The notes under the pieces are model-generated. The model was not told where the DNA came from, ran no database searches, and was given only the letters and a program-made list of their open reading frames with translations. This document shows, one piece after another, positions 1-64,000 of a stretch of DNA of 64,000 nt. Source of the stretch: Gemmatimonadota bacterium (GTDB lineage Bacteria; Gemmatimonadota; Gemmatimonadetes; Longimicrobiales; Longimicrobiaceae). The stretch spans positions 1 through 64,000 of the forward strand of contig JAIRKD010000072.1 of the NCBI GenBank assembly GCA_031260285.1, read 5' to 3'. Both the position numbers and the translations under genes were made by a program. How positions within the stretch are numbered: position 1 is the stretch's first letter; each line of letters starts with the position of its first letter.

Positions 1-876
1 CCGCAGGCGCGGGGATGATCCGCCAGTCGGGACGAGCCAGAGCGCCGGTGCGCGGCGTTCCCCGCAGGCGCGGGGATGATCCGCGCGGGACAGCGGATCC
101 GTCGTCCGACTCGAAGCGTTCCCCGCAGGCGCGGGGATGATCCGTTTCCGCTGATGGACACTCTTTGGATGGATACGCGTTCCCCGCAGGCGCGGGGATG
201 ATCCGGCCACTGATAGGCGCCCGAGTGCCAAGAGGAAGCGTTCCCCGCAGGCGCGGGGATGATCCGTCGGTGAAAGCCATATCGACGTATCCGCCGAGGC
301 GTTCCCCGCAGGCGCGGGGATGATCCGTGGACGATGACCACTCAACGGCAATGAAACAGGCGTTCCCCGCAGGCGCGGGGATGATCCGTCCTGATCGATG
401 GATGATCTGCGCACGTACGCGCGTTCCCCGCAGGCGCGGGGATGATCCGGAGCCGCTGCGGACCATCGGCAGCATCATCGGGCGTTCCCCGCAGGCGCGG
501 GGATGATCCGTCTACCCAGTCCTCGGCCGTCTGTGCGTATCGGCGTTCCCCGCAGGCGCGGGGATGATCCGGCAGACCCACAGATGTAGCTGGTCTCCCG
601 GCGGCGTTCCCCGCAGGCGCGGGGATGATCCGGCGGCGTAGTGATGTCTGGGCTCCCGGCATCTGCGTTCCCTGCAGGCGCGGGGATGATCCGGCTCGCT
701 CCTGGCCGGATTTCGATTCCGGGGCGCGTTCCCCGCAGGCGCGGGGATGATCCGCGCGAGGTTATTTCGGTGGGTCTTAGCAGCCCGCGTTCCCCGCAGG
801 CGCGGGGATGATCCGGTGGCGTTCCGGTCGACGTGCGACGGGACGGAGCGTTCCCCGCAGGCGCGGGGATGATCAG
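1..876 (+). CRISPR. Type I-E-like CRISPR array, leader-distal end
   Basis: Fifteen repeats are visible; the first is cut by the window edge. Full repeats start at 55, 116, 177 and so on to 848 with an exact 61-nt period: 29-nt repeat plus 32-nt spacer, 14 spacers, none deviating in length. The repeat begins GCGTTCCCCGC and ends GGGGATGATCCG, with a CCCCGC/GCGGGG stem, closely matching the type I-E repeat family. The repeat at 665 has one C-to-T change in the stem (CCCTGC). The last one at 848 ends CAG instead of CCG. A degenerate terminal repeat at the right and the type I-E repeat polarity both indicate transcription left to right, with leader and cas genes left of the window. Subtype from repeat only. 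Confidence 0.97.
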
Positions 877-905
877 TTCAGGTCAATTTTGCCTGTCTAT
901 TTTTC

Positions 906-935
906 GCGTATTCCCCTAGGGGGCGTGGATGACCG
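906..935 (+). repeat. Decayed CRISPR repeat in register with the array
   Basis: This 30-nt segment reads GCGTATTCCCC...GGATGACCG. It keeps the TTCCCC and GGATGA-CCG blocks of the array repeat. Its TTCCCC block begins at 911, one base from the 912 expected if the 61-nt period continued past the last good repeat. It is best read as an old, eroding leader-distal repeat. Confidence 0.6.
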
Positions 936-1187
936 ACGACATCGGTGCTGCTGTTGTAGAGTTCTGATTTATTCATTCCTTTCCTCTTCTCCTTTGTAGT
1001 GATCCCGCCGCCGGCGAGGTCTGAGATCTTTTCGGTATTCGATATCTATCTTCAGCCTTAGCAGGCCCAGCTCTAATCGGATCTGAAGTTGTGATCCGTC
1101 GTGATCATGACTCATTCGGCCTCTCCCTTACAAAATGTTTAATTTGTTCGTAAACTTCGTAATACAGGCTTATAAAATCACGAACAA
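936..1187. other. Non-coding AT-richer stretch between two CRISPR remnants
   Basis: No credible gene on either strand. The stretch is more AT-rich than the surroundings, especially 1131-1190. It separates the decayed end of the forward array from the inverted mini-array. No further repeat is recognisable at the 61-nt steps tested (around 967 and 1127). Confidence 0.5.
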
Positions 1188-1277
1188 TCAACATCCCCGC
1201 TCAGGCAGGGAACGTATCTTCGCCTCCGGCGAGCTTCGTAAAACCGGCGGGTCATCCCCGACAGGCGGGGGAAGAAA
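1188..1277 (-). CRISPR. Degenerate one-spacer CRISPR mini-array, inverted
   Basis: Two degenerate repeats on the minus strand occupy 1249-1277 and 1188-1216 and flank exactly 32 nt (1217-1248), so the unit is again 61 nt. The left copy reads CGTTCCCTGC...GCGGGGATG on the minus strand and aligns without gaps to the main repeat. It differs in one stem base and in the loop (CTGA for AGGC). The right copy keeps TTCCCC and CGGGGATGAC-CCG. Orientation is opposite to the main array. There is no adjacent cas gene, so it is probably a relic or a solo array. Confidence 0.72.
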
Positions 1278-1436
1278 GCATAGCGAGAGCTTTGCTTGAA
1301 TGTCAAGACTAAGACGGTGAATGATGCCTTTTTGTACTCTCCAAGAGTATGGCGGTCTCGCCGTTCCTGCCGGACCCAACATATTTTATATGATCGGAAA
1401 TACAATCTTCACCCTCGCTCCCGAACCATCCGACCC

Positions 1437-2606
1437 ATGCGAGCCCTTCTCTCCGTAGTTGGTACCCGAGGTGACGTCCAGCCCGTGATCGCCCTGGCCC
1501 TCGCCGTCCGCGACCTGGGTCATGAAGTCCACCTCTGCACCCCCCCGAACTTTGTTGAACAGGCCCGTACTCTGGGCTTCACCGCAACCCCGGTGGGAGT
1601 GGAGATGCGCGCACCGCGAGCCACCCCGCCAGCATCCCCCGCACCAGCCCAACCCGCATCCCCTCCCCCCGCCGCCAACGCCACCGACCTGATCACAGAC
1701 CAGTTCGACACGCTGCTCACTGCCGCGCAGGGCTGTGACATCATCCTGGGAGCAAACGCTCACCAGTACGCCGCACCCTCCATCGCGGAGATCCAGGGGA
1801 TTCCATACATCAACGCCCTGTACTCCCCCACCGCGCTTCCTGACAGCGTCAACCGGAAGAGCTGGAACGCGCGCGGGCTGGATCGCGTCAACACCAACCG
1901 CGCGCGCCTGGGCCTTCCTCCGATCGAAGATGTCCTGAACTACATTACAACCCCCACTCCCTGGCTCGCCGCTGATCCGACTCTCGCTCCAACGCCGGAT
2001 CTGACCTCCGGGCTGCCGGCCGGATCGATCTTCCAGACCGGAGCCTGGCTGCTGCCCGACAACACTCCCCTGCCTCCGGAGCTGGACGAGTTTCTACTGG
2101 CTGGCAGTCCTCCTGTCTATTTCGGATTCGGGAGTATGCCCACACCCGGAACCACCAGCGAAACGCTCATCCGGGCTGCGCGCGACGCGGGTCACCGGGT
2201 GATCCTCTCCAGGGGATGGGCGGACCTCGAACTGACCGATCCTACCCCCGACTGTATCGCGATTGAAGATGTGAACCACGCCGCTCTCTTCCCACGGGTC
2301 GGGTTGATTGTCCACCATGGAGGGGCAGGGACAACCGTCGCCGCGAGCCGCGCAGGCACTCCCCAGCTGGTGGTCCCGATGTTCAGTGACCAGCCATACT
2401 GGGCGCAGCGCGTGGTGGAGTTGGGGATCGGCGCATCCGTTCCGTTCTCCGGGCTGTCACTCGATTCACTGACCTCAGCAATCCACACTGTCCTTCATGG
2501 CGCTGATGCTGTCAGGATCGCAGAGAGAGCATCCGCGATCTCCGGCCGGATCAAGACGGATGGCGCGAGCATCGCAGCCCGCAAGCTGGTACAGGCCGCC
2601 GGGTAG
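1437..2606 (+). CDS. GT1-family glycosyltransferase (MGT/UGT-like)
   Basis: A 389-residue cytosolic glycosyltransferase of the UDP-glycosyltransferase superfamily (GT-B fold), expected to move a sugar from a nucleotide donor to a lipid, sterol or other small acceptor. The N-terminus 'LLSVVGTRGDVQPVIALA' is the usual acceptor-domain start, with the GTRGD motif of sterol and macrolide glycosyltransferases. The donor-site motif HHGGAGTT lies at about residues 293-300, followed by the typical 'GTPQLVVPMFSDQPYWA' segment. A longer in-frame reading to 1296 exists, but homology begins at the ATG at 1437. No clear Shine-Dalgarno is visible. It stands alone beside the CRISPR remnants, with no clue to its acceptor. 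Family call is firm; substrate unknown. Confidence 0.85.
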   Translation: MRALLSVVGTRGDVQPVIALALAVRDLGHEVHLCTPPNFVEQARTLGFTATPVGVEMRAPRATPPASPAPAQPASPPPAANATDLITDQFDTLLTAAQGCDIILGANAHQYAAPSIAEIQGIPYINALYSPTALPDSVNRKSWNARGLDRVNTNRARLGLPPIEDVLNYITTPTPWLAADPTLAPTPDLTSGLPAGSIFQTGAWLLPDNTPLPPELDEFLLAGSPPVYFGFGSMPTPGTTSETLIRAARDAGHRVILSRGWADLELTDPTPDCIAIEDVNHAALFPRVGLIVHHGGAGTTVAASRAGTPQLVVPMFSDQPYWAQRVVELGIGASVPFSGLSLDSLTSAIHTVLHGADAVRIAERASAISGRIKTDGASIAARKLVQAAG

Positions 2607-2648
2607 GCATGCCTGAACGCTGTCTGCGCGACGATCCACTCCGATCTT

Positions 2649-2776
2649 TCGTGCCCTTCGTGTGAGAAACCTCCCGGGCAGGAGTTCCGGAATTGAGTCC
2701 CGGAGCTGAGGATACCTCCGGAGAGGACCCCCCGGCTCCCGGGAATTGCTCACACGAAGAACACGAAGGGGCACGA
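2649..2776. repeat. Long imperfect inverted repeat with TTCGTG units
   Basis: The left arm 2649-2666 (TCGTGCCCTTCGTGTGAG) is complementary to 2749-2776, which carries an extra 9-nt CACGAAGAA-type unit. A second CCCGGG pair lies inside the arms. The arms are built from TTCGTG-like units, a style seen in intergenic repeats of many environmental genomes. It lies after the glycosyltransferase gene and may act as a transcription-end hairpin or be a small mobile repeat. The rest of 2607-2900 holds no gene. Confidence 0.55.
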
Positions 2777-2904
2777 AGAAATAAGGAGCAGCGAGAGAAG
2801 AAAGAAAAACGAAGAAAGCAAGAAACGAAGAAACGGATGCTGGCCTCCGGTATTCTTCTCCCGACCTTGCCGCCCGCCGGGTCGTCCGGCTATTCTTGCG
2901 CCCG

Positions 2905-3078
2905 ACATAGACGAATGGGGCCCACGGAAGTTCGGTGAAAAACCGGCGCGGCCCCGCCACTGTGAGAGGCGGCGTGTTTCGGCACGCCATACTGCCCGCT
3001 CGGACGGACCACTGGAATCGGAAAGGATTCCGGGAAGGTGAGCGAAGCTGCCTCGAGCCAGGAGACGAGCCCTGTTCG
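2905..3078 (+). promoter_or_regulatory. Cobalamin (B12) riboswitch
   Basis: All conserved blocks of the adenosylcobalamin aptamer appear in order: GGTGAAAAACCGGC (2934 onward), GGCCCCGCCACTGTGAG, a CCACTGG segment near 3008, GGGAAGGTGAG near 3032, and the B12-box core GAGCCAGGAGACGAGCC (3055-3071). It sits directly upstream of a BtuB-like receptor gene, as expected for repression of B12 uptake when cobalamin is plentiful. A possible downstream switch is pairing of GTGGGAG (3100-3106) with CTCCCAC (3180-3186), just before the receptor's ribosome binding site. Confidence 0.93.
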
Positions 3079-3209
3079 TGCCCGCTGGAAACACCCCTCG
3101 TGGGAGGGGAGCGGGGTTGCTCTGCCCGGCTCCTGTCACCATCAGCGTCAGGACACCGCGCAGGGCGCCGCTCCCCGTTCTCCCACCTTATGGGAAGGAC
3201 GGGATTTTT

Positions 3210-5510
3210 TTGTTTATCAGTTCTGGATCGACGGGTCTTGGATGGGCTGGTCTTGTTTTTACGGGGCTTCGGGCGGTTCTGCTGCTAGCCCCGCTGATTG
3301 TTGTCTTGCCGCATAACGCGGCCGGACAGTTCCCCGGCGAACTGCGGGGGAGCGTGGTATCCGCTTCCACGGGTACTCCCGTGCCGGCCGCGCTTGTCGA
3401 ACTGCCCGAACCGGGATTGCGGATCCTCAGCGACCCGACCGGTGCGTTCTCCCTGCGCGGTCTGGAGCCCGGGCAGTACGCGGTTGTTGTGCAACGGATG
3501 GGCTTCTCCAGCTGGACGGGAGAGGCGCGGGTCGAAAACGGACGTGTCACCACATTGCGGGTCACGCTTGCTGATGCGCCGGTTGCGATTGCGGGGGTTG
3601 AAGTTGTCGCCTCCGGAGCGCTGACAACCGGCCCGAGGGTGGCTGCGGCGCGCTTCGACCGGGAGGAGATCCGGCGCGTCGGAGCACGTACGGCAGGGGA
3701 TGTTGCCCGGCGCGCGCCCGGTGTTGTTGTCCGCGAGGATGTTGCGGGTGGCGCACAGACAATCAGCATCCGGGGGAGCGAACCGGACGCGGTGCTGGTG
3801 CTCCTCGATGGTGTCCCGATGAACGATCCGGTCACGGGTGTTGCTGATCTGAGTGAGGTCCCGGCCAGTGCGGTGGAGTTGATCACCGTGCTTTCGGGGG
3901 CGCAGAGTGCGCGTTACGGTGGCCGCGCACAGGCGGGAGTGGTGCTGATTGAGACCCGGGCTCCAGCTCCGGAGTTGGAAGCGCGATTGGTCGGCGGCTC
4001 TCTGGACGAATGGTCCGCGGGTGGGGAGGCGGGGGCTTCCCTCGGCCTCATCACTCTGGGTGGGGGAGGGCAGTACCGCCGGATCGGCGGGGAGTTCAAC
4101 TTCCCCCGGGTCCCGGGTGTGGATGAGACGCTGAGACGCCGGATCAACGCGGATGTGGAGGAACGCGGGGGATTCCTGACGGCGGGTGCCCATCTGGCGG
4201 GTGGTGATCTGCGCGTCCGTGCCGGTGTGGACGCACTGGACCGCGGGATCCCCGGCCAGGGCTATGCTCCCTCCTCCGCGGCGAGGCAGGAGATGGACCG
4301 TGTCCGCAGCTCGCTCGGCTGGAGACGATCGGGGGAAAGGCTCTCGGGCGCTGCCTCACTCGCGCTGGTCATACAGCGCGCCCGCTATCTCGACCCCATA
4401 CCCCCGTTCGGCAGAGCCTACGACGACGAAACCCGCGCCCGCTCCTGGGAGGCACGGGCTGAACTCGGCGGAGCAGGCGCACCGGGAATGCCGCTTCTTC
4501 GCAGCTGGGGTTTTGGCATCGACTCACGTCACCAGAAGGTTGACGCCACCTCTCTCTCTGCGGACGCCCCCCGCCACCGGTCTGATGCGGGTGGTTTCAG
4601 CCACGCCGCGCTTGGTCTCACTGTTGGCGGTTGGGACGCTGAGCTTTCCGCCCAGCTCCGCCTCGATGGCGGCCGCCCGACAACCGGGGAAACAACCGCT
4701 TCGTCAGCTGGCGGACCCGCGGGCGAAGCTTCCGTTGACTGGTTCGCCAGCCATGCGGTTGGCGTTCTGGTCACCCGGGGTCCGCTGGCACTGCATGTCA
4801 GCAACCGGAGCGGGTACAGCCCTCCATCGCTGGGAGATCAGTTCTTCCGCGAAGGGGTGGCGGTTGCTCCGAACCCCGATCTGCGGGCGGAGCGGATTCC
4901 CTCGGAATGGGAAGCGGGTGCGCTCTTCTCCGGTCGCCCCGCCGGGCTTGTGGACGCGTCTTTCGGTGCCCGTGCCTTTCAGGGGGATATACGTGGGATG
5001 ATTGTCTGGGCCCCCGACTTCCGCTTTGTCTGGAGCCCCCGGAACATGGACATCCGGAGGCGGGGTTTTGAAGCCTGGGGTGATATGGCCCGCGCAAACC
5101 TCCGACTCAGCGGTTCCTGGACGGTTGCATCTGTCACCCAGGACCGGGAAGACGCGGATGGTGCCCAGCTCGCCTACCGTCCCCGGCACACTGCGCAGTC
5201 CTCCGCTGTCTGGGAGAGTGGTCGCTGGCAGGCGGGAGTGACAGCGTTTTTCACGGGCACCCGCTATCCGGCCGCCGCTGAAATCAACGCGCTTGATCCC
5301 TTTTGGACTGTCTCTCTCGACCTCAGCCACGAACGGTTGCTGGGTCGGACCCTCCTGGACACTTCGATCCATGTGGACCGCCTTTTCAATGAGAAGGATT
5401 CCCTGATCTTCGGTTTTCCCGAAGCCGGCCGACGGATCCGCCTGGAGGCACGAGCCCGCTTTGCTGATCTCTTCAGAAAGCCTCCGGCCCGGAAACCGGA
5501 GGGGCTTTGA
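3210..5510 (+). CDS. btuB: BtuB-like TonB-dependent cobalamin receptor
   Basis: An outer-membrane TonB-dependent receptor, most likely importing cobalamin or another corrinoid, given the B12 riboswitch upstream. From the TTG at 3210 it is about 766 residues; GGAAGGA at 3193-3199 is a good ribosome binding site for that start. A GTG at 3078 would overlap the aptamer. Order of parts: signal peptide with a hydrophobic core ('AVLLLAPLIVVLP'), a carboxypeptidase-regulatory-like domain (about 40-115, 'LRGSVVSASTGTPVPAALVE'), a plug domain ('GVVVREDVAGGAQTISIRGS', 'ARYGGRAQAGVVLIETR'), then a 22-strand-type barrel with the BtuB-like 'NPDLRAERIPSEWEAG'. The next gene is a candidate partner lipoprotein. 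A GC-rich hairpin overlaps the stop codon (5478-5508). Confidence 0.88.
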   Translation: MFISSGSTGLGWAGLVFTGLRAVLLLAPLIVVLPHNAAGQFPGELRGSVVSASTGTPVPAALVELPEPGLRILSDPTGAFSLRGLEPGQYAVVVQRMGFSSWTGEARVENGRVTTLRVTLADAPVAIAGVEVVASGALTTGPRVAAARFDREEIRRVGARTAGDVARRAPGVVVREDVAGGAQTISIRGSEPDAVLVLLDGVPMNDPVTGVADLSEVPASAVELITVLSGAQSARYGGRAQAGVVLIETRAPAPELEARLVGGSLDEWSAGGEAGASLGLITLGGGGQYRRIGGEFNFPRVPGVDETLRRRINADVEERGGFLTAGAHLAGGDLRVRAGVDALDRGIPGQGYAPSSAARQEMDRVRSSLGWRRSGERLSGAASLALVIQRARYLDPIPPFGRAYDDETRARSWEARAELGGAGAPGMPLLRSWGFGIDSRHQKVDATSLSADAPRHRSDAGGFSHAALGLTVGGWDAELSAQLRLDGGRPTTGETTASSAGGPAGEASVDWFASHAVGVLVTRGPLALHVSNRSGYSPPSLGDQFFREGVAVAPNPDLRAERIPSEWEAGALFSGRPAGLVDASFGARAFQGDIRGMIVWAPDFRFVWSPRNMDIRRRGFEAWGDMARANLRLSGSWTVASVTQDREDADGAQLAYRPRHTAQSSAVWESGRWQAGVTAFFTGTRYPAAAEINALDPFWTVSLDLSHERLLGRTLLDTSIHVDRLFNEKDSLIFGFPEAGRRIRLEARARFADLFRKPPARKPEGL

Positions 5511-5675
5511 AATCCGCCTCTTCTGAGGAGTGGGTACGAGGCAGACCCAGCCGGAATCCGGGAATCGGGGGGGATCCTGGCAATCGAGCTGGAGAAAAAA
5601 AGACCGGGGAGCAGCCACAGATGAAGGAAACTGCTCCGGATTTTACATGTTTACATAACAACAGAAAGCAGAAAA

Positions 5676-6776
5676 ATGACTGATTTTCCTGGCCGCTCGC
5701 CAAGCTTCTTTTCTCAGACCAGGGGTGCTTTCCGCGCCGCCGCTCTTCCCCTGTTCGGGGCTCTGGCTTTCCTCGCCGGATGCAGTGATGATCCAACCGG
5801 TCCGGTGGAACTGCGGGGTGAGGTTGCGGTGGTAGTCAACAGCATCGAAAATTCGCTTACGGTTGTATCAACCAGCGATCCAGGTCGTGCCTTTACAATC
5901 GGTCTCGGATCCGCGAATGCGTCGGCTGTCGGAATGGCCGTTCGTGGCTCGATTGTGGTGGTTCCACTCGGTCGTTACCCCTTTGCCGCGGTTGTAGATC
6001 TGGATGCCAGAGCTGTGGTTCACACCGTTGCGCTTCCCGAAGGCTCCGGTGCCACCGGCGTGGCATTTCTCAACGATTCAATCGCGCTGATCGCGAACCC
6101 CAATCTGAATTCGGTTACACCGCTGAATGTGCTGCGTGGTACTACGGGTGATCAGATCCCTGTCGGGGTCTATCCGCAGTCCATCATGGAACACAGTGGT
6201 CGGGCTTATGTCTCGAATGGCAATCTCGACACCAGCTCCGGACTCCTGCCGCCCGCCGGCCCTGGAAGTCTTTCGGTGATTGACAATACGCTCACGGTCA
6301 TCAGCACAATTGCCCTGAGCGGGGAAAATACAGGCAGCAGCGTTGTTGGAGGTGATGGGAAGCTGTACGTCCTCAATACCGGCAACTGGGACGAACCCTC
6401 GGGTTCAATATCGGTAGTGAACCTCCAGACACTTCAGGAAGAGGACCATTTTACCGGTTTTGGTTGGGGCCCCGATTCTATGACCTTGTTGCCGGGCGGA
6501 CTGTTCAGAATCTCGGGGTACGCATTCGGGATTCTGGAATGGAACTACCTGACCCGCAGATTCACACGCGGTCTTGATAATCCGATTGCCGACGCAGCGA
6601 TCCGTCCTGTAGGGTCGGTTGGAACAGATCTCTCGGGGAGAAACTGGGTGACCAATTCGGGAAATTGTGCTGAGTCCGGAAAGCTGTTTCGTCTTTCTTC
6701 CTCAGGCTCAGTGGAGGCTGAAGCCAGAGTCGGGATCTGCCCGGCAGGTCTGGCCTTCACGGTGCTCGGCAGGTAG
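5676..6776 (+). CDS. Beta-propeller surface lipoprotein (BtuG/YncE-like)
   Basis: A 366-residue lipoprotein. The signal segment ends in the lipobox LAGC (Cys at about residue 36), followed by a polar 'SDDPTGP' linker. The rest is made of repeated beta-blades of the YncE type ('VVVNSIENSLTVVSTS', 'GSLSVIDNTLTVISTIALSG', 'GKLYVLNTGNWDEPSGSISV'). In Bacteroides the surface propeller lipoprotein BtuG captures B12 and hands it to BtuB. This gene follows a riboswitch-controlled btuB by 165 nt on the same strand, so the same role is a reasonable inference. Direct evidence of B12 binding is absent. It could instead be a generic propeller lipoprotein. Confidence 0.72.
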   Translation: MTDFPGRSPSFFSQTRGAFRAAALPLFGALAFLAGCSDDPTGPVELRGEVAVVVNSIENSLTVVSTSDPGRAFTIGLGSANASAVGMAVRGSIVVVPLGRYPFAAVVDLDARAVVHTVALPEGSGATGVAFLNDSIALIANPNLNSVTPLNVLRGTTGDQIPVGVYPQSIMEHSGRAYVSNGNLDTSSGLLPPAGPGSLSVIDNTLTVISTIALSGENTGSSVVGGDGKLYVLNTGNWDEPSGSISVVNLQTLQEEDHFTGFGWGPDSMTLLPGGLFRISGYAFGILEWNYLTRRFTRGLDNPIADAAIRPVGSVGTDLSGRNWVTNSGNCAESGKLFRLSSSGSVEAEARVGICPAGLAFTVLGR

Positions 6777-6814
6777 CCCATCCTGGTTGATGGGATCGCC
6801 GACAGGGCGTTGTG

Positions 6815-6950
6815 CATGGCCTGCCGGCATCCCTGCCAGTGATCAGCTCTTCTGCTGAGAGTGTATGGGGAGGCGACGTACCACGGGGGTCCGCGGGGGC
6901 AACCCGGTATCGATGGAACTCCGGGCGCTCGTCTGAACTGGCAGGCCACC
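6815..6950. other. Gene-free stretch with long-range complementarity
   Basis: Non-coding spacer between two convergent genes. TGGCCTGCC near 6816 is complementary to GGCAGGCCA near 6941. CTGCCAGT near 6833 is complementary to ACTGGCAG near 6938. The two sets could give alternative closed folds around a G-rich core. I do not recognise a known RNA family (not tmRNA, SRP, RNase P or a common riboswitch). Confidence 0.3.
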
Positions 6951-6987
6951 CGAATCGGGTAGATGGTGCAACCCGGCAGATAACAGT

Positions 6988-7022
6988 GAGAGGTCGGTGG
7001 ACATCATATCCGCCGGCCTCTC
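6988..7022. terminator. Hairpin between convergent genes
   Basis: GAGAGGTCGGTGGA (6988-7001) pairs with TCCGCCGGCCTCTC (7009-7022) through 14 pairs including two G-T wobbles. It lies between the lipoprotein gene (+) and the PAP2 gene (-). There is no strong T-tract, so it may be a bidirectional stop or an mRNA end stabiliser. Confidence 0.55.
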
Positions 7023-7073
7023 TTCGTCAGAAACTCCGCAGCGTTATATACAAGCCCTTGCGAAAGACTCCCA

Positions 7074-7589
7074 TCACAGAACTCCCGCCGCGAACACCAC
7101 CCCCAGAACCCCCAGCAGCCAACCCGCGAGTACATCCCCGGGATAGTGAACCCCCAGGTAACATCTGGAGAACCCCACCAGCGTCGCCAGCCCGAGACAG
7201 ACAAACCCCGCGGATGGCGGCAGGAAGAGCGCAAGCGGAATCGCCACGGAAGCCGCTGCCGCTGAGTGGCCGGAAGGAAAGCTGAACCGGTCCGGCGCAC
7301 GGATCAATGACTCGTATCCCACCGGCAGAGTCGGCCGCTGGCGGGTCAGCGTCCGTTTGAGCAGCTGCACCATGAGGTGTGACACCACAAGCGCCACCGC
7401 AACCTGTGCCCCCACTCCCGCTGTCCCGTCCATCAGCAGAAGAAAGATCGCCACTCCAACGGTTGTTGTTGCATCACCGAATCGGGAGACGGCTCTCATG
7501 AATCCGTCACCCATCCGCCCCCGTCGTGACACCACCGAGAGAAGAATCCGCTCATCCTGTTCCAGCAGCCGACCGATCCAGGGACTCAT
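7074..7589 (-). CDS. PAP2-family lipid phosphatase
   Basis: A 171-residue integral membrane phosphatase of the type 2 phosphatidic acid phosphatase family. All three signature motifs are present: KRTLTRQRP (K-x6-RP), FPSGHS (the PSGH motif with the catalytic-site His) and SRCYLGVHYPGD (SR-x5-H-x3-D). These place the active site at the membrane's outer face, acting on phosphatidate, undecaprenyl diphosphate or a similar lipid phosphate. Hydrophobic stretches between the motifs fit the usual transmembrane core, although the protein is shorter than many family members. The gene faces the lipoprotein gene convergently. Another minus-strand membrane protein gene lies about 195 nt upstream. The substrate cannot be told from sequence. 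Confidence 0.88.
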   Translation of the reverse strand: MSPWIGRLLEQDERILLSVVSRRGRMGDGFMRAVSRFGDATTTVGVAIFLLLMDGTAGVGAQVAVALVVSHLMVQLLKRTLTRQRPTLPVGYESLIRAPDRFSFPSGHSAAAASVAIPLALFLPPSAGFVCLGLATLVGFSRCYLGVHYPGDVLAGWLLGVLGVVFAAGVL

Positions 7590-7721
7590 CTGTTTCCTCC
7601 GAAGGTTGGTTGATTCAACCGGAATCTCGGATGTGATCGTAAAGACACGAGACGCGTTGTGTAACAGAAAGGTATGAAACGACCATCAACCGTTTTCAGC
7701 CCGGGGTATTCTCCCGTCCTC

Positions 7722-7748
7722 GACCTTCCCGACCTTCCCGACCTTCCC
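7722..7748. repeat. Three tandem 9-nt units
   Basis: GACCTTCCC is repeated three times without interruption between two minus-strand genes. No function is apparent. Confidence 0.8.
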
Positions 7749-7783
7749 GCGGTCAATTGCCGTTGTCACGGAATTCGCGTGCG

Positions 7784-8239
7784 TCATCCGCGCCAGCTGG
7801 CGATGTAGATCGCCACCCCGATCGGCAGGAAGATCCAGTACTCACGCGGCATGATCCACCACCAGGAAGGCGCATGCCACCAGACATGCTCGCGCCTGAA
7901 CTTCACGACGCCGAACCGCGGGTTGAATACAAACCAGAGGAAATCCTCAAGAATCCAGAAGAGCACCAGGAACGCGATGATCCGCATCTCGGTGCGCAGT
8001 GTCGGAGCGACAAATCCAAGCGCATACGGCAGATGCACGAGGAGGATAACAACAATATGCACCCAGAGATGGTAGCCGGTGAGCGGACGTGATCCGAAGA
8101 GGAGACGGGTCCAGTGGTTGTTGATCCTCCAGGTGGGCAGATCCTCCGCCCATCCGGCATCCCCCTCGATCTGGATTTCGAGAATCGCAAAGGCAGCCGC
8201 GGTTGCCAGAAGCACAAGAATAAAAGCGATATGAATCAA
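7784..8239 (-). CDS. Small conserved-looking membrane protein, unknown function
   Basis: A 151-residue protein that I cannot assign to a named family. It has a clear N-terminal membrane segment ('HIAFILVLLATAAAFAILEI'), a polar loop ('WRINNHWTRLLFGSRPLTGY'), two further hydrophobic stretches ('HIVVILLVHLPYALGF', 'IIAFLVLFWILEDFLWFV') and a C-terminal one. It is rich in Trp and His, including 'REHVWWHAPSWWW'. That looks like conserved aromatic and histidine positions near the membrane rather than random sequence. Four transmembrane segments are likely. It lies on the same strand as the PAP2 gene but is separated by 194 nt with short tandem repeats, so co-transcription is uncertain. Confidence 0.6.
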   Translation of the reverse strand: MIHIAFILVLLATAAAFAILEIQIEGDAGWAEDLPTWRINNHWTRLLFGSRPLTGYHLWVHIVVILLVHLPYALGFVAPTLRTEMRIIAFLVLFWILEDFLWFVFNPRFGVVKFRREHVWWHAPSWWWIMPREYWIFLPIGVAIYIASWRG

Positions 8240-8587
8240 AATCCCGTCTGCCTGAATGTGAAACCGCGATCATAACCGTCACAGATGCCGACCCCCGAAG
8301 AGAGACGCCGGATCAAAATGCCGGATCGAAACTCTGAAAGAACGTCCCGGGGTCCCGTAACCGGACAGGAACCACTTCTTCGAACGCCGTGCCAGCCGAT
8401 TCCGGGATCCGGAAACGCTCTTTCGAACTTCTTAAATGAGGGGAGTCTGCGGAAGCATCAAGCCGGTCGAAACACCGTTCCGGGACAGATGGTTACGGAG
8501 TTTTGACAGAAACGTCGCAAACGGCTGGTAGCTTTTTATGAGGCGGTCTTCGTCAGACCGGAAACCGGGAACCAGGAGGAGCAGCAG
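8240..8587 (+). promoter_or_regulatory. Divergent intergenic region with a possible promoter
   Basis: About 350 nt without a convincing gene between divergent genes. A TTGACA hexamer at 8503-8508 lies 80 nt upstream of the glycosyltransferase start. A poor -10 candidate (TAGCTT) follows near 8529, so this is only a candidate promoter. A short hairpin (GGTCT/AGACC) lies at about 8543-8557, and AGGAGG precedes the start codon at 8588 at good spacing. Confidence 0.3.
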
Positions 8588-9757
8588 ATGGCTGGTCACA
8601 ATGTTCTGATTGTTTCCGCATCAACCGGAACGGGACATATCCGGGCTGGTGAAGCGGTTCGGGAAGCTCTGGGCCAGCACTCCCCGGAGGCCTCCGTCCG
8701 GCATGTGGATCTGCTGAGCCTTGCTCCGGGATGGGTACGCCGGGGGTACGGTACAGGCTACGAGCTGATGGCGTCCCGCGCTCCCTGGGCCTGGGAGCGG
8801 GTCTACAGACACACCGATGGTGACGGGACGGACCATGCCCGGTGGAGCGGGTTTGCGGATCATGTTCTCTTCCGCGAGTTCCGTCAGCTGCTTCTCTCCC
8901 GCCGCTGGGATGTGGTGGTGAGTACCCATTTCCTCCCCTGCCAGCTCGCCGCGGGGAAGCCCGGGATGCCGCCGTTTGCGCTCTCCATCACCGACTTCAC
9001 CGTCCACCGCTTCTGGGTTCAGCCGCGGGTCGGACGCTACTTCGTCGCCACCGATGACGTCGCGGCAGATCTGCGCCGTCGCCTGCCCGCCGCCCGGGTG
9101 GATGTGACCGGAATTCCGATTTCGCCCCTGACAGCCACCGGAATCCCGCGCCTGGAAGCCCGTTCCCGGCTGGGGATGGATCCGGAGCGCTCCGTTGTGA
9201 TGGTTGCCGGGGGTGGTCTGGGGCTGGGGGTGGTGGAGATGACCCGATCCGTACTCGCCGGCGCCCCCGCTGATGTGCAGATCGTGGCTGTCTGCGGTCG
9301 GAACGAGGCGGCCCGGGAGGCGCTTTCCTCGCTTGATCTCCCGGCAGAGCGGCTGCGGGTGATGGGTTATGTGACAGGAATGGAAGCGTACCTGGCTGCC
9401 TCGGATGTGGTGGTCACCAAACCCGGCGGGCTCACTACCAGCGAAGCCCTCGCGATCGGCAGGCCCCTGGTGCTCACCCTGCCGATCCCCGGCCAGGAAA
9501 CAGGGAACACCCGCGCTCTTGTCGCTGCCGGTGCGGCGCTGCCCGCTCTCTCTGATCGGGAGCTGCGGGAGGTGACGGAACGGATCTTCACCCGGCCGGA
9601 ACTCCGCCGGGAACTTGAAGCCTCCGCCCGCCGGATCGGTCGCCCCCGCTCTGCGCTTGATGTGGCGGAAAGGATCTCCCGCGAATACCTGACCCCTGCC
9701 CGTCGCCGGTCGGGACTGCCTGTCTCCCCGGGAGAAGGGGTTGTCCGGGTGCCGTAA
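8588..9757 (+). CDS. GT28 / MGDG synthase-like glycosyltransferase
   Basis: A 389-residue glycosyltransferase with the two-domain GT-B plan of monogalactosyldiacylglycerol synthase and UgtP. The N-terminal acceptor/membrane-lipid domain starts 'LIVSASTGTGHIRAGEAV', where the TGTGH-R-A motif is diagnostic. The C-terminal donor domain has 'MVAGGGLGLGVVEMTRSVL' and 'VVVTKPGGLTTSEALAIGRP' (GGxTxxE nucleotide-sugar site). It probably adds hexose to diacylglycerol on the cytoplasmic face of the membrane, making glycolipids. A strong AGGAGG site precedes the ATG. The gene stands alone between divergent and convergent neighbours. Donor sugar and number of sugars added are unknown. Confidence 0.85.
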   Translation: MAGHNVLIVSASTGTGHIRAGEAVREALGQHSPEASVRHVDLLSLAPGWVRRGYGTGYELMASRAPWAWERVYRHTDGDGTDHARWSGFADHVLFREFRQLLLSRRWDVVVSTHFLPCQLAAGKPGMPPFALSITDFTVHRFWVQPRVGRYFVATDDVAADLRRRLPAARVDVTGIPISPLTATGIPRLEARSRLGMDPERSVVMVAGGGLGLGVVEMTRSVLAGAPADVQIVAVCGRNEAAREALSSLDLPAERLRVMGYVTGMEAYLAASDVVVTKPGGLTTSEALAIGRPLVLTLPIPGQETGNTRALVAAGAALPALSDRELREVTERIFTRPELRRELEASARRIGRPRSALDVAERISREYLTPARRRSGLPVSPGEGVVRVP

Positions 9758-9880
9758 CCGACCAACTGTTCATTATAACCGTCACCTGTCCGTACGGCGT
9801 CACCTGGGAAAGGGCTGTCCGGGCCCTGCAGCTGACCGGCGGAGCATCGTATAGTTCTATGCCTCAGGGATCCGGGTCGA

Positions 9881-10099
9881 TTATTCGCCAGCGGCCTTCT
9901 TCAGCAGCGCCATTCCTTCTGCCTCACGCCCGGCGCCCCGTGCCGCACGCACAGCAAAGCGGGTTTCCGCATCGAACTCGGCCAGTATGAGCGTAGCCAT
10001 TTCGTCGATCAGCTGATTCAGTGGCGTGCCGCGGCTCTTCGCCAGCGCCTTCAGACGCCGGTGCTTCTCATCCGAGAGGCGAACGGTCAGAGCAGCCAT
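9881..10099 (-). CDS. HicB/CopG-like antitoxin of a PIN module
   Basis: A 72-residue ribbon-helix-helix-type antitoxin. 'ALTVRLSDEKHRRLKALAKS' followed by 'GTPLNQLIDEMATLILAEFD' is the DNA-binding and dimerisation core. The tail ('ETRFAVRAARGAGREAEGMA') matches HicB-family antitoxins that neutralise PIN RNases. An independent ATG at 10099 has GGAG eight bases upstream. There is no stop codon between the upstream PIN remnant and this ATG, so it may also be made as the C-terminal part of a fused chain. With the toxin truncated, it is probably an orphan that may still bind DNA or neutralise related toxins. Confidence 0.75.
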   Translation of the reverse strand: MAALTVRLSDEKHRRLKALAKSRGTPLNQLIDEMATLILAEFDAETRFAVRAARGAGREAEGMALLKKAAGE

Positions 10100-10420
10100 A
10101 GTCAGATCTCCTTCAGCTGGTCCTCGGGGTGGTAATACCCGAAGATTCGGAAAGCGTAATTCCATAGCCCGGAAATCACGCAGATTACGTGTCACAATGC
10201 TGCTGGCGGTCCCGGCAATGGCAAGTTCCATCAGATGGTTGTCACCTTCATCCCTCAGATTGGGCCGCCACGTGTAATACACCCGCACCCGCTCACACCG
10301 GGCCAGAAAGATATCCAGAAGATCCGAACGTTCCTTTTTGTTCAGGCGGAAACCGTTAAATAACGACTCGCGGTCCAATACCTCTCGGATACCGCGTCCT
10401 TTCCTTCTCCGCTGGCGGTC
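10100..10420 (-). pseudogene. PIN-domain (VapC-like) toxin, N-terminally truncated
   Basis: The open frame carries the C-terminal two thirds of a PIN_3 toxin. Recognisable segments are 'GFRLNKKERSDLLDIFLARC', 'NLRDEGDNHLMELAIAGTAS' (D-x2-D-N acidic motif) and 'IVTRNLRDF' plus 'FPNLRVLPPR' (C-terminal acidic site and end). The usual first 45-50 residues with the 'DTNV' catalytic Asp are missing. Upstream residues translate as unrelated sequence that includes an ATAAATCCG tandem. The frame runs straight into the antitoxin without a stop. Loss of the first catalytic Asp should abolish RNase activity. The break lies close to the start of the divergent methyltransferase gene, suggesting that insertion or rearrangement there caused it. 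Confidence 0.7.
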
Positions 10421-10491
10421 GATTTTCCTTTCTCCTACGTTCCCCGGGTCTTTATGACAGATAAATCCGATAAATCCGATAATATGGATGG

Positions 10492-11370
10492 ATGATGGAG
10501 TTGATCTGGACCCCGGACGGCCCGAGTACAATCCTCGAAGGGGATAACCTGGCGGTTCTGGAGCACCTCCCCGACGAATCGTTCGGGATGATCTATATCG
10601 ATCCGCCCTTTAATACCGGCCGGCGGCAGGTGCGCCGGTCGATGAAGACCGTCCTCTCCCCGGGGGGAAGCCGCATCGGGTTCAAGGGGCAGTCCTACGA
10701 GACGATCCGGGGAACCGTCACCTCTTACGACGACTCGTTTTCCGACTACTGGAACTTCCTTGAGCCGCGCCTCGAACACGCCTGGCGGCTGCTGAAGAAC
10801 GACGGAACCCTGTACCTGCACCTCGACTACCGGGAAGTCCACTACGCCAAGGTTCTGCTGGACGCTCTCTTCGGGCGCGAATGCTTCCTGAACGAGATCA
10901 TCTGGGCCTACGACTACGGAGGCCGCGCCCGCGACAGATGGCCCGCCAAACACGACACCATCCTCGTGTACGTGAAGGATCCGGAGAACTACTACTTCGA
11001 CAATGCGGAAGTGGATCGAGAACCGTACATGGCGCCCGGCCTGGTGACTCCGGAGAAGGCCGCGCGGGGGAAGCTTCCCACCGATGTCTGGTGGCACACA
11101 ATCGTCTCCCCCACCGGCAGGGAGAAGACCGGATACCCGACACAGAAACCTCTGGGTATCCTTCGGCGTATGGTTCTGGCGAGCAGCCGTCCCGGTGACT
11201 GGGTGATGGACTTCTTCGCCGGCAGCGGAACCCTCGGCGCCGCCGCGCAGCAGACGGGGCGCCGCTTCCTGCTTGTGGACCAGAATGAAGAGGCTCTTTC
11301 CGTCATGGAAAAGAGATTGCTCCATGATCCGTCCGGTGAGGTCCGTGTGATCCGGAAAGGGACGCCCTGA
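10492..11370 (+). CDS. Solitary beta-class DNA methyltransferase (N6/N4)
   Basis: A 292-residue amino-methyltransferase of the N6_N4_Mtase type, which would methylate adenine N6 or cytosine N4 at a short DNA site using S-adenosylmethionine. The catalytic motif DPPF lies at residues 37-40 ('IYIDPPFNTG'), before the AdoMet-binding FAGSGT motif at about 242-247. That order is the beta class. 'TQKPLGILRRMVLASSRPGD' is the motif preceding the AdoMet site. DPPF favours adenine. No restriction endonuclease gene lies nearby, so it looks like an orphan or regulatory enzyme. The ATG pair at 10492/10495 gives an ambiguity of one codon. It is divergent from, and abuts, the broken toxin gene. Confidence 0.87.
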   Translation: MMELIWTPDGPSTILEGDNLAVLEHLPDESFGMIYIDPPFNTGRRQVRRSMKTVLSPGGSRIGFKGQSYETIRGTVTSYDDSFSDYWNFLEPRLEHAWRLLKNDGTLYLHLDYREVHYAKVLLDALFGRECFLNEIIWAYDYGGRARDRWPAKHDTILVYVKDPENYYFDNAEVDREPYMAPGLVTPEKAARGKLPTDVWWHTIVSPTGREKTGYPTQKPLGILRRMVLASSRPGDWVMDFFAGSGTLGAAAQQTGRRFLLVDQNEEALSVMEKRLLHDPSGEVRVIRKGTP

Positions 11371-11548
11371 TCCGAAGGTCTGTTGCTGATGTGCCTCCGC
11401 AGATCTATCCGCAGAGCATTCCGCGCCTCCAGATGGTAGCTGTGATGGATCTCTCCACGGACCGCTCCGGGGAACGACTCCCGGGATGTTCCATGGATTT
11501 CTCTCTGGATTGTTCCGCAGCCCTTCTGCGGATCGTTCTGAATTCTGA

Positions 11549-13240
11549 ATGAAGCGACTGGTCTACGCGACGGGTTTTCTCGGATTTGGTCTGGGCCTTG
11601 GCCTGGCCATAACAGCCGGGTTTCTGGTTTCCGCCTTGCAGCCGGACGGGCCCGCGGTGTTCCGTGTCGCGCCATCCGTGGTGTACGCCTCTCCGTCCAG
11701 CTCCGGTTTCAATCCGGGGTTGGACCGGGGGCTCACCTCCGGATCCACATCTGGAACCCCGATCGGGATCCCCCGGACCCCGGCGGAGGAGTCCGGCTGG
11801 ATGGTGCTCAGCTCTCACCAGGCTGTGCTCGATTTCTACCGGGAGCTGGAGGTGGAATCACCCTGGACGCGCGTGTTCCATCTGGGGTGGAGCGGGCAGC
11901 GCCGGGAGCTGCTGGCCGTGACCATCGCGAAGCCAGCGGTGTCATCCCCCGAAGAGGCACGCGCGAGCGGGAAGCCGATTGTCTTCATCGCGGCCCAGGC
12001 TCACGGCGACGAGCCGGCGGGGAAAGAGGGGCTCATGCTGTTCGCCCGGGATCTGACGATGGGACCCCTTCAGCCGCTGCTGGATCAGCTGGTTTTTGTG
12101 CTGGTTCCGCAGATCAACCCCGATGGCGGGGAGGCGGGTGCGTGGGGCATACGGGAAAACTCCGCGGGAGCGGACCTCAACCGGGATTATGTGCTCCTTC
12201 AGAGTCCCGAGGTCCGGGCGGTTGTCACCCAGGGAATCACCCGGTGGAACCCGCATGTGATTGTCGACGCTCACGAGGCGCTGGGTCCGCCCCGGTGGTA
12301 CGACTTCTATACCTCCTATCCGCGTAACGAATACGGCCCTTCTGCAATTGTGCGATTCACTGAGAAAGAGGCGCTTCCGGCGCTGGTGAACGCGATGGCA
12401 GCGGAGGGGTTCACCCATTTCTTCTACCATACCATCCCGTCCGGGCTCGCGCGCGATCCGTCGCTGGGGATCACACGTGCGGGTGGCGGCGCACAGACGC
12501 TTTCGTCGTACGGAGGCGGGGCGGGGGCTGTCACCTTCCTCTTTGAGACACTCCGGCCCACGGACGCACGCGTCGGAATGGAGCGTCGCGCCCGGATGCA
12601 GTGGACGGCGATGACCGCCCTCAGTGAGTATATCGCGAAAAACGCCACCCGCGTTCTGGAGACCACCGCTGAAGCGGAACGGGAGATGATCTCCCGGGGG
12701 ATCACTCCGAACCCCGCTGACTCCGTCTTTGTCCGCACGCAGTACCGCGTCAGCCGTCACGAGCCCTATCGCATCCGTGACGGCAGCGGCGTAGTGGAGA
12801 TCAATGTCGCGATCCGCGACAGCATCCAGCCGCTTAAGGGGTATCCCCGGCCCGAGGCGTATATCCTTCCGCCCGAGCGCGCGGATATAGCCACCCACCT
12901 CTCCCTCCATGGCATTGAGGTGGAGGAGGTACGGGAGCCGGTTCGTCTCCCTGTGGAGTGCTACCGGATTGACGGGGTCTCCCTGCTCGATCCCGCTGAA
13001 AGCCCGATCGAACGGAACTATCAGCTCACGGTTGTGGAGCAGGAGATCGAATTTCCTGCGGGGAGCTGGATTGTCCGGACCGCCCAGAAGAGAGCGGGGC
13101 TCGCCATCCATATGCTGGAGCCTGAAGACCTGGAGTCTCTTGCGACCTCGGGCTGGTTCCGGGGGATGGAGTCCCCGGGAGAACTGCTGCCGGTCTACCG
13201 CGTTCCGGCCCTGCCACCGGGGGAAACGGTTCCGCGCTGA
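11549..13240 (+). CDS. Secreted or anchored M14 zinc carboxypeptidase
   Basis: A 563-residue metallopeptidase of family M14. The zinc ligands are visible as H152-G-D-E155 in 'AAQAHGDEPAGKEG' and H242 in 'IVDAHEALG'. The catalytic Glu is about residue 333 in 'FLFETLRP'. 'NPDG' and 'NRDY' are the accessory motifs that position substrate. An N-terminal hydrophobic segment ('LVYATGFLGFGLGLGLAITA') indicates export, either cleaved or as an anchor, followed by a Ser/Gly/Pro-rich linker (about 45-85). The C-terminal 200 residues lie outside the catalytic domain and I cannot assign them. It probably trims peptides in the periplasm or at the surface. It forms a single-gene unit. Confidence 0.88.
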   Translation: MKRLVYATGFLGFGLGLGLAITAGFLVSALQPDGPAVFRVAPSVVYASPSSSGFNPGLDRGLTSGSTSGTPIGIPRTPAEESGWMVLSSHQAVLDFYRELEVESPWTRVFHLGWSGQRRELLAVTIAKPAVSSPEEARASGKPIVFIAAQAHGDEPAGKEGLMLFARDLTMGPLQPLLDQLVFVLVPQINPDGGEAGAWGIRENSAGADLNRDYVLLQSPEVRAVVTQGITRWNPHVIVDAHEALGPPRWYDFYTSYPRNEYGPSAIVRFTEKEALPALVNAMAAEGFTHFFYHTIPSGLARDPSLGITRAGGGAQTLSSYGGGAGAVTFLFETLRPTDARVGMERRARMQWTAMTALSEYIAKNATRVLETTAEAEREMISRGITPNPADSVFVRTQYRVSRHEPYRIRDGSGVVEINVAIRDSIQPLKGYPRPEAYILPPERADIATHLSLHGIEVEEVREPVRLPVECYRIDGVSLLDPAESPIERNYQLTVVEQEIEFPAGSWIVRTAQKRAGLAIHMLEPEDLESLATSGWFRGMESPGELLPVYRVPALPPGETVPR

Positions 13241-13391
13241 TCCCGCCGGCGTGCCCCTGTATGATTCCTGGTTGCTCCGGTGTCCGGAAGCCTCTATTCA
13301 TCCACCCGCCGGTCCGGTTTATTCCTCCCGCGCGTTCCCTATCCCTCCAGTGTCCGGGCGGCGGTACCGCGTCCCGCGGGCATTGTCTGGA

Positions 13392-13814
13392 TCAGGACGG
13401 CTGTTCCCCGCTGCACATCATTGTCCGGAAGTGAGCGTATCGCGCGTCGCAGGGGGCCAGCGCTATTCCTGACAGATCCTCCACGGAGGCCCACATCAGC
13501 GCGTTATGCTCCAGTGCGCGCGGTTCTCCCTCAATTGTCACCGGCAGAAATACGATCTCGAATTCGCTTCCCGCCTCGGATGTGGAAAGCTCTGCCGGCC
13601 ACACTTCCACAACGTGAACTCCCAGCTCCTCCGCGATCTCGCGGATGATGGCGTCCGTGTCAGTCTCGCCCGGTTCCACCTTGCCACCGGGGAACTCCCA
13701 GAGCCCGCCATGACGCTTGTGCGCAGGCCTCTCGCACACCAGCAGCTTCCCGTCTCTTTCGATGACCGCGGCCACCACGCGAACCGCCATCTTCTCCGCA
13801 TCCCCGGGGATCAA
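13392..13814 (-). CDS. MutT-type Nudix hydrolase
   Basis: A 140-residue Nudix hydrolase, likely clearing oxidised nucleotides such as 8-oxo-dGTP. The full Nudix box G-x5-E-x7-REU-x-EE-x-GU is present ('GGKVEPGETD' and 'REIAEELGV'). The preceding 'KRHGGLWEFPGGK' is the MutT style. The best start is TTG at 13814, which overlaps the TGA of the upstream deaminase gene as TTGA. It has GGAGAAGG about eight bases upstream, so translation is probably coupled. An ATG eight codons later has poor spacing to any ribosome site. Pairing with a purine deaminase suggests a shared role in nucleotide salvage or sanitation. Confidence 0.87.
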   Translation of the reverse strand: MIPGDAEKMAVRVVAAVIERDGKLLVCERPAHKRHGGLWEFPGGKVEPGETDTDAIIREIAEELGVHVVEVWPAELSTSEAGSEFEIVFLPVTIEGEPRALEHNALMWASVEDLSGIALAPCDARYAHFRTMMCSGEQPS

Positions 13815-14818
13815 TATCGTGCCTTCTCCCCGGCGATGATTCTGTCCAGTTCGCGGATATACTCCTCCCCGACACCGGCGTCCCGCGCGGTTGCCAGGAA
13901 TCCGTTCCGTGCAACTTCCGCGAGCTGCAGTCGGGTGAAGCCCATCTCCTCAGCCAGCAGCTGATATTCCCCCGTGAGGGTGTTCCCGAAAGAGACCGGA
14001 TCGTCGGTGCTGACGGTACATACGACTCCCGCATCCAGAAACTTCCGCAGCGGGTGTTCCGCAAAACTCTTCACCACACCCAGCTTCACATTGCTGATGG
14101 GGCAGATGTCGAGGATCACTCCTTCGTCCGCCAGGCGGCGCACAAGATCCGGATCCTCAATCGCCCGGACACCATGCTGCACCCGTCTGACCCCGAGCTG
14201 GTCAATGGCCTGACGTACATTCTCCGCGCCCCCGAACTCCCCTGCGTGCGCCTTGACCCGCTTTCCCCCCTCAACCATGCGGCGCCAGAGGCGGGGAGTC
14301 CAATCCTCCAGTGGAAGTACTTCCGGGCCATGCAGATCAATCCCGTCGAGGTACTTCCACTCCATGCACCGGTCCAGAAAAGCGCGTGACCGCTCAGTAT
14401 ATCCATTCCGGTGGATGCCCATGAACACGCGCACTGTCAGCCCTTCCGGAGCCGCCGCCTGGATCGCCTCCGCGATGGCCTCACCGTTCACTCCCCCGAA
14501 CTGCACCACCCCCGAGGCGAAGCTCGTCTCCACATACTTCACATTCTGCTCAACGTGCCGCTGGAAGATCAGCTTTGCCGCCTCATGGTACCGCTCCGGG
14601 CTTGTGAACCAGACAAGTCCCATCTTCAGCAGCTCATCCTCGAAGTGCGCAAACGAGCGGAAGCGGAAATCGTCCGCCCACGACTCGGGAGGCTCCGGAA
14701 ACCTCGCCGGCTCCAGCTGATGCAGCAGCTCCCATGGCAGGGCGCCCTCGATATGCAGATGTGTCTCCGTTTTCGGGAGCGACTGGATGAACGCCGGGAG
14801 ATGGGGATCTGAAGACAT
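13811..14818 (-). CDS. add: Adenosine deaminase-family purine deaminase
   Basis: A 335-residue metal-dependent deaminase converting adenosine (or adenine) to inosine (or hypoxanthine). Metal and catalytic motifs are in the family order: 'ETHLHIEGAL' (H-x-H), 'VKAHAGEFGG' (metal His and catalytic Glu), 'RVQHGVRAIED' (active-site His) and 'VSTDDPVSF' (metal and substrate Asp pair). Length fits the family. The ATG at 14818 begins 'MSSDPHLPAF'; a TTG four codons upstream is possible. The gene is first in a two-gene unit with the Nudix gene, which overlaps its stop codon. Sequence alone does not separate adenosine from adenine or other purine specificity. Confidence 0.87.
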   Translation of the reverse strand: MSSDPHLPAFIQSLPKTETHLHIEGALPWELLHQLEPARFPEPPESWADDFRFRSFAHFEDELLKMGLVWFTSPERYHEAAKLIFQRHVEQNVKYVETSFASGVVQFGGVNGEAIAEAIQAAAPEGLTVRVFMGIHRNGYTERSRAFLDRCMEWKYLDGIDLHGPEVLPLEDWTPRLWRRMVEGGKRVKAHAGEFGGAENVRQAIDQLGVRRVQHGVRAIEDPDLVRRLADEGVILDICPISNVKLGVVKSFAEHPLRKFLDAGVVCTVSTDDPVSFGNTLTGEYQLLAEEMGFTRLQLAEVARNGFLATARDAGVGEEYIRELDRIIAGEKARY

Positions 14819-15112
14819 GACTCGATACAAAGGGAATCAGCTGCTGTTGCAGAGTGGTCCTTCAACCGTCTGTTCCGGGGGTGGAAGACCGGTACCATTA
14901 TCGCAGGTGGATGTGCCTGCCGCCACGTCCTCACCAGCGTGGTTTCGATTCCGCACAGGGAACAACGCCTTTTTGCGGGTCTCATGAACATGGGATGTCG
15001 CCCGGAGTATTCAAGAGAAGGCCCCGTTCTGCATATAATCAAACGGGTATGGTTGAAGTACTCCCGCGGCTGGCGCAGGCCGAACAGGTCACTTGTTGAG
15101 AGGGATCCTTTT

Positions 15113-15538
15113 ATGATCGGGACTGACGGAAGAACGGACAGGAAAACAGTTCGTCGATGGATTCTCGGGGCTGCGCTTCTGGTCGCCGGAGTCACTCTTG
15201 CACTGGGTGCGCAGCCGGCCGCCGCCGCGATTCTCCGGCACCTGCAGCTCGCCAGCAGCTATCCCGCCGCGGATGCCCGTCTTGCCAGGGCTCCCGCGGA
15301 AGTACGGGTTGTCTTCTCCGAGCAGCCGGGGCCGGGTACCTCCCTGCGGTTGACCCGCGGAGAGACACTGGTTGAGACCACCGATGTTGCTGCTGACTCG
15401 GCGGATGCAAAGCAGTTCTTCATCCGCCCGGCCCGACCGCTTGCTGACGGGGCGTACACAGCTCACTGGCGCGCGGTTGCCGCAGACGGTCATCCTTCGA
15501 CAGGCACGTTCAACTTCCAGGTCGGCGGAGCGGACTGA
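15113..15538 (+). CDS. copC: CopC-like periplasmic copper-binding protein
   Basis: A 141-residue periplasmic protein of the CopC family. The signal peptide spans about residues 15-40 ('ILGAALLVAGVTLALGA...PAAAA'). The mature part begins near 'RHLQLASSYPAADARL', where the His and 'SYPA' match the Cu(II)-site start of CopC proteins. It ends with 'YTAHWRAVAADGHPSTGTF', the DGH motif carrying another copper ligand. The ATG at 15113 has GAGAGG upstream at suitable spacing; longer in-frame readings lack support. Its TGA overlaps the start of copD by one base, so the two form a translationally coupled copCD operon for copper handling across the inner membrane. Confidence 0.88.
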   Translation: MIGTDGRTDRKTVRRWILGAALLVAGVTLALGAQPAAAAILRHLQLASSYPAADARLARAPAEVRVVFSEQPGPGTSLRLTRGETLVETTDVAADSADAKQFFIRPARPLADGAYTAHWRAVAADGHPSTGTFNFQVGGAD

Positions 15539-16788
15539 TGGCCGGGGCTCTTATGCGGGCAATGCTTCTGATCGGTTCACTCCTGCTTATCGGGGTGACC
15601 GCCTGGAAGTTTCTGGTTGAGCGTCGTGTCTATGCATCAGCGACCCGCGATCATGGTTCCTGGCGCATCGCCCGGCGGGCTCTCAACCGTCATGTGGCGA
15701 GGGGAGCGTCGGTGGTTGCCATTGCACTGGTCCCCGTCTGGATCCTCCGTTTCTACCTTCAGGTCCGGGACTTCCGCGATCCGTTTGTGCCGCTGGGTGA
15801 GGACGTCAACTTCCTTCTGCGCGAGACCATTTTCGGGCCGGTCTGGTTTGCGCAGGGGGTCGCGATTCTCGCACTGGTTGCGGTACTCGCTCACATCGGC
15901 TGGAAGCGACCCCGTCAGGGTGATCCCTTTGAGCTGGCCACCGTACCGTCTCCGAAACCGGCTTCCCTGAACTCCGCCAGCCCGGCTGGTGTCGCGAGTG
16001 AGGCGGTTCGGGCTTCCGCAGGTGTGGATGCTTCCATGGCGTCCGGTGATCAATCCGCAGTTCATCTGGAGGAGGGCGCGCCCTCAGCCCGTGTGGTCTC
16101 TCCGGATTACAGGGTGATGGACGAACCACTGCCGCGCGTGGTCTCTCCCTCGGACGCCTCCTCAAGCGGGGTGTTCTGGGTTCCGACCAACGGGGAGAGT
16201 GATGCACTCTGGTGGGTGGTGGCTCTCGCCGCGCTTGGTCTTGCGGTGACGCTCTCGTATTCGAGTCACGCCCTTTCCGTGGATGAAAACCGCGCGCTTG
16301 CCGTTGCCGCGGACCTGCTGCATACCCTCGCGGCAGGGAGCTGGATCGGTTCATTGACCTGGGTGCTCTTCACGATCCGGATGCGGGATGTGGAACGGGA
16401 TGGCCTTTGGGGAGCCCAGCTTCAGGCGTTCTCTCCGCTTGCGGTTGTTGCTGTCACCACCCTGGTCTCCATGGGGTTGTACCTCGGCTGGGAGTATCTG
16501 ATCTCGGTATCAGATCTCTGGACAACAACCTATGGACGGATTCTTCTTGCCAAGGTTGGTGTTGCGGGGGTGGTCCTGCTCGCGGGCTTCATCAACTGGC
16601 GCCGGGGCATGCCCTCCATTGATTCTCCGATCGCCCGGGGCGCACTTGCCCGCCGGGCATCATGGGAGGTTGGTGTTGCTATTGTGGTGCTGATCCTGAC
16701 CGGGTTCCTCACAGGTGCACCCCGCCCGTACGTGCCCTCTTCGGTCTCCATGACAGATCAGGCGCCCCTCAGCCAGCCGGACCGCTGA
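15538..16788 (+). CDS. copD: CopD-like copper membrane protein
   Basis: A 416-residue inner-membrane protein of the CopD family, about eight hydrophobic segments. Conserved features include 'AADLLHTLAAGSWIGSLTWV' (His and Trp in a membrane helix) and 'TTYGRILLAKVGVAGVVLLA'. Between the first membrane block (to about 130) and the second (from about 222) lies a roughly 90-residue polar, Ala/Ser/Pro/Val-rich insert with a duplicated 'RVVSP' motif. Most CopD proteins have only a short loop there. It is coupled to copC by a one-base overlap and followed by a strong terminator. Role: copper movement or resistance with CopC. Confidence 0.85.
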   Translation: MAGALMRAMLLIGSLLLIGVTAWKFLVERRVYASATRDHGSWRIARRALNRHVARGASVVAIALVPVWILRFYLQVRDFRDPFVPLGEDVNFLLRETIFGPVWFAQGVAILALVAVLAHIGWKRPRQGDPFELATVPSPKPASLNSASPAGVASEAVRASAGVDASMASGDQSAVHLEEGAPSARVVSPDYRVMDEPLPRVVSPSDASSSGVFWVPTNGESDALWWVVALAALGLAVTLSYSSHALSVDENRALAVAADLLHTLAAGSWIGSLTWVLFTIRMRDVERDGLWGAQLQAFSPLAVVAVTTLVSMGLYLGWEYLISVSDLWTTTYGRILLAKVGVAGVVLLAGFINWRRGMPSIDSPIARGALARRASWEVGVAIVVLILTGFLTGAPRPYVPSSVSMTDQAPLSQPDR

Positions 16789-16840
16789 AACAGGGATCAT
16801 CAAACGGAAACGGCCGGATGATCCGAAGACCAGAGACAAG

Positions 16841-16876
16841 CGGGGGCGTTGCTTACGACGCCCCCGTTCCTGTTTT
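16841..16876 (+). terminator. Rho-independent terminator of copCD
   Basis: CGGGGGCGT (16841-16849) pairs perfectly with ACGCCCCCG (16858-16866) across an 8-nt loop, followed by TTCCTGTTTT. It lies 52 nt after copD. The remaining 200 nt up to 17091 hold no gene I can support. Confidence 0.85.
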
Positions 16877-17091
16877 ACGGCGGAAGGATGATCAAGCGGT
16901 CCTCGCGGTATCCATCCGGGAAAGGGAAGAGGGAACCCTGAGGTACGAAGATGTCACTATATTGGTATCTCAGGCACTTCCAGCTTCTTCCGGGGCATAG
17001 ATGATGGAAGATGTGACGATGTCTTTGCGGGGTGTTGCATGCTGCGTCCTGTCACCTCGGCGTACCATACCTGATCCTCCAGCAGACAGAC

Positions 17092-18591
17092 ATGAACGTA
17101 CTGTACACAGCAGTAGTTACCGCCGGATCCGGCCGGAACGGCCCGGTCCGGAGCGATGATGGAAAGCTGGACCTCCAGCTCGCCGCCCCTGCGGGTCTGG
17201 GTGGGAACGGAGAGGGAACCAACCCTGAGCAGCTCTTTGCTGCAGCATACGCCGCCTGCTTCGGGAGCGCCGCTGCAGGCGTTGCCCGCCGCGAAAACCT
17301 GGACACCGGTGGTGGAGCAATCACAGCCAGCGTCTCGCTCGGCCGGACCGAAGCGGGGGAGTACCGGCTTGCTGTCCATCTGGAGGGCTCTTTTCCCCAC
17401 CTCTCCTCCGGGGAAGGGATGCGTCTGATGCAGGCGGCTCATGCGGGCTGCCCGTACTCGAACGCAACCCGCGGGAATGTGGATGTCACCCTCTCCGTGA
17501 AGCAGCCTGAGGGGGCGGAACAAACCGGTCTTTTCTCCCCATGGACGCTGGGTGACCTGGAGCTGAAGAACCGTCTGGTCATGCCACCGCTGACCCGGAA
17601 CCGCGCGCCCGGCCTCGTCGCCAACCGGCTGATGGCGGAATACTATGCCCAGCGGGCCTCCGCCGGCCTGATCATCTCCGAAGGAACGCAGATTTCGGAG
17701 CTTGGTCAGGGCTACCAGGACACTCCGGGCATCTATACTGAAGCGCAGCGTGATGGGTGGAGGATTGTCACCGACGCGGTTCATGCCGCAGGTGGGCGTA
17801 TCTTCGCGCAGCTCTGGCACGTCGGCCGGGTCTCTCATTCGTACTACCATGGCCAGACCCCCGTGGGGCCGTCAGCGATTCCGGTGCCGGGGATGGCGTA
17901 CACTCCGGAGGGAATGGTTCCCTACGAGACTCCGCGCGCCCTCTCCCTGGAGGAGATCGGAGAGGTTGTGGAGCAGTTCCGGCACGCTGCGGTGCTTGCC
18001 CGCGATGCCGGCTTTGATGGTGTCGAAGTCCATGCGGCAAACGGGTACCTCATTGACCAGTTCCTTCGCACCGGCTCCAATGTCCGTACGGACCGCTATG
18101 GCGGATCCGTCGAGAACCGCCTCCGCCTGCTGCGCGAGGTGACGGAGGCGGTTGTGGCGGAATGGCCGGAAGGCCGGGTCGGCGTTCGCCTCTCCCCCGC
18201 GGGCGGAGTGAATGGCGCGTCTGACGATGATCCGGTTGCCACCTTCAGCGCGGCGGCCCAGCTGCTGAACAGCTTCCCGCTTGCCTGCCTGCACCTCGTT
18301 GAAGGGCCGGTTGGTCCGGCTCGATCTGATGGCGCCAGAGTCAGCGCAACGGAAATGATCCGCCCGCTCTTCAGGCGCACAATCATCAGTACCGGCGGCT
18401 ACAACCGTCAGAGTGCAATTGCAACGGTTGAAAAAGGCACAGCGGATCTGATCGGATTTGGCCGGTTCTTCATCGCCAACCCCGATCTGCCGGCGCGGTT
18501 CCGCTCGGATGCCCCTCTGAATGAGCCCCATCCCGAGACATTTTACGGTGGCGGCGAGAAGGGGTATACCGACTACCCGACACTTCCCTGA
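17092..18591 (+). CDS. Ohr peroxidase-old yellow enzyme fusion
   Basis: A 499-residue two-domain protein. Residues 1-140 form an OsmC/Ohr organic hydroperoxide reductase: 'GTNPEQLFAAAYAACFGSA' carries the peroxidatic Cys (C56) and 'AGCPYSNATRGN' the resolving Cys (C120). From about 145 to the end is a flavin-dependent old yellow enzyme/alkene reductase of the NemA type: 'LKNRLVMPPLTRNRAPG', 'FAQLWHVGRVSH', then 'VHAANGYLIDQF', which gives the substrate-binding H314/N317 and proton-donor Y319. All key residues of both halves are intact. The ATG at 17092 begins at the Ohr homology; a reading to 17032 adds unlikely residues. The enzyme could reduce lipid hydroperoxides and then the alpha,beta-unsaturated carbonyls they yield. 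A zinc alcohol dehydrogenase follows after 37 nt. Confidence 0.9.
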   Translation: MNVLYTAVVTAGSGRNGPVRSDDGKLDLQLAAPAGLGGNGEGTNPEQLFAAAYAACFGSAAAGVARRENLDTGGGAITASVSLGRTEAGEYRLAVHLEGSFPHLSSGEGMRLMQAAHAGCPYSNATRGNVDVTLSVKQPEGAEQTGLFSPWTLGDLELKNRLVMPPLTRNRAPGLVANRLMAEYYAQRASAGLIISEGTQISELGQGYQDTPGIYTEAQRDGWRIVTDAVHAAGGRIFAQLWHVGRVSHSYYHGQTPVGPSAIPVPGMAYTPEGMVPYETPRALSLEEIGEVVEQFRHAAVLARDAGFDGVEVHAANGYLIDQFLRTGSNVRTDRYGGSVENRLRLLREVTEAVVAEWPEGRVGVRLSPAGGVNGASDDDPVATFSAAAQLLNSFPLACLHLVEGPVGPARSDGARVSATEMIRPLFRRTIISTGGYNRQSAIATVEKGTADLIGFGRFFIANPDLPARFRSDAPLNEPHPETFYGGGEKGYTDYPTLP

Positions 18592-18628
18592 TTCTCCGGA
18601 TCTATTTCTCCCTGATCAGATCATACTG

Positions 18629-19681
18629 ATGACGACCAAGGCATGGGGCGCACATTCCGCCCGGGAACTCCTGGGCCCGCTGGATATTTCCCGGCGTGAG
18701 CCCGGACCCCACGATGTGCAGATTGATATTGACTGGTGTGGTGTCTGTCACTCCGACCTTCATACTGTCCGCTCCGAGTGGAGTGGAACCCGTTATCCGT
18801 GTATCCCCGGCCATGAAATCATCGGTCGGGTCACGGCGGTTGGCGGTGCGGTGACGGGGTTCGCGGTGGGTGATACCGTTGGCGTCGGCTGTATGGTCGA
18901 CAGCTGCCAGAGTTGTTCCGCCTGCGAGGAGGGGCTCGAACAGTACTGTGAGAACGGCTTCTCGGGAACCTACAACAGTCCTGTCAGCGACGCGCCCGGT
19001 CACACACTGGGAGGATACTCGAAGCGGATTGTGGTTGATGAGAAGTTCATCCTGCGCATCAGTCACCCCGCCGGGCAGCTTGCCGCCGCCGCTCCGCTCC
19101 TCTGCGCCGGGATCACAACCTGGTCCCCCCTGCGCCACTGGGGTGTTGGCCCGGGGAAGAAGGTTGGCATTGCAGGTGTCGGCGGCCTGGGTCATATGGG
19201 GATCCGGCTCGCAAAGGCGCTTGGTGCGGAGGTTGTCGCTTTTACAACCTCGGAGAACAAGCGTGAGGACGCCCGGGCTCTGGGCGCGGATGAAGTAGTT
19301 GTGTCGAGGAATCCGGAGGAGATGAAGGCGTACCGCTCCAGCTTTGATCTGATTCTGGACACCGTGTCAGCCAGCCATAACCTCGATGACTTTGTCAGTC
19401 TTCTGAAACGCGATGGAACGCTTGCGCTGGTCGGGGTGCCCGAACATCCGCACCCGTCTCCCAATGTAGGCCAGATTGTCTTCAGCAGGCGGGCGATTGC
19501 TGGATCATTGATCGGCGGAATCCGGGAGACTCAGGAGATGCTCGACTTCTGCGCGGAACACGGAATTGTCTCTGATGTGGAGGTGATCCCCATCCAGCAG
19601 ATCAATGAAGCCTACGAACGGATGCTCCGGAGTGACGTGCGCTACCGCTTTGTGATTGATCTCTCTTCGTTGGAAGGATGA
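18629..19681 (+). CDS. Zinc-dependent NADP alcohol/aldehyde dehydrogenase (YahK/CAD-like)
   Basis: A 350-residue medium-chain dehydrogenase of the cinnamyl-alcohol type that interconverts aldehydes and alcohols. Catalytic zinc ligands lie in 'DWCGVCHSDLH' and 'PGHEIIGRV'. The structural zinc loop CQSCSACEEGLEQYC has the four Cys in CX2CX2CX7C spacing. The Rossmann motif 'GVGGLGHMGIRLAKALGAEV' followed by 'FTTSENKR' (Ser and Lys/Arg rather than an acidic residue) suggests NADP(H). The start at ATG 18629 follows the fusion gene by 37 nt, so the two probably form one operon. It could reduce aldehydes left by lipid peroxide breakdown. That role is inferred from context. Confidence 0.9.
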   Translation: MTTKAWGAHSARELLGPLDISRREPGPHDVQIDIDWCGVCHSDLHTVRSEWSGTRYPCIPGHEIIGRVTAVGGAVTGFAVGDTVGVGCMVDSCQSCSACEEGLEQYCENGFSGTYNSPVSDAPGHTLGGYSKRIVVDEKFILRISHPAGQLAAAAPLLCAGITTWSPLRHWGVGPGKKVGIAGVGGLGHMGIRLAKALGAEVVAFTTSENKREDARALGADEVVVSRNPEEMKAYRSSFDLILDTVSASHNLDDFVSLLKRDGTLALVGVPEHPHPSPNVGQIVFSRRAIAGSLIGGIRETQEMLDFCAEHGIVSDVEVIPIQQINEAYERMLRSDVRYRFVIDLSSLEG

Positions 19682-19738
19682 TGGCAGAGAATACTGCTGT
19701 TGCAGCGAACACTTCAGATCGTCGTATAGCATTCTGTA

Positions 19739-19758
19739 GGGCGTTGTATGCAACGCCC
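19739..19758. repeat. Short perfect palindrome (GGGCGTTG/CAACGCCC)
   Basis: GGGCGTTG-tatg-CAACGCCC, preceded by GTA. It resembles small dispersed palindromes of the GTAGGGGCG...CGCCCC type found in many genomes. A related broken form occurs at 19863 (GGGCGTTACATGC), and the copCD terminator stem at 16841 has a similar core. It lies 58 nt after the dehydrogenase gene. Confidence 0.6.
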
Positions 19759-19904
19759 GGGTATCCTCCACGGATATGACAGAGTATGCGGGAAGGGGCC
19801 GGAAGTCTGATGCGAGGGTTGTATTGCGTTTGACAGGGCGGCCATTCGGTCCCGGGATGGCAGGGCGTTACATGCATCTCCCCTTCACCTTTTGGTGTAT
19901 ACAG

Positions 19905-19934
19905 CAGACGCAGGACGGGTCCGCCCTGCGTCTG
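19905..19934. terminator. Hairpin between convergent genes
   Basis: CAGACGCAGG (19905-19914) pairs perfectly with CCTGCGTCTG (19925-19934). It lies between the dehydrogenase gene (+) and the end of the autotransporter gene (-) and could stop transcription from both. There is no long T-tract. Confidence 0.65.
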
Positions 19935-19966
19935 TTGGGCCGGGGATCGTCCCTGAAGGGGTGATC

Positions 19967-22900
19967 CTACCAGGAAACCTTCACCCCCGCCCGTCCGCTG
20001 AAGCCATTCCCCGGCTGGCTGATACCAGCATTGTAATCAGCGGCACCAAAAAGACTGACATTCCGCGTCAACTGGCCTGAAACGCCAAGGCCACTCTGCA
20101 GCCAGGTCCCGCCCAGCGCAGCTCTGAAGCTGCTCGGAAAAGCGCCTTCCAGGGTGGAGAACGTCGTCTCTGTATCAGCCCCGAACTGGTGCCAGAGGTT
20201 GGTTTCCCCCCAGGCGGATACCGTACAGCCACGACGGGTGAACCAGTTCCTGGTCAGCTTCGTACCCAGCCGCCCATAGACTTCGCTGGTCGGATCGGAA
20301 CGGATCAGGGAAAACTCGTCCGGGCTGTTATCAATGCTTGTCCGCTGATAGACCAGCTGTCCCTGTGGAGTCATACTGTAGTTGCCACCCAATGAGAGCC
20401 TGTGGCCGGCCTCGACAGAAGCTGTAAGACCCTGGCCCTTGATGCGGAAGCTTTCATCGGTAACAGAGTTGGCATGGATGTTCTGGTACATTGTTCCTTG
20501 CAGCACGAGATCAGTGTACCAGCCAATCGCGGCATGGTGGGTCCAGTATCCCCCGAGTGTGTAGCCATCCATACCGGCCTTCCCTGCCTCATCTCCGTCG
20601 GGCATCTTCACATTGCTGCGCAGTGTGCTGGCGCCGACGTACAGGCCGGCACCGTCGGCTGCGGAGTGGTAGAGGTTGACGCCGACCTGCATACCCCCGA
20701 AGTCGAAGTCATAAGCCGGTCCATCCTCCGCAAAGCTGAGATTGTCGCTGCTGTTCTCGCCGGACGAACCGGTCTCGCCGAATACGCGAGCCCAGAGCCT
20801 CGTATCGCATTGAACGACGGTTGAACGCTCCGTGGCGCGGCGGTTCTGATCGGCGGTCTCCCGGACATCAGCGGGGCAGACCCGCGTTTCACTGATATCG
20901 CCGGTACGGTGGGTGTACGTGCCAAGCATCTCCAGACCAAGCCGGCTCGCCAGTGCAGGGACGACGACATGGAGCGGCACCTCCCGGCGGAGGCTTGCGC
21001 GCAGATACCAGTTCCCGTCGCTGGCATCAGCCCCGACGCCGTTCTTGAACAGATTATAGCTGTAGGCACCCGCCGTAAGCGGGGGGCCGATCAGGCTGAA
21101 CGTACCATCAGAAATACCATGGACTTCCACGAGCTCGATGCCGTTTCCCGTAGTCTGTGCCCCCAGGCCACCAGCGACGGCAACACGTACATCGGTTGCC
21201 CCCGACGTATTCCCGTCCACCACCATCCTGTCCGTGGGTGAGCTGTCAGGGCCGAGGATCGTGTTGAACACAATTGTACCTCCGTTGCCGATATAGTCAC
21301 CGGTAACGGTCAGGATTGTGCCGGGTGCTGTTCCTGTGCCCATATTCACGAGCCCGGCGTTCGTCAGGCCGGCAACCTGCTGGCTGAAGCCCGCCAGGTC
21401 GAGAACACCTGCATCATCAACGCTCATCGCCGAGTTGGGAGAAAATACGTTTACCGCCCCTGCCCGTAACGTTCCGCTGCTGACAATCGTATTGCCGCTG
21501 TAACTGTTTGCGGTACCAGCCAGCAGCAGAGTGCCGGGACCGGTCTTGGTAAGGCTGCCGGATCCATCAATTGCTCCGGTCAGCGTTAATGTGACGCCGT
21601 TCTCCACTTCAAAGGTTCCTCCAAGCCCGGGCAGGGAAGGGTTGTATTCCCCGACGAGGTGAACCGCGCGGGCCGTGGTGAAGCTCGCCGTTACATCCAG
21701 CGTTCCACCATCAAAGCCAAGCGCTCCTGAGGCCGCGCCGAGATTGTTGTCCGCCGCGACCCTCACCACGCCACCTGACATCTCGGTGCCACCCGTGTAG
21801 CTGTTATTGCCGCTCAACACCAGCGTGCCGAGATCATGTTTCGCCAGCTGGGTTGTACCCGACAGGTTGCTCTGGATCGTTGCCGTATAGTCCGCACCCG
21901 TAGAAGTGCCATTACCCACGCGGATGATGGATTGACCCGGAGTGGAAGGTGAATCAACCAGAAGAATACTGTTCCCCGTCACAACATATCCATCCGAAGC
22001 AAACTGCATCCCCGAAGCGGAGACCTGACCCAGGCTGTTGTCCACTGTCACCGCCCCCGGCTGGGCCATGAAGACAGCGAAGTCCGCATTACTCCAGAAG
22101 CCGATCGGTACACCTGTCTGATCCGTCCAGTTGGTATTCCCCGCCGAGCTCTGCCAGACCCCATTGCCGCCATTAACTATGCCATTGCCATGCAGGCTGG
22201 TATTCCCACCGTCCCAGAAGGTATAGAAACCCGGAGGGGGCGCATTGATTACGAGGTTGACCTGTCCGGGTACCGAAGTCTGAACGGAATAGGTATTGGT
22301 TCCGGGCAGCGATCCCAGCGCGAGGGTACTGGAGGGGTTGGTCCACAAGCCGTCATATGTGATGATACGGTAGACGCCGGGATCGAAGCTGCCGCCGGAG
22401 GTCTGGGTTACATTCAGGGTCCCCCCCAGCGTCAGATTGCCATTGACAGTTACGTGATCGTTAAGCGCCTGATTGACAACATCCGGCTTTCCGAAATTGT
22501 AGTTGAGGATGGAACCGCTGTTGAGTACGAGATTCCCGTTGATTGTCAGTTCGCTCACAACACCGCTTCCACCCTCATTCGGCGCGAGAACACCGCCACT
22601 GGCGATGGATGTGTTCCCGGTGATGGTCCCACTGCCCGCGATGACTGCTCCGGTCTGTACCGTCACCGTGCTGCCCACCCGTCCGTATACAGCTCCGTTA
22701 TCCACCCGCAGGATCGTGCCTGCTCCCGTGATCGTGGTGCTCGCCAGGATATCCGAGGTACGGTCCGCGGCGTTGGAATAGAGCGAGCCATCAAACAGAA
22801 CCATCCCGCCACCGCTGATGTTCACGCCAGTTAGGGTGCTGCCTCCGCTGATCGGATCATAAAATCTGATTGAGTGTCCGGATGTATTAAAGACAGCAGT

Positions 22901-24175
22901 ATTGGATGAAGCGAAGTAGATCGCGTTGGCCCGCGCCGTTGTTGCAGTATTCTGCATATTGCCTGAAAAAACGATATCTCCCCCGGCTGCATTCAGGGTG
23001 ACACTGTTTCCCGCATAGATCGCCCCACCCAACCCTCCGGCGGAGTTACCGGAGAACAGCACGTGATTGTTGCCGGTGATGTTGATGCTGCCGCTGCTGA
23101 GCGTGGCGATCGCTCCGCCAACGGAGTTGCCGCTGATGCCGGTGCTGGTCGCTCTGTTGCCCGTGAATGTAATATTATTCCCGGTGATGCTGAGCCCGCC
23201 ACCGACACTGACTGCCGCTATCGCGCCGCCGTAAACAGTACCATTGGTAACACTGCTGCTGGCACTGTTGTTCGAAAACAGGATATCGTTGCCGGTGATT
23301 GTGATGCTGCCACCATCGCTTACTCCCGCAACCGCGCCACCGTAAGTATTGCCGCTGAGAGCGCTGTTGCTGGCACTGTTGTCTGAAAACGTGATGTTGT
23401 GACCGGAAATCGTAATTCCGCCGCCGTCGCTTACTGCTGCAACCGCGCCTCCATAGACAGTATTGGAGCCATCTCCGGAGGCAGAAGCGCTGTTTCCGGA
23501 GAACAGGATGTCGCCGCTGTTGATTACAAGGCCACCATTGATACTGCTGACTACCGTGATCGCTCCGCCGATGGTTCCGCCACTCTCCCCGCTGGTAGCC
23601 GCGCTGTTGTTTATGAATGAGATCGTACCGACATTCAGCGTGAGATAGTCACCATTCGTCGCAGCAACCGCACCGCCATAAGCCCCGCCGGTGGTGGTTT
23701 TTGTGAGATGATTATCGGAAAATATGATATTGTCACCGTTGATCGTCGGGCTGAGGTAGGTGAAGCCGATCGCGGATCCGTAATCGGCGTTCTGGGTATC
23801 AATTGCGCCTGTTATCGTAATGTTATACAGATTGAGAGTTGCCGGATCGTGCGGATCCAGCGAGGAGTTGCCCACCGCGCGGAGACGGCCATTAACCGGG
23901 GGCGTCGCGAGATCGTGCATGGTAAGCGTATTGCCATTACCATTGATCGTCAGCGTTCCGTTTGTCGGCATGATAACAAGGCTGGACAGATAGATTCCCG
24001 AACTGTTCAGATTCCAGATCGCTCCATCCGCCGGGGTCGTTGTTCCCGTCGCGGCGGTGAGGCTTCCTGGTGAGTTCACATCAACGATCTGGGCATGTGC
24101 GGGTGCTGCCCGGATCCCGAATACCAGAGCGACCACGCTGGCTGCGGCACGAAAATTTCCGGCTCGCCATTCCAT
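19967..24175 (-). CDS. Type V autotransporter (1402 aa)
   Basis: A large self-secreted surface protein. The signal peptide 'MEWRAGNFRAAASVVALVFG' ends at AHA-Q near residue 29. The passenger (about 30-1110) is a beta-helix. Residues about 150-430 contain repeated Gly/Asn/Ser blocks with 'YGGAVAAVSDGGGITISGHN' and 'ITFSDNSASNS', as in polymorphic outer-membrane proteins. About 780-970 has two autotransporter-associated beta-strand repeats ('GTLVLSGNNSYTGGT', 'GTLLLAGTANSYSGN'). Residues about 1120-1402 form the C-terminal beta-barrel translocator, ending '...GRAGVKVSW' with the terminal aromatic residue. AAGGAG lies seven bases before the ATG. It is single-gene and convergent with the dehydrogenase. 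A paralogue starts at 62103. Likely adhesion or biofilm role; ligand unknown. Confidence 0.92.
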   Translation of the reverse strand: MEWRAGNFRAAASVVALVFGIRAAPAHAQIVDVNSPGSLTAATGTTTPADGAIWNLNSSGIYLSSLVIMPTNGTLTINGNGNTLTMHDLATPPVNGRLRAVGNSSLDPHDPATLNLYNITITGAIDTQNADYGSAIGFTYLSPTINGDNIIFSDNHLTKTTTGGAYGGAVAATNGDYLTLNVGTISFINNSAATSGESGGTIGGAITVVSSINGGLVINSGDILFSGNSASASGDGSNTVYGGAVAAVSDGGGITISGHNITFSDNSASNSALSGNTYGGAVAGVSDGGSITITGNDILFSNNSASSSVTNGTVYGGAIAAVSVGGGLSITGNNITFTGNRATSTGISGNSVGGAIATLSSGSINITGNNHVLFSGNSAGGLGGAIYAGNSVTLNAAGGDIVFSGNMQNTATTARANAIYFASSNTAVFNTSGHSIRFYDPISGGSTLTGVNISGGGMVLFDGSLYSNAADRTSDILASTTITGAGTILRVDNGAVYGRVGSTVTVQTGAVIAGSGTITGNTSIASGGVLAPNEGGSGVVSELTINGNLVLNSGSILNYNFGKPDVVNQALNDHVTVNGNLTLGGTLNVTQTSGGSFDPGVYRIITYDGLWTNPSSTLALGSLPGTNTYSVQTSVPGQVNLVINAPPPGFYTFWDGGNTSLHGNGIVNGGNGVWQSSAGNTNWTDQTGVPIGFWSNADFAVFMAQPGAVTVDNSLGQVSASGMQFASDGYVVTGNSILLVDSPSTPGQSIIRVGNGTSTGADYTATIQSNLSGTTQLAKHDLGTLVLSGNNSYTGGTEMSGGVVRVAADNNLGAASGALGFDGGTLDVTASFTTARAVHLVGEYNPSLPGLGGTFEVENGVTLTLTGAIDGSGSLTKTGPGTLLLAGTANSYSGNTIVSSGTLRAGAVNVFSPNSAMSVDDAGVLDLAGFSQQVAGLTNAGLVNMGTGTAPGTILTVTGDYIGNGGTIVFNTILGPDSSPTDRMVVDGNTSGATDVRVAVAGGLGAQTTGNGIELVEVHGISDGTFSLIGPPLTAGAYSYNLFKNGVGADASDGNWYLRASLRREVPLHVVVPALASRLGLEMLGTYTHRTGDISETRVCPADVRETADQNRRATERSTVVQCDTRLWARVFGETGSSGENSSDNLSFAEDGPAYDFDFGGMQVGVNLYHSAADGAGLYVGASTLRSNVKMPDGDEAGKAGMDGYTLGGYWTHHAAIGWYTDLVLQGTMYQNIHANSVTDESFRIKGQGLTASVEAGHRLSLGGNYSMTPQGQLVYQRTSIDNSPDEFSLIRSDPTSEVYGRLGTKLTRNWFTRRGCTVSAWGETNLWHQFGADTETTFSTLEGAFPSSFRAALGGTWLQSGLGVSGQLTRNVSLFGAADYNAGISQPGNGFSGRAGVKVSW

Positions 24176-24480
24176 ATCAGTTTCTCCTTAAGCGAAGTCG
24201 CCGTTTGTATCAGCTTCCCTGAGTGAGAGGGTGCGGTGATGCATCAGGCTTGCCACGTCATCATCCGGGCATGGTCAGCAGAAGATGTCTGGAGGCGGGT
24301 GGCTTTGGATGCATGGCCTGCAGCTGGAAGAGCGGAAGAGCCGGCAGAGCCCGTACGTCCACCAGTATGGAAATGCCCGGTATTGCGACTGAATCTGGTG
24401 GGAGAAGGCGGATGATACATCGGCCCGATGCGCGGATGCTCCCGGCAAATCCGATCCGGGGCGTGAAACGGATTGCTCTT
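24176..24480. other. Upstream region of the autotransporter gene
   Basis: About 300 nt without a convincing gene. The ribosome binding site of the autotransporter (AAGGAG on the minus strand) lies at its left edge, and its promoter must lie here. No clear -10/-35 pair is recognisable. Confidence 0.4.
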
Positions 24481-24514
24481 CATACGGGGGCAGATTTAGA
24501 CCTGCCCCCGTATG
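24481..24514 (-). terminator. Strong 13-bp hairpin after the 513-aa gene
   Basis: CATACGGGGGCAG (24481-24493) pairs perfectly with CTGCCCCCGTATG (24502-24514). It begins 11 nt beyond the stop codon of the minus-strand gene ending at 24525. No T-run follows on the minus strand, so it may need Rho or mainly protect the mRNA end. Confidence 0.75.
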
Positions 24515-24524
24515 AGATACAAAA

Positions 24525-26066
24525 TCAGGGCTTCAGAAGCGACACCCGGAATGTTCCGCTCTTGACCGTAAAGAACTGATCCGACGGAAGGGCAAGGCCA
24601 TATCCCACGATCGGCTCGCAGCTGCATGTTTCCAGTCTGCCTCGATCGGAGCAGGTCTCTGCACCGATCACTCCGACATTGTTCACGTCGATAATCTTGG
24701 TGCACACGCGTATACCGTTGATCTTCCGGGTGAGCCAGATCGCAAATCTTCCATCCGATACGCCGGGTGTATTCGGACTCCAGATCCGTTCGATCTCAAA
24801 CCACTCTCCCACCGGAACCCGGACATCCGTTCCGCCGTCTCCCGAATACCAGAAAGCCTCGGGAAACCCGGACGACCCCACACCCTGTCTGCCGATTTTA
24901 TATTGATAGGTCCATGTACTCCCCGACTGTACCCGGTCAATTGCGTCAAATATCGCGGCACCCACGGAACAGTTGGCGGACAGGATAGGTTTGATGAAAC
25001 CAAGCTTCATACCCTGCTGATAGTTTGGCCAACTGAACACTTCGTCCAGCGTCTGACCGCCCGTCGGATCAATCCGGTATGAATTGTAGGTATATACGGT
25101 GCCGGGAGATGTCCCATTATCCAGGGACTCGATCCCTTCCACGTAAACTGTACCGCGTGCACTTCCGAATCCCGCATCGGGACCGGAGTTGTCAAAAATC
25201 GCCACGCCATCACTTCCACCAGCAGCCGCATTGTATGGTTGAGTCGCATCTGTTCCGTACGATACGACACCGGTAGTGCCGCCGGAGGCACCCATCCCAT
25301 GTGCTCCGCTGTATTGGCTGTCTACGACCTGGGTAGTTCCTGCTGGCTCATTGAGCCTGTATGCGTGCTGGATTCCCGCCGGGCCGGATACCGCCAGCGC
25401 GATCGCTACATAAGCGATCCCTTCATCCCATGACCCGCTCCGCTCGCGTTGAACTGTCTCGCTTGTTGCGTCAGCAACGGTCTCTCCTCCGTGAATCCAG
25501 CTCACTTCGGAAGGCCATACACGCTGGCCAAGGATCTCCGTTTGTCCGGTGGCGGCTGTCCAGATCGTCGCGGTAGGTGGATCCTCCAGTGTCCGTGCGA
25601 GGTCGAGGATGAGATCACCTTCTGTCAGCCCGGTCAGGGCCCCGCCTACCCGGTATGGAGTCCCCGAGCCCACATTCCAGGATGCGGAATCCCGTATCAC
25701 AACTGCCTGGTCAACCCCTTCAACCGCAAACGCCCAGAGAGTCCGACGTGCCCCTGTGGCGGATGTCGATTCAAGAGTGGTGCTGGTCGCCGCTGCGATC
25801 TGTGCCTCGTTCCAGTACCAGGTTACAACTCCGATCCGGTCGGCAATCCCCGGCCGGGCATTGATTGCTCCATCGGGTACCGGGGTGCCGGGAATGCCCC
25901 CGTAGGTGCATCCGTATACGGCCTGCTCGGCGTCATATCCGTTGAACAGGACGGCGATGAGAGCCCGATCTGTTCCGGCCGGTACCACAAACGGCCCGCT
26001 GACAGGGTTGACACCACTGAGTTCGGCACTGACGACGATGCCCAGGTTCAGAACGCTTACCGCCAT
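24525..26066 (-). CDS. Large protein of unknown function, LamG/lyase-like C-terminus
   Basis: A 513-residue protein I do not recognise. It starts 'MAVSVLNLGIVVSAELSGVN' with no ordinary signal peptide or lipobox. Residues 1-235 are beta-rich ('PAGTDRALIAVLFNGYDAEQ', 'TTLESTSATGARRTLWAFAV', 'AIALAVSGPAG'), in the style of phage- or surface-associated beta-sandwich proteins. Residues about 240-513 look like a concanavalin/LamG-type fold ('SVGAAIFDAIDRVQSGSTW', 'VGEWFEIERIWSPN', 'DGRFAIWLTRKING'), broadly like the tail of the Ig-repeat lipoprotein at 46290. The C-terminal third has a Cys cluster ('CSDRGRLETCSCEP'). It has its own terminator. Function could be glycan binding or cleavage; I would not go further. 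Confidence 0.6.
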   Translation of the reverse strand: MAVSVLNLGIVVSAELSGVNPVSGPFVVPAGTDRALIAVLFNGYDAEQAVYGCTYGGIPGTPVPDGAINARPGIADRIGVVTWYWNEAQIAAATSTTLESTSATGARRTLWAFAVEGVDQAVVIRDSASWNVGSGTPYRVGGALTGLTEGDLILDLARTLEDPPTATIWTAATGQTEILGQRVWPSEVSWIHGGETVADATSETVQRERSGSWDEGIAYVAIALAVSGPAGIQHAYRLNEPAGTTQVVDSQYSGAHGMGASGGTTGVVSYGTDATQPYNAAAGGSDGVAIFDNSGPDAGFGSARGTVYVEGIESLDNGTSPGTVYTYNSYRIDPTGGQTLDEVFSWPNYQQGMKLGFIKPILSANCSVGAAIFDAIDRVQSGSTWTYQYKIGRQGVGSSGFPEAFWYSGDGGTDVRVPVGEWFEIERIWSPNTPGVSDGRFAIWLTRKINGIRVCTKIIDVNNVGVIGAETCSDRGRLETCSCEPIVGYGLALPSDQFFTVKSGTFRVSLLKP

Positions 26067-26345
26067 GATGGACCTCCCGGTAAAGAGTCAGAAACGGTGA
26101 ATCGGACGGCTGGACGGAACGAGGATGGCTATGTTGACCTGCTTCGTGGCGCTGACCCGACTTCCGGCGCTGAAGGACAACAGTTCGGGAACCTTCAGGT
26201 CACAACTTGATATATTAGTCACCCGCGATGACACATCGTATCTGGTATCTCATATGTTGTCAATGGTAATCAGAGGTGTCAGAGAGATGCTGGCGTTTGA
26301 ACCCCCGGGGAAAGGGATCCCGATGAGGCCGGACGTCATCCGCTG
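26067..26345. other. Gene-free upstream region of the 513-aa gene
   Basis: No supported gene. An AT-richer patch (about 26205-26275) contains TGATATATTAG and TATCTCATATG and is the likeliest promoter region for the minus-strand gene starting at 26066. Confidence 0.35.
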
Positions 26346-26389
26346 AAAAAAAGAAGGCGCTATTCCGCGTGGAGCTGGAATGGCGCCTT
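26346..26389 (-). terminator. Rho-independent terminator of the FemAB-like gene
   Basis: On the minus strand, AAGGCGCCATTCC pairs with GGAATAGCGCCTT (one wobble), and the stem is followed by CTTTTTTTC. It lies 48-90 nt beyond the stop codon at 26437. Confidence 0.88.
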
Positions 26390-26436
26390 GAGTGCCTCAG
26401 CGAGAGGGGGTCACGTTTACGCCGCCGCCCTCGGTC

Positions 26437-27494
26437 TCACCACCAGGGGAGCTGCCGCGCGAGCACTGGTCCGAGCCGGTTCGCAACCGGAAGCGGGACC
26501 TTTTTCCAGAGGTCCGAGGCTGTCCGGGCAAGCCGGCCCGGTCCGCCATCCTTCTCCCCGCTGTCTGAAATGACCCAGGGCAGCGGTACCGTCCGGCCAC
26601 CCCACTGCTGCTTGAAAAGATGTGTACCTTCGCCGGGGGTACTGCGACCGAAGTTGAAAACCCGGCATCCCTCAGCGGCCACCTGTCGTATGAAATCCCA
26701 GTAGAGCAGCAGATTGGCCCCTTCGTTTCCGTACTTCCGGAGCGCTGACACCCAGGTGAATTCAAATTCACCCCGGAAGAGAAGGCCGAACCCCGCGGCA
26801 ACCGGTTCGTCCTCACGGTAAACCGCTCCGATAAGAACCAGATCAGAAAAAGCCCGCGCAACCGCTTCAAAGAACGAGACCGGAAGCACGGGGGTTCCCA
26901 GATCCCGCATATTCTCTGACCAGACCGAGTAGAAGGCCGGAAGCTGGTTCTGCCCGAAGCGACTGGTCATGCCTGCCTTCTGCGGCTTCCGGATCTTCCG
27001 GCGCAGGTTGCTTGTGAACCCCCCGTTCCAGAGCTCCTCGATATCGGTTGGCAGATCCAGAAGGACCGTAACCTTCGGAGGCTCCTTCGCCGAGTCCGGC
27101 AGCGAAGTCCGTGTCCGGAGCTCCAGACGCCCGCCATGGCGAGCAGCCAGCTCCCGCGCATGTACCAGAAGCGCCTTCCCCGCCTCTTCGTCACCGAGGG
27201 GGCCACCATCATTCAGAAATGGCATCGAGACGAGCCGCTCTCCAAAAACGGGACTTCTCAGATGGAAGAGCGGAAGCACCCCCCGGATAGCGCCACGATC
27301 ATCAAGCGCGGCGAGATAGACAGGCTGATGGCCCATTGTGCCGGCGATAACATCGCGCCAGCCCCAGAGGTGACTGAACGTCGCACCGGGTGCACCTTCA
27401 ACAAAGGCGTCCCATTCCGCGCGTTCAGTTGTAAGAGAGATATGGATAGTTCAGGCGGCCGGAGCCGGTACAGGGATCGGATGAAAGCTTCCAT
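26437..27494 (-). pseudogene. FemAB-like GNAT protein, frameshifted near the N-terminus
   Basis: A FemAB-type acyltransferase of the kind associated with exopolysaccharide/XrtA loci. The main frame ('MGHQPVYLAALDDRGAIRGV' onward, 299 aa) lacks its beginning. Upstream of its first ATG (27336) the same frame stays open and encodes the conserved start 'LTTERAEWDAFVEGAPGATF', 'SHLWGWRDVIAGT', but meets a TGA at 27451-27453 with no start codon between. A second frame beginning at ATG 27494 encodes 'MEAFIRSLYRLRPPELSISL', which joins perfectly if one CT is removed from the TCTCTCTT run (27433-27440). The repaired protein would be about 351 residues, the usual length. This may be a real mutation, slippage-based switching, or a sequence error. 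C-terminal 'FNFGRSTPGEGTHLFKQQW' is the family hallmark. Confidence 0.75.
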
Positions 27495-27560
27495 CAACCA
27501 ATAGTCGCAAGTATATACGACCTCTCTGAGCGTCGCCAGTGCAGGGAAAGCCCCCGGTGA

Positions 27561-27602
27561 TCCGGTGCCTGATCATCCCGGTACGGCTGATCAGGCGCCG
27601 GA
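27561..27602. repeat. 15-bp inverted repeat, 12-nt loop
   Basis: TCCGGTGCCTGATCA (27561-27575) matches TGATCAGGCGCCGGA (27588-27602) with one wobble. It lies in the divergent region between the FemAB-like gene (-) and the GT2 gene (+). With no T-tract it is more likely an operator or structural element than a terminator. The rest of 27495-27804 holds no gene. Confidence 0.6.
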
Positions 27603-27804
27603 AGAGTGATCGTGGCTTTCGGGATGGGTGAAAGCCAACGCTCCACCGGCACTTCTTTTCTCCGTAGTAAGGACAGGGCGGGTTCCGGACTCCTGACAAA
27701 TCAGGGGAACGTGAAGCGGATGGCAGGGTTACACGAATCGGGTCTGTGAAGGTCGAGCAAGCTGACGCAACAGCTTCTCGCCGAAATCAAGGATTGGAGG
27801 AGGG

Positions 27805-29073
27805 ATGGTTCCTGGACTGGCTCTGATTGGCTTCGCGGCGTTTGTCGTGGCCTATACATATGCACTCTACCCGCTCCTTCTGAAGATTGTCGCGCTGCGG
27901 GGCAGGTACCACCCCGCGACCGTGGAAGAGAGCGGGGAATGGCCTTCAATCTCTCTCACGATCCCTGCCTATAACGAGGCCGGTCAGATCGAGGAGCTTC
28001 TGGAGAGCGTTCTCCATCTGGACTATCCGCGGGATCGCATACAGATCCTGGTTGTTTCTGATGCTTCTGACGATGGCACGGACCAGATCGTAGAACGATA
28101 CGCCGATCGCGGTATCGAACTTCTTCGGATGCCCGTTCGTGGAGGGAAGAGCAAGGCGGAAAACACCGCCCGCCCGCTTCTGCGCGGCGAGATCATCGTA
28201 AATACCGATGCTTCCATCCGCATCGCTCCAGACGCGCTGAAGCCGCTGATCTCCCGTTTCCGGGATCCGGGTGTGGGGCTCGCCTCCGGGCGTGACGTCA
28301 GCGTCACCCGGGTTGATGGCGAGATGAATATCGGGGAGTCTTCCTACGTCGGGTACGAGATGTGGATTCGCTCTCTCGAAACGGATGTCTGGGGAATTGT
28401 GGGTGCGTCGGGATGCTTCTACGCGATCCGGAAATCGCTGCACGCTTATGAGGTGCCCGAGGGACTGAGTCGTGACTTCGCCGCCGCTCTGGTCACCCGG
28501 GAGAACGGATACCGTCCGGTAACGGTGAACGAGGCTGTGTGTTATGTACCTCGTGCGCCATCGCTGAAGAGCGAGTACCGGCGGAAGGTGCGCACCATGG
28601 TTCGCGGGATGGGAACGCTGAACTTCAAGCGGCATCTGCTGAACCCCTTCCGGGAAGGGGTCTTCGCATGGATGCTCTTCTCCCATAAAGTCTGCAGGTG
28701 GGCTTCGCCATGGGCGATGGTTGCCGGTCTGATCGGCCTGGTGTTGCTGGCGTTGGTCCAGCCTCTGGCCTGGGTTCTGGTTGCGGGTGTTGCCGCTGTT
28801 CTTGCTCTTGCGCTGGTGGGGTGGCGCTGGCCCGAAGGGAGCCGGTCGCCGAAGATCTTCAGCATGCCCGCTTTCCTCGTTGCGGGAAATGTGGCGGTTC
28901 TGCACGCCTCGCTTAAAGCATTGGGAGGGGGCGGAGGACAGGCAGTGTGGGAACCCACCCGGCGGGATGTGGCGGTACGTCCGCATGTCCGTCATCCCTC
29001 GGAAGCGGCTTCTCATTCCGATCCGGATTCTGTTCCTATTGTGACCGGTTCCATCCCGACGGAGCGGCAATAG
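27805..29073 (+). CDS. Membrane-bound GT2 glycosyltransferase
   Basis: A 422-residue processive-type GT2 enzyme. It begins with one membrane segment ('LALIGFAAFVVAYTYALYPL'), then the GT-A domain: 'SISLTIPAYNEAGQIEELLE', 'VVSDASDDGTDQIV', the metal-site region 'IIVNTDASIRI', and an acceptor region 'GASGCFYAIRKSLH'. About residues 295-380 form three further membrane segments. A polar tail of about 35 residues ends the protein. GGAGGAGGG precedes the ATG. It is the first plus-strand gene of the glycan region, upstream of the VanZ-like gene. It probably elongates a polysaccharide or adds a sugar at the inner membrane's cytoplasmic face. Confidence 0.87.
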   Translation: MVPGLALIGFAAFVVAYTYALYPLLLKIVALRGRYHPATVEESGEWPSISLTIPAYNEAGQIEELLESVLHLDYPRDRIQILVVSDASDDGTDQIVERYADRGIELLRMPVRGGKSKAENTARPLLRGEIIVNTDASIRIAPDALKPLISRFRDPGVGLASGRDVSVTRVDGEMNIGESSYVGYEMWIRSLETDVWGIVGASGCFYAIRKSLHAYEVPEGLSRDFAAALVTRENGYRPVTVNEAVCYVPRAPSLKSEYRRKVRTMVRGMGTLNFKRHLLNPFREGVFAWMLFSHKVCRWASPWAMVAGLIGLVLLALVQPLAWVLVAGVAAVLALALVGWRWPEGSRSPKIFSMPAFLVAGNVAVLHASLKALGGGGGQAVWEPTRRDVAVRPHVRHPSEAASHSDPDSVPIVTGSIPTERQ

Positions 29074-29195
29074 CCTCGGGTGACTGAGGCGGATGTGATA
29101 CCGGCGAGGCGGGATCAGGACTCCCCCAGGTATGGTTCCGAAGGGAAGAGGCTCCCCGCTGGGAGTGCTGTCGGGAAAGAAATGAAACCGGCGGA

Positions 29196-30431
29196 ATGAA
29201 ACGGTTGAGAGGAGCGCTCAGCCTGATTGCGCTTGTTCTGGGAGTGGTCTTCATCATGATGGCCACTCTTTTTCCTGTCCCCGGCGACTTTTCAACGCCT
29301 GGTTTCTGTATCTTCTGCGGAGAACGTGGTGGGTCGGATTTCCTCTCCAATATCATTCTGTTTGCTCCGTTCGGGTTGGCACTCGCGGTCCGAGGCGTAT
29401 CCGGACCGCTTGTCTTTCTCATCGGCGGGCTCTTCTCGCTGGGAATCGAGACGCTGCAGATCGATATAATCGCGGGTCGGGATGCCAGCCTCGGGGACCT
29501 CATCGCAAATACACTTGGCGCATTCAGCGGCTGGCTCTGCTTCCGGACTCTCTGCTTCCTGAATCAACCTCCATCCTCCATCCGGCGGTCACTCGGGGCA
29601 ACGGCGATAACCGCTGCAGTTCTCCTTGCGGGGCTTTCACTCTTCCATCCTCGGCTGCCGGATACCGATTCCTGGTTCATGCAGTGGACCGCCCACCTTC
29701 GCGGAATGGACCACTACGATGGCACAGTCACCTCCACGCGTCTGGGGATTCTTTCAATCCCACCTGGCCGGATCGATCAGGTAGATACCGTAAAAGCAGA
29801 CCTCTTTACAGAAACACTGGTTGTTGATGGAGTTGCCGGTTCAGAGCCCGCCCGGGTCGCACCTATCGTCAGTATCTTTGACGGATCTCAAAGTCAGGTA
29901 TTCTTCATCGGAGCCCGCGGCGGTGACCTGATCTTCCAGTACGGGGCCCGCGCCGACCGGCTTGGCCTGGACCACAGCACAATCCGGGTTGCGGATGCCT
30001 TCGTGGAGATGATCCCCGGGGCGCCATTTCGGCTTGTCTGGCGCGGGGACGCAAAAGGATACTGTTTTGAAACCGGCGGAAAATACCGGTGTGGTATCGG
30101 GCTGACGGTGGGTGATACCTGGAGCCTTGTGCGATTTGTGGATCGGCCGCCCACGCAGCGTGCGGTCATTCAGATTCTCTGGCTCTGGGTCGTATTTATT
30201 CCCGCCGGGGTGGCAGCTTCACAGCCTCGTCATCTTGTGGCATCGGTGGCGCTGATGGGCCTGCTCCTGACCGGCGGAAGTTTGCTCCTGGGGTTTGCAA
30301 TGACTCCACTTTATCAGATCGCGGGGGCGATTCCGGGGTTGGTGACGGGGGCGGTTGGTGGAGCTCTGGTCCGGGCTTCTGACCAGAAAACGAACACGGC
30401 TCGCCATGGTCTCAAAGGCAGTCAGACCTGA
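29196..30431 (+). CDS. VanZ-domain membrane protein with extracytoplasmic insert
   Basis: A 411-residue membrane protein. Residues 1-125 are a VanZ-like domain: 'SDFLSNIILFAPFGLALAV', 'SLGIETLQ' and 'GRDASLGDLIANTLGAFSGW' are its hallmark sequences. After another membrane segment, residues about 150-325 form a polar, beta-rich domain ('SWFMQWTAHLRGMDHYDGTV', 'VAPIVSIFDGSQSQVFFIG') resembling a LamG-type sandwich, likely outside the cytoplasm. Three more membrane segments close the protein. VanZ was first seen in teicoplanin resistance, but the domain is common in exopolysaccharide loci, where its role is unclear. The upstream GT2 gene ends 122 nt before. The domain combination is unusual and I assign no enzymatic activity. 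Confidence 0.75.
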   Translation: MKRLRGALSLIALVLGVVFIMMATLFPVPGDFSTPGFCIFCGERGGSDFLSNIILFAPFGLALAVRGVSGPLVFLIGGLFSLGIETLQIDIIAGRDASLGDLIANTLGAFSGWLCFRTLCFLNQPPSSIRRSLGATAITAAVLLAGLSLFHPRLPDTDSWFMQWTAHLRGMDHYDGTVTSTRLGILSIPPGRIDQVDTVKADLFTETLVVDGVAGSEPARVAPIVSIFDGSQSQVFFIGARGGDLIFQYGARADRLGLDHSTIRVADAFVEMIPGAPFRLVWRGDAKGYCFETGGKYRCGIGLTVGDTWSLVRFVDRPPTQRAVIQILWLWVVFIPAGVAASQPRHLVASVALMGLLLTGGSLLLGFAMTPLYQIAGAIPGLVTGAVGGALVRASDQKTNTARHGLKGSQT

Positions 30432-30551
30432 TCCTGAGGGTTCATGTATTGACTTTTGAGAATGGATATGCATTCATGACTCTTGTTGTTGCAGGATCCA
30501 GTATCATCGGCGTTCCGGACGTCCCTGCATATCACGAGAGTAGAGGTATTC

Positions 30552-31544
30552 ATGTCTGGCTCGATTGCTGTCATTATCCCTTATTACCAGCGGGAGCCGG
30601 GGCTTCTCCGCCGGGCGCTCGATTCGATTGCGGCCCAGGTGGGTATTGAGCGCGTTGTTGTCCTGGTTGTAGATGACGAGTCACCGCTCCCCCCTGATGA
30701 TGAGATCCGGGCCTCCGTAATTGCAAACGATGCCGTTGTCGTCCTCCGGCAGGCCAATTCCGGCCCCGGTATCGCCCGTAATACGGGCCTCGACAACCTT
30801 CCGGATGATTGCGAGTTTATCGCCTTCCTTGACTCTGATGACTATTGGGCGCCCGGACACCTCTTAAATGCAACCACTGTACTTGGGGAAGATCTGGATT
30901 TCTACTTTTCCAATACATTGTTTGAGGATTTCGAACAGGACACTTTCACCAGATCCGGCCGGCTGGATCCGCAAAGCTGTTCTCCTCTGGGTCGGGGATC
31001 AAACGCATTCCGGTATGTCGGTGACATGCTTGATCAGGTCGTAAGGGCGTGTATCATTGAAACTTCAACGGTTGTTTATCGACGGGAGCGATTCGGCCAT
31101 CATCGCTTCAATCTCCGATTCCGATCATCATGTGAAGATCACCTTCTCTGGCTCGCGATCGCGAACGAAGGTTGTCGCTTTGTCTTCACAACTGACGTTG
31201 AGCTCCATTCTGGTCGGGGAGTCAGTATCTACAAGTCGATGGGGATGGGCAGTGATACATTGATGCCTGCCTTGATTGATCAGTATCGTTACTACCGGGA
31301 GATTGAAGAAATGTGTTCCTCTTCTCCCGTATTGCGACAGGTGAATCTTGAGCGGATCACTGAGATCCGTACCTCGGTTGTAGCAGATGTACTTCATCGC
31401 CTTGTTCGTCATCTGCCGATTGACAGATCTCGTCTGCGTTCATACATCACTCAGGATCCCGCTCTCCTGGTCCTCGCTCTTCCTCTGGCTCTCAAAGTCT
31501 TTCTGAGGCGAAAAAAAGCACACCGTCTTATGGATGAAAGTTGA
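30552..31544 (+). CDS. GT2 glycosyltransferase, copy A of a tandem pair
   Basis: A 330-residue GT-A glycosyltransferase. Motifs: 'IAVIIPYYQREPGLLRRALD' at the start, 'VVDDESPLPPDDE', 'NSGPGIARNTGLDNL', the metal-binding 'FLDSDDYWAPGHLL', and an acidic acceptor-site segment 'SSCEDHLLWLAIANEG'. There is no membrane segment except a weak C-terminal hydrophobic patch with a basic tail. AGAGG lies six bases before the ATG at 30552; a longer in-frame reading to 30483 is not supported. The following gene is nearly the same protein along its entire length, so the two arose by duplication. Likely role: adding one sugar to the repeat unit on the cytoplasmic side. Confidence 0.88.
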   Translation: MSGSIAVIIPYYQREPGLLRRALDSIAAQVGIERVVVLVVDDESPLPPDDEIRASVIANDAVVVLRQANSGPGIARNTGLDNLPDDCEFIAFLDSDDYWAPGHLLNATTVLGEDLDFYFSNTLFEDFEQDTFTRSGRLDPQSCSPLGRGSNAFRYVGDMLDQVVRACIIETSTVVYRRERFGHHRFNLRFRSSCEDHLLWLAIANEGCRFVFTTDVELHSGRGVSIYKSMGMGSDTLMPALIDQYRYYREIEEMCSSSPVLRQVNLERITEIRTSVVADVLHRLVRHLPIDRSRLRSYITQDPALLVLALPLALKVFLRRKKAHRLMDES

Positions 31545-31631
31545 TTCCGGGAAGGCGGATGGAGTGTTCGTGGGAGAGTGAGCGGAGCTCCCGTGTCAGC
31601 GCATGAATCCGAGTTTAAACCAATTGTGCCG

Positions 31632-32639
31632 ATGTCGACCGCTGTCGCTGTAATTATTCCCTATTTCCAGCGAAAACCTGGACTCCTCCGGCGGGCGCTT
31701 GACTCGGTTGCGGCTCAGGCCGGGATTGACCGGATCACCGTACTCGTTGTGGACGATGGATCTCCCCTTCCACCGGACGACGACATTCAGGCCTCCTCTA
31801 TCAGGAGAAACGCTGTCGTTGTGATTCGTCAGGATAATGCGGGACCGGGAGTTGCCCGTAATACGGGACTTGATGCGGTTCCATCCGATCATGATTTTGT
31901 TGCATTTCTGGATTCGGACGATCAGTGGACTCCGGGACATCTTCTCAATGCGATTACCGCACTCGGAGATGATCTGGATTTCTATTTTTCGAATGGCATG
32001 CTTCAGGACTCTGAAACGGATGTCTTCTCCCTGCAGCAACGTCTGGAGATGCAGAGCTGCTGTGCGCTGGAACGCGGATCGAATACATACCAGTACACCG
32101 GTGACATGATTGCCCAGATTATCCGGGCGAACATGATTGATACATCAACCGTTGTTTTTCGCAGGAAGCCGCTTGGACATATCCGTTTTGACACCAGCTA
32201 TCGCGCTGCCTGCGAGGATCATCTCTTCTGGCTGAGTTGCGCACGGGAAGGTTGTAGCTTTGCTCTGACAACCGAGGTTGAGCTCCATTCCGGCCGTGGT
32301 GTCAGCATCTATAAATCAATCGGTCTGGGCAGCGACACCCTGATGTCTTCGCTGATTGACCAGTTCCGTTATTACCAGGAGATCGAACCCCTCTGCGCAC
32401 CATCACCTGAGCTGCGGAAGACCGGACGGGATCGGATTGAAGAAATCCGTACCGCGGTGGTTGCGGATATCCTTCATCGCCTGGCGCGTCGCCTGCCGGT
32501 GAATGGCCGCCATATCCGGGCTTACCTCAGCCGGGATCCCGCTCTCATGGTCCTGGGTCTCCCGATCGCAATGAAGATCGCATTCCGACGTGCAAAGGCC
32601 CGGCGTACCGAGACTTCCAATCTGCGGAAGGCCAGCTGA
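31632..32639 (+). CDS. GT2 glycosyltransferase, copy B of a tandem pair
   Basis: A 335-residue paralogue of the preceding gene, with the same motifs in the same places: 'VAVIIPYFQRKPGLLRRALD', 'VVDDGSPLPPDDD', 'FLDSDDQWTPGHLL', 'ACEDHLFWLSCAREG' and 'TEVELHSGRGVSIYKS'. The ATG at 31632 aligns with the start of copy A; a GTG at 31578 would add 18 residues but its ribosome site is too close. Copies differ mostly between motifs and at the C-terminus, consistent with divergence of acceptor or donor use. A strong bidirectional terminator follows at 32685. Confidence 0.88.
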   Translation: MSTAVAVIIPYFQRKPGLLRRALDSVAAQAGIDRITVLVVDDGSPLPPDDDIQASSIRRNAVVVIRQDNAGPGVARNTGLDAVPSDHDFVAFLDSDDQWTPGHLLNAITALGDDLDFYFSNGMLQDSETDVFSLQQRLEMQSCCALERGSNTYQYTGDMIAQIIRANMIDTSTVVFRRKPLGHIRFDTSYRAACEDHLFWLSCAREGCSFALTTEVELHSGRGVSIYKSIGLGSDTLMSSLIDQFRYYQEIEPLCAPSPELRKTGRDRIEEIRTAVVADILHRLARRLPVNGRHIRAYLSRDPALMVLGLPIAMKIAFRRAKARRTETSNLRKAS

Positions 32640-32684
32640 CAACAGCTGGTTCCGGGGGCTGAAAATGGAATCTCCGTATACAGT

Positions 32685-32728
32685 AAAAGGAGTGAAGGGA
32701 AGGGATACTCCTTCGCTTCACTCCTTTT
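32685..32728. terminator. Bidirectional terminator between convergent genes
   Basis: AAAAGGAGTGAAG (32685-32697) pairs perfectly with CTTCACTCCTTTT (32716-32728). The A/T ends give a U-tract in either direction. It separates GT2 copy B (+) from the sugar transferase gene (-). Confidence 0.88.
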
Positions 32729-32756
32729 CAGCAGGCTTCGGGCTGGGCAACTTCTG

Positions 32757-33509
32757 TCAGGTTCCGTCGTCCCGGAACGCGACCACCGGCAGCGTCTTCA
32801 CCATGATCCGCAGGTCCTCCCAGGCGGACTGACGGCCTACGTACTCCAGATCGTATTCAACCTTCTTCCGGACGTCATCTACACAGCTGTCGTACCTCTG
32901 GTTGACCTGTGCCCATCCGGTGATTCCCGGAAGCACCCGCTGGCGGTCCTGGTACCGGTCCACCTGCTCCCGGAGCTGAATGAAGATCTCCGGCTGCTCC
33001 GGCCGCGGTCCAACCACATTCATGTCGCCACGCAGGACATTGAACAGCTGGGGGAGTTCATCAAGCCGGTATTTCCGAAGGACCCTGCCGATCGGGGTGA
33101 TTCGTGCATCACCTTTGGCCGCCCATACCTGCTCCGCTTCCGGCGGTGCGACCCGCATCGTCCGGAACTTGTAGATCTTGAACAACCGCCCGCCGTAATC
33201 AATCTGCCGGCGGAAAAAGCCGGAGTCATGCCGGGAGCGACGATCCACTCCAACCCGTGTCTGCGTATAGAAGACCGGCCCCGGTGAGGACAGTTTCACA
33301 AGTGCCGCGAGCATCAGCATCACCGGAGAGAGTACAACCAATCCGATGCCGGCCACGAGCACATTGAAAAACCGGCGAACCGGGTTGTGCTGATATTCCA
33401 GCTCTCCCCGATTCGGAGCTGCTACCGCGAGCTTCCGGGGGGGCTCCGGCGCTCGTGGCTCAACTCCCGCCACCTCGTTATCAAGGCGACCACGCGTTAT
33501 CGTAGACAT
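32757..33509 (-). CDS. Initiating sugar-phosphate transferase (WcaJ/PglC-type)
   Basis: A 250-residue polyprenyl-phosphate phosphoglycosyltransferase that loads the first sugar-1-phosphate onto undecaprenyl phosphate, starting repeat-unit assembly. The hydrophobic re-entrant helix is at about 45-75 ('FFNVLVAGIGLVVLSPVMLM'). It is followed by 'SSPGPVFYTQTRVG', 'LFKIYKFRTMR', 'LRKYRLDELPQLFNVLRGDM', 'VVGPRPEQP' and 'LPGITGWAQVNQRYD', all hallmark segments. Residues 75-105 include an extra 'RRSRHDSGFFRRQIDYGG' stretch. Short, single-helix form without the N-terminal domains of full WcaJ. GGAG precedes the ATG. It stands between two terminators, so is transcribed alone. Confidence 0.92.
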   Translation of the reverse strand: MSTITRGRLDNEVAGVEPRAPEPPRKLAVAAPNRGELEYQHNPVRRFFNVLVAGIGLVVLSPVMLMLAALVKLSSPGPVFYTQTRVGVDRRSRHDSGFFRRQIDYGGRLFKIYKFRTMRVAPPEAEQVWAAKGDARITPIGRVLRKYRLDELPQLFNVLRGDMNVVGPRPEQPEIFIQLREQVDRYQDRQRVLPGITGWAQVNQRYDSCVDDVRKKVEYDLEYVGRQSAWEDLRIMVKTLPVVAFRDDGT

Positions 33510-33694
33510 AAGGCTCCAGCAAAGGAATCCATCACACAGCCATCCCGAAACGAGCTCGCCCCAGCCCCGCCCGCAACGTCCATGTTCACCACGGTCCAGT
33601 CGTTCCAGACGGTTTCATCCGCCCGGTGAACAAGGCCTTCATACCCGTGTTCACGGGTCACGTTCCGACCGCGCCCGGCACCGGGATTCGGGTA

Positions 33695-33724
33695 TTAAAA
33701 GGACGGAATGCCGGTGCCGTCCTT
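33695..33724 (-). terminator. Rho-independent terminator of the GT4 gene at 33761
   Basis: On the minus strand AAGGACGG pairs with CCGTCCTT around a CACCGGCATT loop, followed by TTAAT. It lies 37 nt past the stop codon, so the GT4 and sugar transferase genes are separate units. Confidence 0.82.
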
Positions 33725-33760
33725 CAGAAGCGCCCTTTCTGCCTCATATATCATGCCGTT

Positions 33761-34921
33761 TCAAGGATGCCGCTCCTGGACCACCCGGCGGTAAACGGAA
33801 TCGTAGGCTTCCCGCCAGCGGTCCGCTCCGTACGCAGTGGCGAGACGTTCAGCCGCTCGATTCGCGCGTTCAGATGCCTTGCCAGGATGATCGCGGACCT
33901 GGCGCAGGGCTTCACTGAGCTCCACGGAGTCTTCCGGCGGAACAAGAACCGCTTCATTCGGGGTGACTACATCCGGTATTCCCCCCACACGGGTGGCAAC
34001 GATTGGTACTCCTGCCGCCATCGCCTCAAAAAGCACCATGGGGGTACCCTCCGTCCGGGAGCTGAGAACCAGCGCATCAAAAGCGCGGATAAGACGTCCC
34101 GCGTCCTCAATGGCACCAGCGAGCCGGAGCGTAGCTTCAGGTCCGGAAGCAACCGGAAGTGCAGCAATCTCCGCCTGCATCACCCCGCCGCCGATCATCA
34201 ATCCGGAGATCTCTCCCGGCCCGGAGCTTTTCAGCTTCCCGATCGCGTCCGCGAAGATGTCCGGGCCTTTCTCTCTTCCGAGACGACCGATGAAACCGGC
34301 GCACCATACGTTGTCAGGAATGCCCAGCTCTGCACGAGCCTCGTGACGATCCAGGAAGGGGATCGGGTCTGCCCAGGCGTTGGGGATGCAGTGGATCTTC
34401 TGATCCGGCACTCTCCGGCTGTTAAGTCTGGCCCGAAGCGGATGTGATACCACAACAACCGCGTCCGCCCGCCGGAATGCCCCGATCTGAAGTGACTCAT
34501 AGAACCGGTTCTTCCAGCCTCCCCCCGTAAACCCGTGTACCGTGGTGACCACGGGAATCTTCAGGGATCGGGCGACGGAGCCATGCAGAACATCCGTCCG
34601 ATACCCATGAGTATGGACGACATCCGGGCGGATATCCGTGAGCAGCTGACGCACCAGCGCTCTCTCCCGGAGGTACTCGCGACCGCCGACAGGGATCACG
34701 GAAGTACGGACCCCTCCCGCTGAAACCGCTTGCAGCAGGGGGTGATCGGCAGCTCCTGCATCAAGAACCGCGGCAACGTGTACTTCGTGGCCCGCACCTG
34801 CCTGCTCCAGGCTGAGCGATCGTACCACACGCTCAAGTCCTCCATACGGTGCCGGAGCGAGCAGATGGACGATACGGAGAGGGCGGGAATCTGAGTCCTT
34901 CCGAGGTAAATCCCGGGTCAC
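33761..34921 (-). CDS. GT4 glycosyltransferase
   Basis: A cytosolic GT-B glycosyltransferase of family GT4, about 386 residues from the GTG at 34921. That start has GGGAG about ten bases upstream; an ATG at 35020 would add 33 low-complexity residues without a ribosome site. N-terminal acceptor domain: 'RIVHLLAPAPYGGLERVVRS', 'DVVHTHGYRTDVLHG'. Donor domain: 'AGFIGRLGREKGPDIFADAI' and the E-x7-E motif in 'SSRTEGTPMVLFEAMAAG'. It likely adds a nucleotide-sugar-derived residue to a lipid-linked intermediate. It is divergent from another GT4 gene at 35417 across about 500 nt. Confidence 0.87.
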   Translation of the reverse strand: MTRDLPRKDSDSRPLRIVHLLAPAPYGGLERVVRSLSLEQAGAGHEVHVAAVLDAGAADHPLLQAVSAGGVRTSVIPVGGREYLRERALVRQLLTDIRPDVVHTHGYRTDVLHGSVARSLKIPVVTTVHGFTGGGWKNRFYESLQIGAFRRADAVVVVSHPLRARLNSRRVPDQKIHCIPNAWADPIPFLDRHEARAELGIPDNVWCAGFIGRLGREKGPDIFADAIGKLKSSGPGEISGLMIGGGVMQAEIAALPVASGPEATLRLAGAIEDAGRLIRAFDALVLSSRTEGTPMVLFEAMAAGVPIVATRVGGIPDVVTPNEAVLVPPEDSVELSEALRQVRDHPGKASERANRAAERLATAYGADRWREAYDSVYRRVVQERHP

Positions 34922-35416
34922 GCGTTGAGAGTCTCCCGAATTCTGGTTCCCCGTGTTCAACCCCGTATGCTCCGCAGTCTCGACCGCTGCAGCTCCCTGT
35001 CGCGAATGGAGATACGGCATAAGGGAGAACGAATGGTGGTGTGTCCTTCTCCATCAATACCGAATCAAACCACATTTCGTTTCGCGTTCATCCTGCCTTC
35101 CCTTTGTGCCGGGGGCCCCGAGGTATCGGGGGCAGGGTGGTATTCAGCGAGATATGTTAGATTGCTGCGGCATACAGATATAGTGTATCCTGATGCTGCG
35201 GGATGGATCCAGCTCCGGGATCCGGATGGAGTACATTGTTCTGTCGGCGGAAGATGGATCGGGGGCAGGTGATTCGGCCGTCAGACTTTTCCGCATACTC
35301 CGGAAGTGGCTCTTGACCCGATCAGCGATGTCGGGGAGGAACTGGAAGGGAGGCCGCGTTTTTAATGTTAATGGTTATTCTGTTGAGGAATCCGTTTTTG
35401 CCTTGTTGAGGATGTC
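34922..35416. other. Divergent intergenic region between two GT4 genes
   Basis: About 500 nt with no credible gene. It becomes AT-richer close to 35355-35400 (TTTTTAATGTTAATGGTTATT), the likeliest promoter zone for the plus-strand GT4 gene. GAGG at 35407 serves its TTG start. Confidence 0.4.
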
Positions 35417-36550
35417 TTGAGTCGTCCGCGTCTACTGGCGGTTTGCACTACCGTTACCTGGCCGATCCGCGAAGGGTTCACTCTTCGGGTTGACGGCCTG
35501 ATCCGGGAGCTTGTCCGGGATTGGGATGTTACGTTCGTGGGCCTGTGTCAGAGCTGTGAGCAGGCCGCTCTGCCTCCCGAGATCCGATTTATAGCGATCC
35601 CCCGAACCTCCACTGCCTTTGAGCCGGATGCCGGGGAACGTGCGGTACTGATCAATACCGCAAAAAAGATGAAGGAAGAGATTTCTCCTGATGCGATGCT
35701 CCTCTGGATGGGACCCGATCTTGAGTTTGTCCGGGTCCTTGGCGGGAAGAGAATGGTGGTTGACCTCGTGGACTGCAGTACGGTATACAGCTGGCTTGCT
35801 CTGCGCGGATCTCGCGGCCTCCGCGGATGGCTCCGGCAGCTGCGCGAGCTGCTCTGGTATATCCGGGCGGAAAGGCAGGTCGGGCGGGAGGCCTCCTCAG
35901 TGGTTGCGGTGGGAGAGCTGGATGCCAGCGTTCTGAGAAAGCTGATCGGGCGCAACAACGTATACGTGGTTCCGAATGGAGTCTGCGTCACCGAATCAGC
36001 GCTGACTTCGGGTCGTGATCCGTCTCCTGTGGTGGTGTTTACCGGGGTGATGGGTTATCCGCCCAATGTGGAAGCGGTGCTCTGGTTTTCGCGCAAGGTG
36101 TGGCCCCTGATCCGCCGGGCCGTTCCGGAGGCGAGGTTCCTGATTGCCGGCCGTAACCCTGTTCCGGAAATCGAGTGTCTCGTGGAGACTCCGGGTATTG
36201 AGGTACTGGGCTCGGTGCCGGATATGGCGGAGATCCTTCGACGTGCCTGGGTCTCGGTCGCTCCCATGCGCAGCGGGACCGGAATCAAGAACAAGGTTCT
36301 GGAAGCCTGGGCGGTAGGAACTCCCGTGGTAATGACTCCATTGGCCGCAAATGGATTGGGCGAGGCAGACGCTATCCGCGCGATGGTCGGGGCTGATCCC
36401 GAGGCGTTTGCGGATCTGGTTGTTTCTCTTCTCAAGGATTCCGATTGTCGCGAGAAGGTCGGGATGGAAGCTCTGGAGCTGGCCCGTGAACGCAGCTGGT
36501 CTACGGTCGCTGCGAATCTTTCCTCTTTGCTGACTCAGGTGTCGACCTGA
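35417..36550 (+). CDS. GT4 glycosyltransferase
   Basis: A 377-residue GT-B glycosyltransferase. The start is TTG at 35417 with GAGG six bases upstream; there is no upstream alternative. 'LLAVCTTVTWPIREGFTLRV' opens the acceptor domain. The donor domain has 'VVFTGVMGYPPNVEAVLWFS' and 'SVAPMRSGTGIKNKVLEAWA', the G-x-G-x-KNK-x-LEA form of the nucleotide-sugar site seen in GT4 enzymes from exopolysaccharide loci. A strong terminator follows, so it is a single-gene unit. Presumed role: sugar addition to a polyprenyl-linked glycan; the sugar is not predictable. Confidence 0.88.
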   Translation: MSRPRLLAVCTTVTWPIREGFTLRVDGLIRELVRDWDVTFVGLCQSCEQAALPPEIRFIAIPRTSTAFEPDAGERAVLINTAKKMKEEISPDAMLLWMGPDLEFVRVLGGKRMVVDLVDCSTVYSWLALRGSRGLRGWLRQLRELLWYIRAERQVGREASSVVAVGELDASVLRKLIGRNNVYVVPNGVCVTESALTSGRDPSPVVVFTGVMGYPPNVEAVLWFSRKVWPLIRRAVPEARFLIAGRNPVPEIECLVETPGIEVLGSVPDMAEILRRAWVSVAPMRSGTGIKNKVLEAWAVGTPVVMTPLAANGLGEADAIRAMVGADPEAFADLVVSLLKDSDCREKVGMEALELARERSWSTVAANLSSLLTQVST

Positions 36551-36576
36551 GATCAACCCAGGTTCCCGGTACGAAG

Positions 36577-36621
36577 AAGGCCGCCATCGGAAAGATTTCT
36601 GATGGCGGCCTTCTCTTTTTT
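36577..36621 (+). terminator. Rho-independent terminator
   Basis: AAGGCCGCCATC (36577-36588) pairs perfectly with GATGGCGGCCTT (36601-36612), followed by CTCTTTTTT. It ends the GT4 unit and may also serve the convergent wzt gene. Confidence 0.95.
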
Positions 36622-36677
36622 GCAACCGAGCCTGCACAGTTACGCGGTTGTCATAAATGCGTTGACGGTCAGGGCCG

Positions 36678-37889
36678 TCAGTCGCGGGTATGAACAACAG
36701 GATTTACCGCGAGATCCGCGATTCCGTCATAGGTCCGATTCTCTTCCACAGTAAGCATTGCTGCCGGTGAAAGGGAGGAGAGCCGGGTCTGTGTCGGGTT
36801 GTGAAATACCTCAAGCTTCAGGTGATATTGCCCGCGCGTGAGATTGGCGGACAGGTCCAAGTCGATCTCGATTTCGTTGCCCGGAGCAACCTGATTGATA
36901 TGGGTCTCTTCATCCCGGAAGTTTCCATCATAGACGGTGAGCATATCTGTGGACCGGTAGCAGACCAGAGTCAGGTTGATCCCCTCCACCGCTTCGCGGA
37001 CCATATACCGGGCCCGCAGGGTGAGCCGGCGGCCGGGCTCGACTACTGAAACCGGTTCTCCGGTGATGGAGTCAAGCAGCCGCGCCTCCACAACGTCAAT
37101 CGGAGATCCGGAATCCGTCTGCTCGCGGACCATCGCTGTCTCAAGGTAGCGGCGGATCACCTCCGCCGGCTGGCCGATTGCCTGTGTTGCTCCTTTGAGG
37201 AAAAGCGCCTGGTCACACAGCTGTGAGATCGCCTGAAGGTTGTGTGATACAAAAACCAGGGCAACTCCGCGCTGCTTGAACTCTAGCATTCTCCGGATGC
37301 ATCGCTCCTGGAAAGCAGCATCACCCACACTGAGCACCTCATCAATAATGAGCACATCAGGATCGAGGTGTGCTGCGATGGAGAACCCGAGTCGGGCGTT
37401 CATACCGGAGGAGTACCGCTTGACGGGGCTGTCCACAAACGATTCCACCCCGGCAAAGGCGATGATCTCATCCACTTTTTCGCGGATCTCCCGGTGCTTC
37501 ATCCCCATGATCGTGCCCTGGAGAAAGATGTTTTCACGCCCGGTAAGGTCTGGGTGAAAGCCAGCCGCGATCTCGATCAATGCCCCGATACGTCCCTTGA
37601 CCCGGAACTCACCGCGAGTAGGTCGGAGGACTTTTGTAAGCAGCTTGAGTGTCGTGGATTTTCCTGCGCCATTCGGGCCGATAACGCCTAATGCCCGTCC
37701 TTCCATTACTTCAAACGAAACGTCCTGGACCGCCCAGAATTCCCGCTCTCCAAGAGCCGCTGATTCACTTTTCCCTCTTCCAACCATTCGGGCGGCCGCG
37801 GCGGGAATCAGATCACGCAGGCTGTCATAACGCTCACCCCGGCGGAACTTCTTCCAGACATGATCAAAAACAATCTTCGGTTCACTCAT
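36678..37889 (-). CDS. wzt: Polysaccharide ABC exporter ATPase (Wzt-like)
   Basis: A 403-residue ATPase powering export of a lipid-linked glycan across the inner membrane. ABC motifs: Walker A 'GPNGAGKSTTLK' (about 70), signature 'YSSGMNARLGFS' (about 160), Walker B 'DVLIIDEVLSVGD' (about 180), H-loop 'FVSHNLQAI'. Residues about 255-403 form a C-terminal beta domain ('GRRLTLRARYMVREAVEGIN', 'GQYHLKLEVFHNPTQTRLSS') matching the Wzt substrate-binding tail that reads the glycan's end modification. Such tails suggest a polymer capped before export. The permease gene lies upstream on the same strand (gap 71 nt). The coding end faces the GT4 terminator. Confidence 0.92.
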   Translation of the reverse strand: MSEPKIVFDHVWKKFRRGERYDSLRDLIPAAAARMVGRGKSESAALGEREFWAVQDVSFEVMEGRALGVIGPNGAGKSTTLKLLTKVLRPTRGEFRVKGRIGALIEIAAGFHPDLTGRENIFLQGTIMGMKHREIREKVDEIIAFAGVESFVDSPVKRYSSGMNARLGFSIAAHLDPDVLIIDEVLSVGDAAFQERCIRRMLEFKQRGVALVFVSHNLQAISQLCDQALFLKGATQAIGQPAEVIRRYLETAMVREQTDSGSPIDVVEARLLDSITGEPVSVVEPGRRLTLRARYMVREAVEGINLTLVCYRSTDMLTVYDGNFRDEETHINQVAPGNEIEIDLDLSANLTRGQYHLKLEVFHNPTQTRLSSLSPAAMLTVEENRTYDGIADLAVNPVVHTRD

Positions 37890-37960
37890 CAGTCAGATCC
37901 GCAGAGTATTGGGATGATTTCCATGGTCATCAGATAATCGCGCACGGCGCCTGTTTGAAC

Positions 37961-38761
37961 TCAGACCCGTTCCGCGAACATATGTTCGGCCCGATGGAAA
38001 ATCAGCCAGCTGAGGCCGAAGAAGAACATCCCCGCCAGGGCCGAGAGGAGAAAGCCCTGAGTCAGTACCGGGGTGTTATAGAAAAGCGCGTTTCGATAAG
38101 CGTCGATAACCGCGCTGATCGGGTTGAGCCTCATGATCAGGCCCACCGCTCCGGAAAACTCTGATGAGGGGTACAGTGCGGTGGTCGAAAACATAGCGAC
38201 CGTCAGCAGACCTTCAACGATATACTTCACATCCCGGAAGAAGAGGTTCGCCGCTGCGAGTACAAACGAAGCCGCTGCCGTCCAGAGGATGTGTACCAGA
38301 AAAATGAGTGGCAGCAGTATAACCTGAACCCCTGGCATCACTCCGTACCAGACCATCAATCCGATAACTACCAGTCCCGCGACCAGTGAGTCCACAAAAC
38401 ACACCAGTACCTGCGAGAGAGGGAAAATCTCCCGCGGGAAGTATACCTTCGAAACGAGAGCGGTATTGCCAGACAGCGAGATACTCGCGAACCGGATGGA
38501 GATCGCAAAAAAGTTCCAGGCGAGAACCCCGGTGAAAGCAAACAGCGGATAGGGGATTCCCGGGTCAAAATTGCTGACGCGCGAGATCACGGTCGCAAAA
38601 ATCCCGGTCTGGATCAGCGGCATGAATACCGCCCAGGCGAACCCCATCACGGTCTGCTTGTAGCGAAGCAGCAGATCCCGCTTTGTCATCTGTACAAGCA
38701 GGCTCCGGAAGCGGATCTGCTCCTCCACCATCTCTCTGACTTCGGCGGCAAGCGTCGCCAA
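37961..38761 (-). CDS. wzm: Polysaccharide ABC exporter permease (Wzm-like)
   Basis: A 266-residue inner-membrane permease of the ABC-2 type, partner of the ATPase encoded downstream. An N-terminal amphipathic stretch ('FRSLLVQMTKRDLLLRYKQT') leads into six membrane segments, including 'VMGFAWAVFMPLIQTGIFAT', 'VQVILLPLIFLVHILWTAAA' and the C-terminal 'FLLSALAGMFFFGLSWLIFH'. 'RDVKYIVEGLLTVAMFSTTA' and 'LNPISAVIDAYRNALF' are typical of the Wzm/TagG group. Together the pair forms a Wzm/Wzt exporter. The start codon lies in a roughly 300-nt divergent region shared with the GT4 gene at 39059. Confidence 0.92.
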   Translation of the reverse strand: MATLAAEVREMVEEQIRFRSLLVQMTKRDLLLRYKQTVMGFAWAVFMPLIQTGIFATVISRVSNFDPGIPYPLFAFTGVLAWNFFAISIRFASISLSGNTALVSKVYFPREIFPLSQVLVCFVDSLVAGLVVIGLMVWYGVMPGVQVILLPLIFLVHILWTAAASFVLAAANLFFRDVKYIVEGLLTVAMFSTTALYPSSEFSGAVGLIMRLNPISAVIDAYRNALFYNTPVLTQGFLLSALAGMFFFGLSWLIFHRAEHMFAERV

Positions 38762-39058
38762 TTCTACCTGCCTGTATCTGAGGTTTGGTCGCGTTTCTGT
38801 CGAATCAGGGATCCGGCTGCGACATGATTCCCGTAAGTTTCCATACCGCCCCGGCCTATCGGTAACATCATGCTTGAAACATGGTTACGCCGGAGTCCGC
38901 AGAAGGTGCCTCCCGTACCCCGGTATCCCTGTCCGCGATCCCATACCCCCACGGGTATCTGCTGATCACACGTCTGCTCATTATATTGATCAGCCGGACC
39001 GCACCGCATGGTGCCCGTTGCCCTTCGGGGTTCCGTCTCTTTCAGGACAGCTGTCTTG

Positions 39059-40198
39059 ATGCGTCGCCAGCGAATCCTTCATCTCATCGATACCGGTGGC
39101 CCGGGTGGCGCCGAGACGGTGCTTGTAAACCTCGTTGCAGGGCTCGGCACCGAGCGGTGGGAGCATCATGTCGCTGTCCCGCTTCGTGACTGGCTTTACA
39201 ATACGCTGGAGGAGCGGGACATCCCTGTCACCGTGCTCCCATCCGAGGGCGCGTTTGACGTCCGGTACCTCCGGGGAATCATCCGGACGATCCGTGACCT
39301 GCGGATCGATATTATTCAGACTCACCTGTTTACGTCTGCGGTTTACGGCGCAGTCGCGGGTGTGGTCACCGGCGTTCCCATCGTATCCACGATTCATGGA
39401 ATTGTGGATACCGGTCCGGATAACCTGAAGCGCAAAGTGAAGTTCCGGATCATCAACCGGTCCCGGAACCGGATCGTGCTGGTCTCCCGGCTTCTCAAGG
39501 ACGCGCTTGCGGAACAGGCCCGTCTGCGGGAGAAGATCCAGACCGTGATCCACAACGGAATCGATACGACGATCTATCATCCTGCTCGTGATACAGGGTT
39601 CCGGCAGGAGCTCAACCTTCCGGAGGATGCGATTCTGATTGGCGCGCTCGGGAATGTCCGTGTCCCGAAGGATTACGGGAACCTCCTCAATGCAGCAGCG
39701 ATCCTCAAGGCCCGCTCTTCCCGGTATCATGTTGCGATTGTGGGAGATACGGAGTGGGAGCCGGAACTCTACCAGGAGCTGCTCGCCCGGCGCGCGGAGC
39801 TGGGGCTGGAGAAGACGGTGACCTTCACCGGGTTCCGTCCTGATACCGCGCGGCTGCTCAACAACTTTGATCTGTACGTGATGAGCTCCGAGCGGGAAGG
39901 ACTGCCGCTCGCGCTTGCGCAGGGGATGTCTACCGGGCTGCCGGTTGTTTCCACCCGGGCTGGAGGTGCCCAGGAGTTGATCACTTCGGGCCGGGACGGG
40001 CTGCTGGTTCCGGTCCGGGACCCGGTCGCACTGGCTGATGCGATTGATTCGCTGGCGCGGGATCCGTCGCGTATGGCAGAGTTCGGGTTTGCTGCGCGCC
40101 GGACGATCGAGGAGAACTTCGCTATCGGGAAGATGGTGGCCCGGTATGAGGGGCTCTATCATGAGCTTCTGGGGATTACCCCTTCAGCGGGAGTATGA
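39059..40198 (+). CDS. GT4 glycosyltransferase with altered E-x7-E motif
   Basis: A 379-residue GT-B glycosyltransferase. 'RILHLIDTGGPGGAETVLVN' opens the acceptor domain, and 'VIHNGIDTTIYHP' marks the domain link. The donor motif reads 'SSEREGLPLALAQGMSTG': the first Glu is there, but Gln stands where the second Glu of E-x7-E is usual. This is tolerated in some relatives, so activity is not excluded. ATG 39059 matches the homology start; ATG 39008 would add 17 residues. Its stop overlaps the start of the ATP-grasp gene (ATGA at 40195-40198), indicating coupled translation. Likely step: sugar addition to the lipid-linked intermediate. Confidence 0.85.
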   Translation: MRRQRILHLIDTGGPGGAETVLVNLVAGLGTERWEHHVAVPLRDWLYNTLEERDIPVTVLPSEGAFDVRYLRGIIRTIRDLRIDIIQTHLFTSAVYGAVAGVVTGVPIVSTIHGIVDTGPDNLKRKVKFRIINRSRNRIVLVSRLLKDALAEQARLREKIQTVIHNGIDTTIYHPARDTGFRQELNLPEDAILIGALGNVRVPKDYGNLLNAAAILKARSSRYHVAIVGDTEWEPELYQELLARRAELGLEKTVTFTGFRPDTARLLNNFDLYVMSSEREGLPLALAQGMSTGLPVVSTRAGGAQELITSGRDGLLVPVRDPVALADAIDSLARDPSRMAEFGFAARRTIEENFAIGKMVARYEGLYHELLGITPSAGV

Positions 40199-41343
40199 GA
40201 CGGGGAATGGCGACCATTCTGGTGACGGACGGAGAACAGCGGGCGGCACTGGCGATCACCCGCTCCCTCGGACGTGCGGGGTACAGGGTTGTTGTCCTGA
40301 GCGCGTCCGGCCGGAGTCTCGCGGGTGCTTCCCGTTACGCTGTGCGTGACGTGGCTGTGCCACCGGCCGGCGGGGATCCGGAAGCTTTCCTGGCGGGGGT
40401 GGTCCAGCTTGCGGCAGAAGAAAAAGCCGAAATGCTCTTTCCGGTCACGGAAGAAGCGCTTCTCGTGCTGCTGGCGCACCGGGACGCGGTTCCAGCTGCA
40501 ATCCCCTTTGCGGATCTCGATCATTTCCGTGCGGTCTCGGACAAGAACCATGTTCTGGGTGTTGCTCAATCCATCGGGATCCGTGTTCCCATCCAGTATG
40601 AGCTGAATACTCCGGACGATCCACCTCCTCCGCTCTCTGTTCCTTTTGTTCTGAAGCCGATCCGTTCCGTCTGGACAGCGCCGGATGGTACCCGGGGTCG
40701 GGTATCGGTGAAGTGGGTTCGCAGCCGGGAGGCTTATGAGCGTACCCTGCGTACTTTTCCGCCACCGGCGTTCCCGATTCTCGCGCAGGAGGCGATCACC
40801 GGTCCGGGTACGGGTGTCTTTCTCATGCTTCATGAGGGACGGGTTCTGGCCCGGTTTGCCCACTGTCGTCTGCTTGAAAAGCCGCCTTCAGGCGGGGTCA
40901 GCGTGCTCAGCCGGAGCGAGGTGATGGATGAAGAACTCTTCGAAAAATCCGTCCGTCTTCTTGAAACGTTAGGCTGGTCGGGTGTGGCGATGGTGGAGTT
41001 CAAGCGTGATGCCTCCACCGGCGAAGCGGTGCTGATGGAGATCAACGGGCGGTTCTGGGGCTCTCTTCAGCTCGCGATTGACGCGGGCGTGGACTTCCCG
41101 GCGCTCCTCGCCGCCGCGACGCTGGGTGAGCGCCCCGCACCGGTGATGACGTACCGGCCGGTGAGGATGCGATGGGAATGGGGGCTGGTGGATCACTTCG
41201 GAATCCGGATGAAGACGGGCGGTCGCTTCAGCGCTCTTTCGGATGTCCTGAAGGGGGTCTTTGCGCGGGGTGAAGTCCTGCGGCTGAACGACCCGAAGCC
41301 GTTCCTGCGTGAGACAATGGAATGGTTCCGGGCGCTCCGGTAA
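40195..41343 (+). CDS. ATP-grasp ligase (carbamoyl-phosphate-synthase-like)
   Basis: A 382-residue cytosolic ATP-grasp enzyme, which would join a carboxylate (as acyl phosphate) to an amine or similar nucleophile. N-terminal pre-ATP domain: 'MATILVTDGEQRAALAITRS' with 'LGRAGYRVVVLSAS'. Middle: 'SVPFVLKPIRSVWTAPDG' provides the ATP-binding Lys. C-terminal metal site: 'AMVEFKRDASTGEAVLMEIN' and 'GRFWGSLQLAIDAGVDFP'. Stand-alone members of this group are common in exopolysaccharide clusters and may decorate glycans with amino acids. Translation is coupled to the upstream GT4 gene. Substrate unknown. Confidence 0.82.
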   Translation: MRRGMATILVTDGEQRAALAITRSLGRAGYRVVVLSASGRSLAGASRYAVRDVAVPPAGGDPEAFLAGVVQLAAEEKAEMLFPVTEEALLVLLAHRDAVPAAIPFADLDHFRAVSDKNHVLGVAQSIGIRVPIQYELNTPDDPPPPLSVPFVLKPIRSVWTAPDGTRGRVSVKWVRSREAYERTLRTFPPPAFPILAQEAITGPGTGVFLMLHEGRVLARFAHCRLLEKPPSGGVSVLSRSEVMDEELFEKSVRLLETLGWSGVAMVEFKRDASTGEAVLMEINGRFWGSLQLAIDAGVDFPALLAAATLGERPAPVMTYRPVRMRWEWGLVDHFGIRMKTGGRFSALSDVLKGVFARGEVLRLNDPKPFLRETMEWFRALR

Positions 41344-41509
41344 GGTTGATGACCGTCATCTGTAACACGATCGGACACGACCGGGCCTGATCTCCTATCT
41401 GCTGTCTTGCCAAGGCCTTGTGGAACATCGGTTAGCCGGCTCGGTATCCATGATCGCATGGAAAGAATGCTTTCCGAATCTATCTTCGAATTTAATGGGA
41501 CTCCGGAGA

Positions 41510-41532
41510 AGCCATTGAACGCCAATGGCTTA
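41510..41532 (+). other. 9-bp hairpin in the wzy leader
   Basis: AAGCCATTG (41510-41518) pairs perfectly with CAATGGCTT (41524-41532). It lies 36 nt before the start of the polymerase gene in a gene-free 224-nt leader. Possible attenuator or weak terminator. Confidence 0.4.
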
Positions 41533-41567
41533 TTGGATCGAGTCCTGTCAGATGCAGGAGCGCGACG

Positions 41568-42953
41568 ATGAGAGGTGGACTCGCCCGGCCAGGAGCTGGA
41601 CCGAGGGATGCAGGGCAACCCCGATCCGCGGAAGCTGGAGGGCTCACAGGGTCGCCTGGTTTGACCTCGGCGCCGCTGAAGGCTGATTTCCTCGTCTGGT
41701 CTGTGGCTGTAGCGCTTCTTTCGTATGTCTGGCGGGTCCACGATGTCTTTCCGATTCTGGGAAAATTGAAGTTCTCGTTGATGATTACGGGAATTCTGGT
41801 TTTTGTCTATTTCCTGGACTCTGATCGACGCAGGAAGCTTGAGACCGTCCGGCATCCGATTTCAACAGTGGTAGTCTTTATTACCGCTTTAATCGCGATA
41901 TCGATTACCACCAGCCTGAACCGGGATTTCAGCTTCAATCTTTTTGTAAAGGATCATCTGCGGAATATCCTGCTGATGGCTATACTGGTGGCAAGCGTCC
42001 GTGGATTCAACGATCTCAGGGTCTACGTGCTTACGTTTATCGTCGGTAGCCTGATCTTCAATCAGAATGTTCTTCGAACGGCGTCCCTTGACGGAGGAGG
42101 GCGTTTGATAGACGTCCTCTACTACGACGCCAATGATCTGGCCATGCTGATGGCGATGACGGTTCCGCTGATCCTGTTTTTCGTCGTCAGAGGCCGGCCG
42201 GCTACGAAGATGTTTGCTGTCCTGTGTCTCGCGGTAAACGTACTGGTGTTTTTGAGAGCTGGCTCACGGGGTGGGTTTCTAGGACTTCTTGCCGTCGGAT
42301 TATACCTGTTGTTTCAGTTTTCAGCTGTCAGGAAGCCGACACGCTTCGCTGCCGTCGGAGTCATTGCCGTATTGATGATGACTCTGGCAGGAAATCAGTT
42401 CTGGGGAACCATGGGGACGCTTCTCAACCTCCAGGGAGATTACAACATGCAGGGCGAGAACGGTCGTAAGGCCGTATGGTTGCGGGGTATTGACTATATG
42501 ATGCAAAGGCCGGTTACGGGTGTGGGCTTCCAGGCATTCCCTACCGCAGAGGGTACGATCTCCGCGCACGCGGATCGGCAGATGTATGGTCTCGGCGTAA
42601 AGTGGTCAGCCGCTCATAATTCATTTATCCAGATCGGAGCAGAGCTCGGAATCTCCGGACTCGTCGCTTTCCTTGTACTTCTGGGGTACGCAGTATTTAC
42701 GGCACAGCGTCTCGGGCAAAGGCGGAATCCGGATGGAAGTGTTCCGGATGAAGCGGTTATGGCTCAGGGGCTTGTAGGTGCCGTCATTGCTTATGGCGTC
42801 TGTGGTTTCTTCCTTTCGCAGGCATATGCGTGTGTTTCGTTTATGCTGTTCGCCATGATTGTGGCGCTTGATAAGGTCTGCCGTATGAAAGACACTGAAT
42901 CGGCTCGGGGTAACATGTCCTGGGCGCATGGTACGATCCGACTCCGGGGATGA
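41568..42953 (+). CDS. O-antigen polymerase/ligase-like membrane protein
   Basis: A 461-residue polytopic membrane protein of the Wzy/WaaL superfamily, likely polymerising lipid-linked repeat units or ligating a finished glycan on the periplasmic side. A polar N-terminus of about 38 residues precedes roughly ten to twelve hydrophobic segments. The conserved core is visible: 'FLRAGSRGGFLGLLAVGLYL' (Arg-containing periplasmic loop start), 'GENGRKAVWLRGIDYMM' with 'RPVTGVGFQAF' (periplasmic loop), and 'SAAHNSFIQIGAELGISGLV' (H-N-S motif). AGGAG lies six bases before the ATG. Its stop overlaps the start of the next GT2 gene by ATGA, so the two are coupled. Polymerase versus ligase cannot be decided. 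Confidence 0.85.
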   Translation: MRGGLARPGAGPRDAGQPRSAEAGGLTGSPGLTSAPLKADFLVWSVAVALLSYVWRVHDVFPILGKLKFSLMITGILVFVYFLDSDRRRKLETVRHPISTVVVFITALIAISITTSLNRDFSFNLFVKDHLRNILLMAILVASVRGFNDLRVYVLTFIVGSLIFNQNVLRTASLDGGGRLIDVLYYDANDLAMLMAMTVPLILFFVVRGRPATKMFAVLCLAVNVLVFLRAGSRGGFLGLLAVGLYLLFQFSAVRKPTRFAAVGVIAVLMMTLAGNQFWGTMGTLLNLQGDYNMQGENGRKAVWLRGIDYMMQRPVTGVGFQAFPTAEGTISAHADRQMYGLGVKWSAAHNSFIQIGAELGISGLVAFLVLLGYAVFTAQRLGQRRNPDGSVPDEAVMAQGLVGAVIAYGVCGFFLSQAYACVSFMLFAMIVALDKVCRMKDTESARGNMSWAHGTIRLRG

Positions 42954-43801
42954 TCACCTCAAACGACGTCAGGGTCAGCATTATTGTTCCCACGTATCGT
43001 CCGGGTGAGTACCTCTGGGACTGTCTCCGCTCGCTTGAGCGCCAGACCTTCCCCAGGGAGTGGTTCGAGGTTCTGGTTGTTTTTAATGGAAATATGGAAC
43101 CGTATGCCGGTCAACTTGATGTCGGCCTGTCGCGTTTCGACCTCAATGTGCGACTATTGCATACCGGAATATGCGGTGTCTCGAACGCCCGGAACGTCGG
43201 TATCGAGGAGGCGGTAGGAACCGGAATCTGTTTTGTAGATGATGACGACTGGGTTTCGGAGAGCTATATCGCGGATCTGTACGAAAAATTGCAGGACGAT
43301 ATTGTTGTTGTGAGTAACCTGCGTACCTGTAACGGAGGGGTACTGGGGGAGGATTACGTGACTCGGGCTTTCCGCAGACATTCGAAGACACCTCGCGGTG
43401 GGATTATGCGTATGCAGTCCTTCATGTCCAGCGCCTGTGCCAAGATGATCCCCAGAAGCGTTATCGGGAACAGTCGGTTCGACTGCCGTTATTCTGTTGG
43501 CGAAGATTCGCTGTTCATGGCATCGATATCCTACCGCATCCGGTCTCTGGTTCTGTCTCCATCGGAGGCGATCTACTACCGGCGGTTGACTCCGGGTTCG
43601 GCGTCGCGTCAGGAAGAGCCTGCCGGCGTCAAAGCCGCCCGGATGATGAAAGTGAGCGTCGGGTATCTGAGGATCTATCTGAGTGCTCCCTGGCGGTACA
43701 GCTTTCTGTTTATGACAAGTCGCATCGCACGTACGGTGGTTGGGGTGATCCGACGTCAGATCTCGCGGTCCGGCGGGCGACGCAGGTCGGAGTTCGTCTG
43801 A
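42950..43801 (+). CDS. GT2 glycosyltransferase
   Basis: A 283-residue GT-A enzyme: 'VSIIVPTYRPGEYLWDCLRS', 'VLVVFNGNMEPYAG', 'GVSNARNVGIEEAVGTGICF' and the metal site 'FVDDDDWVSESYIADLYEKL'. 'YSVGEDSLFMASISYRI' is the acceptor-side acidic motif. No membrane span is evident; the C-terminus is basic. The ATG overlaps the stop codon of the polymerase gene, so synthesis is coupled. It probably adds a branch or backbone sugar to the repeat unit. Confidence 0.87.
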   Translation: MITSNDVRVSIIVPTYRPGEYLWDCLRSLERQTFPREWFEVLVVFNGNMEPYAGQLDVGLSRFDLNVRLLHTGICGVSNARNVGIEEAVGTGICFVDDDDWVSESYIADLYEKLQDDIVVVSNLRTCNGGVLGEDYVTRAFRRHSKTPRGGIMRMQSFMSSACAKMIPRSVIGNSRFDCRYSVGEDSLFMASISYRIRSLVLSPSEAIYYRRLTPGSASRQEEPAGVKAARMMKVSVGYLRIYLSAPWRYSFLFMTSRIARTVVGVIRRQISRSGGRRRSEFV

Positions 43802-43935
43802 TCGTTCTTTCTCCCCCGATAGACCCCCGAGGAATTCGAGGTGAGTTTCAGATGATTCCGGTATGTCATCATGGATTCGGGGATGGGAAAGTCCGGCCAT
43901 CTGGTGTAGCCCTCAACTGAAACAAGAGCGCTTTT

Positions 43936-46071
43936 ATGGTTACCAATATCGCAGATCCTCGCCAGAAACCAGCGGGTCAGGAAGAAATTCGCATCCATCC
44001 GGACGGAGTTCTGAAGAGACTTCGAGCGAAGAGAAGCGACATCGTCAATTCCTGGTACAAAACGCAGTTTGACAGCGATCGGTTGCGACGCTACGCGATT
44101 GCGGGCGGTTCAGATCTTTCGCATACGGACGCCAACATCCATTTCCTGGCGCCGTTACTGGAACTGCTTTTTGCTTACCTTCAAACGGGAGAGTCCCGCT
44201 ATCGGGATGTCTATCTCGACGAGCGCCTCCGGTATGCGCCGCACAAGGCGGACCCGAAGGTTCGCCAAGCCTTTTTTGAGGAAGTGATACCGGCGGATGA
44301 AGAGGCGCTGCTGAAAGCCATTGCTGGTACGGATCAGTATCAGGATCTGTCGGTATGGCTGCGAAGCCTCCATGCTCCTCTGCTGGAGAAAGCACGTAAG
44401 GATACAATCCGGTTACTCGCCGTTGGTGATTGTCTCCTGAACGAGGTTCGGGTGTTTCTATATTCCAGGGCGGCGGACAGAAATATCCCTCTTGATATGC
44501 GTTGTGCATATTTCAGTGCGAGTGTAGGGAAGGACCTCGCATCCGTTGAAGTTGAAGCCATGATGGCTGCGACACCCTTCGATGTTATTGCCTTCAGTTT
44601 CTTTACCTATGAGGGGCTGCCTCCTTATTCCGCATTGATGAGAGAGTCGGATAAACTGTCCGGACCGGAGATCCGTGCCCGCGTACAATCCCTGATTGGA
44701 CTGGTGGAGAGCTATCTCGCGCGAGTCCGCGAAAAGACAGATGCTCCGTTCCTCCTGCACAACATATCCGGCCTGCCGCTTACAGGTCTTCGGCGACGGT
44801 TGCCGTTCGTGCCTCCGTTGTCTCGTAATCGACGGCTTGTACGTGACGAACTGAATATCGGCCTGCGGCAGATTGCTGACGGGATTCCCAATGTTCTGCT
44901 GATCGATGAGTGTGAGATCGCTGAGCGGTTCGGACTTCGTAATGCTACGGTTGAGGCGATTCCTCAGGAGCTGTCGCGGGATGCATACTTCCATACCGCG
45001 CGTTTTGGCGAGCCGCTTGCCGATGCATATGCGGATGTGCTGGCATCGTTCCGGGATCTGCGCAAGACAAAGGTCCTCTTCGTCGATTTTGACAATACCC
45101 TCTGGAACGGCGTAATGGCAGACGGAGCGGTAGAGCAGTATCTGGAGCAGCATAAGCTCTTGCGTCGCTTGAAAGACGCGGGAGTTCTCCTCGTGGCGTT
45201 GAGCAAGAACGATCCCCGGAATATTCGCTGGAACGAAATGGTGCTCCAGCCAGAGGATTTTGCTGTACTTAAGATCAACTGGAATCTGAAGGCTCAATCG
45301 ATCCAGGAGACCGCTGAGGAGCTCGACCTTGGAGTTGATTCCTTTGTTGTCATTGATGACAGTGCTCAGGAGAGGGCGCTCATCGCGGAGCGGTTTCCCC
45401 GGCTGATTGCACTTGATCCGACGGAGGCCACAACCTGGGGTGCGCTGGAGCTTATGCTTCGCTTTCCCAACACGCGGGAAACCGAAGAATCCAGAGGGCG
45501 TACCGAGCTGTATCGCGCGCAGGCTGAACGCCGTCGTTCCCAGTCTGATTCATCAGGGCTGGATTATGGCGCCATGATGGCTTCGCTGAAGCTTCGTGTA
45601 AAATTCCGGAAGGCTCGAACCGCTGATCTTGAGCGTCTGACGGAGCTGGTTCAGAGGACCAATCAGTTCAACACCACGACCAGAAGGTATACCCGCCAGG
45701 AAATCGCTGCATTTATGACGGGAGATGATCATGAAGTTTATACCGCCGAGGTGACTGACAAGTTTGGAAGCTTCGGGTTGGTCGCAGTTGTGGTGGTGGC
45801 CCGCCAAGGCGGATCAGCCATAACCTTTGAGTCCTTTGTCATGAGTTGCCGAGCTATGGGATTCGGCTTGGAACAGGCGTTCCTGAGGCTGGTTCTTGAC
45901 GCGGAATCCGCCGCAGGTGCGCGAGGACTTTTTATCCCCACCGACCGGAATGCACCGTCGTCGCAGTTGTTCGCCGACAATGGATTCCATCAATCAGATG
46001 AGGTTACCTGGACGCTGGAGAATATGTCTTCGGCCCCTCAGATCCCTGCCTGGATCACAGTTGAATCCTGA
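43936..46071 (+). CDS. FkbH-like HAD-IIIC protein with SGNH-like and GNAT parts
   Basis: A 711-residue multidomain protein. Residues about 150-360 resemble the SGNH/flavodoxin-like part of FkbH-family proteins ('TIRLLAVGDCLLNEVRVFLY', 'VIAFSFFTYEGLPPYSALM'). About 375-520 is the HAD-IIIC core with 'VLFVDFDNTLWNGVMAD' (catalytic D-x-D), 'LLVALSKNDPRN' (Ser/Lys motif) and 'FVVIDDSAQERALI' (acidic motif). The C-terminal 555-700 is a GNAT-like acyltransferase fold. FkbH proteins load a glyceryl unit from 1,3-bisphosphoglycerate onto an acyl carrier; within glycan loci they are taken to supply acyl decorations. No carrier protein gene is visible. A strong terminator follows. Confidence 0.82.
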   Translation: MVTNIADPRQKPAGQEEIRIHPDGVLKRLRAKRSDIVNSWYKTQFDSDRLRRYAIAGGSDLSHTDANIHFLAPLLELLFAYLQTGESRYRDVYLDERLRYAPHKADPKVRQAFFEEVIPADEEALLKAIAGTDQYQDLSVWLRSLHAPLLEKARKDTIRLLAVGDCLLNEVRVFLYSRAADRNIPLDMRCAYFSASVGKDLASVEVEAMMAATPFDVIAFSFFTYEGLPPYSALMRESDKLSGPEIRARVQSLIGLVESYLARVREKTDAPFLLHNISGLPLTGLRRRLPFVPPLSRNRRLVRDELNIGLRQIADGIPNVLLIDECEIAERFGLRNATVEAIPQELSRDAYFHTARFGEPLADAYADVLASFRDLRKTKVLFVDFDNTLWNGVMADGAVEQYLEQHKLLRRLKDAGVLLVALSKNDPRNIRWNEMVLQPEDFAVLKINWNLKAQSIQETAEELDLGVDSFVVIDDSAQERALIAERFPRLIALDPTEATTWGALELMLRFPNTRETEESRGRTELYRAQAERRRSQSDSSGLDYGAMMASLKLRVKFRKARTADLERLTELVQRTNQFNTTTRRYTRQEIAAFMTGDDHEVYTAEVTDKFGSFGLVAVVVVARQGGSAITFESFVMSCRAMGFGLEQAFLRLVLDAESAAGARGLFIPTDRNAPSSQLFADNGFHQSDEVTWTLENMSSAPQIPAWITVES

Positions 46072-46116
46072 GATCCATCTGTAGAGATGGACCTCGGTTG
46101 AGATACCGGAAGAGAG

Positions 46117-46152
46117 ACGGGCGATCCGCTTGATGGCGGATCGCCCGTTCTG
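46117..46152 (+). terminator. Terminator after the FkbH-like gene
   Basis: ACGGGCGATCCGC (46117-46129) pairs perfectly with GCGGATCGCCCGT (46136-46148) around a 6-nt loop, followed by TCTGACTTCT. It separates convergent genes. Confidence 0.85.
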
Positions 46153-46289
46153 ACTTCTGCAGGTGACAGGCTCGTTCCGAAGCCTCTACAAGCCCTGTCC
46201 CGGATCAGTGGGAATCCCGGAAACTGTCATTTTCCTCCGCGGATCCACTTCCATCACGCCTTTATGAGCAGGTCCTGTCAAGACACAGC

Positions 46290-48953
46290 TCACCAGCCTG
46301 GATCAGTTGTCCAGATCCGGATCTCGCCCCATCTCTCAACAACCGGTACAGCAGGGGTGCGATTGAAATTCCGGCCCATCGATACTCCGCCCAGCCCCGT
46401 TATCGTAATCTCTGCGACGGCATCTGTTCGAAGCGTATCGTCAAGCCAGTACCGGAAACGTGGTACATCGAGATCCACAGCTACCCGATGGCGATGCCAT
46501 TTGCCATCCAGGATCTCCCTGTTTGCGGGCCCCCGCCGGTACCATCCTCCCGGCCCCTCATAGATGCCGCCAACATGGTCGCCTTCGGCATTGAATGAAC
46601 CGCCTGGTCCATTTTCCATGTTCACTGCGAAACGACCGATAAGACCGCTCCCGTTATCGCCGTGGACAAACAGTACCTTCTTGGCCGAAACTCCGTCAAG
46701 GAAGTTTGTCGGGTAGAGCGACCACCATTCAACCCACACCTTGCGTGTCCGGGCTGGCAGCCGGAGCATGCGAGTGATGGTCGGCTCAACAGCGTTCACC
46801 GGCCAGTCATAGCGCATCGTGGGATGACCGTTGAAAAGGACGTCGGTATCCAGGGTGATACGACTGGTCTGCTGATCTTCCACCCGATTGTAAATGCCGC
46901 GCGGGTCGGAAATGAAGTTCGCCGTGGAAGTATACGTCGAGAAGTCCTCAACAATAGCCGGGGCGGCCGCTGGCTTTGCGCCTGGACCCGATGAGTTTGA
47001 AGTCGTTACCGTGATCGTCGCGGTTGCGGTTCTGCCTTCACTGGTCGCCGTGATGGTCGCGGTCCCGGTTGCGCGGGCGGTGACAACACCGGTGGCAGAA
47101 ACGGTAGCGACAGTCTGGTTGCTGCTCGACCAGGTGACGGTGCGCCCGGTAAGCGTGTTGTTGCCGGCGTCGCGGGTAGTCGCTGTCAGCGTCTGAGTGG
47201 CCCCCACCGCGATGCTTGACGTAGTCGGCGACACGACAACAGTGGCGACAGGCACCGCGGTGACGGTGATGGCCGCCGTGGCGGTCTTGCCTTCACTGGT
47301 AGCGGTGATGGTCGCGGTTCCGGTTGTGCTGGCCGTGACAACGCCGGCGGCAGAAACGGTAGCGACGGTCTGGTTGCTGGTGGACCAGGTGACGGTGCGG
47401 CCGGTCAGCGTATTGTTGCCGGCGTCGCGGGTGGTCGCCGTCAGCGTCTGTGTGGCTCCCACCGCGATGCTTGCCGTAGTCGGCGACACGACAACAGTGG
47501 CGACGGGAACGGCGGTGACGGTGATGGCCGTCGTGGCGGTCTTGCCTTCACTGGTAGCGGTGATGGTCGCGGTCCCGGTTGCGCTGGCCGTGACAACGCC
47601 AGCGGTGGAAACGGTCGCGACTGCCTGATTACTGCTCGACCAGGTAACGGTGCGTCCCGTAAGCGCGTTGTTGCTGGCGTCGCGGGTGGTCGCCGTCAGT
47701 GTCTGAGTGGTTCCAACCGTGATGCTTGCCGTAGTCGGCGACACTGCAACACTCGCAACCGGAACCGTGGTGATGGTCACGGCGGCGGTACCGGACCGCC
47801 CCTCGCTGGTAGCTGTAATCGTCGCGGTTCCAGCGGCGCGGCCGGTCACAACACCCGTGGCGGAGACAGTGGCCACCGCCTGATTGCTGGAAGACCAGGT
47901 GACGGTCCGGCCAGTGAGCGTGTTGTTGCTGGCGTCCCGGGTGGTTGCGACCAGGGTCTCGGTGCTGTTGACGGTGATCGCCGAGGAAGAAGGCGATACG
48001 GCTACACTCGCAACCGGCACAACGGTGACCGTGATAGCTACGGTGGCGGTCTTCCCTTCGCTGGTCACAGTGATTGTGGTATTTCCCGCCGCCTTCGCTG
48101 TGACCACCCCATCACTGGCAACCGTCGCAACCGCTGCGTTCCCGCTCGACCAGGTGAAGGCCCGTCCGGGGAGCGTATTCCCGCTGGCGTCGCGGGCGGT
48201 CGCAGTCAGCGCCTGCGTCGAACCAACCATGATGCTCGCGGAGGTCGGAGACACCCGCACGCTGGCAACCGATACGGCTGTAGCGGTGATGGTCGCGGTC
48301 GCCGAAACTCCCTCGCTCGTAGCCGTGATCGTGACAGTTCCCACGGCAAGAGCTTCAACAACACCACCAGAGGAGACGGTGGCGGTCTTCTGGTTGCTTG
48401 ATGACCAGGTGACGGTGCGCCCCGTGAGCGTGTTATTGTGCGAATCGCGCGTGGTGGCGGTCAACGTCTGTTTCGCACCAACAGCGAGGTTCGTCGAACT
48501 GGGTGATACACTTATACTCTTTACACCTGCCGCGGTTGAAACCCGCACCCGGTTGGATCGGCCGGTCACCCAGTTCCAGACTGATCCGCGCAGCGATACG
48601 AGCTGGAACTCATATTCTGTCGCGGGATCCAGCCCGGTATAGGTATACTCGATGATCTCGCCGACACCATCCGGAGCGGGAATGACCCGCTCTGTTCTTG
48701 TTGCGGATTCCCATTCGAAGTCGGGGGATCCGGATCGCAGCGCATAGCTGGCTGATCCGCCCTTTCCATCGCAGGTGGAGGTCCACCGGAGCACCACGGA
48801 GCTGTCCGTGATGCTGGCTACCGTAAGGTCTCCGACCGATGAAGGATTGCTTACACTGTCCGGACCGATCCCCGCTCCCTGACAGCCCGCGATAATTACG
48901 AGGACCGCCAGGGCGGCCGTTACGAGTCCTCGAATGGAAAGCCTTCCCGTCAT
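46290..48953 (-). CDS. Lipoprotein with FN3, six BIG2 repeats and lyase-like tail
   Basis: An 887-residue surface lipoprotein. The signal sequence ends in lipobox IIAGC (Cys about 24). A fibronectin-III-like domain follows (about 40-140, 'SSVVLRWTSTCDGKG', 'TGLDPATEYEFQLVSLRG'). Six bacterial Ig-like (BIG2) repeats of 85 residues cover about 143-652, each 'VSPTTASIAVGATQTLTATT' then 'GRTVTWSSSNQTVATVSA'. Residues about 675-887 are a concanavalin-like domain ('VWVEWWSLYPTNFLDGVSAK', 'DGKWHRHRVAVDLDVPRFRY') similar to polysaccharide lyase/LamG folds. Its place within a glycan locus suggests binding or cutting of the produced polymer. Lyase activity is not shown by the sequence. Confidence 0.8.
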   Translation of the reverse strand: MTGRLSIRGLVTAALAVLVIIAGCQGAGIGPDSVSNPSSVGDLTVASITDSSVVLRWTSTCDGKGGSASYALRSGSPDFEWESATRTERVIPAPDGVGEIIEYTYTGLDPATEYEFQLVSLRGSVWNWVTGRSNRVRVSTAAGVKSISVSPSSTNLAVGAKQTLTATTRDSHNNTLTGRTVTWSSSNQKTATVSSGGVVEALAVGTVTITATSEGVSATATITATAVSVASVRVSPTSASIMVGSTQALTATARDASGNTLPGRAFTWSSGNAAVATVASDGVVTAKAAGNTTITVTSEGKTATVAITVTVVPVASVAVSPSSSAITVNSTETLVATTRDASNNTLTGRTVTWSSSNQAVATVSATGVVTGRAAGTATITATSEGRSGTAAVTITTVPVASVAVSPTTASITVGTTQTLTATTRDASNNALTGRTVTWSSSNQAVATVSTAGVVTASATGTATITATSEGKTATTAITVTAVPVATVVVSPTTASIAVGATQTLTATTRDAGNNTLTGRTVTWSTSNQTVATVSAAGVVTASTTGTATITATSEGKTATAAITVTAVPVATVVVSPTTSSIAVGATQTLTATTRDAGNNTLTGRTVTWSSSNQTVATVSATGVVTARATGTATITATSEGRTATATITVTTSNSSGPGAKPAAAPAIVEDFSTYTSTANFISDPRGIYNRVEDQQTSRITLDTDVLFNGHPTMRYDWPVNAVEPTITRMLRLPARTRKVWVEWWSLYPTNFLDGVSAKKVLFVHGDNGSGLIGRFAVNMENGPGGSFNAEGDHVGGIYEGPGGWYRRGPANREILDGKWHRHRVAVDLDVPRFRYWLDDTLRTDAVAEITITGLGGVSMGRNFNRTPAVPVVERWGEIRIWTTDPGW
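47010..48540. repeat. Six tandem 255-nt units encoding BIG2 domains
   Basis: Corresponding blocks (for example GTGACAACRCC) recur at about 47077, 47332, 47587, 47842, 48097 and 48352, exactly 255 nt apart. The units nearest the 3' end of the gene (47010-47770) are nearly identical at DNA level; those nearest the 5' end have diverged. This pattern fits recent expansion at one end and makes the array prone to copy-number change. Confidence 0.93.
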
Positions 48954-49611
48954 TTGAATCTCCAGGCTGATGATTTTTCCGCCTCAGCGGGCCGCCGCCG
49001 TGATACGACTCGTCCGTCCGGAATTACCTCAAACTCCCAATTCCATCAACTGACGAACTCGCCCGGCTCACTGCCCGATTCCTCTCCCTCCGCAACCCAT
49101 GATTTCCGGGTATTCTGAAAACCCCGGGACTTCTGTCTCTCACCTGCCTGACTGATCCGGTCGATGAATCGGGGCAATAAACCACATAAAGGCCCTGATA
49201 CATGCCTCTGACGACCTGAAAGAGACTGAGGGGAGATTCCGCCTCAGCCCTACGGTTTTACCGACCCGCTATGGAGCGTTTCCGCCTTGTGGCAGGATCA
49301 GAACGTCGTGTTGTTGGATAATTCGGACCTGGTACAAAGCAATGGTCCGGCCAGAAGATCATGAAAGTATAAATTGTTGTTGCGTAATAAGTTGCGATTT
49401 ATTTTGAAATGGATGGAACGTCCGGGAATCAGGCGAATTGCGAAGGGCCGTGCAAAATGCTCGCGATGGAATGAGACCGATTATCGACTGTCGGGGATGA
49501 AACGCCAGGTTATGAGAGGGAAGGGTAATCAGACCAGGAACGAGCCGGGTTGTACCCGCTCAGGAGCCATGCCTGGAAGGAGCAGAGGGATGAATGGCTC
49601 AAGGCTGGCGC
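48954..49611. other. Long gene-free region with an AT-rich core
   Basis: About 660 nt between two minus-strand genes with no ORF I can support. A small hairpin (CTGAGG/CCTCAG) lies near 49230-49252, and an AT-rich block near 49360-49410. The promoter of the Ig-repeat lipoprotein gene should lie in its left part. Confidence 0.45.
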
Positions 49612-50559
49612 TCACCTCTCCGGACGCGCGGACAGGGTGAGCACTGACCCGTAGTTTTCGCGGATCGAGGTGAACCGGAACTCGAAAAACATCCGCTCCA
49701 TCCGGGAGAACGTCCGGCCCAGTCCGCCGTAATGACGGATCCGGGTGGTGAGCGGAATACCTGCTACCCGGGGCTGATCGGGGTCGATCTCCCAGGGGTG
49801 GATGTAGAACGTTCCGGGGTGCCCGCGCTCCCCCGTCTCCTGGAAGGCACGCCGGAAGATTCCCAGCGGAAAGAGACGGAAGTAGGCGCCTCCTGCGGCG
49901 GGCAGTGTCTGTCCGGCCCGGCGCAGCGTGGTGGGCGGAACTTCCAGCAGGGGTCCGGCGGCTGTGCTGATCCAGTACGGATCACGAAGGCCGTTCCGGA
50001 GTCCGTACCCGGCCCGACGGATCGGGAAGAGACTGGAGTCGTACTGGTATCCTTCCTCCACCAGGATGTCGAGTGCCCAGAGCCGGTCCGCGGTGATCGA
50101 GAAACTCGGCGCCCGATATCCGATCACCGATTCACCGGCAAGATCCTCCAGCAGCTGACGGGCCTCGCGGATGTCGTCGCGGAACTGCCTGGGGGTGAGC
50201 ATCGTTACCCGCTGATGCATCGTTCCATGGGAAGCGACCTCATGGCCGCCGTCCGCGATCGCCCGCACAATATGCGGATACTTCCGCGCGATCCAGCCAA
50301 GCACAAAGAAAGTCCCCTTCGCGTTATGGGCGTCCAGCAGGCCGAGCAGTCTGTCCATGCTCGGCTCCAGCCGTGACTCCATACCATCCCACTCTGCCAC
50401 CCGGATATGAGGCTCCATCGCGGAGACGTGGAAGTATTCTTCCACATCCACTGTGAAGTGATGGGCAACAGTACCGGTGAGCGGAGAAAGCGGCGTGACC
50501 ACGGGGAGGGCCGGAGCGACTGCTGTGTCTGTGTGCGAGGCCGGGGATGAAGAGGCCAT
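49612..50559 (-). CDS. XrtA-type polysaccharide deacetylase (DUF3473)
   Basis: A 315-residue NodB-fold deacetylase of the type found in PEP-CTERM/XrtA exopolysaccharide loci, expected to remove N-acetyl groups from the glycan. 'HHFTVDVEEYFHVSAMEPHI' carries the catalytic Asp region, 'EVASHGTMHQRVTMLTP' the metal-binding H-x3-H, and 'VIGYRAPSFSIT' the R-A-P motif. The C-terminal DUF3473 part includes 'LLEVPPTTLRRAGQTLPAAG' and 'GTFYIHPWEIDPDQPRV'. No signal peptide is evident, as usual for this subgroup. The start could be a few residues later because the N-terminal 30 residues are low complexity. Confidence 0.88.
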   Translation of the reverse strand: MASSSPASHTDTAVAPALPVVTPLSPLTGTVAHHFTVDVEEYFHVSAMEPHIRVAEWDGMESRLEPSMDRLLGLLDAHNAKGTFFVLGWIARKYPHIVRAIADGGHEVASHGTMHQRVTMLTPRQFRDDIREARQLLEDLAGESVIGYRAPSFSITADRLWALDILVEEGYQYDSSLFPIRRAGYGLRNGLRDPYWISTAAGPLLEVPPTTLRRAGQTLPAAGGAYFRLFPLGIFRRAFQETGERGHPGTFYIHPWEIDPDQPRVAGIPLTTRIRHYGGLGRTFSRMERMFFEFRFTSIRENYGSVLTLSARPER

Positions 50560-51010
50560 CAGCCTTCCCCCGTTCCGGGATTCATTCCCATTCCATTCCG
50601 GATGGATCCCTGACGCTGCCGAGAGCGGTTGGCATCCGGATGCGCTTCCGGGTCGTTCTCAGAAATCATCATCAGAAGACGCATCTTACGGTTACAGGGG
50701 ATAGCCGGGTGATGAGCCGAAGCTCCGGATTCCTTAAGTCATATGCGATAAATATATCATCGGGAGGTCCACTTTGCCTCCCGCCTCTTCCTCGCCTGAC
50801 TATTCATTGATCTTCCGGGGTGAAGCAGCTCTGGTTGCAGCCGTTGTGTCTCCGGATCCCGTATCCGATACTTCTGCGGACGCTCTGTGTTGATTCCTCG
50901 TACGGTACCGCGTGAGGTTCCTGCGGTTCTGCGTCTTCGTCCGAGGACAAAGGAAGGGCAGCTCTGATGAACCAGGCACCCCGGGTGCCATGCCGGAGGT
51001 AGCGGTCCTT
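50560..51010. other. Divergent region between two deacetylase genes
   Basis: About 450 nt without a supported gene. It includes an AT-rich patch (about 50730-50765, ATGCGATAAATATATCATC) likely to hold promoters. GGAGG lies 11 bases before the ATG at 51011. Confidence 0.4.
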
Positions 51011-51910
51011 ATGCTGAAACAGCTGATCGAAACCGTCCTTGTTGAGAGTGGGATCCCCCGCCTCGCCCGTGCCCGCCTCGGTGGTCAGGCGCTGGTGCTG
51101 GCCTACCATAACGTGGTCCCCGAGAGGGAGACCGCCCGGGGAGATCTCAGCCTCCACCTTCCCCGGCGCGCCTTTGCAGCTCAACTCGATACTCTTCTCC
51201 GGACCCACGACGTTGTGTCTCTGGAGGAAGCGGTTCGCTCTGATCCGCATGCTCGCCGACCCCGGATCGCGATTACTTTTGACGATGCTTATCGTGGCGC
51301 GGTCCTTTGCGGGGTTGAAGAGCTTTCCCGTCGTGGTCTGCCGGCAACCATCTTTGTTGCTCCGGCGTTTACGGGTGGCGGTACCTTCTGGTGGGATGCG
51401 CTCGCGGGAGAACACGGACTCGACGAATCCCTTCGCGCGGAAGCACTGGGTACTCTGCAGGGGAAGGACCACCTGGTGCGCGCCCGGGCGGCGGAACGGG
51501 GGCTCATGGAACATCCGCTCCCCTGGTATCAGACCGCGGCCGACGAGTCAGAGCTCGCGGACGCGATCCGGGTCCCGGGGATCCGTCTGGGCTCTCATAC
51601 CTGGAGTCATCCGAACCTCGCCGCGCTGGGTAATGCTGAACTTCATGAAGAGCTCCGGCGTCCTCTTGTCTGGCTTCAGCAGCGCTTCCCCGGGGCTCTC
51701 CCCTGGCTGACCTACCCGTATGGGCTTTCCTCCGCGGCGGTTGAGCGTGCCGCTGCGGAAGAGGGGTACAAGGGTGCGCTTCGGGTAGCGGGCGGGTGGA
51801 TGAACCCGGCTGGAACACCAGCTCCTTTTGCGCTGCCCCGCTATAACGTGCCTGCCGGGCTCTCCACCCGGGGGTTTACACTGCGCACAGCGGGCCTTCT
51901 GGCGGGATGA
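51011..51910 (+). CDS. Polysaccharide deacetylase (NodB fold)
   Basis: A 299-residue deacetylase, unrelated in detail to the XrtA-type one nearby. Motifs: 'ALVLAYHNVVPERETA' (start of the fold, as in PgaB/IcaB-type enzymes), 'RIAITFDDAYRGAV' (catalytic and metal Asp), 'IRLGSHTWSHPNLAAL' (H-x3-H metal site), and 'LPWLTYPYGLSSAA'. No strong signal peptide is evident. The ATG at 51011 has GGAGG upstream; in-frame earlier starts (50912, 50990) add unlikely residues. Probably deacetylates GlcNAc-like residues of the exported glycan or a precursor. Confidence 0.87.
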   Translation: MLKQLIETVLVESGIPRLARARLGGQALVLAYHNVVPERETARGDLSLHLPRRAFAAQLDTLLRTHDVVSLEEAVRSDPHARRPRIAITFDDAYRGAVLCGVEELSRRGLPATIFVAPAFTGGGTFWWDALAGEHGLDESLRAEALGTLQGKDHLVRARAAERGLMEHPLPWYQTAADESELADAIRVPGIRLGSHTWSHPNLAALGNAELHEELRRPLVWLQQRFPGALPWLTYPYGLSSAAVERAAAEEGYKGALRVAGGWMNPAGTPAPFALPRYNVPAGLSTRGFTLRTAGLLAG

Positions 51911-51930
51911 CCGGCGACTGTCCTTTTTAT

Positions 51931-52010
51931 GCAGGGATGCAGGGATGCAGGGATGCCCAGTCCCCGCGCTGCAACTTTCTTCGCGCCTTCGCGGCTTCGC
52001 GTGAGCCAGA
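51931..52010. repeat. Tandem GCAGGGAT units and a CTTCGCG-type repeat
   Basis: Three copies of GCAGGGAT (51931-51954), then a stretch of CTTCGCG/CCTTCGCGG/CTTCGCGTGAG units (about 51974-52006). The second block recalls intergenic repeats with TTCGNG cores, also seen at 2649-2776 in this window. No gene. Confidence 0.6.
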
Positions 52011-52068
52011 AGGCTTTCATGCAGGAAGTCCCATCCCATGTTGCAACCGGCGATGCCTCCGGCTGCAT

Positions 52069-52629
52069 CTATCCCCGGGCGCCCGGAAGTCCCCGTACCA
52101 GCTCGATCAGGCACCTGTCAATCCGGTCATAGCTGGCCTGGAGCACCGAATCGGGCTGCCGCCAGGGATCGCGGATTGTCCGGCGTTCAATCCCGTCGGG
52201 ATCAAGGTCGCCGAGGATGATCACGCGCTCGTCCGGCAATCCGAATTCCGTCATGATCCTGCGTTTCTGCTTCTCTTCCATCACCACCACGAGAGCCGCG
52301 TTCCGGGTTCGTTCCAGGGTGAGCAGCGAAGACCGGTGCGGAACGAGATCAACACCATGCGCTCCGGCGCAGGCGACGGCGTTATCGGGCGAGGGCCTGT
52401 CCGGCCCCACAAACCCGCCGGACGTTACATCCATACGCATCCGCAGAGCGGTGGGCAGCAGCGTCAGGAACCGGTACCCGGCGTACGGGCTCCGGTAGAT
52501 ATTGCCCTGGCAGACAAACAGAACGGACGGTGGAAGCCCCGTCCTCCGCACCACGGCCTCCGCGGCCCTCCGTCGGAAGGGATGAAGAATCCGCTCCGGA
52601 AGATATCGTAACCAGCGAAGTATACCCAC
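52069..52629 (-). CDS. Low-molecular-weight protein tyrosine phosphatase (Wzb-like)
   Basis: A 186-residue phosphatase that would remove phosphate from the tyrosine-rich tails of Wzc-like kinases. The P-loop 'VLFVCQGNIYRSPYAG' holds the catalytic Cys (C40) and Arg (R46) in the C-x5-R pattern. The usual second Cys (in 'NICRSP') is Tyr here. The general-acid Asp is in 'RTIRDPWRQPD'. The best start is GTG at 52629 with GGAGAGG nine bases upstream; readings to 52761 add about 44 unsupported residues. An N-terminal 30-residue amphipathic extension precedes the fold. It is divergent from the first wzc-like gene. Confidence 0.86.
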   Translation of the reverse strand: MGILRWLRYLPERILHPFRRRAAEAVVRRTGLPPSVLFVCQGNIYRSPYAGYRFLTLLPTALRMRMDVTSGGFVGPDRPSPDNAVACAGAHGVDLVPHRSSLLTLERTRNAALVVVMEEKQKRRIMTEFGLPDERVIILGDLDPDGIERRTIRDPWRQPDSVLQASYDRIDRCLIELVRGLPGARG

Positions 52630-53180
52630 GATCTGATTCCTCTCCGGCAGATTCTGTATTCGCGTAGTCCCGTTCCATCCATCCCCTCCAGGCCTGCCTG
52701 TCATACCAGGTATGGGGAACGGGGTGCCTTCATCTTCGATAGTACCAGATGGTATACGCATACCTTATTGCGTGAGTCCCTTTCAGGCAACGATGCCCTG
52801 GTCTGGTTCCTGGTCTCCAGGCATGGTCTGGAGAACGGAGTTTGCTGAGGGAAGACAGACTTCCGGGTCGGAAGCCTCGGGACCATCAATTCCCGGGGGA
52901 ATTCCCTGTCCGTAAGTGCGGACTGCCGGGTCATAAATGCCGTCAGATCAACTGTCAGGAGGCGCTCAAGAGGCACTTCTGTCACGCCTAACGTAAAGGA
53001 ATAAGGAACTTTGTCCCATGTAGTGACGTAGCATTTGAAGCCCGGACAGGATATGTCATGCCCGGGATCCGGAGGTCTGCGGGATCTGTTTCAGCTGATG
53101 GAAGGGTTGAACAGCCTGAGCCCGGCGGGCCCGGATGAAAATCAGAATGAACGCCGGTTCTTCAACATAAAGACGGATCA
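52630..53180. other. Upstream region of the wzc-wza-wzc block
   Basis: About 550 nt with no supported gene between the phosphatase (-) and kinase (+) genes. Several GC-rich inverted segments (GCCCGG...CCGGGC around 53040-53140) are present. No known riboswitch motif was found. Confidence 0.4.
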
Positions 53181-55574
53181 ATGTCGAGCAAACTACCCCG
53201 ACCCTGGGAGCAGTCCGCAACTTCGCCTGGCGAGGTGGGTGCTTCGGCGGGCTGGATACCAGATGCGCACATTCCGGAGCAGCCCGCGACTTCCGCAGTC
53301 GTGCGTTTTTTCGGAGCGCTTCGCCGGTACAAATGGGTAGCGCTCGCGGTGACGCTGCTTTTCTCCGCGGCGGGAGTTGTGGCTTCCCGCCTCGTTGCGC
53401 CTTCCTATGACGTTTTTGCGGTGCTCTGGATCGAGAACACCTCTCGTAACGAGGGCCCGATCCGCTCTGAGCAGCTGCTTCAGTCTTCGGGGTGGATCGA
53501 TCTGCTTCGTTCCTACGCCGTGATGGACGAGGTTGTCCAGGAGATGAGGCTGTACCTGGGCGTCCGCCAGACCGACCGTGATGCATTTGAAAACTTCAAA
53601 CTCCGGGAGTCGATTGCTCCGGGGCGGTACCAGCTGAAAGTATCTCCCGCGGGAGATACCTATACGCTCTACCGGGGTGACGCTGAGGCGGTGGAAACGC
53701 GCAGTGTCGCTGAGCCTGTCGGCTCGGAGCTTGGATGGAGCTGGCAGCCGGGGAGGGCTCACCTCACGGCCGGCCGGATCATCGACTTCAGCGTGAATAA
53801 CCCGCGAGACGCGGCCACCGGTCTGATCAACAGCGTTCAGCCGAATATCGCGTGGGAGAGCAATCTCATGCGGCTCACGATGACGGGCCCCGATCCGCGG
53901 GCTACCGCGGCTCAGCTGAACGCTGTTGCGAACCGGCTGGTTGAGGTTGCTGCGGAGATGAAGCGCGGGCAGTACGATGAGTTGACGGTAGCTCTTGAGG
54001 AGCAGCGTCAGTCGGCTGAGGAGACCCTGCAGACGGCTGAACTGGCGCTCGAACAGTTCTCAACGATGACTGCTACCATGCCGGCGGGTGCCGCAGTCAG
54101 CAGCGGTCCGGCGGGGGCAGTGGGCAGTGGAGGAACCACCGACCCTGTCACCGCCCGTTACCTGGCGATGCAGCTGGATCTGGAGAGGTTCCAGAACGAC
54201 CGTGCCTCGATTGAGCGGATTCTGGTGGACGCGCGCTCCAGGGGGCTTCCACTCGACGCGCTCGCGATGGTTGAGTCTGTTCAGAGCTCCACCAGCCTCC
54301 GGACGGCGATTGAGGAGTACCAGACGCGCAAGGCAGAACGTCGCGCTCTGCTGGATCGTTATACCGAGGACCATCCTTCTGTGGTTCGCGCGGATCGGAC
54401 GATCAGCGACCTTGAGACGGTCACAATTCCGCAGCTCGCCAACGAACTTGTGGCGCAGCTGGCGGACCGTGAACGTGATCTTGCCGGGCGATCAGCAACG
54501 GCTTCTGCTCAGCTCCGGGCAGTTCCCTCCCGGCAGCTGGAGCTCGCCCGCCTGCAGCGGCAGGTAGCCATCGCCAGTGAACTGTACGGAACGCTTGAGC
54601 AGCGCCGCGATCAGGCCCGTGTGGCATCGGCAAGCACGATCCCTGACATCCGTGTGCTCGACCCGGCGGTCGCGCCTACGGGCCCGACCAGCAACCGGCA
54701 GCTGCTGGTGATCCTGATGGGCATCATGGGTGGCCTGGGTATATCGGTGGTCGGGGTCTTCCTTGCCGACCGGTTTGATCCCCGGGTCCGTTATCCGGAG
54801 GAGGTGACCAGAGGCATGGGCCTCTCGGTTCTCGGTGTCCTGCCGTACATCCGGAAGCGTAACTCAAAGGCAGGAGCACAGGCTACGCTCCAGGCGGCTG
54901 AAGCGTTCCGCGAGATCCGCCTGAACCTGGCTTCTGCTCACGGAACAGCCGGCCCGGTGACGGTAACGATCACCAGCCCCAGCCCGGGGGATGGGAAGTC
55001 TTTTGTCAGCTCGAACCTGGCGTTTGCGTTTGGGAACGATGGCCGGCGCACGATCCTGATCGACGGTGATATCCGGCGCGGCGTGCTTCACCGGCGGCTC
55101 AGGTCCGACCGTACTCCGGGACTGACGGATTACCTCGCGGGGGAGGTATCTCTTACGGATGTCGTTCGTGATACGGACGATCCGAATGTATTCTTCATCC
55201 CGACCGGAACACGGCGGGTGAACGCGCCCGAACTTCTGGGCTCGGCCGCCATGGGCAAGCTCCTGCTGGAGCTGCGGAATCATTTTGATGCCATCATTAT
55301 CGACAGCCCGCCGCTGGGTGCGGGTGTGGATGCCTATGTTCTGGGTACCCATACGCGTGACATGATGATGGTGCTGCGCACGGGGACAACCGACCGGTCT
55401 CTCGCCAACGCCAAGCTGGCGATGCTCGACCGGCTCCCGATCCGTATGCTGGGCGCGGTGCTCAACGCGACACCGACGATGACCGGGACCTACCGGTATT
55501 ATTCGTACGCTCCGGGGTACGAGATCGAGGCCAGCGCGGACGAGGTGAAGCTGCTGGTCGGTGAGCCGGGCTGA
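53181..55574 (+). CDS. wzc: Wzc-like polysaccharide co-polymerase/tyrosine autokinase 1
   Basis: A 797-residue inner-membrane BY-kinase that controls chain length and export. First membrane helix at about 50-70 ('YKWVALAVTLLFSAAGVVAS'), a long periplasmic coiled-coil region (about 240-490), second helix at about 510-535 ('LVILMGIMGGLGISVVGVFL'), then the cytosolic kinase. Walker A is 'SPSPGDGKSFVSSN' (K606), Walker A' 'ILIDGDIRRG', Walker B 'AIIIDSPPLGAGVDA'. The tail has five Tyr in 'GTYRYYSYAPGYEIE', the autophosphorylation cluster. Its own terminator follows. The phosphatase gene lies divergently upstream. A second kinase is encoded at 57061. Confidence 0.92.
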   Translation: MSSKLPRPWEQSATSPGEVGASAGWIPDAHIPEQPATSAVVRFFGALRRYKWVALAVTLLFSAAGVVASRLVAPSYDVFAVLWIENTSRNEGPIRSEQLLQSSGWIDLLRSYAVMDEVVQEMRLYLGVRQTDRDAFENFKLRESIAPGRYQLKVSPAGDTYTLYRGDAEAVETRSVAEPVGSELGWSWQPGRAHLTAGRIIDFSVNNPRDAATGLINSVQPNIAWESNLMRLTMTGPDPRATAAQLNAVANRLVEVAAEMKRGQYDELTVALEEQRQSAEETLQTAELALEQFSTMTATMPAGAAVSSGPAGAVGSGGTTDPVTARYLAMQLDLERFQNDRASIERILVDARSRGLPLDALAMVESVQSSTSLRTAIEEYQTRKAERRALLDRYTEDHPSVVRADRTISDLETVTIPQLANELVAQLADRERDLAGRSATASAQLRAVPSRQLELARLQRQVAIASELYGTLEQRRDQARVASASTIPDIRVLDPAVAPTGPTSNRQLLVILMGIMGGLGISVVGVFLADRFDPRVRYPEEVTRGMGLSVLGVLPYIRKRNSKAGAQATLQAAEAFREIRLNLASAHGTAGPVTVTITSPSPGDGKSFVSSNLAFAFGNDGRRTILIDGDIRRGVLHRRLRSDRTPGLTDYLAGEVSLTDVVRDTDDPNVFFIPTGTRRVNAPELLGSAAMGKLLLELRNHFDAIIIDSPPLGAGVDAYVLGTHTRDMMMVLRTGTTDRSLANAKLAMLDRLPIRMLGAVLNATPTMTGTYRYYSYAPGYEIEASADEVKLLVGEPG

Positions 55575-55670
55575 GCGGAACGTCTGGAGCATGGGCCGGA
55601 TGATGGGGGAAATCGAGAATGGCCCCGCTTAACAGGCTCGATTGATCCGCTGATCTGCCGCCGGATCTGA

Positions 55671-55714
55671 ACCGCGGGCATCCGGTATGAAGCCGGGTGC
55701 TCGCGGTCCTTTTA
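55671..55714 (+). terminator. Terminator after the first wzc-like gene
   Basis: ACCGCGGGCATCCGG (55671-55685) pairs with CCGGGTGCTCGCGGT (55693-55707) with two mismatches, followed by CCTTTTATC. Confidence 0.75.
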
Positions 55715-56007
55715 TCCGCGGTTTGTACAGGTACGGTTCCAGCATCGTGGGTCCCGGCGCGATCACACCGGGGTGATCAGGGTATCAGACAGTGTCAGTC
55801 CTTTGATTTCACGGGTCGGGTCGTCCGGTATCCGGGAAGATGGTTGTGGGGGGTCGCGTGGTGATCCTGTCCTGAGTTGACGGGAAAAACAGTCGCGACG
55901 ATTTGTGGCGGATCCATAAACAGGCAGACTCGTGCAGGTGAGGAGAGAACCCCGCCACCTCCCGGGCGATCCGTCGATACCATGGGGAAAATGGGGACCG
56001 TCCAGCC
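55715..56007. other. Gene-free region upstream of the wza-like gene
   Basis: About 290 nt without a supported gene. A promoter for the wza-like gene is expected here, since a terminator closes the upstream unit. No clear consensus elements. Confidence 0.35.
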
Positions 56008-56814
56008 ATGTTACGGTTTTTAATAACCACGTTCAGATCGGTTCGACTCTGCTCGCCGCGCTCTCTGGTTCTTGCTCTTGGCCTGGTATGCGCCACCTCG
56101 CTGGCTGGTCATGCCCAATCGAGTCCGGGTCTGGAGGTGACTCGCGCCCAGCTTCGCTCACTGCTCGCAGAATACGAGAACACCGCCGCCTCCAGCGCGA
56201 ACAGCGGCGCCGTTCGTGACCGGGCAAGAACCGACGCGGAACTCATCCGTCACCGGCTTGACGCGGGAGACTTCCAGACGGGTGACCAGATTGTGCTTAC
56301 GGTGGAAGGTGAGCCTACACTGACCGCGGCATTTTCCGTAGAGGCGGGGCCAGCACTTCAGCTTCCGGGAATCGGTTCCATTCCGCTTGCCGGCGTGCTG
56401 CGTTCGGAGCTTCAGGACCACCTTCGCCAGCAGCTCGCGCGCTACCTCCGCGATCCTGTGATCACGGCGCGCTCCTCCATCCGGATCCTCGTCTCGGGGC
56501 AGGTTACAGAAGCGGGCTACAAGCTGCTGCCCACCAATACAGTGATTTCCGACGTGCTCTCGTACGCTGGCGGCGCGACAAGCACCGCGGACATTCCGCG
56601 GATCCAGATCGAACGCGGTAACGAGGTGATCTGGGATCCGGCGGCGCTTCAGGTCGCCATTGTTCAGGGTCGCACTCTGGATCAGATGAACCTCCGGGCG
56701 GGTGACCATCTGGTTGTTCCTGTTCTTCGCGAAAGCACCATGTCCTCCGTCGCGAAATATTCGGCGGTGGTGATCCCCGTGGTCCTTCTGATTGCTACCC
56801 TGGCCGGTAACTGA
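56008..56814 (+). CDS. Wza-like polysaccharide export protein
   Basis: A 268-residue periplasmic/outer-membrane polysaccharide export protein. The signal peptide ends 'SLAGHAQ' near residue 37 and has no lipobox Cys, unlike classical Wza lipoproteins. The poly-export domain is at about 85-165 ('FQTGDQIVLTVEGEPTLTAA', 'IPLAGVLRSELQDHLRQQLA'), then one SLBB-type domain ('ILVSGQVTEAGYKLLPTNTV'). A C-terminal hydrophobic helix ('YSAVVIPVVLLIATLAG') could insert in the outer membrane as in Wza. It is shorter than Wza, with only one clear SLBB unit. It lies between two BY-kinase genes, which fits a common export machine. Confidence 0.87.
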   Translation: MLRFLITTFRSVRLCSPRSLVLALGLVCATSLAGHAQSSPGLEVTRAQLRSLLAEYENTAASSANSGAVRDRARTDAELIRHRLDAGDFQTGDQIVLTVEGEPTLTAAFSVEAGPALQLPGIGSIPLAGVLRSELQDHLRQQLARYLRDPVITARSSIRILVSGQVTEAGYKLLPTNTVISDVLSYAGGATSTADIPRIQIERGNEVIWDPAALQVAIVQGRTLDQMNLRAGDHLVVPVLRESTMSSVAKYSAVVIPVVLLIATLAGN

Positions 56815-57060
56815 GGCAGCAAACAACCCGGCGGCTGGAGGAGAGGAGCTGTTGGCGGCCCCTCGGCAGGGCTCCCGAGCCGGGAGAGCAACCTCGCCGG
56901 ACTCCGGAGGTAACAGGATATTCTATTCCCCGGTCGGGACCGCCTTGCGGTGCGACCTGTCGGGAGCTTTTGCCGGTGCCGCCTTTCACGGCCCGTTGTT
57001 TCTGATACCTTCTCCGTTGCGGAATCTGTCGCGGAGCCTTGTAGTGAGACCGATATCGCG

Positions 57061-59475
57061 ATGGCGCTGAGCAGTCGGACAAACCACCCGTTCCTGTCGA
57101 TTCACGAGCCTGGTTCAGCCTCGCCCCCTCCTTTTTTCCCTCGGGAGGAGAGGACGATCAGCGCGCGAGCCAGCGCGGCGCTGCGCGCGATCATCCGTCG
57201 GTGGTGGCTGATTCCGATCTTTGCGGCTCTCACCACCGCGGCTGGCTGGTTCCTTGTCCCGACGTCAGAAGGGCTGCGCGAGGCCACCGCCATTGTACGG
57301 GTCGCAAACCCCCGTCCGCCCGGTGCGGAGGATATGGGTCTCTCTGATGAAGTGATCGATGTAACGGCCATGCTTGCACAGGCCCGTATCGTCACCAGTG
57401 AACCCGTTGTTGATCAGGTTGTTGACTCCCATCAACTTCGCTTCTGGACCTCTCCCGGACTGCCGCTCTATCTCCTGAAGGATGTGGAGATCAAGGCGGG
57501 AATCGGGGCGACGGATAACCTTTCCTTTGCCTTCCGGGATGCCTCCTGGAGTGTCCGGAGCACTGCCGTCGGAACTGTTGATGGTCGTTACGGTGTTCCT
57601 GTGGAGATCGGTGGTGTGACTCTGACGATCGAGGCCCGGCCTCCCGGGATCGATTCCGCCTCGGCCTCTCTCCTCTCCAAGCGGGAAGTGATCGACCTCG
57701 TTTCCTCCCGGCTTGAAGCCTGGGCGCGCGGAGAGGCGGGCATCATGGACATCACCTATCGTGACGCCAACGAGGACCGGGCGATTCAGGTGGTGAACGC
57801 CATCACCCGGGCGTACGTCGAGTATTCGTACCGGATGTCAGGGGCGGGTGGCCAGGCCAGGGCGGAAATTCTGGAAGTTGAGCAGCAGCTCGCGGAGGCG
57901 GAGGCCGAAGTCCTTCGCATCCAGGAACTGCTGGCCACCTATCAGAGTCCCGGCGTGGAGGTGACCAGTCCGTCACCTTCCGCTGATCAGGCGACAATCG
58001 CTTCCCTGCAGGATCGCCTGCGCCGGTTGAATACGCAGCGCCGTCTGCTGACGGACTTTACGACCCGTGTTCAAGGGACGGGCCCGGATCAGGTGGACGC
58101 CGCGATCACGACGCTGATGGTCGCGCCGGGCATGTCTTCAAACCCGCGATTCACCCAGCTTCAGTCGACGCTGGATGCGCGACGGCTGGAATACGCCTGG
58201 CTGCGGGCAGAAGGATATACCGAGTCCAGCGTGGAGGTGATGGGGATCGGGGCGTCGATTGCCGCTACGCGGGGGATGGTGATTCGCGCGGCCACCGACG
58301 AACTCACAGCCGTCAACCGCGAAATTACTTCTGTGAACGCCCGGCTGTCCGGAACGGCGGCAACCGCATCGCCGGCACCGGTGGCCAACGGTATTACCAG
58401 GGGAGAAGAGGCGTTCCTTCAGCAGGAACTTGCCGCCGCCCAGGCGGAGGTTTCCGCGGTTCGCAACCAGTACCAGCTGGTCCGGATGGGGACGGGTGGT
58501 CCCGGGTCAACCGAGATTCTGGAGCTCGCAAACTTCACAGGTGAAGCCTCTGCTCTCAGCCGACTGATGGTCCTTGGCCTGTCGTTGCTGGTGGGAGTTG
58601 TTCTCGGCAGTGGTGGCGCGCTGGCGCTTGAAGCACGTGACCCCTCCGTCCGGAGCCGTTCCGAAATGGAAGCACTGCTTCAGGCGCCGGGGCTCGCGAT
58701 TGTCCCGAAGATCCCTTCAGGGCAGCGGGATGTCGCCACCCCGAACGATCTGAGGAGCTACTCACCGGCGCTTACCGGCATCGGGGGCCCCATGTCGGTC
58801 AGCCCTGAGCTGCGGCAGTTCCACTCACTCGCCGCTGAAGCGTACCGGATGCTGCGGACGAACCTGATCTTCCTGCGGACCGGACAGGCGCTGCGGTCGA
58901 TCGTTGTCACCAGCGCGGGGATGGGTGACGGGAAGACAACCACCGCGGTGAACCTGGCCGTGGCGTTTGCGCGACAGGGACAGCGGGTGATCCTTGTGGA
59001 CTGCGACCTTCGCCGTCCCCGGTTGCATACCTTCTTCGATATGGATGTCGGTCCGGGACTGGTGGAGGTGATTCTGGGCGCCGAGATGCCCGATCGGGTG
59101 ATCAGACCCACGCCGATCGAGAACCTCTCCCTCCTCTCCCGGGGAGCGTTTGATGAGCGGGCGAGCGAATTGCTCAGTGGTGCGCGCGGGCACCGGATCA
59201 TCCAGAGTCTGGCTGAGCGGTGTGATATTCTCATCTTCGACAGCTCGCCGACGCTGCTGACGGCGGATGCTTCCGCGGTGGCGCCGTACACGGACGGGGT
59301 GCTGTTTGTCGCCCGGGCCGGCCGGACGCCGCGGGAGGCTGCCCGGCAGGCGGGGGCCCAGCTCCGGGTTGTCGGTGCAAACCTGCTCGGGTTTGTCCTC
59401 AACGATCCTGAAGCCATCGCGGAGCAGTACGGGGAAGGGAAGTACTCGAAGGAGTACTACTCCGTCGAGGTATAG
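57061..59475 (+). CDS. Wzc-like co-polymerase/tyrosine autokinase 2
   Basis: An 804-residue second BY-kinase. First membrane helix at about 45-65 ('WWLIPIFAALTTAAGWFLV'), a long periplasmic region with coiled coil (about 255-330 and 440-490), second helix about 500-525 ('LMVLGLSLLVGVVLGSGGAL'), then the kinase: Walker A 'TSAGMGDGKTTTAVN' (K625), Walker A' 'VILVDCDLRRPRLH', Walker B 'ILIFDSSPTLLTADAS'. The tail 'EQYGEGKYSKEYYSVEV' has four Tyr. ATG 57061 precedes the homology; an upstream reading to 56950 is unlikely. It differs clearly from kinase 1 outside the kinase core, so the two may serve different glycans or act as a pair. Confidence 0.9.
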   Translation: MALSSRTNHPFLSIHEPGSASPPPFFPREERTISARASAALRAIIRRWWLIPIFAALTTAAGWFLVPTSEGLREATAIVRVANPRPPGAEDMGLSDEVIDVTAMLAQARIVTSEPVVDQVVDSHQLRFWTSPGLPLYLLKDVEIKAGIGATDNLSFAFRDASWSVRSTAVGTVDGRYGVPVEIGGVTLTIEARPPGIDSASASLLSKREVIDLVSSRLEAWARGEAGIMDITYRDANEDRAIQVVNAITRAYVEYSYRMSGAGGQARAEILEVEQQLAEAEAEVLRIQELLATYQSPGVEVTSPSPSADQATIASLQDRLRRLNTQRRLLTDFTTRVQGTGPDQVDAAITTLMVAPGMSSNPRFTQLQSTLDARRLEYAWLRAEGYTESSVEVMGIGASIAATRGMVIRAATDELTAVNREITSVNARLSGTAATASPAPVANGITRGEEAFLQQELAAAQAEVSAVRNQYQLVRMGTGGPGSTEILELANFTGEASALSRLMVLGLSLLVGVVLGSGGALALEARDPSVRSRSEMEALLQAPGLAIVPKIPSGQRDVATPNDLRSYSPALTGIGGPMSVSPELRQFHSLAAEAYRMLRTNLIFLRTGQALRSIVVTSAGMGDGKTTTAVNLAVAFARQGQRVILVDCDLRRPRLHTFFDMDVGPGLVEVILGAEMPDRVIRPTPIENLSLLSRGAFDERASELLSGARGHRIIQSLAERCDILIFDSSPTLLTADASAVAPYTDGVLFVARAGRTPREAARQAGAQLRVVGANLLGFVLNDPEAIAEQYGEGKYSKEYYSVEV

Positions 59476-59636
59476 CTTCAACACTTTCGTCTCGCCGGCC
59501 GGGTTCTTATGCGGAGGCGGGGCTGCCATACAGACAGCTCGCGCGCCGCGCGATCCGCTTTTTCTGCTGATTCTTCTGCTGACAAGGACCATGATCCATC
59601 GCGTGATCTGCAGGATCTCTTCCGAAATGATGGCTC

Positions 59637-60521
59637 ATGTTTCATAAGAACCGGGTCCGGACGTACCTCGTGGTGATGGGGATTACACTGGCGGCTCCCA
59701 CAGTTGGTCAGGGGCAGACGGACTACTACAACACCGGTTCCGGCCGCCCGATCAGGGTTGAAGACGCTCATCCCGTGGAGCGTTTTGCGCTGGAGATCGG
59801 ATTTGCTCCCCTTTCCATCGAACGGTCATCCGGAGGGCTCTGGCGTACAACGGTTGAGCCCGGGATTGCCTACGGAATCCTTCCCCGGACTGATTTTGAG
59901 ATCAGCGTTCCTCTTGTTCTCCGGGGTGGGGCCGGGCGCGAAAACCGGGGCGGCCTGGCGGGGCTTGATCTGGGTTTCCTCCACAATCTGAATACGGAAA
60001 CCCTCCGGGCTCCCGCTTTTGCGATCACCGGAGGAATGCTGCTGCCGGTGGGGGATGAGGCCCCGGAAGACTTCCTCTCTTCGATCGGTGGAATTGTCAC
60101 CCGGTCCTTCCTCCCGGGACGGCTTCATCTTAATGCGAACTATACCTTTGCCTTGAACGCCGGGGCTGCGGGACTCCGGGAGCTGTCGGGTGAACATTCC
60201 CGCTGGTTTGTCGGAGCTGGTGTGGATCACGCCTTCCCCCTCAGGTCGATGATGCTGGTGGGGGATGTATTTGTCGAGCGGCTGCTTCGGCCGGAGTCCG
60301 CGCCGGAGCTCCCACTCCGGTGGACAGCAGAGACCGGCGTCCGATACCAGCTGGACCCGCACTTCACACTGGATACCGGAGTGGGTCGCCGGTTGAACGG
60401 TGAAGATCAGGCGTGGTTCTTTACGGCTGGCCTGGCGCGAGTCCTCGGGGTTCGCTCGCTCATGCCACCTTCCCGGGTGAGGGCCGGAACAACACAGCTG
60501 GAAAAGGCACGGGTCGAATGA
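59637..60521 (+). CDS. Outer-membrane beta-barrel-like protein (PF13557-like)
   Basis: A 294-residue exported protein. The signal peptide is 'VRTYLVVMGITLAAPTVGQG' (cleavage about residue 27). The mature part alternates short beta-strands with turns ('RFALEIGFAPLSIERSSGGL', 'TTVEPGIAYGILPRTDFEIS', 'RWTAETGVRYQLDPHFTLDT'), as in the outer-membrane transporter-like family once linked to phenol degradation (MetA-pathway). Such barrels often accompany export or metal genes of unknown detail. Its stop overlaps the ATG of the next gene (ATGA at 60518), so the two are coupled. Confidence 0.65.
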   Translation: MFHKNRVRTYLVVMGITLAAPTVGQGQTDYYNTGSGRPIRVEDAHPVERFALEIGFAPLSIERSSGGLWRTTVEPGIAYGILPRTDFEISVPLVLRGGAGRENRGGLAGLDLGFLHNLNTETLRAPAFAITGGMLLPVGDEAPEDFLSSIGGIVTRSFLPGRLHLNANYTFALNAGAAGLRELSGEHSRWFVGAGVDHAFPLRSMMLVGDVFVERLLRPESAPELPLRWTAETGVRYQLDPHFTLDTGVGRRLNGEDQAWFFTAGLARVLGVRSLMPPSRVRAGTTQLEKARVE

Positions 60522-61684
60522 AGAGAATCAGCGCGGCTCAGGCTGTCGGGCTGTTTATGCTGACGCTGGGCATGATTGAACGCCCGCTTCCGGTGATGGC
60601 CCAGCGCGTCACGACCTGGGAGCAGTTCTATTTTCCGGCCTCTCACAACTGGGTCTTCCGCAACCATTACGCAGCCGCGGATCGTCTATTCAACGCATTC
60701 GACTACGGGCATGCAATCCTCTACGAGCGGCTGTGGAGAGAACCGGACGGACCCGTGGATCGCCTGGAGGTTGAGGAATATGAGTTCCTTACCGGCTCAC
60801 TTCTCCGGAACCCGCCGAGGCTTCCGCTGGAGGAAGCCGCCATCGCGGTTACCTACAGCCAGCTGGCGCCGGAAGCCCGTCAGATCTTTGAATGGGCGCA
60901 TCTGCTGCACCGTCAGATCTACGACGTCCTGGCTGATGAGCGGCTGTTGATGGAGGACAAGGACGCCGCGGTTGCAGAGCTGCTTCAATGGTATCAGAGC
61001 CGGCCTGATCTTGCCCTCAGCTCCGTCCCGAAGAGTATGGATGCAATGGACGGACATCCATACTCGCTCGCATTCCGGCAGCGTTATCCGAAGTTCAACG
61101 GGCTTATCTGGGCTTACCACTGGATGCAGATCGGGTTGTATGAACCTCTGCTGGTCGGCACGGACGTCGCGGCCCGCGCGGCGGGAGTCAGCGCCTCGGT
61201 GAGCCGCTTCTGGCAGATGCTGGAGTCGCCGGTTGCGTCGATGCCGCATCTCATGCCCATGGCGAGTGGTATCGCTCCTGTTTTTGCCGGGCGTTACCCT
61301 GAAGCCGCCATCATCTTCGATAACCTTCACATGATGCATGATGTGATTTCGGATATCCTGGTGAGTGAAACAGTGCCGCGCGCGGAGAAGCGCGCCGAGA
61401 TCCTGCGTGCCGCGGATCTTTTCCGCAGCGACGAAGCCTGGGCGGTTTCAGTGGAAAGCTGGCTGCGGATGGGGCAGGAGATGGGTCCCCACAATATGGG
61501 AGGTTCCGCCTCGGGGCTTCTCACAGACCCTCCGCTGCCGACGGTGCCGTACGGTGCCTCGATGGCCGGCATGGATCACGGGCAGGGAACTCCAGACCAT
61601 GACAGCATGCATCACACTCCGGACCTTCCTCCGTCGACTCCTTCCGTTCCGGAAACGGAGCCCGCGCCGCCTCATCAGCACTGA
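60518..61684 (+). CDS. Secreted protein with Met/His-rich C-terminal tail
   Basis: A 388-residue protein not assigned to a known family. The signal peptide is 'AAQAVGLFMLTLGMIERPLP' ending near 'VMAQ' (residue 29). The body is helical and rich in conserved-looking aromatic and His residues ('FYFPASHNWVFRNHYAAADR', 'FDYGHAILYERLW', 'IFEWAHLLHRQIYDVLADER', 'IIFDNLHMMHDVISDIL'). The last 45 residues contain 'MAGMDHGQGTPDHDSMHH' and end 'PPHQH', the kind of Met/His tail that binds copper or other soft metals. Translation is coupled to the upstream barrel gene. Together they could form a periplasm-to-outside metal handling pair; that is inference from composition only. Confidence 0.6.
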   Translation: MKRISAAQAVGLFMLTLGMIERPLPVMAQRVTTWEQFYFPASHNWVFRNHYAAADRLFNAFDYGHAILYERLWREPDGPVDRLEVEEYEFLTGSLLRNPPRLPLEEAAIAVTYSQLAPEARQIFEWAHLLHRQIYDVLADERLLMEDKDAAVAELLQWYQSRPDLALSSVPKSMDAMDGHPYSLAFRQRYPKFNGLIWAYHWMQIGLYEPLLVGTDVAARAAGVSASVSRFWQMLESPVASMPHLMPMASGIAPVFAGRYPEAAIIFDNLHMMHDVISDILVSETVPRAEKRAEILRAADLFRSDEAWAVSVESWLRMGQEMGPHNMGGSASGLLTDPPLPTVPYGASMAGMDHGQGTPDHDSMHHTPDLPPSTPSVPETEPAPPHQH

Positions 61685-62102
61685 GATCGGGTCACAACAA
61701 TCGGGCGGACACAGCGGGGGTATCTTCCTCTGAGGTCAGCCCGGAATGTCCTTCCCTCTCCCGCCATCTGCTGATTCGGGAGAGGCGCCATCAGCGGTGC
61801 TTCTCCTTTCTGTGCTGACCTCCTCTTTCGCCGCTGGTTCTGTGGGCACCTTCCTCATGGCGGTTCCCACTCCTTCAGGACGTTCCTTTGTCTGATGAAA
61901 ATATCAGAAATCAGGGAACGGAAATCCTGTGTGGCTCAACGCTTGCCGTTCCCCGCGGGCCGTGGAAGTTCACCGTGCCGGGCGGGCCGGATGTGCCTCC
62001 CCGGAAAACCGTCTGAGAGTCGAGCGTAACCTGCTCCGGATGGAGTCGTTCGCGTTCCAGGCTTTCCGACCCAGCCAGGGAAAGGGCACCTTGAAAGAGA
62101 GA
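61685..62102. other. Gene-free region with an imperfect palindrome
   Basis: About 420 nt without a supported gene. An interrupted inverted repeat at 61881-61920 (CGTTCC...TCTGAT / ATCAGA...GGAACG) could end the upstream operon or bind a regulator. The promoter of the following autotransporter gene should also be in this stretch. Confidence 0.45.
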
Positions 62103-64000
62103 ATGTTGAGGATTCGACCCGGGATCGGGTTCATGTCACGAATCCCTCGGGAGAAAGCTCTGTCGTATGGCAGGGATCGGGGAGACGGGGATCCCGGAGG
62201 CGAAGACCATTCGGGACGCGTTCCTGACAGCACCTCCCGCGTCCGCGTCTTCCTGATGATCACGGTCAGTCTCTGTGCTCTTCTGTCCGGAGCAAAGTCA
62301 GTTGCTGCGCAGTGTACTACGGTAAATCTAGGCGGTTTTACATACTCGAGCGGAACGACCGCTTATCCTTATGCCGTTCCTGATAGAAAGTGCTATAACA
62401 ATACAATCCGCACGACAAACACATTTACAATCAACACAGGTACAGTGCAGGTCATTGTACCGACCGATTATGTGCTCCCGACTGCAACTCCGGCCGGGAT
62501 GTACAACTCCATTTTTGCGCAGACGCACCCTAATGTAGGGATGCAGCTGATTGCGATGGCCCCCGCCGCAACACTGACCGGAAACGCTTCCGGCCTGGCG
62601 CTCGAGGACGCGGTCGGAAACCCTCTCAGCGTCCGTGACGTCAACATCCAGCAGGGTGGGGTTACCGTGGCCATCGGGTCCTATACCTATGGGCTGAGGA
62701 CGCAGTATGTCTCCGGAGCTGACGATAACGGTCTCTATATCGACTACCAGCTGACGCAGCTCGACCTTCAGCCGGGAGAAACACTGACTCTGACGGAGGC
62801 GCCTGGAGCCACGGGCATTGATATCGATATGGCGGCCCAGCTCACCGGAGCAGGGAATCTGAATGTCGCGGCGGATACACGGATCCGGTTGTCAAACGCC
62901 AACAATACATTCACTGGTACAACAGATATTTCCTCAGGTACGCTTGAGGCAGCTGCGACAGATGTCATAAGCAGCTCAGACGGAGTGAATGTGCATGGTG
63001 GTGCAACCTTTGATCTGCATGGATACAATCAGTCGGTTAATAACCTGGTCGGGAGTGGTACGGTAACCAATGCTTCCACAAATGAAGCGCTTATCACGCT
63101 GCACAATCCCGATTCTCCTTCCCTTTTCAGTGGATCCATCACAGGCCCGGAGTTGGGTGTGCACCTGGCTTCGGGAACGCAGATCCTGAGTGGTCCCAAC
63201 AGCTATGGCGGGCCGACAACGATCAGCGATGGAACGTTGCTCGCAGCGGCGACAAACACGCTGAGCCCGAACTCCGCGGTTACGGTCACGGGCTTCGGGA
63301 CACTGGATCTTGGGGGCTACAGCCAGACAGTTGCCGCGCTCAACAATGGGAGTCTTGTCACGATGGGGGCCGAAACCACACCTGGAGCGGTTCTCACGGT
63401 TAATGGAAATTATTTCGGCGATAATGGCGTAATGGTGTTCAATACGGCTCTCGGTAATGAAAATTCACCCACCGACAAACTCTGGGTGAGGGGCAATACC
63501 GGAGGAAACACCTTTGTGCTGGTCAACAATGTGGGTGGCCTCGGTGCCCAGACCAATGGCAACGGTATACGACTCGTGCAGGTGGATGGTGCATCCAATG
63601 GAACTTTTTTGCTGGACGGCCGGGTCTCAGCGGGCGCCTGGGATTACAACCTCTTCCACAATGGAGTGGGTGCTGACGCGGGCGACGGTGACTGGTACCT
63701 CCGCTCTGAAGCTTCAGGGGGAGGTGAAGAGCCGAGGGCGGAGGTGGAGGCTGCCATGGCAGTTCGGTCACTGATCAGTCATTACGGGCTTGCCACGCTC
63801 GGAACCTACCATGACCGCACCGGTGGGGAGATCTGCCTCGGAACCGTCTATCTGGATGGCCGATGCGAAACCACCGGGTGGCTTCGCCTGATCGGGGAGT
63901 TCGGCACATTTGACAATGAGGGGACGTTTGCGGACCGCGGAGCGTCATACACTTTCAGCCTTGGCGCGATGCAGGCCGGGATCGACCTCTACCGCTCCGC
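62103..64000 (+). CDS. Second autotransporter, 3' end beyond the window
   Basis: An open frame from ATG 62103 (alternatives ATG 62133 and 62256) runs off the window edge: 632 complete codons. A signal-like stretch 'VFLMITVSLCALLSGAKSVA' ends at AAQ. The passenger shows beta-strand repeats ('GTQILSGPNSYGGPTTISDG', 'GTLLAAATNTLSPNSAVTV') and then 'GGLGAQTNGNGIRLVQVDG' and 'YNLFHNGVGADAGDGDWYLR', nearly the same as the passenger-barrel junction of the autotransporter at 19967. Sequence after about residue 540 ('LISHYGLATLGTYHDRTGG') enters the translocator barrel. It is much shorter than its paralogue, lacking the long block of 'GGAV' repeats. Probably an outer-surface adhesin. Confidence 0.9.
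   Translation, partial: MLRIRPGIGFMSRIPREKALSYGRDRGDGDPGGEDHSGRVPDSTSRVRVFLMITVSLCALLSGAKSVAAQCTTVNLGGFTYSSGTTAYPYAVPDRKCYNNTIRTTNTFTINTGTVQVIVPTDYVLPTATPAGMYNSIFAQTHPNVGMQLIAMAPAATLTGNASGLALEDAVGNPLSVRDVNIQQGGVTVAIGSYTYGLRTQYVSGADDNGLYIDYQLTQLDLQPGETLTLTEAPGATGIDIDMAAQLTGAGNLNVAADTRIRLSNANNTFTGTTDISSGTLEAAATDVISSSDGVNVHGGATFDLHGYNQSVNNLVGSGTVTNASTNEALITLHNPDSPSLFSGSITGPELGVHLASGTQILSGPNSYGGPTTISDGTLLAAATNTLSPNSAVTVTGFGTLDLGGYSQTVAALNNGSLVTMGAETTPGAVLTVNGNYFGDNGVMVFNTALGNENSPTDKLWVRGNTGGNTFVLVNNVGGLGAQTNGNGIRLVQVDGASNGTFLLDGRVSAGAWDYNLFHNGVGADAGDGDWYLRSEASGGGEEPRAEVEAAMAVRSLISHYGLATLGTYHDRTGGEICLGTVYLDGRCETTGWLRLIGEFGTFDNEGTFADRGASYTFSLGAMQAGIDLYRS

Follow-up and report, generated by a model that had tools for sequence, protein, structure and literature searches.

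An Ohr–Old Yellow Enzyme Fusion Next to a YahK-Type Aldehyde Reductase Gene in a Gemmatimonadota Genome

Introduction

A single open frame in the genome of a Gemmatimonadota bacterium encodes an Ohr, a thiol peroxidase known as the organic hydroperoxide resistance protein, joined to an old yellow enzyme (OYE), and on the sequence evidence this fusion of two stress enzymes that normally occur apart is a real and so far singular combination of domains from well-known enzymes. It lies in the window, the whole 64,000-nucleotide stretch analysed here (assembly GCA_031260285.1, contig JAIRKD010000072.1, positions 1 to 64,000), and is known from this single genome, probably a metagenome assembly. The reading that we favour, with moderate confidence, is that of a genuine fusion of an Ohr with an OYE of the NostocER1/XenB/NemA type, a chain with dual activity that is encoded in a putative two-gene unit with a YahK-type reductase. 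An earlier note on this DNA had described the fusion, called it unusual, and placed the three activities in a line from hydroperoxide to enal to aldehyde; the fusion and its rarity hold, and the sequential metabolic line does not. If real and active, the protein would physically tie the removal of peroxides to the disarming of peroxide-derived electrophiles and would allow a simple test of whether such coupling benefits the two defences. It would also interest biocatalysis as a bifunctional ene-reductase provided ready-made by nature, and it would extend the range of fusion partners of the Ohr domain.

The Fusion Gene and Its Two Halves

Translation of the fusion gene (Table 1) gave 499 residues without an internal stop, and Pfam placed both OsmC (residues 38-134, E 3e-13) and Oxidored_FMN (residues 147-476, E 1e-78) on this one chain. 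Together with the NCBIfam assignments, this bears out the description of a single 499-residue chain that holds a complete Ohr and a complete OYE. The codon usage of the gene follows that of its neighbours, with an RSCU correlation of 0.94.

Table 1. Positions of the fusion gene, its parts, and the adjoining features in the window.
Feature	Position	Strand	Basis or remark
Ohr-OYE fusion gene	17092..18591	+	499 aa, one open frame; codon usage neighbour-like
Ohr domain, residues 1-137	17092..17502	+	TIGR03561, invariant residues, PDB Ohr matches (best 1usp)
Linker, residues 138-144 (QPEGAEQ)	17503..17523	+	no in-frame stop
Old yellow enzyme domain, residues 145-499	17524..18588	+	Pfam, NCBIfam, conserved residues, predicted barrel
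YahK-type NADPH-dependent aldehyde reductase (CAD-like zinc dehydrogenase), 350 aa	18629..19681	+	homology
Hairpin with palindrome copy (palindrome 16844-16863), upstream of the unit	16839..16868	.	terminator-like, not above chance
Perfect palindrome copy GGGCGTTGTATGCAACGCCC, downstream of the unit	19739..19758	.	sequence match
Further palindrome copy	19863-19882	.	sequence match

The N-terminal half scores as Ohr-specific and not as OsmC: the Ohr model TIGR03561 spans residues 4-136 with 146.2 bits (cut-off 88.85), and the OsmC model TIGR03562 reaches 43.3 bits, under its cut-off of 85.8. The catalytic R15 and E46 and the peroxidatic and resolving cysteines, C56 and C120, are invariant in an alignment of 11 Ohr sequences (the fusion and ten unfused Ohr proteins, to which it is 38-53% identical), so that the two cysteines proposed earlier, C56 (codon 17257-17259) and C120 (codon 17449-17451), are confirmed as those of an Ohr. 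The half resembles known Ohr proteins (TIGR03561; PDB 1usp, the best PDB match, and 1n2f) over the whole domain, including the arginine, the glutamate, and both cysteines; whereas an unfused Ohr ends after about 140 residues, that of the fusion continues into a C-terminal flavoenzyme.

The C-terminal half is a complete domain, as it covers positions 2-341 of the 342 in the Pfam model Oxidored_FMN. T168, Q240, H314, N317, and Y319 are conserved in an alignment of OYE homologues, and the three residues singled out by the earlier note fare well there, H314 (codon 18031-18033) and Y319 (codon 18046-18048) being invariant and the conservation of N317 reaching 90% or more. We take H314/N317 to be the substrate pair, Y319 the proton donor, and T168 and Q240 part of the flavin site. 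The half is predicted to fold as a barrel, with pLDDT mostly >90, and its nearest solved structure is NostocER1, at 56% identity and a TM score of about 0.94-0.95 for the predicted model. This model was built from an alignment with OYE rows only, as mixed Ohr and OYE alignments misplaced the rows of one half; because that alignment lacked Ohr sequences, the Ohr half was modelled at low confidence, with strands and helices in the order expected of an Ohr.

Of the OYE subfamily models, NemA (PRK10605) scores best, at 352.8 bits, but stays below its cut-off of 403, and by these comparisons the half is a NemA/XenB-like OYE and not NemA itself. It has the H/N pair, the tyrosine, the threonine, and the glutamine in common with OYEs of the NostocER1/XenB/NemA type and differs from them in its added N-terminal Ohr and in having, near the barrel, only an internal GTG as a start codon. 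In a tree, it clusters with three OYEs from its own class (support 100/99), and this grouping suggests that a resident OYE type acquired an Ohr.

The Downstream Gene and the Transcription Unit

The zinc dehydrogenase that had been noted 37 nt after the fusion is indeed there, starting at 18629, and is of the YahK type. It matches PDB 1UUF, its best PDB match, with 562 bits over residues 3-348, shares about 70% identity with E. coli YahK, and scores 311.9 bits with the Ahr (YjgB, NF047908) model, below the cut-off of 470. E. coli YahK strictly requires NADPH and reduces many aldehydes but no ketones, hexanal being turned over best (PMC3684718). The likeness to the E. coli enzyme (PDB 1UUF) extends over the full length, and the difference is one of setting, as the gene in the window adjoins an Ohr-OYE fusion. 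Genes for CopC and CopD lie upstream and an autotransporter gene lies downstream on the opposite strand, so the putative transcription unit is probably two genes long, the fusion and yahK. No promoter match was found, no clear ribosome-binding site was seen, and no regulator gene linking the unit to peroxide stress was seen nearby. Among the loci from other genomes, L152 has an OYE gene (168-1229) convergent with a CAD-like dehydrogenase gene (1244-2230) whose product is 34% identical to the YahK of the window.

Rarity and Distribution

Across about 1,880 whole genomes, among them 154 of the same order, no second Ohr-OYE fusion turned up, which supports the view that the fusion is unusual. The full chain was searched in 41 close relatives, in 395 genomes sampled from the phylum, in the 154 genomes of the order, in five further phyla (246, 193, 247, 299, and 148 genomes), and in 14 selected genomes or records, and an Ohr-only search covered 149 genomes of the class; the total, 1,886, counts some genomes more than once. 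The best full-chain matches in the searched genomes were OYEs alone. When 84,980 species genomes were scanned, the best 80 matches were likewise OYEs only, a result that a distant fusion could escape. No Ohr-OYE fusion occurred among the plasmid, phage, and viral-contig matches listed, a scan of IMG/VR gave no match, and no relevant report of such a fusion was found in the literature. Ohr itself is uncommon in the class, in which 5 of 149 genomes, the fusion genome included, reach E 1e-22.

Among the matches listed, the only plasmid places with both whole halves are in Sphingomonas panacis, where an unfused ohr precedes an OYE gene by 395 nt, and in Spirosoma oryzicola, where an unfused OYE gene precedes ohr in the reverse order. 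These two pairs indicate that ohr and OYE genes came together more than once; that the genes are neighbours on both plasmids, which are unrelated, and in either order hints that they are functionally linked.

Open frames upstream of other OYE genes (L074, L087, L093, L110, L159, and others) were inspected for a hidden Ohr, and none encodes one. Long matches such as L009 were rejected as fusions, their internal stop marking them as chance extensions. In Sansalvadorimonas verongulae (L077, 4983-7247), a single open frame encodes two tandem OYE domains.

Proposed Function

In the explanation that we favour, the chain would most likely dimerise through its Ohr half, which would reduce organic (lipid) hydroperoxides to alcohols by means of C56/C120 and would itself be re-reduced by the lipoylated proteins of the cell. 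Lipoamide dehydrogenase and lipoylated proteins are the known reductants of Ohr (PMC4486171), and since the genome encodes two lipoamide dehydrogenases as well as lipoyl domains, this recycling route is available. With NAD(P)H and FMN, the OYE half would saturate electrophiles such as enals and quinones, and the aldehydes left over would be reduced by YahK. The proposed line from hydroperoxide through enal to aldehyde was wrong in its chemistry, as the product of Ohr is an alcohol and not an enal. The steps would form parallel branches instead, because enals and aldehydes come from hydroperoxides that escaped reduction; judged by their families, Ohr, OYE, and YahK would thus act side by side against one peroxide/aldehyde stress. 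A joint role in peroxide/aldehyde detoxification is reasonable, given the adjacent NADPH-dependent aldehyde reductase. Against this explanation, the chemistries of Ohr and OYE have no common intermediate. The occurrence of the fusion in one genome and in none of the relatives searched, the inactive OsmC domain of an esterase fusion (PMC5113044), and the negative results for a promoter match, a clear ribosome-binding site, and a nearby peroxide-stress regulator also count against it. We infer expression as one chain, dimerisation, the activities, co-transcription, and the physiological substrates alike.

Alternative Explanations

The best-placed alternative, although we consider it unlikely, is that only one half is enzymatically important and that the other is a passenger or a module for oligomerisation or regulation, as may be the case in OsmC-domain carboxyl esterases. 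In these enzymes, the fused OsmC domain, although its two cysteines are intact, was without peroxidase activity, and it reduced the activity towards longer substrates (PMC5113044). They resemble the fusion in that a domain of the OsmC superfamily is joined to a metabolic enzyme, but their order is reversed, with OsmC C-terminal, their partner is an esterase instead of a flavoenzyme, and the identity of their assay-inactive OsmC part to E. coli OsmC is only about 15% (PMC5113044). Pfam found no hydrolase domain in the fusion, which places it outside the OsmC-domain esterases. The fusion, moreover, keeps all Ohr catalytic residues along with a strong Ohr-specific score, it keeps the OYE residues too, and it is the only Ohr and the only OYE found in its genome with the full-length query, beside one distant OsmC.

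Nearly as well placed, and likewise improbable, is a unit for general defence against electrophiles or reactive chlorine and xenobiotics, NemA-like and not specific to lipid peroxides. It would agree with NemA as the best OYE subfamily model, albeit below cut-off, with the CopC/CopD genes upstream, and with papers on electrophile/HOCl stress, which in the parts available name both NemA and Ohr. The preferences of the enzymes fit lipid peroxidation instead, as YahK favours aliphatic aldehydes, hexanal best of all (PMC3684718), and Ohr prefers organic hydroperoxides (PMC4486171).

Almost level with these two, we rate as doubtful an error of assembly or sequencing, or a frameshift at strain level, that merged overlapping ohr and OYE genes, the former ending in TGA and the latter starting with GTG. 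The similarity to Ohr stops at K137 and that to OYEs sets in near residue 145, leaving a linker of about seven residues. Within the joint, CTCTCCGTGAAG, the letters GTGA include a TGA in the +1 frame, and the only start-like codon in frame nearby is the GTG at 17497-17499 (V136, in the OYE frame); no ATG opens the OYE half. A one-base indel at this GTGA could in principle merge overlapping genes, in nature or during assembly, and the fusion is a singleton across every search. Yet the fused frame keeps the conserved C-terminal LSVK of Ohr (compare LSVKTR in Sphingomonas), and since in-frame similarity runs through this motif, the Ohr lies in the fused frame right up to the joint. An error would, furthermore, be possible with only one tight gene arrangement, and the genes scanned in the window are otherwise mostly whole frames.

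Least probable by far is that the FMN of the OYE re-reduces the Ohr disulfide, which would make the chain an NAD(P)H-driven reductase of organic hydroperoxides that works on its own, without a lipoylated partner, since to our knowledge OYEs have no redox-active cysteine pair suited to re-reducing an Ohr.

Genomic Setting

Contamination of the bin was rejected as a simple explanation, the tetranucleotide profile and GC content of most of the contig fitting other contigs; the genome was covered by 20 sampled stretches. The piece at 16-24 kb, which includes the repetitive autotransporter, fits their composition less well. That autotransporter (19967-24175, minus strand) has 1402 residues with autochaperone and passenger-associated repeats.

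A dispersed palindrome is common to this contig and others of the genome, which likewise speaks against contamination. Copies of it, GGGCGTTGNNTNCAACGCCC, flank the two-gene unit on both sides; three places give 6 strand matches, where chance would give 0.35, and related palindromes give 10 loose matches in 149 kb of other contigs. The palindrome thus resembles a REP-like repeat scattered through the genome.

Further along the window, 27805-61684 is likely an exopolysaccharide locus, with glycosyltransferases, a VanZ-like protein, an O-antigen ligase, two Wzz/tyrosine-kinase-like proteins, an export protein, a polysaccharide deacetylase, and an ATP-grasp protein. At 46290-48953 (minus strand), an 887-residue protein carries six Big_2 immunoglobulin-like repeats and an fn3 domain.
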